Notes: generated from the sequence alone by a model not told the origin. A DNA stretch of 64,000 nucleotides from Cytophagales bacterium (GCA_013298505.1 JAAFHY010000009.1:1-64000), one strand, 5' to 3'; positions 1 through 64,000 are shown, counted from the stretch's first letter. A program made the numbers and translations.

Positions 1-735
1 CCAGTTTTTAGTGGCAGCGCATCTCCACTAAGTTTTGCTACTAAAAGTTTTCAAGGGGCAAATAACTTCCGTGTAAGCGATTTGCCAACGATAAATGTGG
101 TGCTAATCACCCACGATCACTACGATCATCTTGATTACAAAACGATTCTTGAACTGAGACCAAAGGCCAATTTATTCTGTACTTCATTAGGTGTAGGCGC
201 TCATTTAGAGCGATGGGGAGTTGATCCAAAAAAAATTGTTGAGTTTGATTGGTGGGAGAGCAAATTGATGTTTGAGACAATAAAACTAACGGCTGCACCC
301 GCGCGACATTTTTCAGGCCGAAGTTTTAAACAGCATAAAACACTTTGGTCATCTTTTGTTTTAAAAACAGTGAACCACTCATTGTATTTAGGGGGCGACT
401 CTGGCTACGATACCCACTTCAAAACCATTGGCGAAAAATTGGGGCCTTTTGATATTGCTATATTAGAGTGTGGACAATACAATGAAGGGTGGCCATTAAT
501 CCACATGATGCCCGAAGAAACCGTTCGAGCTACCTTAGACTTAAAAGCTGCTGTTTTGATGCCCGTACATTGGGGCAAATTTAAGCTCTCTTTGCACCCG
601 TGGAAGGAGCCCATTGAGCATGCGAGCCACGAAGCACTCGCAAAAAATGTAGCGATTGTTACGCCAAAAATAGGTGAGCCTGTTTTATTGAACGCTCACT
701 ATCCGCAAAGCCAGTGGTGGAAGGAAGTTGACTAG
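1..735 (+). CDS. MBL-fold metal-dependent hydrolase, UlaG/NAPE-PLD-like (5' partial)
   Basis: The reading frame is open from base 1, so the gene enters from outside the window. The track start at 82 is an internal TTG codon. The translated edge reads PVFSGSASPLSF, then about 22 residues on DLPTINVVLITHDHYDHLD, the HxHxDH zinc motif of metallo-beta-lactamase-fold enzymes. Downstream GGDSGYD and MPVHWGKF supply further metal-ligand positions typical of the UlaG/NAPE-PLD branch (L-ascorbate-6-phosphate lactonase or N-acyl-phosphatidylethanolamine phospholipase D). The substrate cannot be read from sequence. The protein is probably cytoplasmic, but its N-terminus is missing, so a lipobox or signal cannot be excluded. 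A palindromic repeat follows the stop by about 20 bases. Confidence 0.85.
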   Translation, partial: PVFSGSASPLSFATKSFQGANNFRVSDLPTINVVLITHDHYDHLDYKTILELRPKANLFCTSLGVGAHLERWGVDPKKIVEFDWWESKLMFETIKLTAAPARHFSGRSFKQHKTLWSSFVLKTVNHSLYLGGDSGYDTHFKTIGEKLGPFDIAILECGQYNEGWPLIHMMPEETVRATLDLKAAVLMPVHWGKFKLSLHPWKEPIEHASHEALAKNVAIVTPKIGEPVLLNAHYPQSQWWKEVD

Positions 736-757
736 AAGCGATCTTAAAAAATACTAC

Positions 758-829
758 GTCTTTGCGAACGAAGTGAAGCAATCTCCTATCGGGAAGCAAA
801 AAAGGGATTCAGTCCTCCCTCGCAAAGAC
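758..829. repeat. Imperfect palindromic intergenic repeat (gtctttgcga type)
   Basis: The arms GTCTTTGCGA (758-767) and TCGCAAAGAC (820-829) are perfect inverted copies around a segment containing GAAGTGAAGCAATCTC. This arrangement resembles widespread REP-like elements of Bacteroidota and some other phyla. It sits between the MBL gene and the MarR promoter and has no T-run typical of a terminator. Confidence 0.65.
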
Positions 830-877
830 AGTAATTTATTATTTTTGAGATGACTCATTGTAATTCAGTTCTTGACA

Positions 878-912
878 TTTGATTGTAGCTACAACAATAG
901 TAGCTACCTTTG
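878..912 (+). promoter_or_regulatory. marR promoter with perfect TTGTAGCTACAA operator
   Basis: A Bacteroidota-type promoter is visible as TTTG at 878-881 and TAccTTTG at 905-912, 23 bases apart. Between them lies the perfect 12-base palindrome TTGTAGCTACAA (883-894). A second GTAGCTAC core is at 900-907, overlapping the -7 box. Binding of the MarR product here would block its own transcription (inference). The -7 box ends only 5 bases before the ATG at 918, so the transcript may be leaderless. Confidence 0.6.
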
Positions 913-917
913 CAGCC

Positions 918-1367
918 ATGTCGCTAGAGCAAGATATCAAACAAGAGAAGTTCAGCAATGAATTTCATAAGATGGCGATCAACATCATGTTTACGAGTAG
1001 TTGGCTACATAGTGGCAACTCGGCTAGGCTAAAAATACATGGCATCACACCTGAGCAATATAACGTACTCCGGATTTTACGAGGGAGCCATCCTACCAAA
1101 ATGATGTTGGCAGAGATTACCGAGCGCATGATTGATAAAAGCAGTAACTGCACGCGCCTGGTTGAAAAGCTTAGATTAAAATCACTGGTGCAGCGAGAAA
1201 TTTGCGCAAACAATCGTAGACAAGTAGATATAAGCATCTCACCAAAGGGTTTAGCGGTTTTAAAAAAAATTGATGGCGAAGCCGACCGATGGATATCTTC
1301 CTTACAGAACATCAGCGCAACAGAAGCAAAACAGTTGAACAAGTTACTAGACAAGTTAAGAGGCTAG
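918..1367 (+). CDS. MarR-family winged-helix transcriptional regulator
   Basis: The protein is about 149 residues from ATG 918 (MSLEQD). The track start at 879 is a TTG inside the promoter and is rejected. The MarR layout is visible: a first helix, then GITPEQYNVLRILRG, a recognition region with MIDKSSNCTRLVEKL, and a wing region NRRQVDISISPKGLAVLKKID. MarR proteins are dimeric repressors that release DNA on binding small phenolic or oxidising ligands. The palindrome directly upstream suggests autoregulation. A related palindrome lies 32 kb away before the pirin cluster. No neighbouring enzyme is obviously co-transcribed, because the next gene has its own promoter-like box. Confidence 0.9.
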   Translation: MSLEQDIKQEKFSNEFHKMAINIMFTSSWLHSGNSARLKIHGITPEQYNVLRILRGSHPTKMMLAEITERMIDKSSNCTRLVEKLRLKSLVQREICANNRRQVDISISPKGLAVLKKIDGEADRWISSLQNISATEAKQLNKLLDKLRG

Positions 1368-1421
1368 GAGCGATGTCGGTAAAGTGTTTTTAAATTTTTA
1401 AAAACCGCGTAGTTTTACAGG

Positions 1422-3665
1422 ATGCAAGATTTCCTTTCGGCTGCAGCGCGATTCATTAACACCACAGCTAGCCATATTTTTTTAACGGGCAAAGCAGGCA
1501 CAGGGAAAACCACTTTCTTAAAAAATCTACCGGCACTCACTCACAAAAATCATATTGTGGTTGCACCAACGGGTATTGCTGCATTAAATGCAGGTGGAGT
1601 TACTATTCATTCACAATTTCTGTTGCCGCCCTTTACTTTTTTACCCGATCGTTTCTTGCCCGATGATTTTTCAGAAGGCAGTAGACTTATCAATCAAAAC
1701 ACGCTTGCAAGAAAACACCCGCTAAATAGCGTTCGCAAACAAGTGTTACGATCTATCGATTTATTGGTTATTGATGAGGTAAGTATGCTACGGTCAGATT
1801 TACTGGATGCGATTGATTATCGGATGAAAGCAGCCAAAGGAAATTTTAGGCAAAGTTTTGGTGGCGTGCAGGTACTCTTCATAGGAGACTTGTATCAGTT
1901 GCCCCCAGTAGTGAAGAATGAGGAATGGATGATTTTGCAAAAGTACTATAACAGCCCTTGGTTTTATGAAGCGAAAGCATTACAAGCAGAGCCCCTTGTA
2001 TATATTGAACTCGATAAAATATTTCGCCAACACGATCAGCAGTTTATTGACATACTTAACAACCTTAGAAATAATTCAGCAACACAACAAGATATCGACT
2101 TACTGAATCAGCATGTTAAATCACCCAATGAAATACAAAAGCTAACAGACGTAATAACACTCACTACACACAACTACAAAGCAGACGAGCTCAATCAAAA
2201 GGAATTGAAGAGCTTAACTTCCGCATCTCACTTTGTTGATGCCCACATAGAGGGCGATTTTCCGGAGTGGAATTACCCCGTGCAGGCAACCATCGAGTTA
2301 AAAGAAGGTGCTCAAATTATGTTCGTACGAAACGATAATGAAAGCAAAGTATATTTCAACGGAAAATTGGCCACCGTTAAAGAAATTAAAGACGACAAGG
2401 TGTGGGTAGAACTTTCAGATTCGCGAACACGCTATCAGCTAAAAAGAGAACGATGGGAAAACAAACGCTATACCATTAGCGAGGGAAGCAACTTAGAAGA
2501 TGAAGTGATTGGTTCTTTTGAGCAGTACCCAGTAAAGCTGGCGTGGGCTATTACGGTGCACAAAAGCCAAGGTTTAACATTCGATAAGGCGATCATCGAT
2601 GTAGGCCAAGCATTTGCAGATGGCCAGGTGTATGTGGCATTATCACGTTTGCGTTCGTTAGATGGTCTGATTTTGAGAACACGTATTAATTCTTCGACTA
2701 TTAGCACCGATCAACAAGTGGTAGCATTTGCAAGGGAAAATCATAAGCCGCTTCAACTTGCCGATGTGATGAAAAATCGGCAACAAGAATTTATTAGCCA
2801 ACTCTTAGATCAAACATTTGATTTTACTTCCATCACAAAGGAACTAGACTACCTTCAAAAAAACCATCGTGAAGAGCAGTTTTCAGAAGAAACCATGAAG
2901 CCCGTGCTTCAACAAATCACTGAGTCGTTAGAGACTGAAAAAATAAATACAGATCGGTTTAGAAGGCAGTTGCTTGATTTGCTAGTTGCCAGCGATACAA
3001 TCTTTTTGCATCAACGCCTACTAAAAGGCAGTGCCTACTACAGAACAATTGTTATTGATATTCTAAAAAAGCTACTGGCGCATATTGAATTAATGCGGGC
3101 TAAAAAGAAAACCAAAACATATTTAAGCCAATTGACGGAAATAGACCAAATTCTTAGCAAAAAGCTCGAAGAAATTGATAAGGCTGTTTACTTGGTTGAT
3201 GCGATACTAACCGGAGAGGAAAAAATTGATTTATCAGCCTTAACAAAATTACGTGCCATCGAACGAACAAAGATTTTGGTGGAAGTAAAGAAAGAGATTC
3301 CATCTGCTTCTTATACCGATCCTAAAAGAAGAAAAAAGAGCAGCGGCACCAAAAGGAAATCGGATGGCACAAATACCTATGACTTGACAATAGAGTTACT
3401 AAATAAAGGCCTTAGTGCAGAGCAAATATCCCACGAGCGAAAGCTAACGGTTGGCACAATCGAAACGCATTTAGCAAAGGCAGTTGCTGAAGATAAAGTG
3501 AGTATTTTTTCTTTTATGCAAGAAGGTGCCGTTATGGAAATTGTTAATGCCTATCGACAACTTCCAGCCGAAGCAACATCCAAAGATTTATACGAATGGC
3601 TTAAAAGCAAGTATGGATATGGCCAACTACGGGCGGCAATGGCTTATTCAAAGAAGGTGAGCTAG
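1422..3665 (+). CDS. PIF1-like superfamily 1 helicase with C-terminal helix-turn-helix domain
   Basis: This is an ATP-dependent DNA helicase of the PIF1/RecD2-like group, 747 residues. Walker A is GKAGTGKT at residues 23-30 and Walker B LLVIDEVSM at about 114-122. Motif III-like FIGDLYQLPPV and the late helicase motifs VHKSQGLTFD and GQVYVALSRLR follow. After about residue 450 there is a helical region. The last 90 residues carry a helix-turn-helix (GLSAEQISHERKLTVGTIETHL) like the HTH_40 module found after RecQ or helicase cores, joined by a lysine-rich linker. A TAgtTTTA box at 1410-1417 lies 4 bases before the ATG, so transcription may be leaderless. The in vivo role (fork restart or G-quadruplex removal in homologues) is not shown here. 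Confidence 0.9.
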   Translation: MQDFLSAAARFINTTASHIFLTGKAGTGKTTFLKNLPALTHKNHIVVAPTGIAALNAGGVTIHSQFLLPPFTFLPDRFLPDDFSEGSRLINQNTLARKHPLNSVRKQVLRSIDLLVIDEVSMLRSDLLDAIDYRMKAAKGNFRQSFGGVQVLFIGDLYQLPPVVKNEEWMILQKYYNSPWFYEAKALQAEPLVYIELDKIFRQHDQQFIDILNNLRNNSATQQDIDLLNQHVKSPNEIQKLTDVITLTTHNYKADELNQKELKSLTSASHFVDAHIEGDFPEWNYPVQATIELKEGAQIMFVRNDNESKVYFNGKLATVKEIKDDKVWVELSDSRTRYQLKRERWENKRYTISEGSNLEDEVIGSFEQYPVKLAWAITVHKSQGLTFDKAIIDVGQAFADGQVYVALSRLRSLDGLILRTRINSSTISTDQQVVAFARENHKPLQLADVMKNRQQEFISQLLDQTFDFTSITKELDYLQKNHREEQFSEETMKPVLQQITESLETEKINTDRFRRQLLDLLVASDTIFLHQRLLKGSAYYRTIVIDILKKLLAHIELMRAKKKTKTYLSQLTEIDQILSKKLEEIDKAVYLVDAILTGEEKIDLSALTKLRAIERTKILVEVKKEIPSASYTDPKRRKKSSGTKRKSDGTNTYDLTIELLNKGLSAEQISHERKLTVGTIETHLAKAVAEDKVSIFSFMQEGAVMEIVNAYRQLPAEATSKDLYEWLKSKYGYGQLRAAMAYSKKVS

Positions 3666-3858
3666 CGACCGATTTGATTTTACCTAGCTGGCCTTTAAAT
3701 TTAAAATGCGTACCTTCGTAAAATCAATTCTTCAAATCCTGCCTGAAGGCATCTAACTCACTTCACTAGATGTCCCTCGTACTCGGTTTTTTCAATTGAA
3801 TGGAACCAAAAATACCAATTAGGTAGTTCCATGTTGTATTTTTTTGATTTACCGTATT

Positions 3859-4719
3859 ATGAGACAACTAAAGATCGTAAAGCAGATCACCAACCGCGAG
3901 AACCAATCGCTGGATAAATACCTGCAAGAAATTGGCAAAGTAGATTTGATAACTTCTGAAATGGAGGTAGAGCTGGCAAAGCGAATTCGCGAAGGCGATC
4001 AGATGGCACTAGAGAAATTGACAAAAGCCAATTTGCGTTTCGTGGTTTCGGTAGCCAAGCAATACCAGAACAATGGATTAACATTAGGCGATTTGATAAA
4101 CGAGGGCAATGTGGGTTTGATTAAGGCTGCCAGTCGTTTTGATGAAAAGCGCGGTTTTAAGTTTATTTCGTATGCAGTTTGGTGGATTCGCCAATCCATT
4201 CTTCAGGCATTGGCCGAGCAATCGAGGGTGGTACGGTTGCCGCTCAATAGAGTAGGTTCATTGCATAAAGTAGCCAAAACATTTTCGGAGCTAGAGCAGA
4301 AATTTCAGCGCGAGCCATCGCCCGAAGAGTTGGCAGAAATTATGCAGGTTACCACCGAAGAAGTAGAGAACACTTTGCGCTTGGGCGGCCGCCATATTTC
4401 TGTAGACGCCCCTTTTGTGCAGGGTGAAGAAAACAACTTGCTCGATGTACTGACTAACCAAACAGAAGAAACGCCCGATGGAGATTTAATGCGCGATTCG
4501 TTGCGCAGCGAGGTGGCCCGCGTATTGGCTACATTGCCTGCCCGAGAGTCGGAAGTAATTTCGTACTTTTTTGGCCTTAATGGAACACGCTCAATGACCT
4601 TAGAAGAAATCGGATTGAAATTTAGCTTAACCCGAGAGCGCGTGCGACAGATAAAAGAAAAAGCTACCAGGCGCTTACGCGATACGGCACGCAGCAAAGC
4701 ACTAAAAACATATCTTTGA
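3859..4719 (+). CDS. rpoD: Primary RNA polymerase sigma factor (sigma-70 family, RpoD/SigA)
   Basis: The protein is 286 residues from ATG 3859 (MRQLKIVKQ). The track start at 3844 is a TTG and is less likely. It begins directly with region 1.2 ([27 protein letters not shown]) and lacks region 1.1, as is usual for the Bacteroidota housekeeping sigma. Region 2 contains [12 protein letters not shown] and [10 protein letters not shown], the core-binding and -10 melting segments. Region 3 starts at about residue 165. Region 4 ends with the helix-turn-helix [29 protein letters not shown]. This factor would recognise the TAnnTTTG promoters seen across the window. The gene is monocistronic or leads into the hypothetical gene 19 bases downstream. 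Confidence 0.95.
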
Positions 4720-4738
4720 TAATTAATTAGCCAACCCT

Positions 4739-5107
4739 ATGAACTACACCTCATTCGATTCCATGGCCACCAAGCCATATATTCCGTTATGGATCAAGTA
4801 TCGCCCCGCCATTTTACAAATGATGGTAGCCTCAGCCGAGACTCCTCAGCAATACAAATTATTTGCTCACGAATTCAAATCATTAAACCCAAAAGGAAAA
4901 GGTGTATACTCTTTTACCTTAGAAGTGGCGAAGGGAAAAGCTACTAATAAGACCAAGACTTCAATACCAGCTACTGATTTACTTAACTTACTTCAATCGA
5001 GCCGCAAAGCCATGGAGCTAATGGCCGAAACTGAATTTAAGTTTGTGCTCGATAAGCAATTTATTCTGCATGTATCAAGAGTGGAAAAAACGATAGAACC
5101 AGTTTAA
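4739..5107 (+). CDS. Hypothetical protein, Bacteroidota-type
   Basis: This 122-residue soluble protein has no signal peptide or membrane segment and no family I recognise. It starts 19 bases after the sigma factor stop. It is followed after 1 base by the CsbD-like gene, which suggests a co-transcribed pair or trio. The sequence is lysine-rich in the middle (PKGKGVYSFTLEVAKGKATNK) and ends in a strand-like segment (EFKFVLDKQFILHVSRVE). The codon use looks like that of its neighbours. No function is proposed. Confidence 0.7.
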   Translation: MNYTSFDSMATKPYIPLWIKYRPAILQMMVASAETPQQYKLFAHEFKSLNPKGKGVYSFTLEVAKGKATNKTKTSIPATDLLNLLQSSRKAMELMAETEFKFVLDKQFILHVSRVEKTIEPV

Positions 5108-5108
5108 C

Positions 5109-5294
5109 GTGAATATCGTACGAAGCTGGCGCGAGCAAAAAATATTATTGAAGCGATTGTTTCCCACTCTGTCTGATGAAGATTTCGTTCTAGAAAACGA
5201 AAGCAGAGATAATATGCTTAGGCAATTGCAAGTAAAATTGAATAAAACCAAAGAAGAACTCGATATCATCTTCGTTCAATTGCAATACCTTTAA
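5109..5294 (+). CDS. Small CsbD-like protein (GTG start)
   Basis: This 61-residue protein starts with GTG one base after the previous stop, consistent with translational coupling. The pattern WREQKILLKRLFPTLSDEDF, then a charged link, then LRQLQVKLNKTKEELD parallels the CsbD general-stress fold (WxxxKGxxKxxxxxLTDDDL, then LxGxLQxKxGxxKEEL). It departs from the consensus in lacking the usual glycines. CsbD-like proteins are induced by stress in other bacteria, with biochemical role unknown. The assignment is by pattern only. Confidence 0.5.
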   Translation: MNIVRSWREQKILLKRLFPTLSDEDFVLENESRDNMLRQLQVKLNKTKEELDIIFVQLQYL

Positions 5295-5390
5295 AACAGT
5301 TTTCCCTCTTACGCAACTGGCTCACGGCTGCTGACAAATTTCAATTTTGTCTCTTTTTGTGCTGGTTAGATTTTGCCGATAACTCGTATT

Positions 5391-5490
5391 TCTCCTATGA
5401 AAAAGCGACATCATAAAAGGTAACGCGTGCTTGCGTCAACTCATTTCTCATAGGGGTTTTTGCATTTTTACCTATGAAAATACCCTACTT
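5391..5490 (+). other. Structured leader with alternative CCTATGA/TCATAGG pairings upstream of the SWIB gene
   Basis: The 295 bases between the CsbD-like stop and the SWIB start contain TCATAGG (5448-5454), preceded by CCTATGA at 5394-5400 and followed by CCTATGA at 5471-5477. The middle segment could pair with either, and TAGGG (5451-5455) can also pair with CCCTA (5483-5487). A small ACGC/GCGT hairpin lies inside the first loop. Two mutually exclusive stems plus T-rich stretches are compatible with an attenuator-like 5' UTR, but this is unproven. The rest of the gap shows nothing obvious. Confidence 0.3.
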
Positions 5491-5589
5491 ACGCTACTAT
5501 TGGCTGGTAAAAGTGCAATTCGTTGCCTCTGCATTGGGATAACTCAATTTTTTCAACTTACTTCGCATCCATTAAAACCAATTTTAGCT

Positions 5590-5940
5590 ATGGCAAAAAA
5601 AGCAGCAAAGAAAAAAGCAGCTCCTAAAAAGGCTGCAAAGAAAGCAGTAAAAAAGGCCGTGAAAAAGGCCGCTAAAAAATCTGCACGCAAACCAAATGCA
5701 GCCTTCATGGCAGCATTAAATCCTAGCGCAGCTCTTGGGGCAGTGGTAGGAAGCAAACCTCTTCCTAGAACTCAAATCATTAAAAAGATTTGGGAGTACA
5801 TCAAGAAGAACAAGCTACAAGACAGCAAAAACAAGAGAATGATCAATGCCGATGAAAAGTTGAAAGTACTTTTCGATGGCAAAAAGCAAATCTCTATGTT
5901 TGAGTTGGCTGTGGTAGTAAACAAACACGTGAAGAAATAA
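5590..5940 (+). CDS. SWIB/MDM2-domain protein with lysine/alanine-rich histone-H1-like tail
   Basis: The real product is 116 residues from ATG 5590 (MAKKAAKKKAAPKK). The track start 53 codons upstream lies in the structured leader and encodes no conserved sequence. Residues 1-35 are a KKAAKKA-type basic tail like bacterial histone H1 homologues, expected to bind DNA non-specifically. Residues about 50-116 form a SWIB domain (LPRTQIIKKIWEYIKKNKLQD, then LFDGKKQISMFELAVVVNKHV). SWIB domains occur in eukaryotic chromatin remodellers, chlamydial topoisomerase I fusions and some Bacteroidota. A role in nucleoid organisation is inferred. A strong terminator follows 19 bases after the stop. Confidence 0.88.
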   Translation: MAKKAAKKKAAPKKAAKKAVKKAVKKAAKKSARKPNAAFMAALNPSAALGAVVGSKPLPRTQIIKKIWEYIKKNKLQDSKNKRMINADEKLKVLFDGKKQISMFELAVVVNKHVKK

Positions 5941-5959
5941 TTCACCACCCAAAGCAGTA

Positions 5960-6006
5960 GAGCGCAAGTCAGTGGGTTTCCATTTGAGTTGCGCTCTTTG
6001 TTTTTA
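5960..6006 (+). terminator. Rho-independent terminator of the SWIB gene
   Basis: A perfect 8-base stem GAGCGCAA (5960-5967) / TTGCGCTC (5989-5996) is followed by TTTGTTTTT. The loop is 21 bases. It lies between convergent genes and has a T-run only on the plus strand. Confidence 0.8.
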
Positions 6007-6023
6007 GTAGCCTATTTTCAGGA

Positions 6024-7082
6024 TTAAAGCTTTGCCCTTAGTAGTTTATCTTCAAACACGCACCCAATAAATAATTCGCCTTTGTAATGCACGGCAACGC
6101 TAGAACCCGAAATCTCTTGCCCATCGTTTAAGTATACTTCTGCTACTTCATATTCATCGCCTCCATTTTTTGGTCTGAGTTTAAAAACTTGCGAAGGAGA
6201 TTTTTTTGAAGAGTCAGTCGCATGACCAATAAATTTTAACATCTGTGGGTGCGAGCCAATCCATAAATTATCTTGCTCGTCAACAGAAATGTTATCCAAT
6301 CCAGATGATAGATTTAATTTGCTCGTTAAAGTAATCTTGCCAGTATCTTTATTTCTATCGAACGTAAGTAGTTCGCGACCAGTAGTGTGTGTTAGGTACA
6401 GTCGTGATCCATCGTTTGAAATGTTTACGCCATTGCCATAGCTTAAGCCTTCGTAGGCTTTGGTAAGCTGTGTTCCATCAAAATAAAGCAAGTACGATAA
6501 GGGTATGCGTAGGTAATCCTCAAATTTTCTCAATGCTCCCTTTTGTGTTCCGTGGTCGTTGGTTACATAAAACTCATCTGTGTCTATACCTACCACATCG
6601 TTGGGGCAGCACATGGTTGCATCGGCATACGATTTTTGATGATAGAGCGTGTCATTCTTAAATTCGAAAAGCTCAATGTAATTTCCATCATCGTTGTGAT
6701 TCACTACAAACAAATAGTTCAGTACATTCTTTGAAAAGTACGATATTCCATGCGGTCTAAAAACACCTTTGTAGGTGGTAGGTATTTTTATCGGAGCGCT
6801 GCCCGAATCAAGTTGCAATAAATAAATACTGCCTTCTACCGATTCTCCTCTTAACTGCTTCCACCGATCGGTAGATGAAATAAAGAGTAGGCCTTTTTTG
6901 TAATCAACGTCCAAATCTTCTGTACCATACAGAGATCGGTAAATGGTTGTGACTTCTCCTGCCAAATGAGGATCGAGTTTTTTAAAAAATCCTGAGGCAT
7001 ACAGCGTGTGTATAATATACAATACGATTGCTATGATAAAGAGCCACAGACTAATTTTAAGCTTAGATTTCATTGGGAGCAT
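6024..7082 (-). CDS. Paraoxonase/arylesterase (PON-family) six-bladed propeller, membrane-anchored
   Basis: This 352-residue protein has an uncleaved N-terminal hydrophobic helix (about residues 9-30) as in mammalian PON1. Conserved PON segments are GTEDLDV (E55, D56), RPHGIS (H111), VVNHND (H129), PNDVVG (N161, D162), YVTNDH, NGVNIS (N220), LDNISVD (D263, N264) and the C-terminal YKGELFIGCVF. These match the calcium-binding and catalytic positions I recall from PON1 (E53, D54, N168, D169, N224, D269, N270, H115, H134). Family members hydrolyse lactones and aryl esters. ATG 7073 (MKSKLK) is an equally plausible start. It lies 30 bases after the LytTR regulator and is probably the last gene of that operon. 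Confidence 0.85.
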   Translation of the reverse strand: MLPMKSKLKISLWLFIIAIVLYIIHTLYASGFFKKLDPHLAGEVTTIYRSLYGTEDLDVDYKKGLLFISSTDRWKQLRGESVEGSIYLLQLDSGSAPIKIPTTYKGVFRPHGISYFSKNVLNYLFVVNHNDDGNYIELFEFKNDTLYHQKSYADATMCCPNDVVGIDTDEFYVTNDHGTQKGALRKFEDYLRIPLSYLLYFDGTQLTKAYEGLSYGNGVNISNDGSRLYLTHTTGRELLTFDRNKDTGKITLTSKLNLSSGLDNISVDEQDNLWIGSHPQMLKFIGHATDSSKKSPSQVFKLRPKNGGDEYEVAEVYLNDGQEISGSSVAVHYKGELFIGCVFEDKLLRAKL

Positions 7083-7112
7083 TTAATGAATTTGAATGCT
7101 AGCTTAAAAATA

Positions 7113-7898
7113 CTAATCTAGCCCGTCAAACCAATTTTTAAACTCACCTACTTTTTCACGGCTCACAATAATCTCTTTGTCCCAAACGGGCAGCGTAGTA
7201 ACTTTTAGGCGACTATTTGAGTAGGTTACTACATCTTGTATAAAAGCGATGTGAAGAATATACGAACGATTTGCACGAAAGAAATTTTTAGGTTGAAGCA
7301 CTTCTTCGAGCGATTCTAACGTAAAATCGATAATGAATTTCCGTAGTTGCGTAGTGATCAGATACACGTCTCGTCCATCGGCAAAGAAAAAGAGCACTTG
7401 ATCGATGGTAATAGAACGAATGTGGTCACCCACTTTTACCATAAAGCGCTCTTTGTAACTCTTGCCCGAATTTACTTCTGCCAGCTGTTTAATTTTATTT
7501 TGCTTTGCTTCGGTAGTAGCCATTTGTTCGCGAAGGTTTTCAAACTTCTGCAAGCTGCTGCTAAGGTCAGTAAACGTAACGGGCTTCAGCAGGTAGTCAA
7601 TGCTGTTTACTTTAAAAGCTTCGAGGGCATATTCGTTGTAAGCGGTTACGAAGATAACGGGCTTCTGCACCACAACCTCTTTGAAGATGTTAAAGCTGAG
7701 GCCATCTTTCAATTGGATGTCCATAAAAATCAAATCAATGGTTGCTTGATTTTCTTGAATCCAACGAACTGAGCTTTCAACTGAATCGCATATTGCTTTC
7801 ACTTTAATATCGGCACTGTAACGTTGCAGATAGCGCTCCAGCTTTTCGGCTGCTGGGGTTTCGTCTTCAACGAGTAAAACAGTTAGTGATAAGCTCAT
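7113..7898 (-). CDS. LytTR-family response regulator
   Basis: This 261-residue cytoplasmic regulator has a CheY-like receiver at residues 5-125 (VEDE acidic pair, phospho-acceptor D60 in FMDIQLKDG, switch T in FVTAYNEYA, K in LLKPV). A LytTR DNA-binding domain follows from about residue 155 (FMVKVGDHIRSI, then FFRANRSYILHI). Its start overlaps the stop of the degenerate kinase by 4 bases, so the three signalling genes are translationally coupled. The 30-base gap to the paraoxonase gene suggests co-transcription. LytTR domains usually bind two direct imperfect 9-base repeats, and none was identified here. Confidence 0.93.
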   Translation of the reverse strand: MSLSLTVLLVEDETPAAEKLERYLQRYSADIKVKAICDSVESSVRWIQENQATIDLIFMDIQLKDGLSFNIFKEVVVQKPVIFVTAYNEYALEAFKVNSIDYLLKPVTFTDLSSSLQKFENLREQMATTEAKQNKIKQLAEVNSGKSYKERFMVKVGDHIRSITIDQVLFFFADGRDVYLITTQLRKFIIDFTLESLEEVLQPKNFFRANRSYILHIAFIQDVVTYSNSRLKVTTLPVWDKEIIVSREKVGEFKNWFDGLD

Positions 7899-8941
7899 GC
7901 GGGTTCGGTAACAGATTGCTCAATCGAGATCATTGGGAATTTAATATAATTTTCGCGCCCAGCCTTTACTTGTACAAAAGGGCGATCGCAATATACAGAG
8001 TATGATCGCTGTAGTCTTTTAAAGGCTTCAAGACTTTCGGTATGTGTTTGCAACTTATCATTTAAGTCGTGATGCAGCACAAAATAATCGTCATCTTCTT
8101 GCGAGAGAGTAAGTGTAAGTGGCGCATCGGCCGAGATGAGCGTATTCCGAAGCACACTATCTACGGCTGTTATAAGGGCACCTGGCATTAGTTCGATGTC
8201 AGTATTTTTCTCAAGTTTATTTATCCAACGTATGGCATTTTTATGTTTTTGATTGGCCAGTCGTATCAAGTGTTGGATGGCTTGGGTTTCTTCAGCCAGT
8301 TTTACAAATTCTTTTTGCCGATGAATTAACTGATAACGGTAGAGTGCCGCCAAGCTATCAATCAATTCTTCGGCTGTATCTGTTTTTTTGTGAAGGCACA
8401 GAATTAGTTCTTCCAAACTGTCATACAATAAATCGGGATTGATTTCTTGCCGAAACGATAGAAATTCAGACTCCAGGCTTTCGCGCAGCTTATGTTCTTG
8501 CTCGATCCGCAATGTATTTTCTTTCTGCAAATAATAGTTGCCGATGTGGAGTGCGTTGTATAAAAATGCTGCCAGCATAAAGAGAATGCCAAAAATCAAC
8601 AACTCTCGCCAACTGATGGCAAAGCCAATTACCCATTGGTAGTACTGCGAAATAGCCAATAGAACGATTAACACACTGATGGCGGTTGTAGCAATTACCT
8701 GAATAGCAAGTTTATTGCCTTGATAAATCGGAAAACGACTTAGGAGCACAATCACCATTCGCATCGACTCGAACGAAATCAAACTTAATACCATGCTTAC
8801 GTATACCTCTTGGTTGCTTACCAAGGTTGCCAGTTGCCCAACATTGTTATTTACCAACAAGATGATGAGATAAACAAAAATCCCAAATAGAGGTGGTGCT
8901 AGGATGCGAAAGAATGGATTATGAATAAAAAGCTTTTTCAC
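7895..8941 (-). CDS. Degenerate LytS-type sensor (pseudokinase), membrane protein
   Basis: This 348-residue protein has four hydrophobic segments (about residues 13-33, 45-67, 80-100, 110-132), a coiled-coil-like linker and a C-terminal region homologous to LytS kinases. The phospho-acceptor motif is altered: where the paralogue has ISPHYLFN this protein has INPDLLYD (His replaced by D170). The ATP N-box VENAVKH is replaced by VDSVLRN, and the GLxNI motif is also lost. Autophosphorylation and ATP binding are therefore unlikely (inference). It overlaps its neighbours by 4 bases on each side. A regulatory or heterodimer-partner role for the intact kinase is the simplest idea. Confidence 0.8.
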   Translation of the reverse strand: MKKLFIHNPFFRILAPPLFGIFVYLIILLVNNNVGQLATLVSNQEVYVSMVLSLISFESMRMVIVLLSRFPIYQGNKLAIQVIATTAISVLIVLLAISQYYQWVIGFAISWRELLIFGILFMLAAFLYNALHIGNYYLQKENTLRIEQEHKLRESLESEFLSFRQEINPDLLYDSLEELILCLHKKTDTAEELIDSLAALYRYQLIHRQKEFVKLAEETQAIQHLIRLANQKHKNAIRWINKLEKNTDIELMPGALITAVDSVLRNTLISADAPLTLTLSQEDDDYFVLHHDLNDKLQTHTESLEAFKRLQRSYSVYCDRPFVQVKAGRENYIKFPMISIEQSVTEPA

Positions 8942-9990
8942 ACTCTTTCTGATTTTGATTGACCTCTTTTGATTACGGGCAACTGAACGTAAAAACGTTC
9001 TTCATCGCGGATTACTACTTTCTCTTTTGTAAAAAATCCATATCGCTTGTGGATATTTTCCAGCCCCACGCGAAAGCTGGTAGCCGGTTTAGCGTTAGCC
9101 GATTTTGTATTGTAAATAATAATGTTGGTGTTGTCTTGTGCTCCAATGTAAACAAGCAGTGGTGTTTCTTTACTAATGCTGTTATGCTTTACGGCATTCT
9201 CCACCAGCAATTGTAACGTCATTGGCGGTACCGAACTTTCTAAAATATTTTTGGGTATATTTATTTCAAGCTGCAGATGGTACTCGTAACGCACCTGCAA
9301 TAAAAAGTAATACGACTTTACAAATTCCAATTCTTCGCGCAAGCTTACCAGTTTTTGTTTTTGGTGCGATAGCACATAGCGAAAGGTATCGGCCATTCTT
9401 CGAATAAATTCTTCGGCAACACGTTTGTCTTTAAATAAAAGAGACGAAACGGTATTGAGGCAATTGAAAAGATAGTGTGGGCTGATTTGGTTTTTAAGAG
9501 ATTCAAATTGCAATTCGAGCTGCCACCGATCTGAACGTAGTTGTTCGGCTTGCGTTACCGCATAATGATAGTAGGAATAAAATAGTCCGTAAAAAACCTC
9601 GTAGATAAAAACGACAATCACAAATAAGATGTTGAGTTTAAGTATTTCTTCGGCCGTCAGGCTAAAAACATATTTGCCAGTCAGGCTGGTAAAAAATATT
9701 ACTAATAAAATGTTAAGCAGTAAGCCGCACACGAACCGTAAAAGAAAACTGTTTTTCCAATCAATCAACCGATCTAAGATCCGATCGACTTGAAAAAGGA
9801 TTACACCAATTGCATTGGTAAGCGCAATGAGTAATAGATATTTTTTCCATAAAAGTCGGATAGAAGCAAGCTGCCCAGTTTCGCTGTAGTAGATGAAGAT
9901 AAACAGCAGCGCACCAAGCCCGGTGCAGGCAACTACCAGCAATAAGTATTTTCTCATGAAAGATGAAACAAAGATTGGGCTTGGTCGCAT
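8938..9990 (-). CDS. LytS-type membrane sensor histidine kinase
   Basis: This 350-residue protein has four hydrophobic segments (about residues 13-34, 50-66, 83-105, 119-141), a short coiled linker and a His_kinase domain with SLKNQISPHYLFNCLN (H172). The HATPase N-box is LLVENAVKHNSIS and the G-box is GLENIHKRY. It is the intact member of a kinase and pseudokinase pair and the first gene of the operon running to the LytTR regulator and paraoxonase. A TATCTTGA box lies 4 bases before the ATG. No extracytoplasmic ligand domain is present, so the signal is probably sensed within the membrane. Confidence 0.92.
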   Translation of the reverse strand: MRPSPIFVSSFMRKYLLLVVACTGLGALLFIFIYYSETGQLASIRLLWKKYLLLIALTNAIGVILFQVDRILDRLIDWKNSFLLRFVCGLLLNILLVIFFTSLTGKYVFSLTAEEILKLNILFVIVVFIYEVFYGLFYSYYHYAVTQAEQLRSDRWQLELQFESLKNQISPHYLFNCLNTVSSLLFKDKRVAEEFIRRMADTFRYVLSHQKQKLVSLREELEFVKSYYFLLQVRYEYHLQLEINIPKNILESSVPPMTLQLLVENAVKHNSISKETPLLVYIGAQDNTNIIIYNTKSANAKPATSFRVGLENIHKRYGFFTKEKVVIRDEERFYVQLPVIKRGQSKSERV

Positions 9991-9994
9991 CGCT

Positions 9995-10002
9995 TCAAGA
10001 TA
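9995..10002 (-). promoter_or_regulatory. -7 box of the LytS operon
   Basis: On the minus strand TATCTTGA matches TAnnTTTG at 7 of 8 positions and ends 4 bases before the kinase ATG, which implies a leaderless or near-leaderless transcript. Confidence 0.4.
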
Positions 10003-10071
10003 TGTAAATTAGCATTCATAAGAAAAACGATGCGTTGATATTATTCAGCAGTAAAAAAGGAAGTTAGTGCA

Positions 10072-11493
10072 TTAATCAATCGCACGAATGATTCTTCCAT
10101 AATAGGTTTCTGATTCTACTCGTTTGGCCACCGAACGATAGGCTTCTTTTAAAGAGGCATCGTTCATGCCTTTAATTTTAGGCGCAGCATCTGTTAAAAC
10201 CTCGGATATGTAATGATCTGAGTCAATGCGACCAGTAGCCTGAAGAATAGAAAGCAAATTTTGCTTACTTAAAGTAGGACGCTCCAGAGCAGTTTGTAAA
10301 AATACCGACAGGTAATGATCGCTGCCATTGCTACTAATGGCTTCCATTAATTTTTGAAACGAATCGTCTGAAAGATTTTGGCGTTTTACAATTTGATTCG
10401 CCACTTGGGTTAAGTAATGATCTGATTCGATTGATGATACTGTCCCCATCAAGCTATTCAAGGTTTCGGGCGAGAGGTCATCTTGTAATAAATTGGTTAA
10501 CACTTCAGTTTTGTAGTGATCAGATTCAATTTCTCTTACCGACTCAACTACTTTTTGATACGAAGTGGTAGAGAGGCCTTTCTTATCCAATGCCTTATTT
10601 AGCACGATCGTGCGGTAATGATCAGAGTCAATAGATCGGGTGGCGGTAATCATTTCGGCAATAATTGCATCGGTTAAATTGTTTTGTTTCAATAACGATT
10701 TAAGCACTTCTGTTTTATAATGGTCTGAGTCCATGCGGCCAGTAGCCAACAAAATAATTTTAATATTTTCTAACGAAGCGGGTGCGCTAAAAAGTGCTTC
10801 TCGTATTACTTCGGTTTTGTAGTGGTCAGAATCCATTTTTTGAGTAGCAGCAAATAAAGCTTCGGTGGCCATTTTGTTTTGCAGAAACTTATCCATGCTG
10901 CCTTTCAAAAATTCAGTCATGTAATGATCAGAGTCGATGGCGCTTGCCACGCCACTGGCTATCATGCCGTAATCGCCAACGGGCACGTTTAGCTTCATTA
11001 GCAAATTGGCATAGTGCGCCTTTACATGATCGCTTTCTAAACTTCTTATTTCGTTCACCACCGCAGTGGCTCCGCCTTGTTTGTAAAACCTATTTACGCG
11101 GCTCTCAGCACCAATGGTGGTAGAGCGTACTAGTTCGGGCAACACTTCCGATAACCACTTGCGGCCTTCGGGCTCAAAAGCAACCAGCGAACGGCCTTCG
11201 TAATACTCGCGCTTTAATCCGCTTCCTTGTGGAGTGATAACGATGGAGCGCCTGCTACCAAAAACGGTTTTAGTTACTTCTAGGTAGCCATCGGCCGACA
11301 TGCTTTTGATATCGGCATCATTATCTGATAGCTCAATCGAGCCGCGTGTTTCTACCGTAAAATTGCTCATAGGTGAAGAATGCCTGAAAGTGGTTTTTCG
11401 GTTTTCTGTGCGGCTAGAAGAGTATACAGTAGTTTGACCTATCGAGTAAGTAGCGATAAGCACAAAAAGGAGAGAAGCGGCAAAGGTTTTCAT
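10072..11493 (-). CDS. Secreted protein with ten 34-residue SDHY repeats
   Basis: The 473-residue product starts with a signal peptide (MKTFAASLLFVLIATYSIGQ, then T). Residues 40-120 form a strand-rich domain containing DGYLEVTKTVFGSRR. From residue 154 a helical repeat recurs with SDH at 154, 188, 222, 256, 290, 324, 357, 391 and 425 and a last SETYY at 461. The step is 34 residues (33 once, 36 at the end). The typical unit is SDHYKTEVL, then about 25 helical residues. It resembles HEAT-like units sometimes attached to BlaR1-type peptidases of Bacteroidota, here without the peptidase. Location is periplasmic or surface, and function is unknown. Confidence 0.82.
   Translation of the reverse strand: MKTFAASLLFVLIATYSIGQTTVYSSSRTENRKTTFRHSSPMSNFTVETRGSIELSDNDADIKSMSADGYLEVTKTVFGSRRSIVITPQGSGLKREYYEGRSLVAFEPEGRKWLSEVLPELVRSTTIGAESRVNRFYKQGGATAVVNEIRSLESDHVKAHYANLLMKLNVPVGDYGMIASGVASAIDSDHYMTEFLKGSMDKFLQNKMATEALFAATQKMDSDHYKTEVIREALFSAPASLENIKIILLATGRMDSDHYKTEVLKSLLKQNNLTDAIIAEMITATRSIDSDHYRTIVLNKALDKKGLSTTSYQKVVESVREIESDHYKTEVLTNLLQDDLSPETLNSLMGTVSSIESDHYLTQVANQIVKRQNLSDDSFQKLMEAISSNGSDHYLSVFLQTALERPTLSKQNLLSILQATGRIDSDHYISEVLTDAAPKIKGMNDASLKEAYRSVAKRVESETYYGRIIRAID
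10099..11034 (-). repeat. In-gene tandem repeat, 102-base period
   Basis: The coding DNA for the SDHY units is a tandem array of ten copies with a 102-base step. It is recognisable on the plus strand by recurring GTAATGATC, GTAGTGATC or TAATGGTC motifs followed by an AGTC/ATTC-like word. The units have diverged, which indicates an old expansion under protein-level selection. Confidence 0.7.
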
Positions 11494-11568
11494 ACAATGC
11501 GTTAGTTTGGTTAGCCCAACGGCAAAGATGAAGCAAAGATGCCCTCTTACCTAGCCGAATGAGTTGAG

Positions 11569-11653
11569 TTGTAGCTACCGTGTAGTGAATTGACAAGATC
11601 GAACTGCGGCAAAGGGGAATCGGTTAAATTGTAGCTTAGATTTACTACTTTTG
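11569..11653 (+). promoter_or_regulatory. Divergent intergenic region with TTGTAGCTAC half-palindrome and methyltransferase promoter
   Basis: TTGTAGCTAC (11569-11578) matches ten of twelve bases of the palindrome before the MarR gene. A perfect TAnnTTTG box, TACTTTTG, lies at 11646-11653, 39 bases before the methyltransferase ATG. The region separates two divergent genes. Confidence 0.35.
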
Positions 11654-11692
11654 GTTGCCTCAAAACAGGTAACCCTTAATACTTAAAATGCT

Positions 11693-12307
11693 ATGAGCAA
11701 CCAATCAGAAACCTACCACGACTACGTAATCAAAAACGGACAGTTTATTGGAAAATTTGATGAGATGTATTCTAAATTCAATGACCCTTGGACTCAATCT
11801 ACCCAGCCCAACAAATATTCGCGCATGGCCGGAATTATTCACTTGAAGAACGCCAACATCAAATCGGTGGTAGAGTGTGGTTGTGGGCTGGGCTACTATG
11901 CCGATTGGATTTATAAAGAGACGGGCATCATTCCTAAAAGTATTGACCTATCAGCTGTAGCTATCGAAAAGGCAAAGCAGTTGTTTCCTAAATTGGATTT
12001 TGAAGTAGCGAACGTAAGCACCGATCTGCTGAAGTACAAAAGTTATGATTGCATTATGCTGTCAGAAATAATTTGGTACATTCTCCCTGACTTGAAAGGG
12101 ATTTTTAAGGTGCTAGAGGCGGAGTTCAAAGGCAAATATTTAATTGTGAACCAGGTTTTTTACAAGGGATCGCAAAAGTACGGTACCGAATATTTTACCA
12201 ATTTGAATGAGTTTATCAAATACGTTCCCTTTACATTAATCGGCCAATGCGAAGCCACTTCGGTAAACGAAATCACGGTAGAGACATCGACTATTTTTAA
12301 GATTTAA
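11693..12307 (+). CDS. Class I SAM-dependent methyltransferase
   Basis: This 204-residue cytoplasmic enzyme has SAM motif I VVECGCGLGYYADWIY (about residues 62-77), an acidic post-I residue in SIDLSAVAIEKAKQLFP, and motif IV YDCIMLSEIIWYI. The N-terminal DPWTQSTQPNKYSRM resembles the DPWxxxxxxYE segment of NodS-like N-methyltransferases. The substrate is not evident. It is transcribed divergently from the SDHY-repeat gene and ends 5 bases before the convergent yceI-like gene. Confidence 0.82.
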   Translation: MSNQSETYHDYVIKNGQFIGKFDEMYSKFNDPWTQSTQPNKYSRMAGIIHLKNANIKSVVECGCGLGYYADWIYKETGIIPKSIDLSAVAIEKAKQLFPKLDFEVANVSTDLLKYKSYDCIMLSEIIWYILPDLKGIFKVLEAEFKGKYLIVNQVFYKGSQKYGTEYFTNLNEFIKYVPFTLIGQCEATSVNEITVETSTIFKI

Positions 12308-12312
12308 GAGGT

Positions 12313-12888
12313 TTATTTTCTTGCCTTAATGATCACGTTGAATTTAATTTCATCATGAACAAGTTGATCTTTGAATCCTTTGTAGGCCACACCCCATTGC
12401 TGTCTATCAATAGTTAGGTTTGCTTGCGCGATGAATAAATCATCGCGTTGTGTGCTCGGTTCTGCTACAAATTGGATTGGCCTACTAATTCCCTTAAGGG
12501 TGAGATTGGCGGTAACTGAGTAAGTATTCTTTTTAAGTGAACCTACTTTTATGATCTCTAAACGAGCAATAGGGAAGTGAACGACATCAAAAAATTCAGC
12601 GGATTTTAAGTGTTCTTCTATTTTTCGTTTGGGAGTGGGGTCTGAATCAGGGATATCCGTATTAGTGATAGATGTCATATCAATTTCAAAAGAGCCTCCT
12701 GCAAGTTGGTGATTTTTTAAAAGCACGATGCCCTTTTTTAATTTTACATTACCTTGATGGAAGCCTACCACCTTGGTTCCTGTCCATTGAATTTTTGAAT
12801 CGAACGGATCAATGGGTAATTCAATTGAGATCTGCGCACTCGCGTAGGTTGCGCCCAGCGCAAATAGAATGGTTGCTAATCGTATCAT
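12313..12888 (-). CDS. YceI-family lipocalin-like periplasmic protein
   Basis: The product is 191 residues from ATG 12888 (MIRLATILFALGATYASA signal peptide). The track start at 12909 would add MLRQVNC before the signal and is rejected. The YceI beta-barrel pattern is clear: SKIQWTGTKVVGFHQGNVKLKKG, GGSFEIDMTSI, HLKSAEFFDV, then VTANLTLKGISRPIQF. Family members bind polyisoprenoids or amphipathic molecules in the periplasm. It starts 22 bases after the dioxygenase stop and is probably co-transcribed with it. Confidence 0.92.
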   Translation of the reverse strand: MIRLATILFALGATYASAQISIELPIDPFDSKIQWTGTKVVGFHQGNVKLKKGIVLLKNHQLAGGSFEIDMTSITNTDIPDSDPTPKRKIEEHLKSAEFFDVVHFPIARLEIIKVGSLKKNTYSVTANLTLKGISRPIQFVAEPSTQRDDLFIAQANLTIDRQQWGVAYKGFKDQLVHDEIKFNVIIKARK

Positions 12889-12909
12889 ACAATTTACCTG
12901 GCGTAACAT

Positions 12910-13530
12910 CTAGTAATTAGGGACGTTTAGACCTAAAACAATATCTCGTCTACCGAGCCATTCGCCATTCGTATTTTTAGTCAGATGAATGATTCCACTG
13001 CCGCCTCTCTTTTCTTCTTTCAATCTAAGTTCACTGGTTAGTAATGGATCATCATCGAATTGCACGTTATCAATATAATATTCATTGCGACCTTTTTCTT
13101 TGATAACAGGATGAATGTGAGCGGGGATTTTTTCATTCGGGTATGCTTTCGGGCGGATGGTTCTGAATTGATATCGACCTCGCGCATCGGTCTTCATCCA
13201 ACCGCGTAAATGACCGTGACGTTTTGCTATTATTTGATTATGGGAAAGTGAATATAAGCCAGCATTGTCGGTATGATAAATATATAAGATCACATTGGCG
13301 GCAGGCGTGCGGCCATCTTTTTGGTAGATAGTGCCATCTATGATTAATGGCTCACCCGGTTCTGTATGTTCTCCAATAATAGTTTGCCATGAAAGCTTTG
13401 AGGGCATACCCTCAAAGATAAGTTCACAGCCTTCGCAACCGCCACCGACTAGTTTTTTTTGAGAGGATTGAGCGTGAGTAGCTTTGCAAGTAAAAAAGAT
13501 TAAACTAATTGAGAGTATCATTTTTTTCAT
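12910..13530 (-). CDS. Secreted intradiol ring-cleavage dioxygenase-like protein
   Basis: This 206-residue protein has a signal peptide (MKKMILSISLIFFTCKATHA). The core PLIIDGTIYQKDGRTPAANVILYIYHTD is the intradiol dioxygenase beta-sandwich. The four Fe(III) ligands of catechol and protocatechuate dioxygenases have candidates: Y in AGLYSL, Y in KAYPNE and two His in AHIHP. TDARGRYQFRTIRP links them. Export is unusual for this enzyme class, which is mainly cytoplasmic, but secreted homologues exist. The partner YceI-like gene lies downstream, and a membrane LytTR regulator is transcribed divergently from the 5' side. Confidence 0.82.
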   Translation of the reverse strand: MKKMILSISLIFFTCKATHAQSSQKKLVGGGCEGCELIFEGMPSKLSWQTIIGEHTEPGEPLIIDGTIYQKDGRTPAANVILYIYHTDNAGLYSLSHNQIIAKRHGHLRGWMKTDARGRYQFRTIRPKAYPNEKIPAHIHPVIKEKGRNEYYIDNVQFDDDPLLTSELRLKEEKRGGSGIIHLTKNTNGEWLGRRDIVLGLNVPNY

Positions 13531-13722
13531 AGGCTTGTTATTTTTTAATGTAAGATTACGGCTCTCTCTGCGCAGTAGTTTGCAGGGAGTAGGTAAAGTA
13601 GATGAACGAAGCTTTTTTTAGACCAACGTAAAAAGGTAAGTTCATCGATTTTTCGATTGTATTCGTATATTCAATCAGTAAAATTTTCAACTTGATGAAC
13701 GTAAGGCCATTACTCTGAATCC

Positions 13723-14529
13723 ATGAAGCGATCTGGTTACACACTCTATCATTTACTATTTTGGCTAGTGGTCACCCTACTGTTCCTTTTCGATCGCAGG
13801 TACCTAGCACAGAAACTAAACCTTCCGCATTTTATTGAATGCATTGCGGTACGCTTAGGCTTATTGATTGGGTTGGCTTACTTCAATCTCCGTATACTAA
13901 TACCCCGTTTTCTGCCTCAAAACAAATTCGCGTACACTACATTGCTAGTATTGGTCGTTATTGCCTATACTCTAATTCAAAATGCCTACGATGTTTATTT
14001 GTTCGGTTATGTAATTGGCGACTCGAATCATAAAAATTTTTGGTGGAAGTTGCCCTATAATTTTTTCTCTTCTCTATGGTATACCTTCATCATGGCTGCT
14101 GCCGGATTAGCTTTAGACTGGTTTGAACAACGAAATGAAGTAGCAAGGCTTGAACAACAAATTGACAAACTGAAATTACAAGAAGTACCCATGCCCACGC
14201 ATGAAGACGTGAGCGGAAAGGAGATCGTACTAAAAACAGGTACCAAGCGAGTGAAAGTAGAACTTAGTTCGATCACGCACATTCAGGGGCTAAAAGATTA
14301 TTCGGTCATTTTTAGCGGAGCAGATAAAATTATTGTGAAGGGCTCATTAAAAATTGTAGAAGAGTTGTTTCCGGCAGGATATTTTGTACGAGTACACAAA
14401 TCTTTTCTAGTATCGGCAGCCCGTCTTAAAACCCAGCATGCAAACAACATTATTATTAACTCATTTGAAATTCCCATTGGTCGAGCATACAAGCAACAAG
14501 TAGAAAATTTTTTTCGGATTGATAATTAA
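13723..14529 (+). CDS. Membrane-anchored LytTR transcriptional regulator
   Basis: This 268-residue protein has four hydrophobic segments (about residues 9-23, 43-62, 69-89, 115-132), a coiled coil (FEQRNEVARLEQQIDKLKLQE) and a LytTR DNA-binding domain at residues 170-265 (VELSSITHIQGLKDYSVIF, then VRVHKSFLVSA). The layout equals a LytS membrane module joined directly to an output domain, with no kinase or receiver. It is therefore a predicted one-component, membrane-tethered regulator. It is divergent from the secreted dioxygenase and YceI genes, which are candidate targets (inference). Confidence 0.88.
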   Translation: MKRSGYTLYHLLFWLVVTLLFLFDRRYLAQKLNLPHFIECIAVRLGLLIGLAYFNLRILIPRFLPQNKFAYTTLLVLVVIAYTLIQNAYDVYLFGYVIGDSNHKNFWWKLPYNFFSSLWYTFIMAAAGLALDWFEQRNEVARLEQQIDKLKLQEVPMPTHEDVSGKEIVLKTGTKRVKVELSSITHIQGLKDYSVIFSGADKIIVKGSLKIVEELFPAGYFVRVHKSFLVSAARLKTQHANNIIINSFEIPIGRAYKQQVENFFRIDN

Positions 14530-14548
14530 GTCCGTGAAAATATTTTGG

Positions 14549-14595
14549 GCGGCAGACGGGTTACCAGCCTAACGAAGCTCTGGCGTAGGTAGGCC
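14549..14595. repeat. Diverged palindromic intergenic repeat
   Basis: GGCGGCAGACGGGTTACCAG is followed by CCTAACGAAGCTCTGGCGTAGG, in which CCTA and TAGG flank the gcttcg-like core. It resembles a common Bacteroidota intergenic palindrome (CCTAACGAAGC...GCGAAGG) with several mismatches. It lies between convergent genes and may aid termination. Confidence 0.4.
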
Positions 14596-14598
14596 CCT

Positions 14599-14976
14599 TC
14601 ATTTTTTGCTTATTTTTTTCTTCTTTAAATTCTCCTTTGCTCTGTACTTTAAAATTCTACTAATCAGTCTAAGAGGCAAAGGCTTATCTATGGGAAATCG
14701 CACGGTGCCTTTTGAGGTTTCGTAAACAGAAAGTTCTTTTTTGAATGCGCTGATGCCGCTACCTGTTGGATAAAATCCGATATGATTTTTGTAGGCACCG
14801 AAGTATACGAGCGCTCCGTGTAGTTTATAAGCGGGCATCATATAACTGATTCCTTCCTCTGCTTGAGGAACAGCCTGCTTGATGGCCTTCCGTAATTGCC
14901 GTAGTTTCGCTTGTAATTCCGCTGGTTGCCAAGCGATGTATTCGTTTACATCTATAGCTAAGTTACCTTTTACCAT
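14599..14976 (-). CDS. DUF1801 domain protein (YdhG-like)
   Basis: This 125-residue soluble protein shows the DUF1801 pattern: LRQLRKAIKQAVPQAEEGISYMMPAYKLHG, VYFGAYKNHIGFYPTGSG, and a C-terminal basic KGTVRFPIDKPLPLRLISRILKYR. In Bacillus the related YdhG/FrataxIn-like proteins have been linked to iron handling, but the fold's general function is unclear. It ends in a lysine-rich tail. Two other DUF1801-type proteins occur within 17 kb. Confidence 0.85.
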   Translation of the reverse strand: MVKGNLAIDVNEYIAWQPAELQAKLRQLRKAIKQAVPQAEEGISYMMPAYKLHGALVYFGAYKNHIGFYPTGSGISAFKKELSVYETSKGTVRFPIDKPLPLRLISRILKYRAKENLKKKKISKK

Positions 14977-15044
14977 AGCGCTTTTATTGTTTGTTCAAAT
15001 GTTGCAAATTTACTGAGCTGATCAAAACTCGAACGAAATAAAAA

Positions 15045-15401
15045 ATGCTTACCGCCATCCACCCTAAGTTACCTATGCGCAACAAAGCTGCAACGCGAAA
15101 ATACTACCTCGATCACCTAGGCTTTACAGATGTTGGCAATGAAGATTACGAAGGCTACTTGATGGTAGAAAAAGACTCGATCGAGATTCATTTTTTTGAG
15201 TTTAAAGCACTTGATCCCAAAGAGAACTACGGGCAGGTGTACATCCGCACCAACAACATTGATGCAGTATACGAATCGCTGCTCGATAAAAAAGTTCCAA
15301 TTCATCCCAATGCTCCATTGCAAACGAAGCCTTGGGGGCAAAAGGAATTTTCAATACTCGACCCTGACAATAACCTGCTTACATTTGGTCAAAGCGTTTA
15401 G
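15045..15401 (+). CDS. VOC-family (glyoxalase/bleomycin-resistance-like) protein
   Basis: This 118-residue protein has one vicinal-oxygen-chelate pair of beta-alpha-beta-beta-beta units: RNKAATRKYYLDHLGF at the start, EIHFFEF in the middle and PWGQKEFSILDPDNNLLTFGQ at the end. This is closest in layout to bleomycin-resistance-type binding proteins. Metal or ligand specificity cannot be read. It is divergent from the DUF1801 gene and convergent, 7 bases apart, with the MBL-like gene. Confidence 0.85.
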   Translation: MLTAIHPKLPMRNKAATRKYYLDHLGFTDVGNEDYEGYLMVEKDSIEIHFFEFKALDPKENYGQVYIRTNNIDAVYESLLDKKVPIHPNAPLQTKPWGQKEFSILDPDNNLLTFGQSV

Positions 15402-15408
15402 TGAGATT

Positions 15409-16569
15409 TTATTCCTCGTTCGCCTTGTTCTTCTCCCAAACTTTTAATGCATCTGGAAATGTTTTGACATCGCGTTGTGCCAAAAGGCCGCTATAATAAC
15501 TTGCCATCGCATTATTGCCTGCTCGGAAACATGCTTCACCCAATGTATCAATGTAATTGTTATCGCCCGCTTGGTATAAGTTGAGCAGTCGAGCCCACTC
15601 TACTGCGTTTTGGAATTGCTTAGCGCGCATGCAATCGTACACAGCTGCGTTAATTATGCTTGGCGCAATTTTCTTTTCTACAAGGTGGTTAAGAATACTG
15701 TCGCGCTGGCCAGCTAATTTTTGTAACGAGCAAGAGCTATATGTTTTAATGACTTCATGCATGGGCGTGCCACGTTGTTTAAATTCTGAATAGTAGGCAT
15801 TATTAAATGTAACAGGCTTGTAGGTTTTTGTTTCTTTGTCATACTCTGCTGAAAGTTTAATGAGCTGGTCAACTTGAAGTTTTCTACTCGTAATTGCTTT
15901 TTCGAGGTCGCTTACACGATCGTTATAAACAAACGAGGGTCGCTGTTTGAAATCGATTGTCGAAAGGGCACACATGCAAGAGGCGTGCATTGTTTTGCTG
16001 TTGGGCAGGTAGAAAAACAAATAATCTTTGGTGGGTTTGAATGTATACGATTTGTCGAGAAATAAAACGTCAATTGGGTTTTTGGTATTACTGAACAGTG
16101 TAGTGTCTTTAGTAATCATCACTATTTGCTTTGCAAAAGTATTTCCGTTTTCGACTTTCAGTAATCCGTTATCGAGGCTATATTTCCAATTTGATCGGGC
16201 GGTCACCAACTTGGCACCCTTATTAAAAAACGGTGTAATACCCGATAGGCTATGAAGGTGCCAGTGCGAGCTAAGCACGTATTTTATGGGCTTCTTGTAT
16301 TCGGCCTCTAGGTAGGCAAGATAGTTTTCGGCCTTAGGAATGTCTTCTTCTAAATTTGTGCTACGTCCACCACCCTCTTCAATCATCGGTAACTCAATCA
16401 CAACCAAAAATTTTGGGTACTCTATAATAGTAGACTGAGCCGCTTGCGTAGAATCAAATCGAACGAATGAAATTTCTTTAGAGAATGGAATTCGATTGAA
16501 ACGGTTTTTACTTTGAGCAACTAACTCAGTCGAAAAAGTAATAAAGAAAAAAAAGATAAGTGATTTCAT
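15409..16569 (-). CDS. Secreted MBL-fold-like protein with altered zinc motif
   Basis: The product is 386 residues from ATG 16569 (MKSLIFFFFITFSTELVA signal peptide). The track start 8 codons upstream is weaker. A metallo-beta-lactamase-like scaffold is suggested by VVIELPMIEEGGGRS, then KYVLSSHWHLHSLSGI and LFFYLPNSKTMHASCMCA. The expected HxHxDH motif reads HWHLHS, so the D and third H are changed. The C-terminal 120 residues are helical (SIINAAVYDCMRAKQFQNA), perhaps TPR-like. It may be a non-enzymatic or differently metallated homologue. The fold assignment is moderate. Confidence 0.6.
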   Translation of the reverse strand: MKSLIFFFFITFSTELVAQSKNRFNRIPFSKEISFVRFDSTQAAQSTIIEYPKFLVVIELPMIEEGGGRSTNLEEDIPKAENYLAYLEAEYKKPIKYVLSSHWHLHSLSGITPFFNKGAKLVTARSNWKYSLDNGLLKVENGNTFAKQIVMITKDTTLFSNTKNPIDVLFLDKSYTFKPTKDYLFFYLPNSKTMHASCMCALSTIDFKQRPSFVYNDRVSDLEKAITSRKLQVDQLIKLSAEYDKETKTYKPVTFNNAYYSEFKQRGTPMHEVIKTYSSCSLQKLAGQRDSILNHLVEKKIAPSIINAAVYDCMRAKQFQNAVEWARLLNLYQAGDNNYIDTLGEACFRAGNNAMASYYSGLLAQRDVKTFPDALKVWEKNKANEE

Positions 16570-16728
16570 GGCAATGGGTTTAGACACCAGCAAAGGTGCC
16601 TAAGCGCAAGAAATCTTGGTGTTAACAAAAGCCCAATGACTTGTTAACTAAGAGTTAATACAGCAGAAGTTTGATATCACTAGCATTTTTATTGATAGTA
16701 ACAACCACGAAGACTGCCAATGTTCAAA

Positions 16729-17085
16729 TCACTTTGTCTCCTTTGCCTTCACCCCAAACTCCCTCATTAAATCGGTTCCGTATTTGCGAATGATTTCAAT
16801 GATGGGAATGGCTTTCATGCCTCGTTTGGTAATGGTGTATTCTACCTTGGGCGGTACCACAGGATGGACAACTCGGGTAATAAAACCTTCTGCTTCCAAA
16901 CTGCGCAGCACACTTGAGAGCATTTTGTGTGTGATGTGTGGCAAATCTTTTTTTAGTTCACCGTATCGCAATGTCTTTTCGCGCAAGCGCCAAAGAATGG
17001 GCATCTTCCATGTACCGCCAATTCGGTCCATGGCAAACTCTACAGGGTTGTAGTAGATTTTTTTGTCGTAAATGAAATCAGGCAT
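16729..17085 (-). CDS. HxlR-family winged-helix regulator (cysteine-less)
   Basis: This 118-residue protein has the HxlR core NPVEFAMDRIGGTWKMPILWRL, YGELKKDLPHITHKMLSSVLRSLEAEGFITR and a wing VPPKVEYTITKRG. Many HxlR regulators carry a redox-sensing Cys just before the Pro (CPVE). Here it is Asn, so thiol sensing by that residue is excluded. It is divergent from the DJ-1/esterase operon, with an 8-base inverted repeat in the shared intergenic region. Autoregulation and control of that operon are likely (inference). Confidence 0.9.
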   Translation of the reverse strand: MPDFIYDKKIYYNPVEFAMDRIGGTWKMPILWRLREKTLRYGELKKDLPHITHKMLSSVLRSLEAEGFITRVVHPVVPPKVEYTITKRGMKAIPIIEIIRKYGTDLMREFGVKAKETK

Positions 17086-17211
17086 AAGTTCAAATTTATG
17101 ATTTACAATTTACGAGGTATGACTGTGGTGCTTTTTTAAATAGCCCTTCGCACATCGTAAATCGCACTTCTTTCTTTACTTTCCTAAAAGAGAGTGACTC
17201 ACTTAAAGGTT

Positions 17212-17236
17212 AATATGTTGTTTGAGGGAACATATT
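17212..17236. promoter_or_regulatory. Inverted-repeat operator candidate AATATGTT-N9-AACATATT
   Basis: Perfect 8-base inverted arms, AATATGTT (17212-17219) and AACATATT (17229-17236), lie 41 bases before the DJ-1/esterase ATG and between it and the divergent HxlR gene. HxlR-type dimers bind such dyads. Position and symmetry support a regulatory site, and the bound protein is inferred. Confidence 0.5.
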
Positions 17237-17276
17237 GGTTGCAATTTTGGGTTAAGCAATCCAAACAAACAACCTT

Positions 17277-18788
17277 ATGAAGAAAATTATTTTAGTATCA
17301 CTCGTGCTGATTGTCTCAGCATCTACATGGGCTCAGCACAATGCGGGCAACAGCGGAAAAATTTTAATGATTGCATCCAACAAATCTACCAGCACTCAGA
17401 CAGGCTGGCCGATTGGTGTGTGGTATGCAGAACTCACGCACCCGTATTGGGTTTTCAGCGAAGCAGGTTACACCGTTGACATCGCCAGCTTGGAAGGTGG
17501 CGAACTTTTCTTTGACGGTTTTAGCGACCCAGAAGATGCCAGCAAGTACGCGGCTTTCGATTATATCTCACTTGGTTTTAAGAAAGACCCAGCGAAGATG
17601 GCACTCACAAAAAATACCTTGAAACTGTCAAGTGTTAACCCTAGCGACTACAAAGCCGTTTTTGTCTGTGGCGGTCAGGGGCCGATGTACACGCTTTACA
17701 AAAATCCGGAGATTGAAAAATTCTTCGTTGATTTTTATCAGACTGGAAAACCAACTGCCGCCATCTGTCATGGCACTTCTATACTGTTGAACACCAAATT
17801 ACCAAATGGAAAGTTTTTGGTGGAAGGAAAAAAGTGGACAGGCTTTGCTTCTTCTGAAGAGCAATATGCAGACAATTATGTAGGAATGAAAATCCAACCT
17901 TTCCGTATTGAAGACGAGGCGCGCAAATTGCCAAACAGCAAATTTGTGGTGGGCTCTCCTTTCTCTTCTTTTGCAGTGAGAGACGGAAACTTGATTACAG
18001 GCCAACAGCAGAACAGTGGTGCTGCCGCTGCCGAGTTGGTCGTAAAGACAATTGAAGAAAACAAGAAGCGCTACGAAACCTACGTATTAGTACACGGTGC
18101 CTGGGCCGATGAGAGTGCCTGGGGTTTTGTTCGCAATTCGTTGGCGCAAAACGCAAACGTGGTAGTAGTGAATTTACCTGCACACGGTATTGATTTAACA
18201 CCTGCGACTTCAACCACTCTAAATAGCTACGTAAAAGCAGTTACCGATGCTATCAATGCACAACCTGGAAAAGTAACATTGGTGGGTCATAGTATGGCCG
18301 GGATTGTTGTTTCGCAGGTTGCGGAAAATATCCCCACTAAAATCAACAAGATTATTTATGTATCGGCTTACCTGCCCCGCAGCGGTGAAGACTTGCTCAA
18401 GCTTGCCAACCAAGACAAAGAAAGCAAAGCGGGTACGGCTCTAGAATTTACAGCAGATTTTTCAGCAGCCGCCATCAAGAAAGATGTAATTGTGCCAGCA
18501 GTTTGTGCCGATTGCCCTGACTTTATGAAAGAGGTGTTGGTAAAGTACCACAAAGCCGAACCTGCTAAACCACTTGGAGAGAAAGTAGTGTTGACGGCTA
18601 CCAAATTTGGAAGCGTACCAAAGTATTATATCCACACAACCAACGATGCAGCAGTGGGTTATGAATTGCAAAAGATGATGGTGAAGAATAATGGCACAAT
18701 CAAACAGACTTTTACCATGAACACGTCACACTTGCCGTTTGTGGTGCAGCCTGCGGAATTTGTTAAGATTGTTACGAGTATTAAATGA
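17277..18788 (+). CDS. Periplasmic fusion: DJ-1/PfpI-type domain plus alpha/beta-hydrolase esterase
   Basis: This 503-residue protein has a signal peptide (MKKIILVSLVLIVSASTWA). Residues 28-260 form a DJ-1/PfpI class I glutamine-amidotransferase-like domain with GGQGPMYTL and the nucleophile Cys in TAAICHGTS, as in Hsp31-type deglycase or glyoxalase III proteins. Residues 265-503 form an alpha/beta hydrolase like plant and bacterial methylesterases: VLVHGAWADESAW oxyanion region, nucleophile in GHSMAG, Asp in HTTNDAA and His in TSHLPF. Both active sites look intact. It is the first gene of a tightly overlapped operon. The domain pairing in one exported chain is unusual. Confidence 0.88.
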   Translation: MKKIILVSLVLIVSASTWAQHNAGNSGKILMIASNKSTSTQTGWPIGVWYAELTHPYWVFSEAGYTVDIASLEGGELFFDGFSDPEDASKYAAFDYISLGFKKDPAKMALTKNTLKLSSVNPSDYKAVFVCGGQGPMYTLYKNPEIEKFFVDFYQTGKPTAAICHGTSILLNTKLPNGKFLVEGKKWTGFASSEEQYADNYVGMKIQPFRIEDEARKLPNSKFVVGSPFSSFAVRDGNLITGQQQNSGAAAAELVVKTIEENKKRYETYVLVHGAWADESAWGFVRNSLAQNANVVVVNLPAHGIDLTPATSTTLNSYVKAVTDAINAQPGKVTLVGHSMAGIVVSQVAENIPTKINKIIYVSAYLPRSGEDLLKLANQDKESKAGTALEFTADFSAAAIKKDVIVPAVCADCPDFMKEVLVKYHKAEPAKPLGEKVVLTATKFGSVPKYYIHTTNDAAVGYELQKMMVKNNGTIKQTFTMNTSHLPFVVQPAEFVKIVTSIK

Positions 18789-19435
18789 GAATTTTTATAT
18801 GCATTGCCTTGCTCCTGTTTGGGGGCAAGGCTTTTTCACAAATACCTGTAGAAGTTTTTGGCGGTCATGAAAAGACTACGTTTGATGTTATATTCTTTAA
18901 GTATTTTAAGAACAGCCAAAACGAAAATTCGAAATTTCTTTTCTTCAACCGCAATCGCGTAAGCTTAGACTATCGTCAGACTTCAACAGCTTACTTGCCT
19001 GCCTTCGGTTTTACAGAGGCGGTGTCGTACAATCATCCAAAGCTAAAGGGCTTTGCTCCGGTACTGGTAGGTCAAATTTCGAATAGTGGTATTTTTCCCA
19101 AAGCGGGTATTCAATACTTCCATCGAAAGGATGAGTTTACTTTTTTCAGCTGGGTGGTATCTGAAACGCTGAGAGATCCTAACCTAGACTTTTTTATATT
19201 GACGCGCTTTGAGCCGAAGTTGACTGAAAAATTAGGGCTATTCACGCAGTTGGAATTAGTAAATGCTTTCCCGATCGCAGAAGAAAATAATTTTAATTTC
19301 ATTCAACGTGTTCGTGTAGGACTCAACGTCCACCAATCATGGCAAACAGGGTTGGCGGCCGACTTTTTTACAAATGGACGATCTACTTTTGCGACAACTC
19401 AAAACATGGGTGTATTTTTAAGGAAAGAGTTTTAA
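18785..19435 (+). CDS. Putative outer-membrane beta-barrel protein
   Basis: This 216-residue protein has a signal peptide (MRIFICIALLLFGGKAFS). The body is rich in alternating aromatic and polar residues (NRNRVSLDYRQTSTAYLPAFGFTEAVSY, FFSWVVSETL) and the chain ends in KEF, with a terminal aromatic residue as in outer-membrane barrels. Its start overlaps the esterase stop by 4 bases, so translation is coupled. No family name is recognised. A porin-like or lipid-binding barrel of about 10 strands is the best guess. Confidence 0.65.
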   Translation: MRIFICIALLLFGGKAFSQIPVEVFGGHEKTTFDVIFFKYFKNSQNENSKFLFFNRNRVSLDYRQTSTAYLPAFGFTEAVSYNHPKLKGFAPVLVGQISNSGIFPKAGIQYFHRKDEFTFFSWVVSETLRDPNLDFFILTRFEPKLTEKLGLFTQLELVNAFPIAEENNFNFIQRVRVGLNVHQSWQTGLAADFFTNGRSTFATTQNMGVFLRKEF

Positions 19436-19438
19436 TTT

Positions 19439-20056
19439 ATGGCATATTCCTTTTTTTCTAAATCGCGTGTAGAAACCTTTAGTGATGGTGTGTTCGCTAT
19501 TATCATCACCTTATTGGTCTTAGAAATCAAAGTGCCGCACATCGAAGACCATCATTCAGTTAATGAACTGGGTCGCGCGTTGGTAAGCATGTGCCCCAAG
19601 TTTTTTAGTTGGACGATAAGCTTTTTGATTGTCTGCATCATCTGGGTAAACCATCATCGTATTTTTGAGCGCATCTCAGAAATCGACAATCAACTCTTTT
19701 GGCTAAATGCCAATTTACTTTTTTGGTCTTCGTTTATCCCATTTCCCACGGCATTGATGGGCGACTATGCCGATAACCCTCTCGCCATTTGCGTCTTTGG
19801 TATTATTTTGTCGATGAGTGCCTTGGGATTTACCTTGATTCGAATGTATCTCCGAAAAAATCCATCTATCCTGCAAGTATCAAGTAGTGATATTGTTCTT
19901 AAAGGGGAAGTAAGACGGTCATTCGTGTTTGGCCCTGTACTTTATTGGATAGGAGCCGCTGCCGCTTGGATTAGCCCAATTGTTTCGTTCATCATTTATT
20001 TTTTGATTCCTGTTTATTTTATCATTCCACGCAAACACACAGCGCATGAAAATTAG
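19439..20056 (+). CDS. TMEM175/DUF1211-family potassium channel-like protein
   Basis: This 205-residue membrane protein opens with RVETFSDGVFAIIITLLVLEI. RxxxFSDGVFAI is the signature of the first pore helix of TMEM175-type channels. About five further hydrophobic segments follow (SWTISFLIVCIIWVNHHR, LLFWSSFIPFPTALMG, LAICVFGIILSMSALGF and the last near residue 180). Bacterial family members form tetrameric K+-permeable channels. It starts 3 bases after the barrel gene and overlaps the following oxidoreductase by 11 bases. Confidence 0.9.
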   Translation: MAYSFFSKSRVETFSDGVFAIIITLLVLEIKVPHIEDHHSVNELGRALVSMCPKFFSWTISFLIVCIIWVNHHRIFERISEIDNQLFWLNANLLFWSSFIPFPTALMGDYADNPLAICVFGIILSMSALGFTLIRMYLRKNPSILQVSSSDIVLKGEVRRSFVFGPVLYWIGAAAAWISPIVSFIIYFLIPVYFIIPRKHTAHEN

Positions 20057-20666
20057 CATCATCGGCTCAGGTAATGTTGGCACTGCGCTTGCCCAAGGTT
20101 TTCTTAAGGCAGGGCATCAAGTTGCATTTGGTGTACGCAATGTTTCTTCTGCAAAATCGGAGAAAGCAAGTGCGCTCATTGTGGGTGCTGTGTTTAAATC
20201 AATTGAAGAATCCTGCCTATTGGCAGAGGTAATAATTATCACCACACCTCCCGAAGCGGTGTTGGATTTAATTCCGCTATTGGGCGATATAAAAAATAAA
20301 ATCGTTGTTGATGCTACCAATTCTGTAAGAACAAAACCAGAACCCTACGCAACCACATTTCATGCAATCAAAGACTTAACGAAATCTGAAAAAGTAGTGA
20401 AGTGTTTCAATAGCACAGGATTCGAGAACATGACCGACCCAATTTATCCGAGCTTCGGTGGGATTGATATGTTCTGTGCTGGCAACGACAAAGCTTCAAA
20501 ATCAGTTGTGCAGCAATTGGCTAAAGACATTGGCTTTGCCGAGTGCTGGGATTTTGGTGGCGATGACAAAGTAGAACTTCTCGAAAAATTTGCGCTCAGT
20601 TGGATTAATCTTGCCATCCTGCAAGGTCACGGGCGTAACTTGGCTTTTAAAGTCATCAAGCGCTAG
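20046..20666 (+). CDS. NADP-binding oxidoreductase, F420H2:NADP reductase-like
   Basis: This 206-residue cytoplasmic protein has an N-terminal Rossmann fold, ISIIGSGNVGTALAQGF (GxGxxG), then GVRN at the end of beta-2, consistent with NADP preference. Segments ITTPPEAVLDLIP, VDATNSV and KCFNSTGFENM follow the F420-dependent NADP reductase/NADP-oxidoreductase layout. Most such homologues outside F420 users act on unknown substrates. It overlaps the channel gene by 11 bases and ends the operon, 16 bases before a convergent kinase gene. Confidence 0.85.
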   Translation: MKISIIGSGNVGTALAQGFLKAGHQVAFGVRNVSSAKSEKASALIVGAVFKSIEESCLLAEVIIITTPPEAVLDLIPLLGDIKNKIVVDATNSVRTKPEPYATTFHAIKDLTKSEKVVKCFNSTGFENMTDPIYPSFGGIDMFCAGNDKASKSVVQQLAKDIGFAECWDFGGDDKVELLEKFALSWINLAILQGHGRNLAFKVIKR

Positions 20667-20682
20667 CGATCAATTTATATTT

Positions 20683-22653
20683 TTAGGCACTCAGTGGCAA
20701 GGAAAGTGTAACCGTAGTTCCGCGATTAAGTTCGCTTTTCACGGCAAGTGCACCATTATTTTTTTGTGCCATTTCATGGCATAATGATAACCCTAACCCT
20801 GTCCCTCTTTCTCCGTGCGTTCCGGTAGTTGATACACTATTTTTAAGCTGAAATAGTTCGGGCAACCGATCAGTAGAAATACCAATGCCCGAATCCACTA
20901 CGCTAATTTCTAATCTATTTTCTACTTGTTTTGAAGTGATAAGAACGCTGCCACCATCGGGCGTAAATTTGATAGCGTTGCTAATAAGATTGCGCAAAAT
21001 TAAACTAATGTGATTTTTGTCTCCAAAAAAATGATCTTCACTTTTTGTTTCATCAGCAATTTCAATGTGCTTCACTTTTGCCGCTTCGTAAAATAGATTT
21101 GTTTGTGTTTGCACCAATGGTTTAGCGTTTACTAAAGCAGGCGAAAATTTAAGTCCACTCATTTGCGATGACGACCACTGCAACAGATTTTCAAGTGTTT
21201 CGTGAACACTCGTTACATTTTGATTTAGCTTGGGTGCCAATGTTTGAAACTCTTCTGCTGTTACCGCGCCCTTAGTTACCAACGAGAGTAAACTGCGTAA
21301 CGAAGAAATGGGTCCGCGCAAATCGTGCGATACAATCGAAAAGAGTTTATCCTTCGTTTCGTTTAACTTCATCAGCGATTTATTTTGTTCGTTTACCAAT
21401 TCGGTTTGTTGTGTTAGCTCTTCACGGCTCGATGCGAGTTCCTCATTTTGTGTTTGAATCTCTTCGTTCTTTTCTTGCAGCTGCTTGTTCGCCTTTTTTT
21501 TCTGATTACTAGTACGAACGGCCAACGCAATTATGGTTAGTAACATAGCAATGGTGGCAGCCGAAATAAAAAAAATGAGATTGCGCTCTGAATGGGCTTT
21601 TTGCTTTTCGTATTGAAGTTCAATGATTTTTGCCTCGCGCCTCTCCTCATCGAAGGTGGCCTTTAGGGCCAGCGATTTTTGTGTGATCTCCCAGTTTAAG
21701 AGAGAATCGCGCAACGCAACAAATTTTAGATGATACGTAAGCGCTAGCTTAAAATCTTGCTTGGCCTTGTAACTATTCGACAGCCCCTCGAAAGCATCTT
21801 TTTCTATTTCGCGCAAATTTATTTGAGCACTCTTTTGAAGCACTTCTTTAAAAAGTTGAATACTCTGATCTACTTTTTGTTGCGCCAAGTAAATAGTCGC
21901 TACAGTAAGATTATTTACCGTTTGCACGGCCTCATCGTTTACCATTGCGCCCTCTTGATTTGAAAGAAATAAATAATAGAGTGCAGAATCGAAATTTTGT
22001 TTTCGGTAATTAATAAGCCCCAGCGAATTGAGGTTGTAGCTAACCAACTGATGGTCGTTTAACATTTTACCAATCTGAGTACCCTCTCTTGCCAACATTA
22101 TTGCCGTATCAAGATTTTTATTTGTTACCGAATAGACCCACGTAAGGCTACCGTACAAAGCCGCCAATTTTCTTTTGTCGTTTTCTTTTTTAAGAATCGC
22201 AAGCGCCTTTAGTTGATACGTTAGCGCCTCATCGTATTGCCGAAACCCAAACGTGTGCACGTTGCCCATTAACCGATAGGCATCTGCCATCAGCGTAGAA
22301 TCTGGAATCTGAGAAGCCACCTTGATTGCTTGCGTGCCATATTCAAGCGACTTCGCGTAGTTGCTTTGCCTAAACTCGTAGTCTCCTAAATTAAGTAGTG
22401 CGCTAGATTCTCCCTTTGCAAATTTGTTTTGCTTAGAAAGCATGAGCGCTTCCGAAGCAACTTCTTTAGCTTTTGACGGGTCAAACGCCAAGTATTTATA
22501 GGCAATCGTATTCAGCGCGCCAATCCGGCTGGTATCATTCAACGTGGGTAACAGACGCGTGAGGCTATCTATAGAAGATTGTTGCGCTTGGAGGGCATTG
22601 CAGAGCAAAATAAAAAAAACAAATAACTCAACGCCAATTTTCTTCTGAAGCAT
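20683..22653 (-). CDS. TPR-repeat sensor histidine kinase (orphan)
   Basis: This 656-residue protein has a signal peptide (to about residue 23), a periplasmic array of tetratricopeptide repeats (about residues 40-320), a membrane helix at 358-379, a coiled coil (residues 383-435, rich in EEIQTQNEELASS) and a HisKA/HATPase_c kinase. The phospho-acceptor is H443 in FSIVSHDLRGPISS. The N-box is NLISNAIKFTP and the G boxes are DSGIGIS and GTGLGLSLC. No response regulator is adjacent, so its partner is elsewhere. The convergent neighbour's stop is 16 bases away. Confidence 0.93.
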   Translation of the reverse strand: MLQKKIGVELFVFFILLCNALQAQQSSIDSLTRLLPTLNDTSRIGALNTIAYKYLAFDPSKAKEVASEALMLSKQNKFAKGESSALLNLGDYEFRQSNYAKSLEYGTQAIKVASQIPDSTLMADAYRLMGNVHTFGFRQYDEALTYQLKALAILKKENDKRKLAALYGSLTWVYSVTNKNLDTAIMLAREGTQIGKMLNDHQLVSYNLNSLGLINYRKQNFDSALYYLFLSNQEGAMVNDEAVQTVNNLTVATIYLAQQKVDQSIQLFKEVLQKSAQINLREIEKDAFEGLSNSYKAKQDFKLALTYHLKFVALRDSLLNWEITQKSLALKATFDEERREAKIIELQYEKQKAHSERNLIFFISAATIAMLLTIIALAVRTSNQKKKANKQLQEKNEEIQTQNEELASSREELTQQTELVNEQNKSLMKLNETKDKLFSIVSHDLRGPISSLRSLLSLVTKGAVTAEEFQTLAPKLNQNVTSVHETLENLLQWSSSQMSGLKFSPALVNAKPLVQTQTNLFYEAAKVKHIEIADETKSEDHFFGDKNHISLILRNLISNAIKFTPDGGSVLITSKQVENRLEISVVDSGIGISTDRLPELFQLKNSVSTTGTHGERGTGLGLSLCHEMAQKNNGALAVKSELNRGTTVTLSLPLSA

Positions 22654-23121
22654 ACCTTTTTAGCTCATGATTTTAGTTAGCAAAGAACTTTAAAGTTAGC
22701 TAAAATGGTTTTTTCCGCAAGCGTGCAATTGTCGGCTGGTAGCTATTCTCAAATTATTTTTTGGAATGAAGTTGGGTCATTTTTTGGCAGCCCCCTCGTC
22801 CACAGCTCACGCGCGATACCAGTGCAAGTGAGCGAGGGCCGGGCTGTCACTACTCGCCACCAACCGCACACCTGACTCACATGCAACCGCGAGAATCCAT
22901 TTCGGGCTCAAACAGGCCGCTCCATCCCTGGCTGGAAAAAGTAGAAGCAGTGAAGCAATCTGAAAAAAGTAAGTACTTTGTAAAGCCATTATTCAAATCA
23001 TAATAGAAAACAATTACTTCGAGCTAGTTAAGATTTTAAGTTTAGGCGTACAGGTGCATACCTATCATTTCATTCGATTCAATAGATTAGTAACTGATAA
23101 AAAGTTAAATGTGAATAAGCT
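22654..23121. other. 468-base intergenic region with GC-rich structured island
   Basis: There is no credible gene. The ORF at 22807-22989 has no homology pattern I know. Bases about 22786-22940 are visibly more GC-rich than the AT-rich flanks and contain a nested hairpin (listed separately). The remaining bases show nothing beyond AT-rich leader sequence before the YdeI-like gene. Confidence 0.5.
22786..22848. ncRNA. Long nested GC-rich hairpin, possible structured RNA or repeat element
   Basis: CAGCCC (22788-22793) pairs with GGGCTG (22841-22846). Inside it CCTCG pairs with CGAGG, and inside that CTCAC (22806-22810) pairs with GTGAG (22828-22832) around a 17-base loop. Small bulges separate the three stems. 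There is no T-run, so it is not a simple terminator. It could be a small RNA, a REP-type element or a mobile-element remnant. Confidence 0.3.
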
Positions 23122-23709
23122 ATGAAACCCACCAACCCCAAAGTCGATTGGTTTTTTAACAAAACCACACCCTGGCAAGAGGAGTACAAAGCGCTGCGCG
23201 CACTTGTGCTCAGTTGCGGGCTGGCGGAAGAATTGAAATGGGGCCACCCGTGCTACACGCATGAAGGCAACAACGTGGTGCTGATTCATGGCTTCAAAGA
23301 ATATTGCGCACTTCTTTTTCACAAAGGCGCTTTGCTGAAAGACCCCAAGAAGATACTCGTACAACAAACCGAAAATGTGCAGTCCGCGCGGCAGATTCGG
23401 TTTACCCACCTCGATGAAATCACCGACAGAGAAACGGCATTGAAAGGTTACATCAAAGAAGCCATTAAAATAGAAGCAGCCGGTACAAAAGTAGAGTTCA
23501 AAAAAGTTTCAGAATTTAAGATACCGATAGAGTTTAAGCGAGTGTTGGACGCCACTCCATCGTTGAAAAAAGCATTTAAGTCCCTCACGCCCGGGCGGCA
23601 GCGTGGCTACTTGCTGCATTTCTCATCGGCCAAGCAAGCCAAAACCCGCGAGGCAAGAATTGAAAAGTATATACCATACATCATGAAAGGCAAAGGACTG
23701 GATGATTAA
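23122..23709 (+). CDS. YdeI/OmdA-like protein with DUF1801-type N-terminus
   Basis: This 195-residue soluble protein has residues 1-115 following the DUF1801 pattern (EEYKALRALVLSCGLAEELKWGHPCYTHEG, LLFHKGALLKDP). Residues 130-195 follow the C-terminal bacteriocin-protection YdeI/OmpD-associated pattern (FKRVLDATPSLKKAFKSLTPGRQRGYLLHFSSAKQAKTREARIEKY). Family members are linked to resistance to antimicrobial peptides in enterobacteria, but the mechanism is unknown. It stands alone after the structured intergenic region. Confidence 0.9.
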   Translation: MKPTNPKVDWFFNKTTPWQEEYKALRALVLSCGLAEELKWGHPCYTHEGNNVVLIHGFKEYCALLFHKGALLKDPKKILVQQTENVQSARQIRFTHLDEITDRETALKGYIKEAIKIEAAGTKVEFKKVSEFKIPIEFKRVLDATPSLKKAFKSLTPGRQRGYLLHFSSAKQAKTREARIEKYIPYIMKGKGLDD

Positions 23710-23913
23710 GGTATCGTGATAATCTGTGTCAAGTGTCGTCTCCTGCCTCGGGGAAGATATGATTTGCAGACAGTGCGTCATCTTTTGTGAGAAACCACGC
23801 GAGACATAAATCGATGAATTTTGTGGACACGAGTGATTAGTGATGGGGGAGGGAGCTCTTTTTCGCTGTGTCTATTTAGAACCCAAGCTAATTTCGTTTG
23901 CTATCTTACGCTC

Positions 23914-25065
23914 ATGAATTCTTTTCTAGTTTGCTTTATCTCCGGAGCCAGTTTCTTACTCAGCTTCCTACTTTTCTTTCATCCTTTCCAACAGAATATA
24001 AAAGCCAACCGGTGGCTTGGCTTCTTCGTTTTTATAGTTGGTTGTGCTTTCATTGGCAGCTATCTGATTTTAACGGACACCGCTAGCGCAAACAACTTTC
24101 TGTTTAAGGTTCTGAACAGTTTGCAATTTCTGTTGGCGCCCAGTTCTTACATCAGCATTCTTTATTTTGTAAAGCCGACCAAAGTATTTAGGAAGATAGA
24201 TGGGCTTCACTTCTTGCCTTTTCTGATTTACGTTGCAGCTGAAACTATCTGGAATCCCGGGAAAGAAAGTATTTCAACCCTCACTCTTTTTGCAATCAAC
24301 AACAATGCATCCATTTTGGTACGGAATATCCTGCCCTTGATTGCGTTGGTCTATTTAATAAAATGCTACTTCATACTACAAAAGCATAAAGCAAATCTGA
24401 AGCGAATATCCTCTTCCATTAGCCAAATTAGTTTGGATTGGTTGTTACAGTTTCTATTTATTTTATCAATAACAGTAGTGATCTGGATAAATGATGCCCT
24501 CTTTGAATTGCCCTACTTAACAGAGGCAACCAATTTTGTGTACGCTATTGCTATCTTTTTCTTGGCCTATTTTTCCATCAAGCAAAAGGCAATCTTCGTT
24601 TTTAAAGAAAAAGACATCAACCAAATTTCTGACGTACTTGAACAAGAAGACCACAACACCGATGTAACCATCTCTCCAGTTGCAGACGCAAAGCCAAAAC
24701 TCAAAAGACTCAGTGCAGAACAAATAGCAGATTTATCGACCCGACTATCTTCTCTGATGGAAACCGAAAAGCTTTTTCTTAAAAACGATTTGAACTTGCC
24801 CGCGGTAGCCGAAAGATTAGGTATCAGCATCCACGAGGCCTCCTTTTTGATTAACGAAACCGGGAAGGATAACTTTTACACCTTCATCAATAAGTACCGG
24901 GTAGAAGAAGCGAAAAGACTATTGGCTTCTGACAAAATGGACGAATTGAATATTGTGGGTATCGCCTTCGCATCCGGGTTCAACTCGAAGACAACCTTTA
25001 ACACTACATTTAAGAAAATGGTCGGTGTGTCGCCCTCGCAATACAGCAAAGAGCATCGGAAATAG
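23914..25065 (+). CDS. Membrane AraC-family transcriptional regulator
   Basis: The product is 383 residues from ATG 23914 (MNSFLVCFISG). The track extension to 23821 is not membrane-like and is rejected. Seven or eight hydrophobic segments occupy residues 1-230. A cytoplasmic linker leads to an AraC-type double helix-turn-helix (LPAVAERLGISIHEASFLINE, then VGIAFASGFNSKTTFNTTFKKMVGVSPSQYSKEHR). The 7TM-plus-AraC layout is common in Bacteroidota as a one-component sensor with unknown ligands. A TAtcTTAC box lies 4 bases before the ATG. The Ntn-hydrolase gene follows downstream after a hairpin. Confidence 0.9.
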   Translation: MNSFLVCFISGASFLLSFLLFFHPFQQNIKANRWLGFFVFIVGCAFIGSYLILTDTASANNFLFKVLNSLQFLLAPSSYISILYFVKPTKVFRKIDGLHFLPFLIYVAAETIWNPGKESISTLTLFAINNNASILVRNILPLIALVYLIKCYFILQKHKANLKRISSSISQISLDWLLQFLFILSITVVIWINDALFELPYLTEATNFVYAIAIFFLAYFSIKQKAIFVFKEKDINQISDVLEQEDHNTDVTISPVADAKPKLKRLSAEQIADLSTRLSSLMETEKLFLKNDLNLPAVAERLGISIHEASFLINETGKDNFYTFINKYRVEEAKRLLASDKMDELNIVGIAFASGFNSKTTFNTTFKKMVGVSPSQYSKEHRK

Positions 25066-25140
25066 TCGAAAATACGTTCGGATGGATAGAACCGAACAGA
25101 AACAGGTCGACCGACTTTTAGTTTTAGGCGTTACTAGTTC

Positions 25141-25174
25141 AGGCGTCTGGCACTTTAAAAGTGTCTTGACGCCT
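25141..25174. other. Strong hairpin in the AraC to Ntn-hydrolase intergenic gap
   Basis: AGGCGTC (25141-25147) pairs with GACGCCT (25168-25174). Nested within, CACTTT pairs with AAAGTG around a single base. An earlier TAGGCGT copy (about 25125-25131) can also pair with the right arm. There is no T-run on either side, so it may act as an mRNA stability or regulatory structure rather than a terminator. Confidence 0.45.
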
Positions 25175-25210
25175 ATAGTTCAAGTCCAACTAGCCATTAT
25201 TTTCTCAACC

Positions 25211-26635
25211 ATGCTAAATCTAAAAAACCTCTTCAAGTACGCCTTCGCGTGGTGTATTCTCACAAACACATTCGTTGCGGATGCGTGCACGATTTTTATG
25301 GCCAACGATGGCAAAAATGTGTGGATAGGAAACAATGAAGATGAACTTCAATCTACACAATACCGAATGTGGTTCTATCCTGGGCAAAAGAATAGTTACG
25401 GTTACGCTATTTGGACAGATTTAAACTTCGGAAAATTACTAAAAGGGCTCTCTTATCTGAATCCACAAGGCGGGCTAAACGAGTTTGGTCTTTTTATGGA
25501 TTACACAGCAACTGACGGAATCTCCATTGTAACCGATGACCAAAAGAAAGACAGAAAAAAGCAGGTAGTAACTGATATCTTAAAAAAATGTAAAACGGTT
25601 GACGAAGCATTGGCCTACCTCAGCAAGTATAACTTGATAAAACTTAAGTACGCACAATTATTCATTGGCGATACAACGGGCAATTATGCTGTTGTTACCG
25701 GAGGGTATGTTGTCCGCAAAACGGACAATAGTTTTGCGTTAACAAACTACTGCGTTAACGATGGCCGCAAAGAAGCTTGTCACAGAAGAGACGTAGCTAC
25801 TCACTACTTGAACTCATCAACAACTTTTCAGCTAGATGATATTACTAGCATTCTGAAGAAATCGTCCGTCAAGTTTCCTAACAATGCCGTTACGAATTAC
25901 TCAATGGCTGTTAACCTAAAGACAAGTACCATTTATTTGTATTACAAACATGATTTCATCACCGTCTCCGTTCTGTCACTATCCGAAGAACTAAAAAAAG
26001 GAAAGCATCACAAAGAAATTCAAAGTTATTTCCCTGAAAGCATTACCCCCATCCTTGAAACCGCACACAAAAACAATGGCATCAATTCAGCTCTAGAACA
26101 GTACAAGACATTGCGAAAAACCTCGTTTGAAAAATACAACTTCAAAAATGACGATGTCTTAAACCTTGCCATTCGCTGGATTGAAAAGGGCCAAACGAAC
26201 GATGCTATAAAGCTGCTTGAATGCCTGAAAGAATTTGAACCGACCAATACAACTGTTTATTCCTGGTTGGGTGTAGCCAACCGGAAGAATAACAATCTGG
26301 AACAGAGCACCAAGTATTTTTCAAGAGTATTAGAGCAAAACCCAAATGACTACTTAGCCACACTTTTTGGAAAACAAGACAGTCAGAAAATTACATTCAA
26401 GTTAAATGACTTTGAGAATGCGGAGTGCGTGTTATTAATTGGAGACTTTACAGAATGGCTGAAACATCCTATTAAAATGAAAAAAGAAAATGGCTATTGG
26501 ACGTGCGAGGTTACGCTGCCAAAAGGAGAAAATACGTACAAGTTCGTTGTGAATGACCAATACTTGGCAGACAGCAAAAACTTTATGCACATCGGAGCTG
26601 GTCCGGGAATTTTTTCAAAGCTTTATGTTTGGTGA
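25211..26635 (+). CDS. Ntn-hydrolase (choloylglycine-hydrolase-like) with TPR and CBM48-like domains
   Basis: The product is 474 residues from ATG 25211 (MLNLKNLFKY). The track start in the AraC gene is rejected. The predicted signal ends VADA and the next residue is Cys in CTIFMANDGK, so cleavage would expose the N-terminal Cys nucleophile typical of linear amide C-N hydrolases. WIGNNEDE and GLNEFGLFMDYTA support the family. Residues about 290-390 contain a tetratricopeptide pair (VYSWLGVANRKNNNLEQSTKYFSRVLEQNP). Residues 395-474 look like a CBM48/AMPK-type sandwich (CVLLIGDFTEW, EVTLPKGENTYKFVVND). The substrate could be acyl amides or peptides (inferred). The combination is uncommon. Confidence 0.8.
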   Translation: MLNLKNLFKYAFAWCILTNTFVADACTIFMANDGKNVWIGNNEDELQSTQYRMWFYPGQKNSYGYAIWTDLNFGKLLKGLSYLNPQGGLNEFGLFMDYTATDGISIVTDDQKKDRKKQVVTDILKKCKTVDEALAYLSKYNLIKLKYAQLFIGDTTGNYAVVTGGYVVRKTDNSFALTNYCVNDGRKEACHRRDVATHYLNSSTTFQLDDITSILKKSSVKFPNNAVTNYSMAVNLKTSTIYLYYKHDFITVSVLSLSEELKKGKHHKEIQSYFPESITPILETAHKNNGINSALEQYKTLRKTSFEKYNFKNDDVLNLAIRWIEKGQTNDAIKLLECLKEFEPTNTTVYSWLGVANRKNNNLEQSTKYFSRVLEQNPNDYLATLFGKQDSQKITFKLNDFENAECVLLIGDFTEWLKHPIKMKKENGYWTCEVTLPKGENTYKFVVNDQYLADSKNFMHIGAGPGIFSKLYVW

Positions 26636-26669
26636 GCAGGGGCGAGTATAGTTTAAGATTTCAATCAAT

Positions 26670-27167
26670 ATGAAATACTATAACCTTCCGATACTTTTAG
26701 TAGTCATTACTGCCCTTTTAAGTTCGTGCAGCATCTCAAAAACAAACACCTACCCTATAACCAAAAACTATAGACCTGATAACAAGCAATTGTTTGAAAA
26801 AATAGTACGATTAGATAGTTTGTTTTTTGCGGCCTACAACACTTGCTCTATCAATCTTGATATATATGGGTCTTTCTTTTCAGAAAACATCGAATTCTAT
26901 CACGACCAAGGTGGGTTGATGACGTCAAAGCAAGATATCATCAATGCCACGCAAAGAAATGTTTGCGGAAAGGTGACAAGAGAACTAGTCAAGGGTAGTA
27001 TTGAAGTCTATCCGATAAAAGACTTTGGAGCTATTGAAATAGGACTACACAAATTTCATAACAACCAAGAACCTGCCAGCACACCATCACGAGTAGGACG
27101 ATTCATGATTGTTTGGGAGAACAGCAACGATGATTGGAAAATAAGGCGAGTGGTTAGTTTGCATTAA
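26670..27167 (+). CDS. SnoaL/DUF4440-like lipoprotein
   Basis: This 165-residue protein has a lipoprotein signal (LLSSCS, Cys about residue 20). The body has an NTF2-like cone fold pattern: LFEKIVRLDSLFFAAYNTC, FFSENIEFYHDQGGL, TRELVKGSIEVYPI and VGRFMIVWENSNDDWKIRRVVSLH. DUF4440 proteins often bind small hydrophobic ligands, with role unknown. It starts 34 bases after the Ntn-hydrolase stop and may share its transcript. It is convergent with the DUF885 gene. Confidence 0.78.
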   Translation: MKYYNLPILLVVITALLSSCSISKTNTYPITKNYRPDNKQLFEKIVRLDSLFFAAYNTCSINLDIYGSFFSENIEFYHDQGGLMTSKQDIINATQRNVCGKVTRELVKGSIEVYPIKDFGAIEIGLHKFHNNQEPASTPSRVGRFMIVWENSNDDWKIRRVVSLH

Positions 27168-27198
27168 AGTTTACTTTGAGACTTGTTATCGTTTGCAA

Positions 27199-28848
27199 TC
27201 ACTTCATCGCCTTCTCCACAGGGCTCTTATCTCCCGTCATCTCCCAATGACCAAGCGAAGTTGGAATGCAGCCAATCGCATTGAGTTTGTCGAAAAACTC
27301 TTTTACGTGGAAAGGTTGTTGCTGCAATTCTTTACGTCTGGCAAATTCTGCTATGGCGCCTTCCAGCAAATATTTTCCAGTGATGTAACTAGAGCCATAG
27401 CCCGGCTGGCGCATATAGAGGTGTTGTTCGAAAATCAACAATTCTTTTTCCGTTTTCATCCAACTGCGGGGTGTGTAGTCCGCATGGATTCTTCCCGCTT
27501 CTTCCATCGTTAGGTCGTTGGCGTGAGCATACAGCGAGCCAAGTCCACGCGCAGCACGTTGCGCAATCATGATGTAGACAATTTCTTTCACACGCGGATC
27601 ATCGTTATACAAACCGGCTTGCATAAACATTTCTTCTACCGCTGTGGCGGTACCTTCATTGCGCGAATCGAAAATGTTATACAGTAGCGGCTCTCTGCGA
27701 ATGATGCTGGCGTGAGGTTCGGTATCCATACGTGCCAATTCAAACCAATGGTAGAAGTGCGAGTACAGCGGGCGAGGGTCATGGTGAAGGCCGATGATGA
27801 AAAAGTTTCGTTTCTCAACAGGCACAAATTTGCCAAGGTGCGCGCGCAAGGCAGGCTCGAAATAATCTTTCACGGTCACGATCTCATCTTTCTCCAAAAA
27901 AGTCAACAAGCTCTTGGCCGCACGTTCGGTTAGTGCCGTAAAAGCCTCAGGTGTATCAGCCGGTTTCAGCTCAGGCAATTTTCGGTTGTTGTGTTCTTCG
28001 AGCTTCAAGCCGGTCCACGCACGAGCAAGTTCGCGTTTCAACAACAGCACTTCTTCTTCCCACGTAAGTGGTACTAAGTGCACGTTTTGCAAATACCATG
28101 TGTAGTTTTCTTTTCCAATTCCAGAAGGACCTGTTTTAGAAGCAGACTGCTGTTCGAGCCAAGTGGCTAGGTCATTCGTAGAGATAATCGCATCTTTCAC
28201 CACGCTTACCACATCCGATTGCTCGCTCACGCCAGGCATCGAAAGGATGCTCTCCAAGTCTTTACTTTGTGTTTTGATATCGCGAATACCTGCAATCCAT
28301 AAGTCTTTGGCATTGCCCGTCAGGTTTGTTTTTGCTTGTTCATTGAGAGGCATAATCACACGAAGTTGATTCACCAGTTTGCCTTTGCTCTCACTTGTCA
28401 ATGGAAATGAATATTTCCACACATCCACAATAGCAGAGTGCGTAGGGCCTTCGTGGGCAGGCACATCGCTGCGCTCCATAAAAAGTGTTTTGTAAAAAGC
28501 GGGGTCGCGCTCCCACGGCCGCATCACGCGATGATCGAAATCTAAACCATTCATCTCGGCCTTCACGATGTACCAATCTACCTGTTGATTAATTGCCCAG
28601 CCCGTAGTGTCAAAATTATTTAACCGTTGTTGCCACTTGCTCAGTTCCTCTTGCTGCTTTTTCATAGCCGCCACGGAATAGTCAGGCGTGCCATCTTTTA
28701 AAGGAGGGCGTTGAAACTCGCGCCATTCTTTAAACAACGTTTCAAGCTCAGCATAGGTCTTGGACTTTGGTGCGTTGATGGTTTCAACTGGTTTAGAGCA
28801 ACTGATGACAAAAAGCATCAGTAAAAGAGTAACGGTAAGTTTTTTCAT
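27199..28848 (-). CDS. DUF885-family lipoprotein (peptidase-like, altered metal motif)
   Basis: This 549-residue protein has a lipobox ([10 protein letters not shown]). The C-terminal half carries DUF885 hallmarks: [16 protein letters not shown] in place of the EGWALYxE helix, then [18 protein letters not shown], which matches QPGYATSYxxGK. The usual upstream HExxPGH zinc motif is not recognisable, since the equivalent stretch is HASIIRREP. Zinc peptidase activity is therefore doubtful. It is predicted to be anchored in a cell-envelope membrane. No operon partner is visible. Confidence 0.75.
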
Positions 28849-28966
28849 GGTGAGGTTAATTGGTAACTTTCGTGGATGACAACAAATTTAAAGTAATAAT
28901 TAACAGTCAAAACAGGTTATTTTACCAAGGGTTCACAACAAATTGGGTGTGGTTGACTCCTAATTC

Positions 28967-29027
28967 TGCCACTAAGACACCAAGGCACTAAATAAACGAT
29001 AACAATTTTTTGTGCCTTCGTGGCAAA
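28967..29027. repeat. Imperfect palindromic repeat (TGCCACnAAGnCAC type), copy 1
   Basis: The left arm TGCCACTAAGACACCAAGGCAC (28967-28988) pairs imperfectly with GTGCCTTCGTGGCA (29012-29025). The same family occurs at 30921-30978. It lies in the 224-base gap before the MOSC gene, which otherwise shows no feature. Confidence 0.7.
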
Positions 29028-29072
29028 TCGGCATTTTGTCGCAAAGCCTTTTACCAACGCACAAACTAAAAA

Positions 29073-29555
29073 ATGGAAATCAAAGAACTGATGAACCAAT
29101 TTGCAAAGCCCGGAAAGGTAGTTGCCATTTCTATTCGGCCAGATCGAATAATTCCTGTAAGGACAGTGAGCTCCGTTTTGGCTATCGAAAACAAAGGTTT
29201 GGAAGGCGACCGAAGCAAAGGCGGTAATCGACAAGTAACATTCATCCAAAAAGAACACATCGCTGCGGTAGCTTCATTTCTGGGCAAGACTGAATTAGAC
29301 TTTACGCTTACGCGAAGAAATATTTTGGTAGAAGGTATTAACCTCCTTTCGCTGAAAGGCAAGCAATTTCAAATTGGTGAGGCTGTGTTTGAGTATACTG
29401 GTGAGTGCCAGCCCTGTTCACGGATGGAAGAGGCGTTGGGTTTGGGTGGATATAATGCCATGCGAGGGCATGGAGGAATTACGGCACGAGTACTTTCGGG
29501 TGGTATGGTAAATCAAGGAGATTCTGTTTTCACAATACCTCACTTAATCAATTAG
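29073..29555 (+). CDS. MOSC-domain protein
   Basis: This 160-residue soluble protein has the MOSC (Moco sulfurase C-terminal) pattern: GDRSKGGNRQVTFIQKEHIAAV, then LTRRNILVEGINLLSLKGKQFQIGEAVFEYTGECQPCSRMEEALG and a C-terminal GHGGITARVLSGGMVNQGD. The Cys in ECQPC corresponds to the conserved MOSC cysteine implicated in sulfur or metal carriage. Related to YiiM-type proteins that handle N-hydroxylated compounds, but the partner is unknown. ATG 29073 follows the repeat. Confidence 0.9.
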   Translation: MEIKELMNQFAKPGKVVAISIRPDRIIPVRTVSSVLAIENKGLEGDRSKGGNRQVTFIQKEHIAAVASFLGKTELDFTLTRRNILVEGINLLSLKGKQFQIGEAVFEYTGECQPCSRMEEALGLGGYNAMRGHGGITARVLSGGMVNQGDSVFTIPHLIN

Positions 29556-29581
29556 GCTTTACGGCAGTCAGGCTTGCAATC

Positions 29582-29962
29582 TTACTTTCCTAGTTGGTAG
29601 GCCAACTTCATAAACTTTTTCACTTCTTGGTTCACATCTTCCTTTGCATACATGCGAAAGTGGTGGTTGAATTGCTTTGCATCACCAGGCACTTGTGCGA
29701 TTTTTTGAAAGCATAAATTATCAGGGTATGCTTGTTCAAATGGAAATACCACATGAATAAAATCTTTGCCAAGCTGCGTAACATAGGCAACTCGCTTGCG
29801 TGAGGTGGCAATACCAATCATAGTTTTGGCTGGGCGTAAAGCAATTGCTCCAATTTTTTTGTACTCGTCTACAAAGTGATTAAACAATGCCAGCGTGTGA
29901 GAAGATTTTCCTTTCAGTAAGTCATTTAAGGGAAAGGTAATTGATGAGTCTTTTTTCGCCAT
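29582..29962 (-). CDS. DUF5655-domain protein
   Basis: The product is 126 residues from ATG 29962 (MAKKDSS). The track start two codons upstream is TTG. The pattern LFNHFVDEYKKIGAIALRPAKTMIGIATSRKRVAYVTQLGKDFIHVVFPF followed by FNHHFRMYAKEDVNQEVKKFMKLAYQ fits DUF5655, a small domain often found alone or in restriction-like proteins, with no assigned function. It is convergent with the MOSC gene, 26 bases apart. Confidence 0.75.
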   Translation of the reverse strand: MAKKDSSITFPLNDLLKGKSSHTLALFNHFVDEYKKIGAIALRPAKTMIGIATSRKRVAYVTQLGKDFIHVVFPFEQAYPDNLCFQKIAQVPGDAKQFNHHFRMYAKEDVNQEVKKFMKLAYQLGK

Positions 29963-30022
29963 TGGCAAACTTATTGGTAAAAGTTCGAAGCAAAGATGGT
30001 CGAATTTTCAATAGTTGGAAAA

Positions 30023-30892
30023 TTAAAACTTAATGAATCTTTCTTTCGCCACAAACGCATCTCCACCCGCAAATAATTTTTTGATTTTGTCTTCTTCAAG
30101 TTGTAAGTTCACAAGTATGCGGCTGGGCGAGGGCTTAACCATGTATTCGCCTTGCTTGATGGTAAGTTCTGTTTCTTTTGTGAAATGCTTATCAAATAGA
30201 TAACAAGCGATTGGCCCTGCGGCCATACCGGTGGCAGATTCTTCATCAATTCCATAGAGGGGTGCGAACATGCGCGTGGTTGCAACAATGTTAGGTTCAT
30301 TAGATGAAGCAAAGACGTAATATCCAATAAGATTATGCTTTTCAGAATAGGTTTTAATTTTCTCTAAGTTCGGCCGTAGATTTTTTAGAGCGTCCTCGCG
30401 GGCAACAGGTACTATCAAAAAAGAATTGCCCGTATTGACGATAGAAGGAGAGTAGCCCTTTAACAAATCCTCTTTAGCTAAATTCAACGACTCTAAAACT
30501 TCTCGCAACTGATTTTCAATAGTTGTGTAGACAGGTGCTTTTTGTTCCATATAAGCAAATCCGTTTTTAAAATAAATGTCACGGTTGCCATCAATGGTTT
30601 CTTTGGAAGAACGGTCTCCTTTAATAAGCTCCAGTTGTTTTAAATAAGTAAACGTGGCAAGGGTTGCGTGGCCGCAATGCGCAATCTGCCGAGTGGGTGT
30701 AAAAAAATCTAATTTAAAATCAGCCTGAGTTGATTTTGAAACGAACGCCACTTCTGATAATCCTGCTTTGGCAGCGATGGATTGTTTCTCTTTATTGGAA
30801 AGCTCGTCAGCATTTAAAACCACGCCTGCCGGATTGCCACCTGTGCCGCTGATACTAAAAGCGTATACAATTTTTAAGATTACTTCTTTCAT
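30023..30892 (-). CDS. PhzF-family isomerase
   Basis: The product is 289 residues from ATG 30892 (MKEVILKIVYAFSI). The track start at 30985 reads through a palindromic repeat (FATKARRHK, LVPLCLRGNK) and is an artefact. PhzF features include GTGGNPAGVVL, the acidic residue in GLSEVAFV, CGHATLATF with TPTRQIA, and the second-half GIDEESATGMAAGPIACYL. The family catalyses isomerisation in phenazine synthesis or on unknown small acids. An HxlR regulator is divergent from it, so it is probably the regulated gene. Confidence 0.92.
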   Translation of the reverse strand: MKEVILKIVYAFSISGTGGNPAGVVLNADELSNKEKQSIAAKAGLSEVAFVSKSTQADFKLDFFTPTRQIAHCGHATLATFTYLKQLELIKGDRSSKETIDGNRDIYFKNGFAYMEQKAPVYTTIENQLREVLESLNLAKEDLLKGYSPSIVNTGNSFLIVPVAREDALKNLRPNLEKIKTYSEKHNLIGYYVFASSNEPNIVATTRMFAPLYGIDEESATGMAAGPIACYLFDKHFTKETELTIKQGEYMVKPSPSRILVNLQLEEDKIKKLFAGGDAFVAKERFIKF

Positions 30893-30920
30893 TTGATTAA
30901 GTTTTGAATTTATATATTTA

Positions 30921-30978
30921 TTGCCACGAAGACACAAAGGCACTAAGTTGATTTTGTGTCTTCGTGCCTTTGTGGCAA
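30921..30978. repeat. Imperfect palindromic repeat (TTGCCACGAAGACAC type), copy 2
   Basis: TTGCCACGAAGACACAAAGG lies at the left end and its near-inverse ending GTGCCTTTGTGGCAA at the right, around AAGTTGATTTT. It belongs to the same family as 28967-29027. It is translatable in the phzF frame and creates the false N-terminal extension. Confidence 0.8.
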
Positions 30979-31053
30979 AATTCACAGTGTAAAAGTAGTA
31001 TCCTGAATTAGATTCTAAATTGCTGCTCTTGATTCTTAGGTACTAATAAATAA

Positions 31054-31419
31054 ATGAGTATGGCTAAAAAATCAAATTCGTCTAATCAAGCTAATGAACT
31101 GCTGCTGGAGGAGCGTTGTGTTTTAAATAAAGTATTAAAGTTGACTGGCAAGAGATGGCTTGCCGAGATACTATTGTTGATCGAGGCCGATGTCAATCGA
31201 TTCTCTCAACTAAAGGCTAATCTCAAAGGTATTTCAGATAATGTGCTATCCGCCAATTTAAATGAATTGCTTAAAGCGGAACTACTCACCAAAACGATTT
31301 ACCAACAAGTGCCATTGAAAGTGGAATATCATTTATCCAGCAGTGGAAGGGAATTAATAATTTTATTGCATGGACTATGTAATTGGGGGAAAGAAAACGT
31401 TGAAGTAGATGTTAACTAA
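31054..31419 (+). CDS. HxlR-family winged-helix regulator
   Basis: This 121-residue protein (ATG 31054 or 31060) has CVLNKVLKLTGKRWLAEILLLIEADVNRFSQLKANLKGISDNVLSANLNELLKAELL and a wing PLKVEYHLSSSGRE. The Cys before the helix (ERCVLNK) is near the redox-sensing position of HypR/YodB-type members. It is divergent from phzF and overlaps the downstream HHH gene by 11 bases. Control of the phzF promoter is inferred from position. Confidence 0.9.
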   Translation: MSMAKKSNSSNQANELLLEERCVLNKVLKLTGKRWLAEILLLIEADVNRFSQLKANLKGISDNVLSANLNELLKAELLTKTIYQQVPLKVEYHLSSSGRELIILLHGLCNWGKENVEVDVN

Positions 31420-31627
31420 ACAACAAGCCATAAAAGAGTTAAAGCAAATCCGTGGCGTGGGCATTTCCATCGCAAACGATTTGTGGAATATTGGAATTAC
31501 CTCCATCAAAGATTTGAAAGCGAAAGACCCTGAGCTGCTTTATCATCAATCAAATAAATTTGCTAGCTGCAAAGGAAAAACAAAAAAACGTAGAAGCGGA
31601 AGAGGTGGGCCATGTGTTATTTTTTGA
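31409..31627 (+). CDS. Small helix-hairpin-helix (Cdd1-like) protein, probably C-terminally altered
   Basis: Residues 1-45 of this 72-residue protein (KELKQIRGVGISIANDLWNIGITSIKDLKAKDPELLY) match the helix-hairpin-helix start of the pathogenicity-locus Cdd1 family. The expected ending with paired cysteines (RCVLYVFRC-like) is replaced by a basic CKGKTKKRRSGRGG tail. An A7 run at 31582-31588 precedes the departure, so a frameshift is possible, but the alternative frame does not restore the family ending either. It overlaps the HxlR gene by 11 bases. Confidence 0.5.
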   Translation: MLTKQQAIKELKQIRGVGISIANDLWNIGITSIKDLKAKDPELLYHQSNKFASCKGKTKKRRSGRGGPCVIF

Positions 31628-31675
31628 ATTACCCAATCAAAGATAATTATCTTTAGGTAATCAATTCTTTGGCCT

Positions 31676-32020
31676 ATGAACCCCATCGACCATTATTATT
31701 TACAGCAAGATGAGCTTACTAAAGCCTGTCTCCAATTTTTGCGCGCGTATATTCCTAAACTAAGTCCCCATATTACCGAGGCTTGGAAGTACGGAATGCC
31801 TTTCTTTTGTTACAATGGAAAAATGTTTTGCTATCTGTGGGTACACAAAAAATATAAGCAGCCCTATATTGGCATAGTGCAGGGCAATAAGATCAACCAC
31901 CCAGATTTATTGCAAGAGAAAAGAGCACGAATGAAAATACTTTTGGTTGACCACACCAAAGATATACCTGTAAAAAAGATAAACACGATTTTAAAACAAG
32001 TAATTGCTTTGTACAAATAA
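31676..32020 (+). CDS. DUF1801-domain protein
   Basis: This 114-residue soluble protein has the DUF1801 pattern LTKACLQFLRAYIPKLSPHITEAWKYGMPFFCYNGKMFCYLWVH with PYIGIVQG. It lacks signal or membrane segments. It is the third DUF1801-type gene in the window. The stop lies 2 bases from that of the convergent phosphatase-like gene, so the two mRNAs may overlap. Confidence 0.85.
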   Translation: MNPIDHYYLQQDELTKACLQFLRAYIPKLSPHITEAWKYGMPFFCYNGKMFCYLWVHKKYKQPYIGIVQGNKINHPDLLQEKRARMKILLVDHTKDIPVKKINTILKQVIALYK

Positions 32021-32022
32021 TT

Positions 32023-32397
32023 TTATTTTTTCTTCTCTAAATCTTGAATAAGAAGCTGAACGTATTTCAGTATTTCATTCCGAGCCACATTGCAATCTTT
32101 GCTGATGGCAGGTACACCGTCCCACTTAGCTGCTGGCTTGTTCGATTCGAAAGGAGGACTGCAATCAAACGTGACAACTTGCGTGGCTGCGCTCACATCC
32201 GCGCGGGCAACGAGCAGCGGTTTCCAAACGGTTGTATTAAATCCATCTTTGATTAGGCCAGCAGCGGTTGCTGTGGTTAGTGTTGAGTCAGGTGAAGTCC
32301 CTCGAAAAGCAGCTTGATAGTTTAGGTTTTTTTCTTTCGCCAATTTATTGAAATAGGCCGCAGCAATCACGCTTCTGGCCGCTCCGTGTTCGCACAC
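32023..32397 (-). CDS. LMW-phosphatase/arsenate-reductase-like protein with frameshifted signal peptide
   Basis: The track ORF starts at GTG 32397 with MCEHGAARSVIAAA. The preceding in-frame codons encode TKPIILFV, completing the LMW-PTP/ArsC phosphate loop C-x5-R (CEHGAARS). Further upstream the same frame gives a good signal-peptide core (SLLIIFAVVL) but no ATG before a stop. An ATG at 32500 lies one base out of frame. Removing one T from the T5 run at 32484-32488 would join them as MTLNKISLLIIFAVVL. The gene is thus frameshifted, mis-sequenced, or started at a non-canonical codon. The intact form would be an exported phosphatase-like protein of about 158 residues. Confidence 0.65.
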   Translation of the reverse strand: MCEHGAARSVIAAAYFNKLAKEKNLNYQAAFRGTSPDSTLTTATAAGLIKDGFNTTVWKPLLVARADVSAATQVVTFDCSPPFESNKPAAKWDGVPAISKDCNVARNEILKYVQLLIQDLEKKK

Positions 32398-32546
32398 AAA
32401 AAGTATTATCGGTTTTGTGTCGCTAGTTTGTCCAAGAGCAGGTGTGCAGCGGAGTACAACCGCAAAAATTATGAGTAAAGAAATTTTTGTTGAGAGTCAT
32501 ATTTATCCATGAAGGTAAGTACATCAACGGGGTCTATCCTCGGAAA

Positions 32547-33230
32547 CTATATCTTACTCTCCCCATTCAAATCCGTGGTCAACACATCGCTCATGTAATC
32601 AAAGAATGGGCGGATGGCTTGATATGTTTTGTTTATGGTTGAAAGAAAATCTGGCGATAACACTTCCTTATCGGTAAATGAATGTTCAAACCAAAATTGT
32701 TTGTAGCGTAGTAGTTCGATAGCGGGATGGTCTTTTGCAAATCCGCGTGGAGCTGTTTTTACTTGATCGCCTTGCATATTGCCAAACACACGCTGAATGG
32801 ATTTTGATTTCAGCAACTTTCGCCAGTCAGCATAGTTCACATCAATATCTTGCCGAATACGCAGCAAGTCTTCGGCATTGGGGTACGTGAACCCGCAGCC
32901 TACACGAGATTCGCCTGGCTTAAACCAAAAATAATAACCACCTCTCAACTCTGGCTTGATTCTCCGAAAACTGCCAGCAAAACGCGGATTATAGGGAGTC
33001 TTGTCTTCCCAAAATCGAACATCGTTGTAAATACGATATAAACTCTCTTTGCCCGTTTGTGTTTCTAGGCGGTCGTGCAAGTTCATTTTGTGAAGCAACG
33101 CATCTAAAAAACGAATTACATTTTCTTGTGCTTGCACATAAGCAGCCTTATGTGCGTTGAACCACTCTCGATTATTGTTGCGTGTTAGCGATTTTAAAAA
33201 ATCAAAAGTAGTTTTGTCAATGGTGTTCAT
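32547..33230 (-). CDS. DUF2461-domain protein
   Basis: This 227-residue soluble protein has the DUF2461 hallmarks: FDFLKSLTRNNNREWFNAHKAAYVQAQ, YRIYNDVRFWEDKTPYNPRFAGSFRR, GGYYFWFKPGESRVGCGF and a C-terminal FWFEHSFTDKEVLSPDF. The family (TIGR02453) is widespread in Bacteroidota and has no known function. It is apparently monocistronic. The 182-base upstream gap also holds the pirin-cluster promoter on the other strand. Confidence 0.92.
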   Translation of the reverse strand: MNTIDKTTFDFLKSLTRNNNREWFNAHKAAYVQAQENVIRFLDALLHKMNLHDRLETQTGKESLYRIYNDVRFWEDKTPYNPRFAGSFRRIKPELRGGYYFWFKPGESRVGCGFTYPNAEDLLRIRQDIDVNYADWRKLLKSKSIQRVFGNMQGDQVKTAPRGFAKDHPAIELLRYKQFWFEHSFTDKEVLSPDFLSTINKTYQAIRPFFDYMSDVLTTDLNGESKI

Positions 33231-33344
33231 GGCTACAAAGTTTGTCTAAAAAACCATAAATCCAACTAAGTAAGGTCTAGTTAACCCTTTAAATCAGCCA
33301 AAATTGATAGTAATTGGGGTTTTAATCACTTATTGAATTTTTAA

Positions 33345-33385
33345 TTGTATATACAACTGTTGTATAAACTTTCTTTGTAACTTTA
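33345..33385 (+). promoter_or_regulatory. TTGTATATACAA operator and promoter of the pirin cluster
   Basis: A perfect 12-base palindrome, TTGTATATACAA (33345-33356), is followed by a partial copy TTGTATAaAC (33360-33369). A -7-like box TAACTTTA is at 33378-33385, 27 bases before the first pirin ATG. The palindrome has the same TTGTAnnTACAA frame as the site before the MarR gene at 883-894. Confidence 0.5.
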
Positions 33386-33412
33386 CTGTTCTAATTACTG
33401 ATCAATAGAAGT

Positions 33413-34270
33413 ATGAATCGGGCACAGTTCTTAAAAGCAGGGTTGTCAAGCGTAGCAGCAGTAGTCACTACCGCTGCTGCCGGACAAGTGCTTTCGAAAG
33501 AAGAAGCTTTTGAAAAACCTATTGGGTTTAATTATTTATCAACAGAAAACACGATAACTATGAACACTGTATTGCACAAGGCGGCCACACGTGGCCATGC
33601 CAACCACGGTTGGTTAGATACCAATCACACATTTAGCTTCGCCCACTACTATGAACCCACCCGCACGCACTTTGGAAAATTGCGTGTGTTGAATGATGAC
33701 TTTGTAGACGGTGGTATGGGCTTTGGCACCCACCCTCATGACAACATGGAGATTATTTCTATTCCTCTCGCTGGTGATTTGGAACACAAAGACAGCATGG
33801 GCAATTTAGCCGTCATTAAGCAAAATGACGTACAGATCATGAGTGCCGGCACGGGGATTTATCATAGTGAGTACAATAAGAACAAAGATTCAAAAGTGAA
33901 TTTCTTACAGATTTGGGTTTTCCCCAAGCAACGAGATATCACCCCGCGCTACGATCAAATCACTTTCAAACCCGAAGACCGCGTAAATAAATTGCAGCAA
34001 ATCGTAAGTCCGTCCAAAACAGACGAAGGCGTTTGGATTAATCAAGATGCGTGGTTTCACTTAGGCAATTTGAAAAAAGATTTCTCGACAGAATATATCA
34101 TCAAGCAAAAAGGCAATGGTGTATATGCTTTTGTACTAGAAGGGGAAGTAACTGTCAATGGCCAGAAATTAGATAAGCGTGATGGCTACGGAGTGTGGGA
34201 CGTGGAAAAGTTTAACATACTTGCCGATACAGATACGGAGGTGCTGTTAATGGAAGTACCAATGCAATGA
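33413..34270 (+). CDS. Pirin-family bicupin with N-terminal signal-like segment
   Basis: This 285-residue protein has a short N-terminal signal-like stretch (MNRAQFLKAGLSSVAAVVTTAAAG, lacking a twin arginine). The pirin core begins at residue 50 (MNTVLHKA, ATG 33560 is an alternative cytoplasmic start). Metal-binding cupin motifs are HPHDNMEIISIPLAGDLEHKDS and the later HSEYN. Pirins of the YhhW type cleave quercetin-like flavonols, and others act as redox-sensing regulators. It is the first gene of the redox cluster and follows the palindromic operator. Confidence 0.92.
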   Translation: MNRAQFLKAGLSSVAAVVTTAAAGQVLSKEEAFEKPIGFNYLSTENTITMNTVLHKAATRGHANHGWLDTNHTFSFAHYYEPTRTHFGKLRVLNDDFVDGGMGFGTHPHDNMEIISIPLAGDLEHKDSMGNLAVIKQNDVQIMSAGTGIYHSEYNKNKDSKVNFLQIWVFPKQRDITPRYDQITFKPEDRVNKLQQIVSPSKTDEGVWINQDAWFHLGNLKKDFSTEYIIKQKGNGVYAFVLEGEVTVNGQKLDKRDGYGVWDVEKFNILADTDTEVLLMEVPMQ

Positions 34271-34279
34271 TAGGTCAAT

Positions 34280-34321
34280 AGTCGATGGTCCATAGTAACT
34301 ATCGACTATGAACTATCGACT
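34280..34321. repeat. Palindromic repeat (AGTCGATnGTCCATAGT type)
   Basis: AGTCGATGGTCCATAGT (34280-34296) and ACTATGAACTATCGACT (34305-34321) are inverted copies with two mismatches around an 8-base loop. It fills the gap between the first pirin and the receiver-like gene. It could reduce or punctuate read-through in the cluster. Confidence 0.75.
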
Positions 34322-34335
34322 TTAACTTACGAAAT

Positions 34336-34632
34336 ATGGTAAACATCCTCGTCATAGGCCGTCACGTACAAATCATGGAGACTATTTTGCGCTTGATTAA
34401 TAGTCAGCCAAGGTGGACGGCTGAAGGCGCTTTGACAGATGAAGACGCGTTAGTCAAGTTCAATGGTGTTGACTTCAATCTGGTGCTAATCGGTGGCGGG
34501 GTCGAAGAATCTTCGGAAGCGAGACTAAAAACGGAATTTGAAAAGAGAAACCCACAAATAAAAATGATAAGACACTATGGAGGTGGAAGCGGGTTGTTGT
34601 TTAACGAAATTGAAGAAGCAATTGCAAAATAG
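34336..34632 (+). CDS. Small receiver-like protein lacking the phospho-acceptor Asp
   Basis: This 98-residue protein has a CheY-like alternating pattern, MVNILVIGRHVQIMETILRLINSQPRW at the N-terminus, then FNLVLIGGGVEESSEARL where a receiver would have VLLDxxMP. The usual acidic pair after beta-1 (here GRH) and the Asp (here GGG) are absent. It is too short for a full receiver. It lies between two pirin genes, suggesting a function tied to the redox cluster rather than to a histidine kinase. Confidence 0.6.
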   Translation: MVNILVIGRHVQIMETILRLINSQPRWTAEGALTDEDALVKFNGVDFNLVLIGGGVEESSEARLKTEFEKRNPQIKMIRHYGGGSGLLFNEIEEAIAK

Positions 34633-34712
34633 TTGGTCGATGTCCGTTAGTAGTTGTTCGTAAAATAGGTAACGAAACTATCAAACAACGATCAACGAAC
34701 AACCAACAACGA
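34631..34712. repeat. Imperfect palindromic repeat (GTTGTTCGT/ACGAACAAC type), copy 1
   Basis: A left arm with GTCGATG and AGTTGTTCGT is matched by a right arm ATCAACGAACAACCAAC. The arms are imperfect but clearly complementary. A related sequence recurs at 37064-37154 and, as a single arm, at about 49111-49141. It overlaps the stop region of the receiver-like gene by one base. Confidence 0.6.
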
Positions 34713-34719
34713 ATTTATT

Positions 34720-35589
34720 ATGAAAAACAGAACAGTAGCCCGATTACTTTACGCGCACCAAGTCGATATGGGTGGCATGCCCATTCGTCAGCCGTTGCCA
34801 ACACAACAGGTAGCACAGATAGACCCTTTCTTACTGTTGCATCATGCAAACATAAAAGCGCCAACACATATCGACCCAGACCACGCTGGTGTTGGGCCAC
34901 ATCCACATCGCGGATTTTCACCTGTTACTTTTATTTTTCAAGGCGGTGTTCATCATCGCGATAGTCGAGGGAATGATAGTGTGATCTATGCGGGCGGTGC
35001 ACAGTGGATGAACGCGGGCATGGGAATTATTCACAGCGAGCGCCCACCTCGCGATATTCATGAAATTGGCGGGCGGCAGGAAATTATTCAGTTGTGGATC
35101 AATACCCCAGCAAAAAGTAAAATGGATCAGCCAATGTATTTTCCTTTAAATGCTGAGGAGGCTCCGAAAATTAAAACTGTTGATTTGCGAGTAACCGGAA
35201 AAGTGTTTGCTGGGGAATTACTGGATGTGAAAGGACCTATTCCTTCACAAGCTGTTGTCAATGCTGCTACTTTTGAAATCAAACAAGGTGGAAAAGTGTC
35301 CATTCCTATTCCAGTTAATCACACTGCTTTCATTTATTTACTGGATGGCAAATTGACAATAGACGGCTTTGGGTTGGTAGAAGGCTTACACATTGTTCAC
35401 TTTAAAAATGACGGAGAAGGGATTACCTTCGAAGGATTGGAAGACACTCGAGTGCTCTTTTTAACAGGTGAGCCACTAAATGAAACCGTGGTATCACATG
35501 GCCCATTTGTGATGAATAACCAAACCCAAATCATGGAGGCCATGCGTGATTATCAGATGGGGAAAATGGGAATACTCATTGAAGACTAA
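34720..35589 (+). CDS. Pirin-family bicupin, second copy
   Basis: This 289-residue cytoplasmic protein has metal-binding cupin motifs GPHPHRGFSPVTFIFQGGVHHRDS and IHSERPP, followed by a second cupin (FIYLLDGKLTIDG). It is a distinct subtype from the first pirin, with an N-terminal extension (MGGMPIRQPLPTQQVAQIDPFLLLHH) and a C-terminal FVMNNQTQIMEAMRDYQMGKMG typical of the longer branch. Two different pirins in one cluster suggest a quinone/flavonoid or redox-stress role (inference). Confidence 0.93.
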   Translation: MKNRTVARLLYAHQVDMGGMPIRQPLPTQQVAQIDPFLLLHHANIKAPTHIDPDHAGVGPHPHRGFSPVTFIFQGGVHHRDSRGNDSVIYAGGAQWMNAGMGIIHSERPPRDIHEIGGRQEIIQLWINTPAKSKMDQPMYFPLNAEEAPKIKTVDLRVTGKVFAGELLDVKGPIPSQAVVNAATFEIKQGGKVSIPIPVNHTAFIYLLDGKLTIDGFGLVEGLHIVHFKNDGEGITFEGLEDTRVLFLTGEPLNETVVSHGPFVMNNQTQIMEAMRDYQMGKMGILIED

Positions 35590-35645
35590 TTCTATCGTTT
35601 ATTAAATCATGATCATCGCTTAAACCAAACCCAAAAAACAAAAAT

Positions 35646-36044
35646 ATGGAAACACAAAAACCAACCATCGTACAAGCTCTGAAAGGAGGTGCCATTGCCG
35701 GATTAATAGGAGCCGGACTAAATAATATCTGGAGTTTAATTGCCGCTGCCTTGGGCGCTACCATTCCGCCCGGTTTTGCCATCGCAGTGACGTTATCTTC
35801 TTTCGTTCCAGTGCTTATTGGAGCACTTATTTTTTTCTTATTGGTTCGCTACGCCCCTAAGGGATTGACGATTTGGTATGCTCTTTCTATTGCATTCACT
35901 TTGCTGAGCTTTTTTCCGGTGTTTAATACACCCCAATTGCCCGATGGCACGTTGCTAGACTCCACCTTCCCATTGTTAGCGGGGCCGATGCACGCCATCT
36001 CTGGATTTTTGGCAGCTTGGGGAATTCCCAAGTGGACTCGTTGA
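35646..36044 (+). CDS. Four-helix membrane protein (DUF6069-like)
   Basis: This 132-residue integral membrane protein has four hydrophobic segments: GGAIAGLIGAGLNNIWSLIA, FVPVLIGALIFFLLV, WYALSIAFTLLSFFPVF and PLLAGPMHAISGFLAAWG. The arrangement resembles DUF6069 proteins. No catalytic residues are evident. It lies 56 bases after pirin 2 and 49 bases before the nitroreductase, in the same orientation. Confidence 0.7.
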   Translation: METQKPTIVQALKGGAIAGLIGAGLNNIWSLIAAALGATIPPGFAIAVTLSSFVPVLIGALIFFLLVRYAPKGLTIWYALSIAFTLLSFFPVFNTPQLPDGTLLDSTFPLLAGPMHAISGFLAAWGIPKWTR

Positions 36045-36093
36045 ACTGTTCTTCCAAAATCTTGTTATCATTGGCTGAACCTTATATAACTTT

Positions 36094-36690
36094 ATGGAAA
36101 CCGAACTAATCATGCAGAAATCATCTATTATTGAGCAACCACTGGTAGACGTTATCTCACATCGAAAGAGCAGTCGGGCGTATGCAGAGACTTCGATAGA
36201 ACCAGAAAAAATTCAAGCACTCTTTGAAGCCGCTCGTTGGGCACCCTCCAGTAATAATGAGCAGCCCTGGGCCTACATTTATGCTACCAAAGATCAACCA
36301 GAACTTTGGGGTAAATTATTTGATACGCTCATGGACGGAAATAAGATCTGGGCGGAGCGTGCCCCTCTCTTAATATTGTCCATGATCCGCAAGAATTTTA
36401 TCAGCAACGGAAAACCAAACCCTTCTGCAAAATATGATCTTGGCTCAGCTAACGGATTTCTTTCCTTGCAAGCTACACACCTTGGTTTAAACGTTCACCA
36501 AATGGGAGGCTTCGATCGCGAAAAAGCAAAATTGAATTTGAACATACCGGATACCCATGAAGCAGCGGTGATATTAGCCATCGGCTATTTGGGTGATGCC
36601 TCGTTGCTGCCTGATTTCTTACAGGAGCGTGAAGTAGCTCCGCGGTCACGTTACACACAAGAGTCGTTTGTCATGAACAACACTTTCTGA
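36094..36690 (+). CDS. Nitroreductase-family flavoenzyme
   Basis: The product is 198 residues (ATG 36094; MQKSSII at 36112 is an alternative). FMN-binding segments are visible: ISHRKSSRAYAE at the start, AARWAPSSNNEQPWAYIYA, and LQATHLGLNVHQMGGFDREK. Family members reduce nitroaromatics, quinones or enals with NAD(P)H. The OsmC gene follows after 1 base, so the two are translationally coupled. Confidence 0.93.
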   Translation: METELIMQKSSIIEQPLVDVISHRKSSRAYAETSIEPEKIQALFEAARWAPSSNNEQPWAYIYATKDQPELWGKLFDTLMDGNKIWAERAPLLILSMIRKNFISNGKPNPSAKYDLGSANGFLSLQATHLGLNVHQMGGFDREKAKLNLNIPDTHEAAVILAIGYLGDASLLPDFLQEREVAPRSRYTQESFVMNNTF

Positions 36691-36691
36691 T

Positions 36692-37078
36692 ATGGTTTCT
36701 GCCATTATCGGAATGGATCATTTTCGCACCGAGATAACGGTGGGTGGAAAAATGGTGATTGCCGATGAACCGGTGGAATTAGATGGCACCAATCAAGGGC
36801 TTGCACCCGGAGAGTTTTTGCTAATCTCACTTGCCTCGTGCACCGCCATTACGCTGCGCATGTATGCCGATCAAAAAAAATGGCCCGTAGAAAAAATTAA
36901 GGTGGAAGTGGATTTTGAAAAAGTTGATGATAAAACTATTTTTAAACGAGAGCTTCAATTGATAGGTGACTTAACGGAGGAGCAGCGGACACGTTTACTA
37001 CAAATTGCCAACGCATGCCCGGTACATAAAACGTTGACGAATCCGATTGAAGTACAAACAAAATTGGTTGTTGGTTGA
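36692..37078 (+). CDS. OsmC/Ohr-family peroxiredoxin-like protein
   Basis: This 128-residue protein has the two active cysteines of OsmC: SLASCTAITLRMYA and NACPVHKTLTNP. The first is expected to reduce organic hydroperoxides and the second to resolve. The last codons (KLVVG stop) are written in the left arm of the downstream palindromic repeat. It is coupled to the nitroreductase (1-base gap), supporting a joint role in electrophile and peroxide detoxification. Confidence 0.93.
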   Translation: MVSAIIGMDHFRTEITVGGKMVIADEPVELDGTNQGLAPGEFLLISLASCTAITLRMYADQKKWPVEKIKVEVDFEKVDDKTIFKRELQLIGDLTEEQRTRLLQIANACPVHKTLTNPIEVQTKLVVG

Positions 37079-37154
37079 TCGTTATTCGATGTTTGTAAAT
37101 ACCATGAAACAAACCAAACGACACACGACCAACCATTAACCAACAACGAACAAC
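37064..37154. repeat. Imperfect palindromic repeat (TTGGTTGTTGGTTG type), copy 2
   Basis: The left arm TTGGTTGTTGGTTGATCGTT begins within the osmC 3' end. The right arm CCAACCATTAACCAACAACGAACAACG ends at the base before the next ATG. The element thus fills the whole gap between two genes. Same family as 34631-34712. Confidence 0.65.
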
Positions 37155-37155
37155 G

Positions 37156-37584
37156 ATGAAAGAAATCACCAAAAAATACACCAACGGAGAGGTCACCATC
37201 GTGTGGAAGCCAGCGATGTGCATTCATTCAGCCATTTGTTTTAACGGACTAGGCGATGTATTTCATCCGCAAGAATTGCCATGGATTACACCCGAAAAAT
37301 CGACTACTGATAAAATCATCAATCAAATAAAAAAATGCCCTTCAGGTGCGCTGAGTTATTACCTCAATCGGGATGCAGGCAACGAAGAAGTAAAAGTGGG
37401 GCCCGAGACGATTGTAGAAACGACACCCAACGGCCCATTGATGGTGTATGGAAATGTAACCATCAAAGATTCAAAAGGCAATCTCACCAAAAAGAATAAT
37501 GCCACGGCTTTCTGCCGATGTGGTGCTTCCTCCAACAAGCCGTTTTGCGATGGCAGTCATAAGAAGATTGGGTTTGAGGGGTGA
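37156..37584 (+). CDS. Fusion of DUF1271-type mono-cluster ferredoxin and CDGSH iron-sulfur domain
   Basis: Residues 1-75 of this 142-residue protein follow the Fer4_19/DUF1271 pattern, GEVTIVWKPAMCIHSAICFNGLGDVF with later KKCPSGALSYY (three Cys for a 3Fe-4S or 4Fe-4S cluster). Residues 100-142 carry a CDGSH motif CRCGASSNKPFCDGSHKKIGF (three Cys and one His for a 2Fe-2S cluster). It is a predicted cytoplasmic electron-transfer or redox-sensing protein and closes the redox cluster before the tRNA gene. Confidence 0.93.
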   Translation: MKEITKKYTNGEVTIVWKPAMCIHSAICFNGLGDVFHPQELPWITPEKSTTDKIINQIKKCPSGALSYYLNRDAGNEEVKVGPETIVETTPNGPLMVYGNVTIKDSKGNLTKKNNATAFCRCGASSNKPFCDGSHKKIGFEG

Positions 37585-37623
37585 AAACTTTCACTCATGA
37601 TTACTACCTTGCGCAACGTTTAA

Positions 37624-37698
37624 GGGCTGTTAGCTCAGCTGGTTTAGAGCACTACCTCGACAAGGTAGGGGTCACTGGTTCGAATCCAGTACAGCCCA
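37624..37698 (+). tRNA. tRNA-Val (GAC anticodon, C at position 33)
   Basis: The cloverleaf is complete: acceptor GGGCTGT (37624-37630) with ACAGCCC (37691-37697), D-arm GCTC...GAGC, anticodon stem CTACC/GGTAG, variable region GGGTC, T-arm ACTGG-TTCGAAT-CCAGT, discriminator A. CCA is not encoded. The anticodon loop reads TCGACAA, so anticodon GAC (Val) is preceded by C33 instead of the nearly invariant U33. A TAccTTGC promoter box lies at 37605-37612. Confidence 0.92.
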
Positions 37699-37773
37699 CA
37701 AAAAATTCTTACCTTTCTTTCACGTATTATTCATATTTATATCAGATACTAATTTTGCTAGCAAAGTAAATCT

Positions 37774-38391
37774 ATGAACGTAAAAATAATTTTTATTGCT
37801 TTGCTGATTTATTTGATTTCAAGTTGCACACATAAAAGAAAATCAGAACCACCTACACCAGCTGATTCTACTAAAATAGAAACTAGTTCGGCAAATGACT
37901 CATTTGAAATTGAAGAGCAATCTATACCCGATGAAAGGAAAGGTAGCATTAAGACAATAGCGGTAAGCACATTGGGCAAGGCTCAAATTAAAATCAATTA
38001 TTATTCCCCTGCGGTTCGTGGTAGAATTATCTGGGGTGGTTTAGTTCCGCTTGATAAGGTTTGGGTAACGGGTGCCCACTCCGCGACAAGTATTGAGTTT
38101 GATCAGGATATGATAATTGCGAATGAAGTAGTTGCTGCTGGTAAATATGCTTTTTTCACCATCCCAGGAAAAGACACTTGGACAATCATTCTCAATCAAG
38201 ATTGGAGACAACACTTAACAGATCGTTACGATGAAAAAAAAGATGTGCTGCGGGTAAGTGTTAAACCAGAAGTGGAAGATAAAAACCAAGAACGCCTTCG
38301 CTATGTAATCGAGAAAGATTCAGATACCCAAGGAGAGATTGTGATGTACTGGGAGAAGATTGAAATTTCGCTACCATTCACTATCAAATAG
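37774..38391 (+). CDS. DUF2911 lipoprotein
   Basis: This 205-residue protein has a lipobox (LISSCTH, Cys about 18) followed by a low-complexity, Ser/Thr-rich spacer. The DUF2911 core is clear: AQIKINYYSPAVRGRIIWGGLVPLDKVWVTGAHSATSIEFDQD, AGKYAFFTIPGKDTWTIILNQDW and FTIK at the end. The family is Bacteroidota-typical and unassigned in function. Its 3' end overlaps the convergent trehalase gene by 8 bases. Confidence 0.9.
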   Translation: MNVKIIFIALLIYLISSCTHKRKSEPPTPADSTKIETSSANDSFEIEEQSIPDERKGSIKTIAVSTLGKAQIKINYYSPAVRGRIIWGGLVPLDKVWVTGAHSATSIEFDQDMIIANEVVAAGKYAFFTIPGKDTWTIILNQDWRQHLTDRYDEKKDVLRVSVKPEVEDKNQERLRYVIEKDSDTQGEIVMYWEKIEISLPFTIK

Positions 38392-39889
38392 ATTCACTCA
38401 TAGCAAGGTAAACGCCATTAGTCCAGCCAAATCCATCTTGATTGGGATATTCACCACCGCTTGCTTCGCCATTTTTATTCCATACATCATACTTCTCGGT
38501 CATCTTACCAGTTTGTTCGTACACTTTTCGATTGGTAGTTATCCAATTTACTTTTAATCGATTGGCCAATTCATCAAACCCGTAATTGAGCAGTCCCTTG
38601 TAGGCAATCCATTGTAAAGGTGCCCAACCGTTGGGCGCATCCCATTGCTGCCCGCTCACAAAAAGCGTGGTAGTCATGCCACCTGATTTTAGGAATTTTT
38701 CTTTCAGGATTCTCTCAACCTCAATCGCTTGATTAGGCGTTGCCAGTTCGAAGAATAGGGGAAACACAGCGGCCAACGTTAACTGAGTTTTTTGCTTTTG
38801 TTCAACAAAATCAAAATCGAAAAAGAAATGTTCGCCTTCACTCCAACAATATTTCATAATAGCTGCTTTACGCTGATTAGCAAGCTTTAAGTAGTCAGAA
38901 GATTTTGCGGCATTGCCCGATAGAAGATGTGCTTCTGCAAGTATTTTTTCTAACTGGTAGAGCAGGCAGTTGAGGTCTACCGGAATTATATCGGTGGTAT
39001 GAATAGTTGCGAATGAATTTTCATCTCTAAACCATCGGCTGCTAAAATCCCATCCCGATTCGGCAGCGGCTCGTAAATGCCTGAATAAAATTTCTGGCGA
39101 CTGATTGGATTGATGAGATAACTCTATGTCTTCTTTGTAAGCTTCTGGCCGCGGTGTAGCAAATTCATCCCAATACCTATTAAGCACGGAACAATCAGGC
39201 ATACGAACCACGCGACTATGTGAAGGATTGGAGGATGTCAATTCTTCAATACCCTTCATCCAAAAAGAATATTCCTTTTCGAGCGAAGGCAGGTGGATGA
39301 TCAATGGATCGGATTCATCTTCGCTTAAATTATTTTTTTGTTTTTCTTCACTCAACAGTTTCACCATTAAAGAAAAAAATGGAGGTTGCGAGCGACCTAA
39401 AAAATAAGTACGGTTGCCGTTAGGTATGTAGCCAACTTTTGTGATTAAGTACGAAAAGTTATCAACCATATTTTGAATCAGGTCAATTCGGCCAGACGCT
39501 CTCAGCCCAAGCATTGTAAAGTAGCTGTCCCAGTAATAGATTTCGCGGAAGCGCCCACCTGGTACAACGTATGGATATGGCAGTGCAATCAAAGATCCAC
39601 CTTCACTATCCGGGGTTCTGGTTAGTGCTTTCCATAATTCCCTAATATGGTCTTCGGGAGATTTAGTAAGGTCGCTCTTATAAACTATGGAAGTAGCTTT
39701 TGGGAGCAAAAAATTTGCTTCAATAAACACTTTTAAATCGAATTGAGGATTGCCTCTTTCTTGTAGGTACACTTTGTTTATTTCCTCCAAGGATCTCCTT
39801 GCGATGCAATCCGGAAAAGTTTTTCCATCGCCTAAACTATTTTGAAGTTGAACTTGCTCAAAGAGAATACCGAGTTGATGGATTTCCAT
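38384..39889 (-). CDS. treA: Alpha,alpha-trehalase (GH37)
   Basis: This 501-residue protein has both trehalase signatures: PGGRFREIYYWDSYF and QWDAPNGWAPLQ. The catalytic acid is expected in ESGWDFSSRW (Asp) and the base near EKYDVWNKNGEASGGEYPNQDGFGWTNGV (Glu). It lacks a signal peptide, so it acts in the cytoplasm, hydrolysing imported or endogenous trehalose to glucose. It lies 19 bases downstream of the MFS transporter gene on the same strand and is probably co-transcribed. The symbol is given by family only (treF would be equally fitting). Confidence 0.93.
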   Translation of the reverse strand: MEIHQLGILFEQVQLQNSLGDGKTFPDCIARRSLEEINKVYLQERGNPQFDLKVFIEANFLLPKATSIVYKSDLTKSPEDHIRELWKALTRTPDSEGGSLIALPYPYVVPGGRFREIYYWDSYFTMLGLRASGRIDLIQNMVDNFSYLITKVGYIPNGNRTYFLGRSQPPFFSLMVKLLSEEKQKNNLSEDESDPLIIHLPSLEKEYSFWMKGIEELTSSNPSHSRVVRMPDCSVLNRYWDEFATPRPEAYKEDIELSHQSNQSPEILFRHLRAAAESGWDFSSRWFRDENSFATIHTTDIIPVDLNCLLYQLEKILAEAHLLSGNAAKSSDYLKLANQRKAAIMKYCWSEGEHFFFDFDFVEQKQKTQLTLAAVFPLFFELATPNQAIEVERILKEKFLKSGGMTTTLFVSGQQWDAPNGWAPLQWIAYKGLLNYGFDELANRLKVNWITTNRKVYEQTGKMTEKYDVWNKNGEASGGEYPNQDGFGWTNGVYLAMSESI

Positions 39890-39908
39890 TTAGTTAGAGG
39901 TCACAATT

Positions 39909-41171
39909 TTAATGCCCACTCGTCATGTTAATCGTTACGTTTGCTTCAGACTTTTTTTGAATCTTATTAAAAATAAAAAGGCAAACAGCTAATATGCCCA
40001 TCGGCACCAACGAAAAATAGAAAGCGGTTTGCCCACCGTAAGCTTCAAAAATATGACCGGTGACAATGGATCCAGTAGTTCCACCCAGTGCGGAAAAAAT
40101 CACAATCAATCCCGACATGGCACCATGTTGCCTGGCGGGAAGCGAACTCAAAATGACAGAATTGATGGCAGGGTAAATCGGTGCGATAAACAAGCCAATC
40201 AATGGAAAAACGAATGCTCCCAACGGAGCGGTGGCCCAACTGGTAACCTGTACATCGTTTGAACCACTCGCCAGAGGAATAGCCACTAGCACTAATACCG
40301 CAGCAGCGAACAAACAACCTATTAAAACTAAGAACCAATGAATTTTTCTTAAAACAATTCCAGCCGTAAACCGACCGATGGCAGTAGAGGCAGCCAAGAT
40401 ACTTGCCATTTGAATACTTAATGTGGTTGAAAGATTCAGCACTTTGCTATTGAAGGTGGGCAGCCAACTCATAATGCTCTGCTCAATCAACACATAAATA
40501 AAAGCACTGGCAATGAATATCAGTACCAATGGCACGATGGCGAGCTTTACCATGTCTGCAAAATCTTGCAAAAAAGGTTTGCGCTCTCCATTTTTCACAG
40601 ACGATTCATCCAATGGTGCGCTGAGCAACAGTAGAAACGCAACTGCTGAAATGCCTGCCAGTAAATAATAGACAAGCAACCAATTCTTTGAAGTAGGGTC
40701 ATTGTCTTTTACGAATGCGCTGAAAATAAAATAACCTGTCAATATCCCTACCATGAAAAACGACTCAATGAAATTCATAAAACTCGCGTGCTCTTTTTTG
40801 TCAGTTGTGATGATGCCGATGGTGGCATACACAGAAACTTTAATAAGTGCGAAGCAAGTACCTGTAGCAGCAAATAGCAATTTGGTCATGGCAAAGCTGC
40901 CGAGCGAGGGCATGAGCAGACAAACAAAGGCGATAAAGCCCAACGCAATCAGCATGGCACGCTTGTAACCAATGCGAGTGATGTAACTGGCCACCAAAAA
41001 TGAAACGATGGCAATACTTAAATCTTTGAAAGCCTCTAAAATACTTGCTGACGATTCCGAAACACCATAGTTGCCTTGCACTTGTAAAATAACGGTACCT
41101 ACGCTATTGAGGAGTATAGCAAACACAAAATAATTGAGGAACAGCGAGAACTTGATTCGCCAGTTTGACAT
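39909..41171 (-). CDS. MFS transporter (sugar/solute type) upstream of trehalase
   Basis: This 420-residue protein has about 12 hydrophobic segments in two groups of six, separated by a cytoplasmic loop (DESSVKNGERKPFLQD). RIGYKRAMLI resembles the MFS loop motif between helices 2 and 3. It belongs to the FucP/GGT-like sugar branch by general layout. Adjacency to trehalase makes trehalose or glucose transport a reasonable inference, but specificity is not shown. It ends in a short hydrophilic tail (TINMTSGH). Confidence 0.85.
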   Translation of the reverse strand: MSNWRIKFSLFLNYFVFAILLNSVGTVILQVQGNYGVSESSASILEAFKDLSIAIVSFLVASYITRIGYKRAMLIALGFIAFVCLLMPSLGSFAMTKLLFAATGTCFALIKVSVYATIGIITTDKKEHASFMNFIESFFMVGILTGYFIFSAFVKDNDPTSKNWLLVYYLLAGISAVAFLLLLSAPLDESSVKNGERKPFLQDFADMVKLAIVPLVLIFIASAFIYVLIEQSIMSWLPTFNSKVLNLSTTLSIQMASILAASTAIGRFTAGIVLRKIHWFLVLIGCLFAAAVLVLVAIPLASGSNDVQVTSWATAPLGAFVFPLIGLFIAPIYPAINSVILSSLPARQHGAMSGLIVIFSALGGTTGSIVTGHIFEAYGGQTAFYFSLVPMGILAVCLFIFNKIQKKSEANVTINMTSGH

Positions 41172-41301
41172 ACGGGTAGATTTAAGGTAGACAAAACTAA
41201 ACAGTTTTAATAAATTTGGTAATAGTCATTTGCCCACTCTTAATCTTATGACGAAAGGCGAGACTCAAAGAATAGATTATATTTGTTGTGGCTTTCAAGA
41301 T

Positions 41302-41958
41302 ATGAGCATTAAAGTAATTATCCGGCTTTGCACAGTGCTGTTACTTAGTTGCTTAATGGCCGTTTCAGGCTGCTTAATTGAGAAGTTTACCCCAGACGAT
41401 AACAATCCAAGTCTTCCAAAATATACTGAGGATGGAAACCAAGTTGGAGGCGCTTTAGTTAACAAAGTTGCTTGGAAAACAGATTTCGCGGTTAATTATG
41501 ACGGACCGACTAGACGCTCTTTTTATTTTACTAACAGCTCAAAAGGCGATTCATTAACAATTCGCTTAGATGGTATTTACAATGAAGGAGCGAAAAAGGG
41601 TGAATCACTAAGCTTTGAAATTTATCTTAAAGGCATGCAGTTGGAATCAATTGATGACATTATTCAGTGGAAAGGAGAAACTTTTTTGTTAAACGCAAAT
41701 GGGAATCAAGCTGCCTGCATTGACTTTTTTCGCAGCCTGAATAGTCAATATGAAAGATACTACGGAGGGAAAGGACAATTCACAGTCCGAAATGTGAAAA
41801 AGTTAACTAATATTACTTACACACGCTCAAACGGAGAGAAGTATAACCCATTAATTGTTTCTGGCGTATTTGATTTTGAGTTTAATTCTTTCGACATTAA
41901 AATTGAGTCTGGAAGATTTGATTTTCAGATGACTGATTCTGACATTGATTTCCGATAG
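41302..41958 (+). CDS. Lipoprotein of unknown function (DUF6252-like)
   Basis: The product is 218 residues from ATG 41302 (MSIKVIIRLCTVLLLSCLMAVSGC). The track start 24 codons upstream is rejected because it puts 24 residues before the signal. The lipobox is AVSGC. The body (GGALVNKVAWKTDFAVNYDG, then strand-rich segments) resembles DUF6252-type envelope proteins. The stop directly abuts (0 bases) the stop of the convergent response regulator. No function is known. Confidence 0.65.
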   Translation: MSIKVIIRLCTVLLLSCLMAVSGCLIEKFTPDDNNPSLPKYTEDGNQVGGALVNKVAWKTDFAVNYDGPTRRSFYFTNSSKGDSLTIRLDGIYNEGAKKGESLSFEIYLKGMQLESIDDIIQWKGETFLLNANGNQAACIDFFRSLNSQYERYYGGKGQFTVRNVKKLTNITYTRSNGEKYNPLIVSGVFDFEFNSFDIKIESGRFDFQMTDSDIDFR

Positions 41959-42645
41959 CTACTCGACCGAAAAATGATACCCGACTCCTTTAATCGTATT
42001 GATTTGTAGCTTCGGGTCTTCTTTGAGGTAATCGCGAAGTTTGGAAATGTACACATCTAAATTGCGTGAATTAAAAAACGAGTCATCGCCCCACACATGC
42101 AATAATACATCTTTTCGGTTGACCGTTGCATTTTTATGTTCGCTTAAAATTTGTAATAAACTCGCCTCGCGGTGAGAAAGTTTCCGAATGTTATCGTTTT
42201 GTTTTAGCTCGTAACGCGGAATGTTGAATTCGTACTTTCCCAATTTCACGATTTCAGTTTTTACCGAACTCGTTTGCTTGGTGAGTTTCAACAAATTATT
42301 TACTCGCACAATCAACTCTTCCATACTGAATGGTTTTTTCAAATAATCGTTACCCCCTACTTCAAAGCCTTTTAGCAAATCGTTGGTTTGTGTTTTGGCC
42401 GTAACGAAAATGATAGGCATGGTGGCATTTACTTTGCGGATGTCTTGCGCAATGGAGTACCCATCTTTGTGCGGTAACATGATGTCCAGCACGCAGATGT
42501 CGGGCTGGGTAGATTGAAATTGTTGAAAAGCATCTTTCCCATCGTTCACCATCGCTACTTCGTAGTCGCGGCTTTCCAAACTTTCTTTTACGATACGACC
42601 AAGAAAGGGTTCGTCTTCTACGTATAGGATTTTAGTTTTTGCCAT
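41959..42645 (-). CDS. OmpR-family response regulator
   Basis: This 228-residue regulator has receiver acidic residues VEDEPF, phospho-acceptor D54 in VLDIMLPHKDG, T in FVTAKTQ and K in LKKPFSMEEL. The Trans_reg_C winged helix occupies residues 130-226 (LSHREASLLQILSEHKNATVNRKDVLLHVWGDDSFFNSRNLDVYISKLRDYL). It is preceded by its histidine kinase, with a 61-base gap filled by a palindromic repeat. It probably controls the divergent GLPGLI and TonB-type genes (inference from position). Confidence 0.95.
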   Translation of the reverse strand: MAKTKILYVEDEPFLGRIVKESLESRDYEVAMVNDGKDAFQQFQSTQPDICVLDIMLPHKDGYSIAQDIRKVNATMPIIFVTAKTQTNDLLKGFEVGGNDYLKKPFSMEELIVRVNNLLKLTKQTSSVKTEIVKLGKYEFNIPRYELKQNDNIRKLSHREASLLQILSEHKNATVNRKDVLLHVWGDDSFFNSRNLDVYISKLRDYLKEDPKLQINTIKGVGYHFSVE

Positions 42646-42655
42646 TTATGTTTCG

Positions 42656-42708
42656 AGTCTGGAAGTCCGCAAAGTCAGAAAGCTTTCAGTCTTCCTGACT
42701 TCCCGACT
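42656..42708. repeat. Palindromic repeat between kinase and response-regulator genes
   Basis: AGTCTGGAAGTC (42656-42667) and GACTTCCCGACT (42697-42708) are inverted copies with one mismatch, with AAAGCTTT near the centre. The element fills the gap and its right arm overlaps the kinase stop codon. Confidence 0.75.
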
Positions 42709-44119
42709 ATTTTTGAAATGTAATTATAAATGTGCTCCCCTTTCCAATTTCACTATCCACTTCAATAGTAGAATTATGTGCTTTCACCACGGCATCTACA
42801 TAACTCAAACCAAGGCCGTAACCCTTCACAGTGTGCACATCGCCCGTGGGCACACGAAAGAATTTTTCAAAAATCTTTTTCTTGAATTCGGGAGCGATGC
42901 CCACGCCTTGGTCTTGAATCGAAAGGATAACAGAATCAGTTGTTTCTTTCAAATGAATCCTGATGCGTGGATTTTCTGGACTGTACTTCAAGGCATTGTC
43001 TAGCAGATTGTACACTACGTTGGTCAAATGAATCACGCCTCCTTTCAGTGTAAAGTCGCTGCCTTCTTTTTGAATTTCAACAGATGCCTTCGACTTTTCA
43101 AAAATCAATTTCAATGATTGAGTAGTTTGCTCCACAATCTTTTCTAAGTCAACAGCTTCGGGTTCAAAATCTACACCTCTATTTTCAAATACGGAGGTTT
43201 TCAAAATCTTGTCGGTCAAAAGAGACAATCTGCTCAACTCATTTTGTGCGATGGTGAGATATTCTTGAGTCAGTTGTGGGTTTTCTAGGCCCTTAAAATT
43301 TTTTAATGCCTCGAGGGCTACACCCACCGTGGTCACAGGGGTTTTCAGCTCGTGCGTCATGTTGCTGATGAAATCATTTTTCAATTCAGCCAATCGTTGT
43401 TGCGCACGAATATTTCGAAACATCATCCAAAAAGAAATCGCGGTAAGGGCTGTAAGAAATAATGAAAAGAGAATTTGAGGCAACATTCGTTTTAAAATAT
43501 ATCCACTCATGCTGGTGAAGTCTGCTTTGAAGCCACCTGCCGGGGTAAAGACCGTTTGTTCATCTCTCATTCTTGGCAATCTTGGTGGAAATTGGATTTG
43601 TCTTTTCATTGGATGAAGCGAAAAGAGTATCGGATAATCTGCCTTTTCCAAAGCCACGGCAAATTTTTTGTTCAACTCTTTTTCATTGAGTTGCTCGCCT
43701 GTGATGTTAATGGAAAATGCCCGCCTTCCCTTACTGTTTTGAATTTTTTCTGTTAACGGTTTGATAAAATCAGCCAATGAATCTTTTCCAGATTGTGCAA
43801 ATACAACTACTTGCATGTTGGTATCTGATACAGCAATTTTATTATTGAAGTGCCCGGGCGAAGTAAAAATTTTCAACGAATCTTTTATCTCAATCCTAGC
43901 AATATCTTGTGCCGAGGGTAGCGCTTTGATATTTTTCTTGAATAATGAATCGCTCATTGAAAACACGACTTCTCTAAATAGAGAGTGCAAGTCTTTGCTT
44001 AAGCGTTGCTGCTCATCATAGTACACACTCCGAAGCCAAAACACTTGCAAGGTCACTAGCAAAATAAGGCTGCTAGCAATTAGAGTAATGGTCAGCGTGT
44101 TTCTTTGGCTTTTCATCAC
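42707..44119 (-). CDS. Sensor histidine kinase (HisKA/HATPase_c)
   Basis: This 470-residue membrane kinase has helices at about residues 8-29 and 210-234 enclosing a periplasmic domain of about 180 residues with no recognised fold. Phospho-acceptor H256 lies in SNMTHELKTPVTTV. The ATP-binding N-box is NLLDNALKYSP, and the G boxes are DQGVGI and GYGLGLSYV. It forms an operon with the OmpR-type regulator. It is divergent from GLPGLI and the TonB-type protein, a configuration repeatedly seen in Bacteroidota. Confidence 0.94.
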   Translation of the reverse strand: MMKSQRNTLTITLIASSLILLVTLQVFWLRSVYYDEQQRLSKDLHSLFREVVFSMSDSLFKKNIKALPSAQDIARIEIKDSLKIFTSPGHFNNKIAVSDTNMQVVVFAQSGKDSLADFIKPLTEKIQNSKGRRAFSINITGEQLNEKELNKKFAVALEKADYPILFSLHPMKRQIQFPPRLPRMRDEQTVFTPAGGFKADFTSMSGYILKRMLPQILFSLFLTALTAISFWMMFRNIRAQQRLAELKNDFISNMTHELKTPVTTVGVALEALKNFKGLENPQLTQEYLTIAQNELSRLSLLTDKILKTSVFENRGVDFEPEAVDLEKIVEQTTQSLKLIFEKSKASVEIQKEGSDFTLKGGVIHLTNVVYNLLDNALKYSPENPRIRIHLKETTDSVILSIQDQGVGIAPEFKKKIFEKFFRVPTGDVHTVKGYGLGLSYVDAVVKAHNSTIEVDSEIGKGSTFIITFQK

Positions 44120-44237
44120 TACAAAAGTAAGAGGTTTGGCTGCTTGTAAAGAATGCTTTAACCTTAATTAACATTCCTTTGACAACTATTAACCTGCCCC
44201 TGCTATCTAAGGCCGTAGATTTACAGCGTAAACCAAA

Positions 44238-44996
44238 ATGAAAATTTCACCTTATATGAAAAAGTTAATACTGATTGCTGGGATACTCGTGTCCCTTACT
44301 GCGTTTGAAGTAGTTTTTGGGCAAACCGCTTCGGGGGTTATTGAATTCGAGACTAAAGTAAACCTTCATCGCACCTTGCCGCCTGGGCGCGAGAGCATGA
44401 AGAGCATGATTCCAGAATTCCGCACCAGCAAAAATCAATTGTTCTTCAATGCGAACGAATCGCTCTACAAGCCTATTATTGAAGATGAAGACGATGAACC
44501 ACAAGGAGGAGGCGTAGTAATGAAATTTAAAATGCCCGACAACGAAATGTACTTGAATCAAGCCGAGGGCAAGAGCATATCCAAAGAAGAATTTTTTGGA
44601 AAGACTTATTTGATACAAGATTCTATTAAAGTGCCCGCTTGGAAATTTGGAACAGAAACCAAAACGATTGCTGGCTACGAGTGTCAGATGGCATACTATA
44701 CGGATGAATCGGGTCCACGAGGCAAGCAAGAAATTACGGCATGGTACACTAGTAAACTCCGTCCGTTCTTGGGCCCTGAAAGATTTCGCTCGCTGCCAGG
44801 AGCGGTGTTGGCGATTGACATTAACAATGGGGAACGTGTAATGGTGGCCAGAAAAATTGATCTGCGTGAATTGAAAAAGAAAGAATTGGTTGCGCCTTCC
44901 ACAGGCGAGAAAGTTACTCGGGCAGAGTTTATCAAGCAACGAGATAAGCAAATGAAGGAAATGGGTGCGAGTGGTGGGATGATTATTCGGAATTAG
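44238..44996 (+). CDS. GLPGLI-family secreted protein
   Basis: This 252-residue protein (ATG 44238; MKKLI at 44256 is an equally good start) has a signal peptide ending near VVFGQ. The family hallmarks are the N-terminal GVIEFETKV, the KTIAGYECQMA segment before the middle, TAWYTSKLRPFLGPERF and the SLPGAVLAID variant of the GLPGLI motif. Function is unknown in the family, but genes commonly pair with TonB-type outer-membrane proteins as here. TTAAC-rich direct repeats upstream (44160-44190) could bind the divergent OmpR-type regulator. Confidence 0.9.
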   Translation: MKISPYMKKLILIAGILVSLTAFEVVFGQTASGVIEFETKVNLHRTLPPGRESMKSMIPEFRTSKNQLFFNANESLYKPIIEDEDDEPQGGGVVMKFKMPDNEMYLNQAEGKSISKEEFFGKTYLIQDSIKVPAWKFGTETKTIAGYECQMAYYTDESGPRGKQEITAWYTSKLRPFLGPERFRSLPGAVLAIDINNGERVMVARKIDLRELKKKELVAPSTGEKVTRAEFIKQRDKQMKEMGASGGMIIRN

Positions 44997-45002
44997 CAAT
45001 GA

Positions 45003-45117
45003 GGCCACAAGCCGCAGGCTGAAATCTCACCTGAATAAAAAGAAGTTCTTTTTTAAAAATCAAACTTTCAAATTGATTACACACAGCATGCAGCCTGTAG
45101 CCTGCGGCTTGAAGCCA
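45003..45117. repeat. Palindromic repeat (AAGCCGCAGGCT/AGCCTGCGGCTT) before the TonB-type gene
   Basis: AAGCCGCAGGCT (45009-45020) and AGCCTGCGGCTT (45099-45110) are perfect 12-base inverted copies 78 bases apart, within longer imperfect arms. The right arm is translatable (SMQPVACGLKPS) and produces a false N-terminal extension in the ORF track. Confidence 0.8.
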
Positions 45118-45135
45118 TCCAAAACACAAAACTCA

Positions 45136-47949
45136 ATGAACAAATTACTGGTCATTATTGCTCTGATTCTTCTAACTCAAATAGCAGTTGCTCAGAAATT
45201 TTCTATTACGGGCACTGTAACCGACACAATAAAGAGCCCGCTCCCTTCTTCCACTGTAATGCTGCTCAACCCCAAAGATTCTACGCTCATCAACTTTGGC
45301 GTAACCGATACCAAAGGGTTGTTCGAAATCAAAGGAGTGAGCCAAGGTGATTATTTATTGAAAATCACTTTCGTGGGATATGCTTCATTCGATAGAAAAA
45401 TTTCGGCTACGGGCAACTCGCAAGTCGTCAATCTAGGATTGATAAAAATGGAACCGCAAAACATGCAATTGGGTGAAGTAGTTATTAAAGGCGAAAAGGC
45501 GCCCGTAACGGTGAAGCGAGATACGATTGAATTCAACGCGGGTTCGTTCAAAACAAAAGCCAATGCCAACGTAGAAGACCTGCTGAAAAAAATGCCAGGC
45601 ATGGAAGTAGATACCGATGGCACGGTGAAGGCGCAAGGCCAAGAGGTACAACGTGTGATGGTAGATGGTCGCGAGTTTTTTGGTCGTGACCCAAAACTGG
45701 CCACGCGCAATTTACCTGCTGATGCGGTAGAAAAAGTTCAAGTGTTCGATAAAAAATCTGATCAAGCGGTATTTACGGGTATTGACGATGGTGTAAAGGA
45801 AAAGACCATTAACCTTGAGTTGAAAGAAGACAAGAGGAATGGTGCCTTTGGCAATGTAATGGCAGGCTACGGTACCAACGATAGATTTCAAGGCAAAGCC
45901 AGCATCAATCGATTTGGAAAAGGGCAACAACTTTCATTTTTAGGAATGGGCAACAACATCAACGAGCAAGGTTTTTCGTTTGGCGATTTTATGAACTTTA
46001 CCGGTGGCTCGCAGCAAATGATGGGTGGTGGTGGTGGTGGCCGTGTCAATATTCAAATTGATGGTAGCGGTAGCAACGGAGTGCCACTTAATTTTGGTGG
46101 ACGGCAAAACGGTATCATGACTAACTACGCGGGCGGTGTAAATTTTAATCGGGATTTAAGCAAAAATACACAACTCACGTCTAGCTATTTTTACAATCGC
46201 ATTGACCAAGACATTAATCAGCTCACTAATCGTATCAATTATTTGCCTAAGGATAGCACCTACTTCTTCAATCAAGATGGCAGGCAAATAAATACCAACG
46301 ATAATCATCGTGCCAACTTAACAATCGACCATAAAATTGATTCAGCAAACTCGATTAAGTTTAGCAATAATCTCACTTACTCAAATTCTAATCAGCGATC
46401 GCAAACGCTGAGCAAAACCACCCTTACTGATAATTCGCTACAGAACCAAAGTGATCGTGTAAATTCCAATGCTCAAACAACAGCTAACCTAAACTCAAGC
46501 TTATTATATCGGCATCGTTTTGCGAAAAAAGGACGTTCACTCTCAGCCAACTTATCGGCCATACTTAGTAAAACAAATGGCAGTGGCAACTTGCAATCAG
46601 TCAACGACTTTTTTGGAAACAACCCAAAAAGCGAAAATATTTTGCAACGCAATATGCAAACGAATAGCAACCAAACATACGGTGCTACTCTCACCTACAC
46701 CGAGCCGCTCGGAGGCAGAAAGTACCTAGAGGCTTCTTATGCTTTTCGCACCAATCGCAATGAGGTAAATCGTACGGTGTTTGACGAAAACGGTGGCAAC
46801 TCAACGATTAATGCAAATCTTAGCAACAAGTACCACGCTGATTATTTATACAGCAGGCCGGGTATTAACTTTCGCCTCAATCGTCAAAAATTTAATTTCA
46901 CTACAGGTGTGAGTTTCCAAAACACAAAGTTGAATGGGGCGGTAACTCAAAGTAACCAAACAACATTGATCAATCGCACGTTCGAAAATGTTTTACCAGT
47001 TGCCCGCTTCAATTACGACTTCAGTAACTTTAAGCACTTACGCTTCGATTACGAAACCTCTGTGCAAGAGCCAACCATTCAGCAATTGCAGCCTGTAGTT
47101 GATAATACCGACCCGCTCAATCTCACTGTTGGTAATCCATCGCTCCGTCCAGCTTATGCGCACAACATTACTGCTAATTTTACTACGTTTAATCCGAGTA
47201 AGTTTATCAATCTGTTTGCTTTGTTAACCGCCACCTATACTACAGATGCCATCGCCAGTTCGCAAACAGTAAATCAAAGTTTGATTCGCACCACCAAACC
47301 CGTGAACGTAAATGACAATTTGATGATGGTAGGTAATGTTAGCCTTGGCTTTCCTTTAAAGAAACTCAATAGCCGTTTTAGTGTAGGGCCTACAGGCACT
47401 TACATTAGCATGATTAATATGTTAAATGAGAAACCCAATCGCACATGGAATGAAACACTAGGCGGCACGGTGCGCTACAACTATACGTTTAAAGAAATTT
47501 TGATTGTCGATTTGAGTGCCAACCTAAGCCGCCAACAAACTACCTACGAAAACGCGCTACAGAGGCAAGCATTCTTAAACCAAACGTATACATCTGAGGT
47601 GAACCTTACTTTTTTAAAGGATTATCAATTCAATAATAATTTCAGCTATTATAAATACAACAGCGAGACAACTTCATTTAGTCAAACCATTCCTGTTTGG
47701 AATATTTCGTTCTCTCGTTTTCTGCTGAAGAACAATGTGGGTGAATTGAAAATAGGTGTAAATAATTTGCTCGACCAAAGTTTAAGTGTCAACCAAACCG
47801 CTACGGCCAACTACTTGCAACAAACCACCTCCAACAATTTGGGTCGTTATTTTATGGTGAGCTTTACGTATGCGTTGAATAAGCAACTCAACCCTATGGG
47901 TGGAGGGCGAAGAGGCGGACGAGGCATGCAGATGATTATTAATAACTAG
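45136..47949 (+). CDS. TonB-type outer-membrane beta-barrel protein with CarboxypepD_reg-like domain
   Basis: The product is 937 residues from ATG 45136 (MNKLLVIIALILLTQIAVAQ signal). The 63-base track extension is repeat-derived and rejected. Residues 22-105 are a carboxypeptidase-regulatory-like domain (SITGTVTDTIKSPLPSSTVMLLN, FVGYASFDRK). A plug-like region follows (LLKKMPGMEVDTDGTVKAQGQEVQRVMVDGREFFG). The remaining 650 residues are strand-rich barrel, with a glycine-rich loop MMGGGGGGR and a Gly/Arg tail. It probably transports an unknown substrate or forms an outer-membrane scaffold. It is co-oriented with GLPGLI. Confidence 0.92.
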   Translation: MNKLLVIIALILLTQIAVAQKFSITGTVTDTIKSPLPSSTVMLLNPKDSTLINFGVTDTKGLFEIKGVSQGDYLLKITFVGYASFDRKISATGNSQVVNLGLIKMEPQNMQLGEVVIKGEKAPVTVKRDTIEFNAGSFKTKANANVEDLLKKMPGMEVDTDGTVKAQGQEVQRVMVDGREFFGRDPKLATRNLPADAVEKVQVFDKKSDQAVFTGIDDGVKEKTINLELKEDKRNGAFGNVMAGYGTNDRFQGKASINRFGKGQQLSFLGMGNNINEQGFSFGDFMNFTGGSQQMMGGGGGGRVNIQIDGSGSNGVPLNFGGRQNGIMTNYAGGVNFNRDLSKNTQLTSSYFYNRIDQDINQLTNRINYLPKDSTYFFNQDGRQINTNDNHRANLTIDHKIDSANSIKFSNNLTYSNSNQRSQTLSKTTLTDNSLQNQSDRVNSNAQTTANLNSSLLYRHRFAKKGRSLSANLSAILSKTNGSGNLQSVNDFFGNNPKSENILQRNMQTNSNQTYGATLTYTEPLGGRKYLEASYAFRTNRNEVNRTVFDENGGNSTINANLSNKYHADYLYSRPGINFRLNRQKFNFTTGVSFQNTKLNGAVTQSNQTTLINRTFENVLPVARFNYDFSNFKHLRFDYETSVQEPTIQQLQPVVDNTDPLNLTVGNPSLRPAYAHNITANFTTFNPSKFINLFALLTATYTTDAIASSQTVNQSLIRTTKPVNVNDNLMMVGNVSLGFPLKKLNSRFSVGPTGTYISMINMLNEKPNRTWNETLGGTVRYNYTFKEILIVDLSANLSRQQTTYENALQRQAFLNQTYTSEVNLTFLKDYQFNNNFSYYKYNSETTSFSQTIPVWNISFSRFLLKNNVGELKIGVNNLLDQSLSVNQTATANYLQQTTSNNLGRYFMVSFTYALNKQLNPMGGGRRGGRGMQMIINN

Positions 47950-47952
47950 AAA

Positions 47953-48026
47953 GTCAAAAGCTAAAAGTTGAAAGTTGAAAGAGGCCGAAACTTTTAACTT
48001 TTAACCTTTAGACTTTCAACTTTGAC
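47953..48026. repeat. Palindromic repeat (GTCAAAAGCTAAAAGTTG type)
   Basis: The left arm GTCAAAAGCTAAAAGTTGAA and the right arm ending GACTTTCAACTTTGAC are inverted and imperfect, with tandem AAAGTTG/CTTTTAA words. It sits between the TonB-type gene and GDPD and ends just before the GDPD -7 box. Confidence 0.7.
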
Positions 48027-48031
48027 CTCGT

Positions 48032-48039
48032 TATCTTTG
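48032..48039 (+). promoter_or_regulatory. -7 box TATCTTTG of the GDPD gene
   Basis: A perfect TAnnTTTG match ends 3 bases before the ATG at 48043, suggesting a leaderless transcript. The upstream -33 position falls inside the palindromic repeat. Confidence 0.45.
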
Positions 48040-48042
48040 GCC

Positions 48043-48984
48043 ATGCGATTTTTATTCATTTCGATGGTCTTTTTTTCGTTTGCTTCCTTTTCTCAAATCT
48101 ACCTACCCAAGTTTGATGTGCAAGGTCACCGTGGGGCGCGCGGATTAAAGCCCGAGAATACCGTTCCTGCATTTTTAACCGCTCTCGATTATGGAGTTAC
48201 CACGCTAGAACTCGATGTTGTCATTACCAAAGACAAACAAGTAGTGGTATCGCACGAGCCGTGGATGAATTTCGCTATCTGCACCACGCCCGATGGTCAG
48301 CCCATCAAAGAAAAAGACGAAAAGAAATTTAACATCTACCAGCTCACCTACCAACAAGTAAAGCAATTTGATTGTGGTTCAATAGGTAATCCTCGGTTTC
48401 CGGAGCAAGAAAAAATAAAAACCATCAAACCACTTTTGAGCGATGTAATTGTTGCAGCAGAGAACCACATTAAAAGTTTCACCAAGTATGAAGTCGATTA
48501 CAACATTGAAATAAAATCCGAGAAAGAGCTGGATGGAACATTTCAACCTTCTCCAGAAGAATTTTCAGACTTGATTTATACCCTCATCGACCAATACTTG
48601 CCCCTCAGCCGAGTCGTGATTCAGTCATTTGATTTTCGGGTGTTGAAATATTGGCACACCAAATATCCCGAAGTAAGACTGGCAGCCTTGGTTGAAAATG
48701 AAAAAGGTGTCGAAGAAAATTTAAAAGACTTGGGATTTACGCCATCTATTTATAGTCCTTATTTTAAGTTATTGACAAAAGAAATCGTCAAAGACCTTCG
48801 CACGAAAGTAGTAAGCTCCAATGAAAAAAAACTTCAAAAAATGCGCGTCATCCCATGGACGGTGAACGAAGAAAAAGATATGCTCGCCATCAAGGGCATG
48901 GGTGTAGATGGCTTCATTACCGATTATCCAAATCGAGCAGCAAAGTATAAGTTAACGTTGAGTATAGTAGTCGATAAAAAGTAA
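48043..48984 (+). CDS. glpQ: Glycerophosphodiester phosphodiesterase, exported
   Basis: The product is 313 residues from ATG 48043 (MRFLFISMVFFSFASFSQ signal). The track start at 48022 is TTG and lies upstream of the -7 box, so it is rejected. GDPD motifs: QGHRGARGLKPENTVPAF (catalytic His, Arg and Glu), LELDVVITKDKQVVVSHEPWM, and later NIEIKSE and IPWTVNEEKDM with DGFITDYP. It hydrolyses deacylated phospholipids to glycerol-3-phosphate. It lies 84 bases past the TonB-type gene stop and probably stands alone. Confidence 0.93.
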   Translation: MRFLFISMVFFSFASFSQIYLPKFDVQGHRGARGLKPENTVPAFLTALDYGVTTLELDVVITKDKQVVVSHEPWMNFAICTTPDGQPIKEKDEKKFNIYQLTYQQVKQFDCGSIGNPRFPEQEKIKTIKPLLSDVIVAAENHIKSFTKYEVDYNIEIKSEKELDGTFQPSPEEFSDLIYTLIDQYLPLSRVVIQSFDFRVLKYWHTKYPEVRLAALVENEKGVEENLKDLGFTPSIYSPYFKLLTKEIVKDLRTKVVSSNEKKLQKMRVIPWTVNEEKDMLAIKGMGVDGFITDYPNRAAKYKLTLSIVVDKK

Positions 48985-49104
48985 ACGAATCTAAGCAGAG
49001 TAGAATTCTACACCTACACGATTGATGTGTTGTAACAAATCTGAGTTCAAATCCTTTTCTCATTCCCAAATTCCGTATCCTTGCAACAATATTAAATCCC
49101 CATC

Positions 49105-50130
49105 ATGCCATTTACCAATAACCAACAACCAACAACCAAATACAATGTTTACGCCATAGGCAATGCCATTGTTGACATTGTTACCGAAGTAGAGTACGAC
49201 TTCTTTCAAAAAAACGAAGTAGAGAAGGGCGTCATGACCTTGGTGGATGAGAAGCGCCAACAGCACCTGATGAAAGCCATCGACATGAACAAAAGTAAAC
49301 TCACAGGCGGAGGTTCAGCAGGTAATACCATCACTGCACTCAGCCAATTTGGTGGCAAAGGATTTTATTCATGCCTCGTTGCCAAAGACGAACTCGGCAA
49401 ATTTTTTATCGATGATTTAAAGAGCAATGGCATCGCCACCAATTTACAATATGAAAAACTGCCAACCGACCACACAGGTCGTTGCTTGGTCATGACCAGT
49501 CCCGATGCCGAGCGCACCATGAATACTTTTTTAGGTGTCAACTCTTTTTTCTCGCCCGACTACCTAGATGAGAGCGGCATCAAAGACTCGAAGTACTTAT
49601 ATATGGAAGGCTACCTAGTCGCCAGCCCAAAGGGATTGGAAGCCATGAAGGAAGCAAAAAAATTGGCCGAGCATCACAAAGTTTCGGTGGCACTCACATT
49701 CTCAGACCCCAGTATGGTCAAATATTTTTCAAAGCAAATGGAAGAAGTGGTAGGCGCCAGTGTTGATTTACTTTTTTGCAACGAAGAAGAAGCCATGATT
49801 TACACCAACACCAATTCAGTAACCGAGGCACGCGAAAAATTGAAAGGCCTGGCCAAGCGATTCGTGATGACCCTTGGCAAAAACGGAGCAATGGTGTATG
49901 ATGGCGATACCTTTATCAGCATCGAGCCCTATCAAGTACATGCCATCGATAGCAACGGAGCAGGTGATATGTTCGCGGGCGCATTTATGTACGCCATCAC
50001 TAACGGCCACAGCTATGCCGAAGCAGGCAAACTTGCTTCATTGGCTTCTTCAAAAGTGGTAGAGCAATTTGGCCCAAGGTTAACGAAATTGGAAATTCAA
50101 AAAATTAAAGCGCACCTAATTGCATATTAA
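49105..50130 (+). CDS. Adenosine-kinase-like PfkB sugar/nucleoside kinase
   Basis: The product is 341 residues from ATG 49105 with N-terminus MPFTNNQQPTTKYNVYAIGNAIVD. The conserved family start normally lies near YNVYAIGNAIVDIV, so the first ten residues come from a palindromic-repeat arm. No other in-frame start precedes the core. PfkB motifs: GGSAGNTITALSQFGGK, and the catalytic anion-hole DSNGAGDMFAGAFMY. The family phosphorylates adenosine or a sugar at the 5' or 6' hydroxyl. A bidirectional terminator follows. Confidence 0.9.
   Translation: MPFTNNQQPTTKYNVYAIGNAIVDIVTEVEYDFFQKNEVEKGVMTLVDEKRQQHLMKAIDMNKSKLTGGGSAGNTITALSQFGGKGFYSCLVAKDELGKFFIDDLKSNGIATNLQYEKLPTDHTGRCLVMTSPDAERTMNTFLGVNSFFSPDYLDESGIKDSKYLYMEGYLVASPKGLEAMKEAKKLAEHHKVSVALTFSDPSMVKYFSKQMEEVVGASVDLLFCNEEEAMIYTNTNSVTEAREKLKGLAKRFVMTLGKNGAMVYDGDTFISIEPYQVHAIDSNGAGDMFAGAFMYAITNGHSYAEAGKLASLASSKVVEQFGPRLTKLEIQKIKAHLIAY
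49111..49141. repeat. Repeat arm (CCAACAACCAACAACC type) inside the kinase start
   Basis: The string ACCAATAACCAACAACCAAC is the same kind of arm as in the repeats at 34631 and 37064. It lies within the coding start of the adenosine-kinase-like gene and supplies its N-terminal codons. The partner arm is not recognisable here. Confidence 0.55.
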
Positions 50131-50177
50131 GGTCAAAACTGACCAACGTAGTTGGAAGAAATTAGTCATTTCAGCAT

Positions 50178-50215
50178 AAAAAAAGATTGCCATAACTATT
50201 AAGACAATCTTTTTT
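50178..50215. terminator. Bidirectional terminator between kinase and atpG
   Basis: AAAAAAAGATTG (50178-50189) and CAATCTTTTTT (50205-50215) form a stem with A-run and T-run on both sides, suitable for the convergent kinase (+) and the ATPase operon (-). A second small hairpin, GGTCA-TGACC (50131-50144), follows the kinase stop. Confidence 0.82.
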
Positions 50216-50230
50216 AGAATGGAAAAAAAT

Positions 50231-51112
50231 TTAGGCTGATTTTAATGCTTCTGCCCCAGCTACAATCTCCAGAATTTCTTTAGTAATAGCTGCTTGGCGT
50301 GTGCGGTTATACGTGAGCTTAAGTTCTTTTAATAAATCACCAGCGTTCTCAGTTGCTTTATCCATGGCCGTCATACGTGCACCATTTTCAGATGCGTTGG
50401 AATCTAATACAGCCTTGTACAATTGCACTTTGAGAGACTTCGGTATTAAGCCAACTAAAATGTCTTCCTGATTGGGTTGATAGATGTAATCGGTTTGCAC
50501 AGTCGCAATTTCTTTGTTCTCGACAGGCAAAATAGGAAGGAATTGCTCTACGCGAAGTAGTTGGGTGGCTACGTTCTTAAATTCGTTGTAAACAATTTCA
50601 ATCTTATCGAACTCATTATTGCGAAAAGACGCTAATGCAAATTCTGCGGCAGCAGAAACGGTATCGAACGAAAGGTTTTGAAACAGGGTGTAGAAATCAC
50701 TTTTAACAGGAAAATTCTTTTTCTCAAAAAATTCAAATGCTTTTTTTCCAATAGGTAAATAGGCTACGTTGCCTTGCTTTGCCTGCTTCGCATACTTTTC
50801 TTCAACTAGTCTAGCAACCGCCTTTAGCACCGAGCTGTTGAACGATCCGCACAAACCTCTATCAGAAGTAATGGCGATAATCAGCACCTTTTTCTCTTCC
50901 CTTACTTGGCTATACCAAGCTTGGCCATCGTTTTCGGCACTAGAAAGATTTTTAAGAAGCGAATTCATCTTTTCGGCAAATGGACGCATCTGCATAATTT
51001 TTTCCTGCGATCTGCGCAACTTCGCTGCCGCCACCATTTTCATGGCTTTGGTAATCTGTTGGGTAGAAATCACCGATGTAATCCGACTTTTTACTTCTTT
51101 TAAACTAGGCAT
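50231..51112 (-). CDS. atpG: F1Fo ATP synthase gamma subunit
   Basis: This 293-residue subunit opens with SLKEVKSRITSVISTQQITKAMKMVAAAKLRRSQEKI, the conserved N-terminal rotor helix of atpG. It ends with RMTAMDKATENAGDLLKELKLTYNRTRQAAITKEILEIVAGAEAL, the conserved C-terminal helix. It forms the central shaft of the F1 rotor. It is the last gene of the atp operon in the window, 127 bases after atpA, in a gap filled by a tandem repeat. The catalytic beta and epsilon genes are not adjacent. Confidence 0.97.
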   Translation of the reverse strand: MPSLKEVKSRITSVISTQQITKAMKMVAAAKLRRSQEKIMQMRPFAEKMNSLLKNLSSAENDGQAWYSQVREEKKVLIIAITSDRGLCGSFNSSVLKAVARLVEEKYAKQAKQGNVAYLPIGKKAFEFFEKKNFPVKSDFYTLFQNLSFDTVSAAAEFALASFRNNEFDKIEIVYNEFKNVATQLLRVEQFLPILPVENKEIATVQTDYIYQPNQEDILVGLIPKSLKVQLYKAVLDSNASENGARMTAMDKATENAGDLLKELKLTYNRTRQAAITKEILEIVAGAEALKSA

Positions 51113-51119
51113 TTTCTTT

Positions 51120-51242
51120 GATTCGTTGATTTGTTAATTCGTTGATTTGCTGATTCGTTGATTTGCTGATTCGTTGATTCGATAATTGCCAATGCAATCC
51201 AAAATCCCCAACGAATCAACTCATCACCGAATTAGCGAATTA
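51120..51242. repeat. Tandem/palindromic repeat between atpA and atpG
   Basis: GATTCGTTGATTTG-type units repeat at least four times in 51120-51182. Their inverse CAACGAATCAACTCATCACC lies at about 51209-51228 and continues to the atpA stop. The element separates two operon genes. An RNA stem here would be available for processing or attenuation. Confidence 0.75.
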
Positions 51243-52814
51243 ATATTTACCAGCAAGTTCCAACGCTACCTTCTTTACCGTATCTGCATCAGCATCTTCA
51301 AACTTACCAGCACGGAAATTTTCTAACACCGATTTGTATTGAGCTTTCAACAAGCCAATAAATTCAATTTCAAATTCTTTGATCTTATTCACAGGTACTT
51401 TATCTGTATAGCCTTTTGTAGAAGCTAATATAATCGCTACTTGCTCTTCAACTCGCACGGGTTGATATTGTGGCTGCTTCAACACTTCTACGTTTCTGCG
51501 TCCACGCTCAATCACCAATTTCGTAGCGGCATCCAGGTCAGAGCCAAATTTCGCGAAAGCTTCCAATTCGCGGAATTGTGCCTGATCCAACTTTAATGTA
51601 CCCGCTACTTTCTTCATCGGTTTAATCTGTGCCGAACCACCTACACGCGATACCGAAATACCAACGTTAATGGCAGGGCGTATACCCGAGTTGAATAAGT
51701 TTGTCTCCAAGAAAATCTGTCCATCCGTAATCGAGATTACGTTGGTTGGAATGTAAGCAGACACATCATTCGCTTGTGTCTCAATGATCGGAAGAGCGGT
51801 TAATGAACCTCCACCTTTCACTAAATGCTTTATAGATGCAGGAAGGTCATTCATTCTCGCTGCGATCTCATCGTTGTTGATCACCTTCGCAGCTCTTTCA
51901 AGCAAGCGTGAGTGCAAATAGAATACGTCACCAGGATATGCCTCGCGGCCCGGAGGTCTTCTCAACAACAATGACACTTCGCGGTAAGCCACAGCTTGCT
52001 TTGAAAGGTCATCGTAAATTACCAATGCCGGACGACCGGTGTCGCGGAAGAACTCACCAATCGATGCACCGGTGAAGGGCGCAAAGAATTGCATCGGAGC
52101 AGGATCAGCTGCAGATGCAGAAACAATAACTGTATAAGGCATCGCACCTGCTTTTTCAAGCGTAGCTGCTACACCGGCAACGGTAGAAGCCTTTTGGCCG
52201 ATGGCCACATAAATACAATATACCGGCTTGCCTTGCTCGTAAAATTCTTTTTGGTTGATGATCGTATCGATCGCCACAGCGGTTTTACCAGTTTGACGGT
52301 CGCCAATGATCAACTCGCGTTGTCCGCGACCGATCGGAATCATTGCATCAATCGCTTTTATACCGGTTTGAAGCGGCTCGTTTACCGGCTGACGGAAGAT
52401 TACGCCCGGAGCTTTGCGCTCCAATGGCATATCATACAAGTCTCCGGTAATAGGTCCTTTACCATCAATCGGTGATGCCAGTGTATCTACCACGCGGCCC
52501 AACAAACCATCGCCTACATTTACAGAGGCAATTTTTCCGGTGCGTTTTACGGTATCACCTTCTTTAATTTCTTTAGACTCACCCAAAAGTACTGCACCCA
52601 CGTTGTCTTCTTCGAGGTTAAGTACCATGGCGCGCAGGCCATTTTCAAATTGAATCAACTCACCCGCCTGTGCCTGTGTAAGGCCATAGATACGGGCAAC
52701 GCCATCACCAACGGTTAAAACGGTACCCACCTCTTCTAACTCTGCATCGGTGCGTGATTGCGACAACTGCTCTCGCAATATTGATGAAATTTCTTCGGGT
52801 CTGATTTCTGCCAT
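51240..52814 (-). CDS. atpA: F1Fo ATP synthase alpha subunit
   Basis: This 524-residue subunit has P-loop [78 protein letters not shown] (ATPase alpha/beta signature), and [38 protein letters not shown]. It carries non-catalytic nucleotide sites of the F1 head and interacts with the delta subunit. It lies 84 bases after atpH, in a gap holding another palindromic element. Confidence 0.98.
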
Positions 52815-52862
52815 GATTATTTAGTCTTTAGTTCTTTGTTAGTCAGTCTTTATTTTGTCTTG

Positions 52863-52897
52863 CCTTCCCTATCGTGTGGAGAGGGCTAGGGTGAGGT
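52863..52897. repeat. Palindromic repeat between atpH and atpA
   Basis: CCTTCCCTATCGTGTGGAGA continues into GGGCTAGGGTGAGG. The CCCTA and TAGGG words are inverted. It resembles the common AGGGCTAGGGTGAGG intergenic element of Bacteroidota. Confidence 0.6.
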
Positions 52898-52898
52898 A

Positions 52899-53459
52899 TT
52901 AAAATTCTTTTATGTAGGGGTTCTCGCTAAACTTTGTTTTCAAGGCTTTTAACTTACTCTTGATGGAGGCATCGATTTGCTTATCGCCCACGTGCAATAC
53001 AAAACCACCAATCAAATCGGGATTGATTTTTTGTTGCAATTCAATTTCGGCTTTTCCGCTAATCTTTTTAACCAATGCTTCTAGTTCGGCTTTCATCTTG
53101 CCATCTAAAGCAAACGTAGTTGCCACCGAAGCTTTCTGAATACCCTTGTTTACGTTGTACGCGTTGTGAAACTCAACTGCAATGGCTGGCAACAAGGGCT
53201 CGCGATTTTTTCTTGTAAGCATCGAAATGATAGCCATTGTCAACTTGTTTACTTTGCCTTTGAAGATGGCTTCTAAGATTGCCAACTTTTTATCGTGGCG
53301 GATAACAGGGCTCTTCAACATGCGCGTAAAATCTTGGTTGGAGGCGCACACGCTGGCAAACAACTGCATATCGGCATGAACCAACTCAAGTGCGCCTTGC
53401 TCTTCGGCAAGACCCAACAACGATTTTACGTACCGTGATGCTACTCGTGAATCGGCCAT
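52899..53459 (-). CDS. atpH: F1Fo ATP synthase delta subunit
   Basis: This 186-residue protein has the N-terminal helical bundle (ASRYVKSLLGLAEEQGALELVHADMQLF), the middle AIISMLTRKNREPLLPAIAVEFHNAYN and the C-terminal INPDLIGGFVLHVGDKQIDASIKSKLKALK. Delta links the peripheral stalk (subunit b) to the alpha subunit in F1. It starts 3 bases after the atpF stop, typical of the operon. Confidence 0.95.
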   Translation of the reverse strand: MADSRVASRYVKSLLGLAEEQGALELVHADMQLFASVCASNQDFTRMLKSPVIRHDKKLAILEAIFKGKVNKLTMAIISMLTRKNREPLLPAIAVEFHNAYNVNKGIQKASVATTFALDGKMKAELEALVKKISGKAEIELQQKINPDLIGGFVLHVGDKQIDASIKSKLKALKTKFSENPYIKEF

Positions 53460-53462
53460 GAT

Positions 53463-53957
53463 TTAGTTCAACTTAAGGTCTTTAATGTACGTATCGATCA
53501 AGTCTTTTTGCTGCTTATCATCCGACAAATTTTTCTTGATCAACTTTTCTGAAATCTCCAATGAAAATAACGCCACTTGTGCTTTTACATCGCGTAAAGC
53601 AGCTTGCTTTTCAGTATGGATGATGGCTTTGGCATCTTCGATAATGCGATCTGCATTTTTCTTTGCATTAGTTTGAGCCTCATCGTGTAGGCGGTTAGCT
53701 GCCTCACGTGCATCGCGCAAAATACGATCGCGCTCTTCGCGAGACGCCTTCAATAATTTTTCATTGTCAGACTTCAATGATGCCATTTCTATTTTTGCTT
53801 TCTCGGCAGCATCCAAAGCGTTTTGAATAGACTCTTCACGCTCTTTTAGCGATGCCAAAATAGGCTTCCAGGCAAATGCTTTCAATAAAAAGAATAAGCC
53901 TACGAAGATGATGAATTGCCAAACGATGAGGCCAGTGCCGGGTGATAATAAATCCAT
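53463..53957 (-). CDS. atpF: F1Fo ATP synthase subunit b
   Basis: This 164-residue subunit has one N-terminal membrane helix (TGLIVWQFIIFVGLFFLLKAFAW, residues 8-30) followed by a long charged coiled coil (EREESIQNALDAAEKAKIEMASLKSDNEKLLK and onward). It forms the peripheral stator stalk. A hairpin lies in the 103-base gap upstream, just after the atpE stop. Confidence 0.96.
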   Translation of the reverse strand: MDLLSPGTGLIVWQFIIFVGLFFLLKAFAWKPILASLKEREESIQNALDAAEKAKIEMASLKSDNEKLLKASREERDRILRDAREAANRLHDEAQTNAKKNADRIIEDAKAIIHTEKQAALRDVKAQVALFSLEISEKLIKKNLSDDKQQKDLIDTYIKDLKLN

Positions 53958-54013
53958 ATACTATCTATTTAAAAGAATCCAATCTCAATTTTTTGTTTCT
54001 CTTTTTTGTAAAC

Positions 54014-54053
54014 AGAAGAACTCGCTAGGCCCATTGCCAAAGCAAGTTCTTCT
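54014..54053 (-). other. Hairpin 7 bases downstream of atpE
   Basis: AGAAGAACT (54014-54022) and AGTTCTTCT (54045-54053) form a perfect 9-base stem with inner GC pairs. On the minus strand it lies just after the atpE stop and before atpF, with no U-run following. It may protect the atpE mRNA 3' end, as c-ring genes need higher expression (inference). Confidence 0.5.
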
Positions 54054-54060
54054 GAATTTC

Positions 54061-54312
<252 letters not shown>

Positions 54313-54353
54313 TTATAAATTTAAGTGAAACAAAAAATTCAACTCAACCCATC

Positions 54354-55382
54354 TTAATGATGGTCATCGGCAGTGGCCATGCCAATGTATAATGCGGTAA
54401 ACAACGTAAATACATACGCCTGAATACCTGCCACCAACAACTCAATCAGATTAATAAACATGACCGCTATCGAAACGCCAACGCCCACCACGTAGCTCTG
54501 AAAAATAAACGTGAGGCAAATCAAGCTCAACAACACAATATGGCCCGCGGTAATGGCCACGAACAAACGGATGGTTAACGAAAACGGTTTTGTAAAAATA
54601 CCAATGATCTCAACTGGCAAAATGATGGGGCGCAAGGCCAATGGCACACCCGGTGTCCAGAAGATATGCGACCAATAGTTTTTGTTGCCACTAAAATTGG
54701 TAATAAGAAATGTAAGAACAGCTAACACCAGCGTTACCGCGATGTTTCCGGTAAGGTTACCTGAGCCGGGGAGTAGACCTAACAAATTTCCGAAGAGAAT
54801 AAAGAAAAATAGCGTGAGCAAGTAGGGCAAAAACTTTTCGTAGTGATGGCCAATGTTGGGCTTCACTATTTCATCGCGCACAAAAATGATGATGGGTTCG
54901 ATAAACGATTGAATGCCTTTGGGCGCTTTGCCTGTTCTGTTTTTGGCCGATCTGGCGACAGCCGTAAGGATCAAGAACAAAAGCGTAGCATTAATCAACA
55001 GCATGGCCACGTTTTTGGTGATTGAAAGGTCAAAAACTGATTTTCCGCTTTCAGTTAAATAAATATGGTTGTGCTCTAATTTATAACCGTTGTATTCTAC
55101 GGGATTGTGGTTTTCATCAAAAAAGTTAGAAGACAAGAAAACATCCATTCCCTTTTCGGCTGAGTAAACGATGATGGGCAAAGGCAAAACAAGGTGATCT
55201 GAAAAATGCCATTGGTGGTCGTCTACCACGTGGTGAAGGATCACTTCATTGGGATCAAACTTTTTGGGCTCACCGCCTTCGGTTTCAGAACCCGAGGCAA
55301 ACGAAGGGCTTAAAAAGCTGGCAATAGCAACAAAAAAGAGAGTTAAAAAGGCAGTTTTTTGTATCAAAAAGGGCTTTTTCAT
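54354..55382 (-). CDS. atpB: F1Fo ATP synthase subunit a
   Basis: The 342-residue form is long for the family because it has an N-terminal signal peptide (FLTLFFVAIASFLSPSFAS) plus a 90-residue periplasmic extension rich in His and acidic residues, as in other Bacteroidota. The core shows PKGIQSFIEPIIIFVRDEIVKPNIG, FFFILFGNLLGLLPGSGNLTGNIAVT and the essential Arg in IFTKPFSLTIRLFVAITAGH. It forms the half channels of Fo. A TAgtTTTG promoter box lies 33 bases upstream. Confidence 0.96.
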   Translation of the reverse strand: MKKPFLIQKTAFLTLFFVAIASFLSPSFASGSETEGGEPKKFDPNEVILHHVVDDHQWHFSDHLVLPLPIIVYSAEKGMDVFLSSNFFDENHNPVEYNGYKLEHNHIYLTESGKSVFDLSITKNVAMLLINATLLFLILTAVARSAKNRTGKAPKGIQSFIEPIIIFVRDEIVKPNIGHHYEKFLPYLLTLFFFILFGNLLGLLPGSGNLTGNIAVTLVLAVLTFLITNFSGNKNYWSHIFWTPGVPLALRPIILPVEIIGIFTKPFSLTIRLFVAITAGHIVLLSLICLTFIFQSYVVGVGVSIAVMFINLIELLVAGIQAYVFTLFTALYIGMATADDHH

Positions 55383-55414
55383 CGCAGTCGGAACAAAGGC
55401 TTTTAATTGGACTG

Positions 55415-55422
55415 CAAAACTA
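55415..55422 (-). promoter_or_regulatory. -7 box TAGTTTTG of the ATPase operon
   Basis: On the minus strand a perfect TAnnTTTG match lies 32 bases before the atpB ATG. It is the only good promoter-like box in the gap and would drive atpBEFHAG. Confidence 0.5.
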
Positions 55423-55628
55423 TCAATTAAACTTTCTGAAAAAAACCGTTAAGGAGAAAAAACAATGGGTTTTTGGAAATCTTAGCCCTATGAGTAATCC
55501 CGAAAAGCTAACGAGTCAGCATCGGTTTGTCCTGCTGTGGAACAATGCATCTTCGTCTTCTCGTGTAACATTGGTTGCAAAAGATGCCACCTTTCGGTCG
55601 ATATGACAAAAAAACACGATCGCTTTGG

Positions 55629-56858
55629 TTAAAAAACTTTATCCAGCCTTCTCAATTTATTTGCCTTCCAACTCGTAATCCCCACCACACCAAGCGTCAT
55701 CAGCCCACCAAAAATTACCGATGGAACTACACCCATCAGCTTTGCGGCCACACCCGACTCGAAGGAGCCAATCTCATTAGAAGAGCCAATGAAAATACTA
55801 TTCACTGCCGAAACCCTTCCCTTCATGTTTTCGGGAGTTAAGGTGTGAATAAGCGTGCTGCGAACAATTACGCTCACGCAATCGAACATGCCGCTTACAA
55901 TTAATAATGCCATTGACAACCAGAAGATTTTTGAAACGCCAAAGCCGATCATGCACAAGCCAAACCCTGCCACGCACCACAGCAAAATTTTTCCAATGTT
56001 TTTCTTGATCGGGTTGCGGGTGATATAGACCGCTGTAATTACGGCACCAATGCCTTGGGCCGATCGTAAAAAGCCCAAGCCAACGGCACCTACGTTCAAA
56101 ATATCATCAGCAAAAATGGGAAGCAGTGCCACCGCCCCACCAAACAATACGGCAAAGAGATCTAGAGAAATAGCCCCTAGAATAACTTGGTTGGTAAAAA
56201 CAAATTTTATCCCAGCCTTAATTTTATCAAAAATGCCTTGTTCATCGCTGATCGGTGGAAGTTTTTTATTTGGTATCAGTACAATACAAGTCAGCCCCGC
56301 TACAACCAGTGCAACGTCTACCGAGTAAGCTGCTGTGATACCAAAGAAGCCATATACCAAGCCGCCAATAATGGGGCCGCCCACGGCTGCGCCTTCCCAA
56401 AGGGTGCTATTCCAAACAATGGCATTTTGATACAGCGCACGATCCACTAACTGCGGCATAAAAGAGAAGCTAGCTGGCGATAGAAATCCGCGTGCTATGC
56501 CACTCACAAAAATCACTAGGTAAATTGGCAAGGCTCCGTTTTGTAAAATAAAACTTCCCAGATCGGTAGTAAAATAAAGTAGCGATACAGAACAAGCCAA
56601 CAGTATGCTTACACAGACTAAAATGATTTTTTTTCTTTCAACCGTATCGGCCAAATGCCCTGCGTACAATGAAACGGTTATGGCAGGAATTGCTTCTGCC
56701 AATCCGATTAACCCTAGCGAGAGCGCATCTTTTGTTATTTCATAAATCTGCCAACCTACGATTACGGCTTGTACCGTTATTGCGATGGTAATCATCAATC
56801 TGCCAAAAACAAAAAATCTAAAATCTCTTACCCGAAGGGCTGCGTAGGGATCGTTCAT
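55629..56858 (-). CDS. MFS transporter, EntS-like (MFS_3)
   Basis: This 409-residue protein has about 12 hydrophobic segments, starting LRVRDFRFFVFGRLMITIAITVQAVIVGWQIYEIT. The motif GHLADTVERKKIIL is the conserved MFS loop between helices 2 and 3, and a middle EGAAVGGPIIGGLVYG follows. The pattern resembles EntS/MFS_3 efflux proteins. The substrate is unknown. The 246-base gap before atpB holds no gene. A 38-codon frame on the other strand at 55490 is not supported. Confidence 0.85.
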   Translation of the reverse strand: MNDPYAALRVRDFRFFVFGRLMITIAITVQAVIVGWQIYEITKDALSLGLIGLAEAIPAITVSLYAGHLADTVERKKIILVCVSILLACSVSLLYFTTDLGSFILQNGALPIYLVIFVSGIARGFLSPASFSFMPQLVDRALYQNAIVWNSTLWEGAAVGGPIIGGLVYGFFGITAAYSVDVALVVAGLTCIVLIPNKKLPPISDEQGIFDKIKAGIKFVFTNQVILGAISLDLFAVLFGGAVALLPIFADDILNVGAVGLGFLRSAQGIGAVITAVYITRNPIKKNIGKILLWCVAGFGLCMIGFGVSKIFWLSMALLIVSGMFDCVSVIVRSTLIHTLTPENMKGRVSAVNSIFIGSSNEIGSFESGVAAKLMGVVPSVIFGGLMTLGVVGITSWKANKLRRLDKVF

Positions 56859-56911
56859 AAATTTTGGGTCAACCTTGGAGTTTTTATGTAGGCTCGCAAA
56901 GATTTGTTTTT

Positions 56912-57460
56912 TTAAGATCCGCTCAATAGAGAATCAATTGCTTCGATGGATTTTTTCCTTCGTGCTTCTCTATCGCCAGTTACTTCAACAACCAGTGTAT
57001 TGGTTTGAGCCAGTTCTTTTTTATAGATGTCCCAAAAGTATTCTCGTTTATCGGGGTGCTCTCGCTGTGGATCATTTTCCCACGGAATGTCAATGTTGGT
57101 AAGTAAAAACAAATCGTAGATTCTGCTCTGCATCTTCTCGATGATTTCTTCATCGCAGTTGCCAAACTTATGCTCGCTCCAAACTTTAATCACCAGTAAG
57201 TTTGTATCGCAAATCAATATTCTGTTTGCCCCTGTTTGCCATTCATCTTCCATTCGCAGTTGACCGTGTGCTATTTTGGTGAGGTCGGCTTGCGTATACG
57301 GCTTACCTAATTTATTCAGGTACGCCCGCGCGTACTCTTCTACCCAATTGGTTTTGTAGTGGCTTGCCAAAAATTTAGAAAGATCTGTTTTGCCCGTGCA
57401 CTCAGGGCCGATCACACAAATTCTTTTAACCACTTTGGCTGCTTGTTGCGAAAACGACAT
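56912..57460 (-). CDS. NadR-like ribosylnicotinamide kinase/AAA ATPase
   Basis: The product is 182 residues from ATG 57460 (MSFSQQAAK). The track start at 57496 adds 12 residues without support. P-loop GPECTGKTDLSKFLA, then VEEYARAYL, ADLTKIAHGQLRMEDEWQ, ILICDTNLLVIKVWSEHKFG and DIPWENDPQREHPDKREYF match the C-terminal kinase domain of NadR (AAA_28). It phosphorylates nicotinamide riboside in NAD salvage by family analogy. No adenylyltransferase or PnuC is adjacent. Confidence 0.9.
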   Translation of the reverse strand: MSFSQQAAKVVKRICVIGPECTGKTDLSKFLASHYKTNWVEEYARAYLNKLGKPYTQADLTKIAHGQLRMEDEWQTGANRILICDTNLLVIKVWSEHKFGNCDEEIIEKMQSRIYDLFLLTNIDIPWENDPQREHPDKREYFWDIYKKELAQTNTLVVEVTGDREARRKKSIEAIDSLLSGS

Positions 57461-57515
57461 ATTCTTTTTCTTTCCAAAATAGGTAATTAAGCGCATCTCT
57501 AAAAATTGGCAAAAC

Positions 57516-57543
57516 GGTTTCCAACCTTGGCAAGGTTGAAACC
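57516..57543. repeat. Perfect-core palindrome GGTTTCCAACCTT/AAGGTTGAAACC
   Basis: GGTTTC-cAACCTT-ggc-AAGGTTg-AAACC forms a near-perfect stem of 12 pairs around a 3-base loop. It lies between divergent genes, so it is not a terminator for either. It is a common Bacteroidota intergenic palindrome. Confidence 0.7.
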
Positions 57544-57611
57544 CTCAACCAGAAAGATTATAGCTTTATAGATGCCCAAAATTTATTTATCTTTCGAGTT
57601 GAATACTACTT

Positions 57612-59069
57612 GTGAAGCGGAGAAAAGCATTAGCGCATCTTGGTTTTGGCTTATCGGCTGGCATGATTATGCCAAGCATGCTGGCATCATGCCAAAAAGA
57701 TGATGCTGGCCCCGAAGTACCATATGATGGTAACGTTATTATAATTGGAGCGGGTGCTGCCGGACTTTATGCTGCAGATATTTTACGTATAAAGGGAATT
57801 AACGTAACCGTTTTAGAGGCAGCCTCACAACCAGGGGGCAGGGTGCGATCGCTTCGCAATCAAACCGATGTACAGTATCAAACGTTCAGCAACGCTTCGC
57901 AAGCCGATTTCCCTATCGAATTGGGAGCTGAAGTTATTTACGGCTCTGATTCTTCGTGGGGCAAAATAATTAGCGACTTGGGGATTACCACCAAAGAAAT
58001 CGATCCCGCTGCCACAAGATATATTTTAGATAATGTAGCTAAGAAGGACGCTGAATGGACTATCCTTGCCGACACAGACTTTAATGCAGTAAAAGCATTT
58101 GTTGCTGGCCTACCCGATAACACATCAGGAGCCTCTATCAAAAATGCGGCAGGTGTTTCAACTCGTGCGCAAGCATTGCTCAACTCGCAAGCAGGAAATT
58201 TCTATGGCTCTACAGCCGATCAAATCGGCACCAATGGCATTGCCGAGTCGCTCAAAAAAATAACGCATAACAACAAGCAACTGACTACGTTTTCAAATCC
58301 GTGGCAAGATGTACTCATCTCCCGATTCAACGGTATTCTTCCTTTCGTAAAGTTTAATACTGTTGTGAAGCGAATTGATTGGGGAACAAATCTCATAACC
58401 ATTACCGATGCGGGAGGCAAAACCTACACAGCCACTAAAGTTTTGATAACGGTGCCGCTGAGCATTTTAAAAAATGGTGCTATTACTTTTAATCCTGCTT
58501 TGCCCAGCACAACCACAAGCGCGGTGGCGAAATTTGGGATGGATGCTGCAGTGCGCATGGTGCTAGATTTTAAAAGCAATTTTTGGGGATTAGACAGCAG
58601 CTTTATTTGGGGAGGCTCTACCTCGCCACAATACTTTAATTCAGGTGTAAACAGAAGCAAGTATTTTCGTACGATGTCGCTCACGATTTATGGCGATAAG
58701 GCACAGCAACTTTCGGCCTTATCCGACTATGATAAAACGCTTACCGTTTTGGCAGAGTTAGACGCGGTGTACAATGGCGATGGCACTAAATACATCAGAC
58801 GCGATTTAGATAATAGCGATAATACCACCAATATAGTACAGTTCGTAAAAGATTGGACCATAGACGAATTCACCAAAGGAGGTTTTGCCTATCCGCTGGT
58901 GGGCACTACACTTGAAGATAGAAAAGGTCTTGCCGCCCCGCTTTCAAACAAAATCTATTTTGCCGGAGAAGCTACCGATTTTAGTGGCGATGCGGGTACC
59001 GTTAGCGGTGCATTAAACTCTTCGGTGCGCGTGGTGGAAGAAATTGTTAAGTCTATTCTACAGCCGTAG
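57612..59069 (+). CDS. FAD-dependent amine oxidase, Tat-type lipoprotein (GTG start)
   Basis: This 485-residue protein starts at GTG 57612 (MKRRKALAHLGFGLSAGM). The twin-arginine-like KRRK and a following lipobox LASC suggest Tat export of a folded flavoprotein anchored by lipid. Residues 40-70 carry the Rossmann FAD site VIIIGAGAAGLYAADIL with LEAASQPGGRVRS. The C-terminal IYFAGEATDFSGDAGTVSGALNSSVRVVEEI contains the second FAD contact. It oxidises an unknown amine in the periplasm. It is convergent with the TolC gene, 1 base apart. Confidence 0.9.
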   Translation: MKRRKALAHLGFGLSAGMIMPSMLASCQKDDAGPEVPYDGNVIIIGAGAAGLYAADILRIKGINVTVLEAASQPGGRVRSLRNQTDVQYQTFSNASQADFPIELGAEVIYGSDSSWGKIISDLGITTKEIDPAATRYILDNVAKKDAEWTILADTDFNAVKAFVAGLPDNTSGASIKNAAGVSTRAQALLNSQAGNFYGSTADQIGTNGIAESLKKITHNNKQLTTFSNPWQDVLISRFNGILPFVKFNTVVKRIDWGTNLITITDAGGKTYTATKVLITVPLSILKNGAITFNPALPSTTTSAVAKFGMDAAVRMVLDFKSNFWGLDSSFIWGGSTSPQYFNSGVNRSKYFRTMSLTIYGDKAQQLSALSDYDKTLTVLAELDAVYNGDGTKYIRRDLDNSDNTTNIVQFVKDWTIDEFTKGGFAYPLVGTTLEDRKGLAAPLSNKIYFAGEATDFSGDAGTVSGALNSSVRVVEEIVKSILQP

Positions 59070-59070
59070 G

Positions 59071-60531
59071 CTACGGTTTGGCGTAATTCAAGTTCCTCAC
59101 GCCAGCAGCCCAGTAAATGGTTGCTTTCATCTTTTCGTATTCGGCTTTAAGCTTTAGCAATTTCGATTGAGCTTGAATTAGTTTTTCTTGCTGAACATTA
59201 ATCTTGAACAAATCACTTTCGCCATTCTCCAGATTTATCAATTCTGCTCGTAGCAAACGGGTATAGTTTTCGGCCACATCAGTTTGCTGTGTAAGAATCT
59301 GATTGGTATTTACGATTTGATTAAAAACCACATTGATTTGATTAACGATTTCGCGCTCTGCTTGCGATTGCTCCCACTGAGTACTTTGAATTTTGATTTT
59401 TGTGAGCGCCAACTTCGAGCGTTCTTTTCGCAAAAGAATAGGCATTGAAAAATCCAATCCAAATTTATAGTCCTTCGCTACCGAAATAGAATTGAACGAT
59501 CCATTGGGCATGAGTGGTTGATTGATAAAATTGTAATTCAAATCCAATCGTGGTTTTAAATATTCAATGGCCAGTTTTCGATCGATTTCGAGTTGGTCGA
59601 TTTTTGTTCGCAACTTCACCAACTCTGGGTGATTTTGCTTAGCCATTAAAACAAGATCGTTGAGTGTTTGGGTAGCGAGCAACTGAGCATCGAAGGGTAA
59701 CAGGACAGGTGCTACATCAGCCGAAAGTTGTACAGGGTAGCCGGCATTGTCCCACAGGTAATTTGAAATGACAATGCCCGTGTTCAGAAATTCTAAATAC
59801 GACTCTTGTCGTTCTACCAACCGTTGCTGTAGGGTAATCTTTGCTTGAATGGTATCAATAGCCGATGCTTCGCCTAAGGTGGCATCTAATTTTACACGCC
59901 TAAATATTTCGGTTGCTATAACGGTGCTTCTGCTTAACAAGCGGTAATTGTAAAAAGCAAAATACCATTGCCAATAATCTTTAGCTGCCGCAAGCAAAAT
60001 TTTATTCACCAATTTAATTTGCTCTGCTTCGGCCATTTTGGTAAACAACTTTGCTTGTTTTAGTGCAGCTCGTCTGTCATCGGTAAATAATCCGCGCCCA
60101 ACTGGCAACGAAATACCTGTTGTTAATTGGCTGTTATCAGATGCTCCACCCACAATATCTTCGGGGTCGAGAAATAAACCTGTGTTTCGTTCAAACCCAA
60201 TTTTTGGATCGAGTGGAAACCATGTTGGAATACTTAACGAGGTTTTAAATTTGTTATAATACTCTTTGTCTTTAAACTCTTTGATGTTCAAATCGGCTTG
60301 CACTTTCGGGTCGAACGCACCACGTGCCATGCGTATTTCTTGACGAGCGATTTCATTGAGCAAATAAGCTTGCTTTACTACCGGATGATACTCCAGCATG
60401 GCTGCATACATCCCGTCAATCGAAAATGGTTTGATCGAATCGGGCAATACGAAAATCGAATCAAGCGATACTTGCGCGCGCCCTGCAAATGAAATGATCA
60501 ACAGCAAACCAAACAGAATTTTCTTAGCCAT
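59071..60531 (-). CDS. TolC-family outer-membrane efflux protein
   Basis: This 486-residue protein has a signal peptide (MAKKILFGLLLIISFAGRAQ) and the two structural repeats of TolC with long helical segments (LYKLNEIARQEIRMARGAFDPKVQADLNI, later LIKLRTKIDQLEIDRKLAIEYLKPRLDLNYNF and KLALTKIKIQSTQWEQSQAEREIVNQINVVF). It forms the outer-membrane duct for the HlyD/ABC pair. It lies 3 bases after the HlyD gene in the same operon. Confidence 0.94.
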   Translation of the reverse strand: MAKKILFGLLLIISFAGRAQVSLDSIFVLPDSIKPFSIDGMYAAMLEYHPVVKQAYLLNEIARQEIRMARGAFDPKVQADLNIKEFKDKEYYNKFKTSLSIPTWFPLDPKIGFERNTGLFLDPEDIVGGASDNSQLTTGISLPVGRGLFTDDRRAALKQAKLFTKMAEAEQIKLVNKILLAAAKDYWQWYFAFYNYRLLSRSTVIATEIFRRVKLDATLGEASAIDTIQAKITLQQRLVERQESYLEFLNTGIVISNYLWDNAGYPVQLSADVAPVLLPFDAQLLATQTLNDLVLMAKQNHPELVKLRTKIDQLEIDRKLAIEYLKPRLDLNYNFINQPLMPNGSFNSISVAKDYKFGLDFSMPILLRKERSKLALTKIKIQSTQWEQSQAEREIVNQINVVFNQIVNTNQILTQQTDVAENYTRLLRAELINLENGESDLFKINVQQEKLIQAQSKLLKLKAEYEKMKATIYWAAGVRNLNYAKP

Positions 60532-60534
60532 CAG

Positions 60535-61824
60535 TTATTCTGTTTCTTTCACTTCTTTACTTTTCGTTTTTGGGTCTTCGTCTGCTGGCTCTTGATATAA
60601 GCTCGGAGGGAACCCGTTCAACTGTCGCCATAGTTCGTACCAAACGCTTACATCATCTAGCATTACCCAACCTTTAATGCCAGAGCCCATGCGCACTTGC
60701 TTGGGCCAGGCTGTATCTTTCGCATCGGGTATTACGAGTATTCTAAATTCTCCGGGCTTGGTATTTACATAATCGATTACTTCTACCGTTCCACCAAATG
60801 TACCCACCGAAATACTTGGCCAACCGCTAAATTGAAGAGCTGGGAACCCATCAAACTCAATACGCACTCTACGGCCTTTGCTTATCAACGGAACATCCAT
60901 AGCTCTAACGTGCATCTCAACGGCTACATCGAGCGACTGCGGCATAATCGTGCAAACAGCGTCTCCTTCTTTGATGGTTTCGCCAATACCTGCTTGTGTA
61001 GCTTTTACTACATAGCCCGCTTGTGGAGCAAGGATAAAATATTGCTGGCTGCGAATTTCCATGTTCGAAAGTTCGTTGCGCTGTTTGAACAAATCTGCTT
61101 GCGTATCGGCAATATCGGCTAGCGTATTGTTCCATTCTGATTCTGCCTTATTGATTTTATCTAAATACTCTGCCTGCACCCGCTCGATTTCAATTTTGGC
61201 GTTTACAAAATCTGCTTCGCTACCTTGGTATTTATATTCAATGTCTTGAAACTTAGTAAGTGTAATATTGCCAGCTTCAAATAATTTCTTGCTTCGCTCA
61301 TATTGATTTTTAAAGTTATTGAACCGCACTGTTTCTGCCTCTAGTTTCGCTTTCGATTGGTTCACTTTCGTTCGCATTCCATCTTCAAGCGCACTGATTT
61401 GACGTTGCAGCGACTTCGCTTTCATGTCTTTTGATTTTATGCTCTGCTCTTTAGCTGATATGACTTGCTGCAACCGCTCCAAAAACTTTGGGTCGAAGTA
61501 TTTTTCTTTTACCTCGCTAATGATTGCGATGGTATCTGACTTTGCCACAAACTGACCTTCTTTTATTTTCCACACCTGTATGCGGCCCGCAATAGTTGTT
61601 TCGATAGTCTGTGGCCGGTTGCTTGGCGATAGAGCTGTTACTTTTCCTTTGCCACGAATGTTCTGTTGCCATGGCAAAAACAAAATCAAAAAGAAAAGAA
61701 ATAGCATCCCCAACAGGAACTTAGCCAAAATCTTACCAGCCAGAGGGGTCTCTAGCGATCGCAAGGAATACAATTTTTCTTGCGGCATTTTTTCTTTAAC
61801 CGAATGAGATGAAATATTGAGCAT
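60535..61824 (-). CDS. HlyD-family membrane fusion protein
   Basis: This 429-residue protein has one N-terminal membrane helix (about residues 33-51, LLGMLFLFFLILFLPW). The lipoyl/biotinyl-like fragments are SPSNRPQTIETTIAGRIQVWKIKEGQFVAKSDTIA and YFILAPQAGYVVKATQAGIGETIKEGDAV. A long coiled-coil hairpin lies between (residues about 110-260). It bridges the ABC exporter and TolC. It follows the ABC gene by 5 bases and precedes TolC by 3, so all three are one operon. Confidence 0.94.
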   Translation of the reverse strand: MLNISSHSVKEKMPQEKLYSLRSLETPLAGKILAKFLLGMLFLFFLILFLPWQQNIRGKGKVTALSPSNRPQTIETTIAGRIQVWKIKEGQFVAKSDTIAIISEVKEKYFDPKFLERLQQVISAKEQSIKSKDMKAKSLQRQISALEDGMRTKVNQSKAKLEAETVRFNNFKNQYERSKKLFEAGNITLTKFQDIEYKYQGSEADFVNAKIEIERVQAEYLDKINKAESEWNNTLADIADTQADLFKQRNELSNMEIRSQQYFILAPQAGYVVKATQAGIGETIKEGDAVCTIMPQSLDVAVEMHVRAMDVPLISKGRRVRIEFDGFPALQFSGWPSISVGTFGGTVEVIDYVNTKPGEFRILVIPDAKDTAWPKQVRMGSGIKGWVMLDDVSVWYELWRQLNGFPPSLYQEPADEDPKTKSKEVKETE

Positions 61825-61829
61825 GCGGC

Positions 61830-63989
61830 TTAATGTATTATTCCTTTTAATTGTTCATTCTTTACTAATTCTTCCATTGAGCCACTGGCAATCACTTGGC
61901 CCTTATCTAAAACCACTACTCGATCGCACGAGCTCATTACCAATGGATCGTTCGATACAAAAATGATGGTTCGTTCCGATTTAGTGTTATTTAATTTCGA
62001 CAACATTTCTATTTTTTCATTCTTTGTTAAGACTTGGAAGAAATCATTTAGAATCAATAAACGAGGATTTTCGGCCAAACATCTTGCTAATATAAGTTTA
62101 CAGCAAAATGAGTTTGATAGCCCAATGCCTCCGCTAAGCACATGTGTATTTAACCCCGCTGGCATCGCGTTTACGTGATCTAAAATGCCAACTTGTTGCA
62201 ACGCATTAATGGCATCGTCTACCGTTTCAGATGGCTTACCCACAGTAATATTTTCGAGAATGGTGCCATCAAACAAATCTTCTCTCGATATATTTTTTGC
62301 CACGTAATCGCGCAGGTGCGTTAAATCTAAATCGCGGAGTGAAAAATGATTGATAGTAGCTATGCCTTCATAATTGGAATATAACCCTGCTATAATTTTT
62401 ACTAAAGTAGATTTCCCCGAATCGGCAGAGCCCGTTAAGCATACTTTTTCACCTTCGGCTACATCAAGATTTACTCCATTCAGTACGTAGTTATTGGTTT
62501 GATCGTATTTGTATTTCAGGTTTTTAAGCCGTACCGAAAAACCCGTATTATTTAATTTCGGAAAGTCAAACCCTCCTGTGCGTTCGATTGGTAAGTCGGT
62601 AACGTGCGCTACTTTATCTACAGCTGTCAATAAATCGTACACCACATCCATGTACATGATTATTTTTTCAACCGCATTTAGAATCAAAATAATAACGATT
62701 TCGGAAGCGACTAATTGCCCCAGCGTAATTTGTCTATCTACCACTAAGAGGGTACCCATAATGAGCAACCCACCAATGATTAATGCTTTGAATAAAACGA
62801 TGCAAGCATACTGAGTAACCAATACATTGAAATGTATTTTTCTATTCTTTAAATAGCTGTTTACGTTATAGTCGGTTTTGCGAATGGGCAACTCGGTGTT
62901 ACCTGCCAGTTTAAACGAATGGATCGAGCGTGCTAGCTCTTCGAGCCACTGAGCCACTTTGTATTTGTATTTTGACTCTTGAATGGATGAGTTTAACCCG
63001 CGAGGCCCCGTATAGTAAAAAATTAGCACCAACGAGGTAAGCAATACCAAACCAAAGAATACAAAGAAGGGGTGATAGAGTGATATTAATAGCAATCCAA
63101 ACAAAATTTGAATAACCGATGAGGATAGATCGATCAAAAGTTTTGGCAATCCTTTTTGTATGGTCATTACATCAAAAAAGCGATTGATCAATTCGGGCGC
63201 ATAGTGTTTGTGTAGAGCCTCTAACCGAATGCGTGGAATTCTAAATGCAAACTCGAAGGCGGCTTTGGTAAAAATCCTTCGTTGCAAAAATTCGACTAAG
63301 CTAATTTGCACCATTTGAAGCGTACCGCTTAGCAGCACCCCTACAATTACCAGCGCAATCATTAAATAAACCGAACTGAAAACTACACCTCCCGAAATTA
63401 ATTCTACTGTTGTTTGTATCCCTAGCGGCACGATCAGGCTAATTAAACCAACTACAACCGCATAGAATAGAATATATAAGATTTCCTTTTTTTCAGTTTT
63501 CAAAAGTTGAAAAAGCCTACGTGCCGGACTAGGCTTTTCGCCTTCATCAGTAGGTATACTTACCGGGCTTTCGTACGAAAAGATGGCGAAGAAACTAATG
63601 TCACCAATCTCATTCTTCAGCAACATGCTCGCATTAAAATCAACCGTGGTTGTTCCGTCTTTCTTTAATTGGGTTACTTTTATTTTTCCTTTGTCAGGAA
63701 TAAGCAAAGCGGGGTACAGTTCTGAGGCTTCGGTTAAGAATATTAATACGGGCGTTGACTGCTCTGTAAAAAAATCAAGAAACGATTTTTCGTCTAGTTG
63801 ATTTTCCATCAGCAAAACCCTGATTTTATTTCCTGCCTCTGTTAGATCGCGCTTAAACTCCGATAGTTCATCTTCGGCATACAGCCGTTGGTTTGCCTCT
63901 ACATGGCGAAGGTCTTCTAAATTAAAATCATGTTTTAACGTGAACGAAATTTCGCGTAAGCACCGATGGATTTGATCGTTGGTAAGCAT
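61830..63989 (-). CDS. Type I secretion ABC exporter with degenerate ATPase domain
   Basis: This 719-residue protein has an N-terminal soluble region (residues 1-160, not a recognisable C39 peptidase), an ABC membrane domain of about six helices (about 170-455) and a nucleotide-binding domain from about residue 484. Walker A (GSADSGKST) and the signature LSGG are present. The Q-loop residue is Arg (SRED for SQD), Walker B ends ILND instead of ILDE, and the H-switch is VSND instead of AHR. ATP hydrolysis by this chain is doubtful. It may pair with an active partner encoded outside the window (inference). Confidence 0.9.
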   Translation of the reverse strand: MLTNDQIHRCLREISFTLKHDFNLEDLRHVEANQRLYAEDELSEFKRDLTEAGNKIRVLLMENQLDEKSFLDFFTEQSTPVLIFLTEASELYPALLIPDKGKIKVTQLKKDGTTTVDFNASMLLKNEIGDISFFAIFSYESPVSIPTDEGEKPSPARRLFQLLKTEKKEILYILFYAVVVGLISLIVPLGIQTTVELISGGVVFSSVYLMIALVIVGVLLSGTLQMVQISLVEFLQRRIFTKAAFEFAFRIPRIRLEALHKHYAPELINRFFDVMTIQKGLPKLLIDLSSSVIQILFGLLLISLYHPFFVFFGLVLLTSLVLIFYYTGPRGLNSSIQESKYKYKVAQWLEELARSIHSFKLAGNTELPIRKTDYNVNSYLKNRKIHFNVLVTQYACIVLFKALIIGGLLIMGTLLVVDRQITLGQLVASEIVIILILNAVEKIIMYMDVVYDLLTAVDKVAHVTDLPIERTGGFDFPKLNNTGFSVRLKNLKYKYDQTNNYVLNGVNLDVAEGEKVCLTGSADSGKSTLVKIIAGLYSNYEGIATINHFSLRDLDLTHLRDYVAKNISREDLFDGTILENITVGKPSETVDDAINALQQVGILDHVNAMPAGLNTHVLSGGIGLSNSFCCKLILARCLAENPRLLILNDFFQVLTKNEKIEMLSKLNNTKSERTIIFVSNDPLVMSSCDRVVVLDKGQVIASGSMEELVKNEQLKGIIH

Positions 63990-64000
63990 ACTAAACCTTA

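Follow-up and report, generated by a model that had tools for sequence, protein, structure and literature searches.

A pirin operon of a Cytophagales bacterium with a truncated receiver-like protein and a predicted MarR-type operator

Organization and conservation of the gene cluster

The window analysed in this study is a stretch of 64,000 nt from the 3.96-Mb assembly of a Cytophagales bacterium, the nearest relatives of which are Cytophagales metagenome assemblies. Seven ORFs are arranged on its plus strand at 33413-37584, in the place and direction described for them in an earlier note made on this DNA, and the family names given there were in agreement with the Pfam assignments for all genes but that of the receiver-like protein. 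The first gene, pirA (33413..34270, +), encodes a YhhW-type, quercetinase-like pirin composed of a Pirin domain (Pfam Pirin, 2.7e-31) and a quercetinase-type C-terminal cupin (Pirin_C_2, 5.7e-26), and its assignment to the YhhW type follows from the match with 6uts/1tq5 in the PDB at about 1e-64. The N-terminus of PirA is leader-like, the leader varies among relatives, and an alternative start is present at 33560 (MNTVLHKA...). The intergenic segment behind pirA (34271..34335, +) is predicted to fold into a hairpin (z -4.4), which, speculatively, could modulate the transcript. It is followed by the gene of the truncated receiver-like protein (34336..34632, +) and by pirB (34720..35589, +), a pirin of the YhaK/human-pirin type as judged by the Pfam domains Pirin and Pirin_C and by a PDB match to 6d0p at 1e-53. 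Both pirins have bicupin domains with H-x-H and H...E segments that align with those of solved pirins, the metal-site segments being THPHDNMEI and GIYHSEYN in PirA, aligned with THPHKDMEI and GIRHSEYN of 6uts, and HPHRG and IIHSE in PirB.

The remaining genes encode a four-helix membrane protein of the Pfam family DUF6069 (35646..36044, +), a nitroreductase-family FMN oxidoreductase (36094..36690, +; PF00881, 4.6e-17; PDB 2fre, an NAD(P)H-flavin oxidoreductase, 1.4e-31), an OsmC-like protein (36692..37078, +; PF02566, 4.7e-19), in the translation of which two cysteines, C50 and C109, are present, and a protein in which Pfam recognized a fusion of Fer4_19 (divergent 4Fe-4S) and CDGSH (2Fe-2S) domains (37156..37584, +). 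A fold search with the DUF6069 protein gave no solved relative, and a DoxX-like nature, suggested by the analogy of YqjF, was rejected for lack of a fold match.

About ten related assemblies had all or part of the conserved gene order that the earlier note proposed to look for by a synteny search. The complete seven-gene order was present at six loci (L028, L029, L030, L031, L033, and L034); at L034 the contig edge cuts pirA, and L033 is partly broken or badly assembled because its pirB and OsmC genes are fragmented. At L026, L027, L032, and L037, the unit was partial, being present as far as the contig reaches or lacking its tail. In the genome of L035/L038, which is of the same genus, pirB is absent and the DUF6069 gene is reduced to a remnant, and genome G019 (L075) keeps pirA, pirB, and the nitroreductase, OsmC, and CDGSH genes with the receiver and DUF6069 genes absent. 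Thus, the order is kept wholly or partly, with gene losses, indicating that the unit is real and modular. No regulator gene was conserved adjoining the operon among the relatives compared.

The pirA operator and its candidate repressor

A 22-bp element, TTGTATATACAACTGTTGTATA, is located 5′ of pirA at 33345..33366 (+), and it is predicted to be an operator, being composed of three half-sites, TTGTAT-ATACAA-CTG-TTGTAT, which form palindromes at 33345-33356 and 33351-33365, and being conserved at this position. The palindrome TTGTATATACAA, under which the earlier note had placed the genes as one directional unit, was found exactly at 33345-33356 as the single occurrence in the 3.96-Mb genome, and the conservation of both the gene order and the operator 5′ of pirA bears that arrangement out. 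However, this palindrome makes up only the left side of a larger element, TTGTAT-ATACAA-CNR-TTGTAT, in which a third half-site follows, and the earlier note gave that side alone; the best-conserved part of the element is the 15-mer ATACAAC-NR-TTGTAT, which is also single in the genome. The element or a slight variant of it was observed 5′ of pirA at L026, L029, L030-L033, L035/L038, L037, L075, and L129. A scan of 242 genomes from the order gave four perfect copies of the 21-bp form (G000, G173, G019, and G078), all of them directly 5′ of pirA orthologues, and neither the palindrome nor the 15-mer is therefore a chance occurrence. Nine more copies with one mismatch were found in eight of these genomes, compared with four for a reversed-pattern control. 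L027 and L028 keep the genes with neither ATACAA nor TTGTAT in the stretch searched 5′ of pirA, and a search of the host genome allowing one mismatch to ATACAA-N3-TTGTAT gave 16 places, mostly intragenic, versus 17 for the control.

The copies of the operator at other genes point to a regulator of the MarR family. In genome G585, a MarR gene is preceded at about 60 bp by a one-mismatch copy, and the palindrome occurs once more 5′ of the adjacent Old Yellow Enzyme gene; another near copy, in G070, overlaps with the promoter of another MarR gene. The window itself contains a MarR-family gene at 918..1367 (+; PF01047), the product of which is 45% identical to the MarR protein of G585 and has orthologues in five other genomes with 64-78% identity. 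In its promoter, an operator-like site, TTGTAGCTACAACAATAGTAGC (883..904, +), had a score of 14.8 by a matrix built from the pirA operators alone, and in a background of 558 promoter-like segments, only the pirA operators and, next to the MarR gene of L130, the Old Yellow Enzyme gene scored as high. The promoters of the five orthologues contain TTGTACCTACAATAATAATAGT, TTGTTGTTACAATAATTGTCAT, TCGTATATACAACAATTGTCAG, TTGTATCGACAATAATAGTCGC, and TTGTATCTACAACTGTTGAGTT. A score of at least 14.2 was reached in four of the six orthologue promoters, that of the window included, and the other two scored only 5.6-6.4; apart from nine pirA operators, the Old Yellow Enzyme gene was the only one of the 558 segments to attain this level (Fisher p 2e-8, phylogeny uncorrected). 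Several positions of the pirA operator are changed in the operator-like sites at the window MarR gene and its orthologues. The MarR gene and the operator are on one contig at a distance of 32 kb in G000 and 21 kb in G019. Neither the MarR-type triple half-site nor the MarR gene at 918-1367 was mentioned in the earlier note.

Other regulators were also considered. The six YceI-linked MarR paralogues all scored below zero on the pirA matrix and the YceI promoter has another motif, TGTTTAAACA, so that such a paralogue was rejected as the regulator; Crp-like regulators, which are encoded next to the receiver gene at L042, L044, and several other loci, were likewise rejected, no copy adjoining this operon. 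An HxlR-family regulator encoded nearby (31054-31419) might control the operon via the palindrome in the manner of YodB/CatR/QsrR, since known quinone sensors occur among HxlR proteins (PMC6798810), HxlR genes are upstream of the cluster at L030, L033, L037, and L075, and the one of G078 directly adjoins pirA in divergent orientation. However, the promoter of the conserved HxlR gene itself has another palindrome, about TACTTTCC-N4-GGAAGTA, the HxlR protein of the window is only distantly similar to the conserved one, the stretches searched around L026-L029, L031, L032, and L035 gave no HxlR match, and the pirA-type site is found at MarR promoters rather than at those of HxlR genes. HxlR control is therefore unlikely, and it was set aside for the difference in the orthologues' palindrome. 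Taken together, the near-identical sites at the MarR and Old Yellow Enzyme genes and the sites in the promoters of the MarR orthologues lead us to infer a MarR-family repressor; control by this class is well supported by the sequence comparison, and the gene at 918-1367 is the best candidate for the particular repressor.

The receiver-like protein as a putative pirin partner

The protein encoded at 34336-34632 had no Pfam match in its own right, and the Response_reg model, which gave no match for it, reached an E-value of 0.005 at best among 18 relatives. AlphaFold2, run with 13 relatives in the alignment, predicted with confidence a fold of four beta-alpha units (pLDDT 92.2), for which the Foldseek matches were receivers and pseudo-receivers (3q15_D with a TM of 0.80 and an rmsd of 2.5), and CheY-like proteins ranked first, with weak E-values, in a profile search of the PDB. 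A reading as a B12-binding protein was dropped, the fold matches being receivers. Compared with the (beta-alpha)5 receiver, the modelled fold has only four beta-alpha units and its Asp is replaced: by residue alignment, the acidic pair corresponds to G8-R9 and the phosphoacceptor position to G53, and in the model, strand 4 leads directly to the last helix, so that alpha4-beta5 and hence the Lys of beta5 are missing. Thus, the members of the canonical phosphorylation set (Asp, acidic pair, switch Thr/Ser, and Lys) are all replaced or absent, in line with the non-phosphorylatable receiver suggested earlier, and the alignment and the model indicate that the protein is probably a truncated receiver incapable of phosphorylation. 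In being receiver-like without the phosphoacceptor Asp, the modelled fold resembles the aspartate-less receiver (ALR) domains, in which Gly at this position is a known substitution (PMC4395418). Unlike those domains, the present protein lacks alpha4-beta5, stands alone, is paired with a pirin, is missed by the Pfam receiver model, and carries a loop, HYGGGSGLL. This loop, in which strand 4 terminates (RHYGGGSGLL), shows little or no variation across an alignment of 18 sequences, with the consensus H[YF]GGG[ST]GLL, and all of the 15 places at which its DNA pattern occurred in 396 genomes of the phylum were at receiver genes known from the protein search.

The loop goes together with a pirin neighbour. 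A YhhW-type pirin gene is present on the same strand within 2.5 kb, often within 100 bp, at 38 of the 49 loop-bearing loci, compared with one (L121) of the 10 loop-less relatives; the 11 loop-bearing loci without a nearby pirin are ten HFGGGSGLL loci of one genus (g99) and L105. Furthermore, at L123, in a complete genome consisting of a single contig (G293), the receiver and the pirin form one ORF, in which the receiver comes first, the pirin domains start from residue 118, and the loop is retained. Because of this neighbourhood, the loop motif, and the fusion, a physical partnership with PirA is suggested, and the receiver-like protein is most likely a partner of the YhhW-type pirin. A role as a transcription factor is unlikely because the protein has no DNA-binding part.

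It could be argued that the protein is a decayed response regulator which has persisted through operon inertia and contributes nothing to pirin function, as all phospho-site residues and the alpha4-beta5 segment have been lost and the receiver gene is missing in some relatives of the operon. Indeed, L075 and L129 have the operator and the pirins without it, and the receiver is therefore not essential to the unit. A decaying gene, however, is not expected to conserve a single loop, and the HYGGGSGLL loop is almost invariant in the 49 loci across several families, is kept in the fusion, and is lacking in the relatives that, except for L121, are not beside a pirin. We accordingly regard decay as quite unlikely. 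Beyond a role as the pirin partner, we tentatively suggest that truncated receivers could have been adopted as a subunit specific to the YhhW-type pirins of Bacteroidota, in which the loop at the end of strand 4, at the site of the switch residue of receivers, might sense a quinone, the metal-bound state, or another small ligand and gate pirin activity.

Predicted function and relation to known quinone-response systems

Literature on related systems and the neighbours of the receiver gene were compared with the operon with respect to its function. In Escherichia coli, hydroquinone acts through YhaJ to induce both yhaK and yhhW, dinitrotoluene is a further inducer of yhaK, and YhhW has quercetinase activity (PMC5031710). 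MarR-controlled nitroreductases, dioxygenases, and MhqD esterases are described as serving quinone detoxification (PMC6798810). In other Bacteroidota, a glyoxalase-fold dioxygenase and/or an MhqD-like phospholipase/carboxylesterase (Abhydrolase_2) is encoded beside the receiver gene at L105, L119, and L122, an MhqD-like esterase gene adjoins it at L042, and its other neighbours include a nitroreductase, a YceI protein, or a Crp-like regulator. A role of the operon in handling quinones or electrophiles is thus well supported at the level of sequence because of the pirin types, the nitroreductase, these neighbours in relatives, and the occurrence of the same operator at an Old Yellow Enzyme gene.

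The unit might instead be part of a general oxidative or organic-peroxide response, in which the MarR protein would be OhrR-like, the OsmC-like protein would be the main effector, and the pirins would be redox-responsive accessories. Some OhrR sites are similar AT-rich palindromes, and the unit includes the two-cysteine OsmC-like protein and iron-sulphur proteins. It would also be in keeping with the oxygen-dependent increase in pirin mRNAs of Bacteroides fragilis (PMC11304471). However, the OsmC-like protein scored far below the curated subfamily cut-offs (25.4 versus 88.85 bits for Ohr and 20.6 versus 85.8 for OsmC), the cysteines of the window MarR protein were, by eye, not kept in its orthologues, and many pirin-receiver loci are without OsmC while enzymes of the aromatic type recur there. 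Such a response is therefore rather unlikely and, because of those scores, the evidence that the OsmC-like protein removes peroxides is weak. Of the chemistry proposed in the earlier note, the quinone and electrophile part is thus likely on the above evidence, and the peroxide removal is more doubtful.

We therefore consider that the operon is probably a MarR-repressed unit for quinone-like or aromatic electrophiles with the receiver-like protein as the partner of PirA. A MarR-family repressor, most likely that of 918-1367, would bind to the triple half-site 5′ of pirA and block the promoter, and a quinone or a similar ligand would free the repressor, so that the seven genes would be transcribed together. 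As suggested by their families, the YhhW- and YhaK-type pirins would then cleave oxidatively or convert an aromatic compound, the nitroreductase would reduce a quinone or nitro compound, and the OsmC-like, iron-sulphur, and membrane proteins may deal with redox by-products or electron supply. The receiver-like protein would bind to the YhhW-type pirin, and its loop may touch the pirin or a small ligand and thereby tune the activity or assembly of the pirin.

Like the MhqR and YodB/QsrR regulons of Bacillus and Staphylococcus, the operon has a nitroreductase and is predicted to be under MarR-type control, but it is without the ring-cleavage dioxygenase and carboxylesterase genes (MhqO/MhqD-like), its palindromic operator is unlike that of MhqR, TATCTCGAA-aTCGAaATA, and neither pirins nor a pseudo-receiver are among the regulon parts named in the portion of the source compared (PMC6798810). 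Both pirin types are shared with the YhaJ regulon of E. coli (yhaK, yhhW, yqjF, and ygiD), which differs in having a LysR-type regulator, a TCA-N7-TGA site, and scattered targets (PMC5031710), compared with one operon and a MarR-type site here; the pirA operator did not conform to the YhaJ-type box, and the regulator candidates were MarR or HxlR proteins. Pir1 and Pir2 of B. fragilis, also Bacteroidota pirins, react to oxygen and iron, and the enzymes that they bind as partners are PFOR and dehydrogenases; neither a receiver partner nor a similar operon is mentioned in the part of that report considered (PMC11304471). A search of the open-access literature gave nothing relevant on a pirin with a receiver domain or on a Bacteroidota pirin/OsmC/nitroreductase operon. 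Within that literature, the pirin-tied pseudo-receiver appears to be undescribed so far, and the operon is a variant, itself new, within the quinone-detoxification systems.

The presence of the operator and its candidate repressor in one window makes the idea of a quinone response open to a single binding experiment. The receiver-like protein would illustrate how a receiver fold can take on a new use that needs no phosphorylation and, as a conserved, gene-linked, and once-fused putative partner, it offers a direct handle on whether bacterial pirins act as enzymes or as transcription cofactors. If the proposed gating is true, an aromatic-ring dioxygenase would have an allosteric subunit with a receiver fold.

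Repeats and hairpins within the operon

The intergenic stretches at 34633-34719 and 37079-37155 of the seven-gene operon carry repeats of a 7-base unit, ACGAACAACCAACAACGA, which gave 54 matches genome-wide versus 1 in the control. Some of these units are arranged as inverted pairs that form hairpins, and the folding z values of the two stretches were -1.1 and -3.3, respectively. A strong hairpin (z -4.4) is also present between pirA and the receiver gene at 34271-34335 and is single-copy; in the related loci L026 and L028, a stretch similar to it is taken as part of the receiver ORF, which it extends at the N-terminus. A C-terminal extension was found in the loop-less receiver relatives of L052 and L057 and not in other receiver relatives. 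These two proteins (6235-6867 and 6021-6641, respectively) are about 205 residues long. Directly 3' of the operon, a tRNA-like sequence (GGGCTGTTAGCTCAGCTGG...) lies at 37628-37699.

Palindromes at HxlR and YceI-MarR genes

A gene set recurs 5' of the operon in five related loci (L030, L031, L033, L037 and L075), its members being a divergent HxlR gene, a DJ-1/PfpI and alpha/beta-hydrolase fusion and an F420-oxidoreductase-like protein, and the HxlR promoter in this set carries a palindrome of about TACTTTCC-N4-GGAAGTA. Another palindrome, TGTTTAAACA, is common to the YceI-MarR gene pairs of seven genomes (eight loci checked) and is located in front of YceI, for example, at about 635-745 in L160. 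TGTTTAAACA probably serves as the operator of the YceI-paired MarR.

N-terminal leader of pirA

The pirA N-terminal leader (33413-33559) precedes a second start (MNTVLHKA). In several genomes, it follows the pattern M[NKE]R..F[LI]K and contains a hydrophobic stretch, and a GFNH[LI]P-like peptide is conserved ahead of the second start. The leader is missing or broken in L027-L029 and missing in the genomes G019 and G078. The leader looks like an imperfect Tat signal, and some pirins may be exported.
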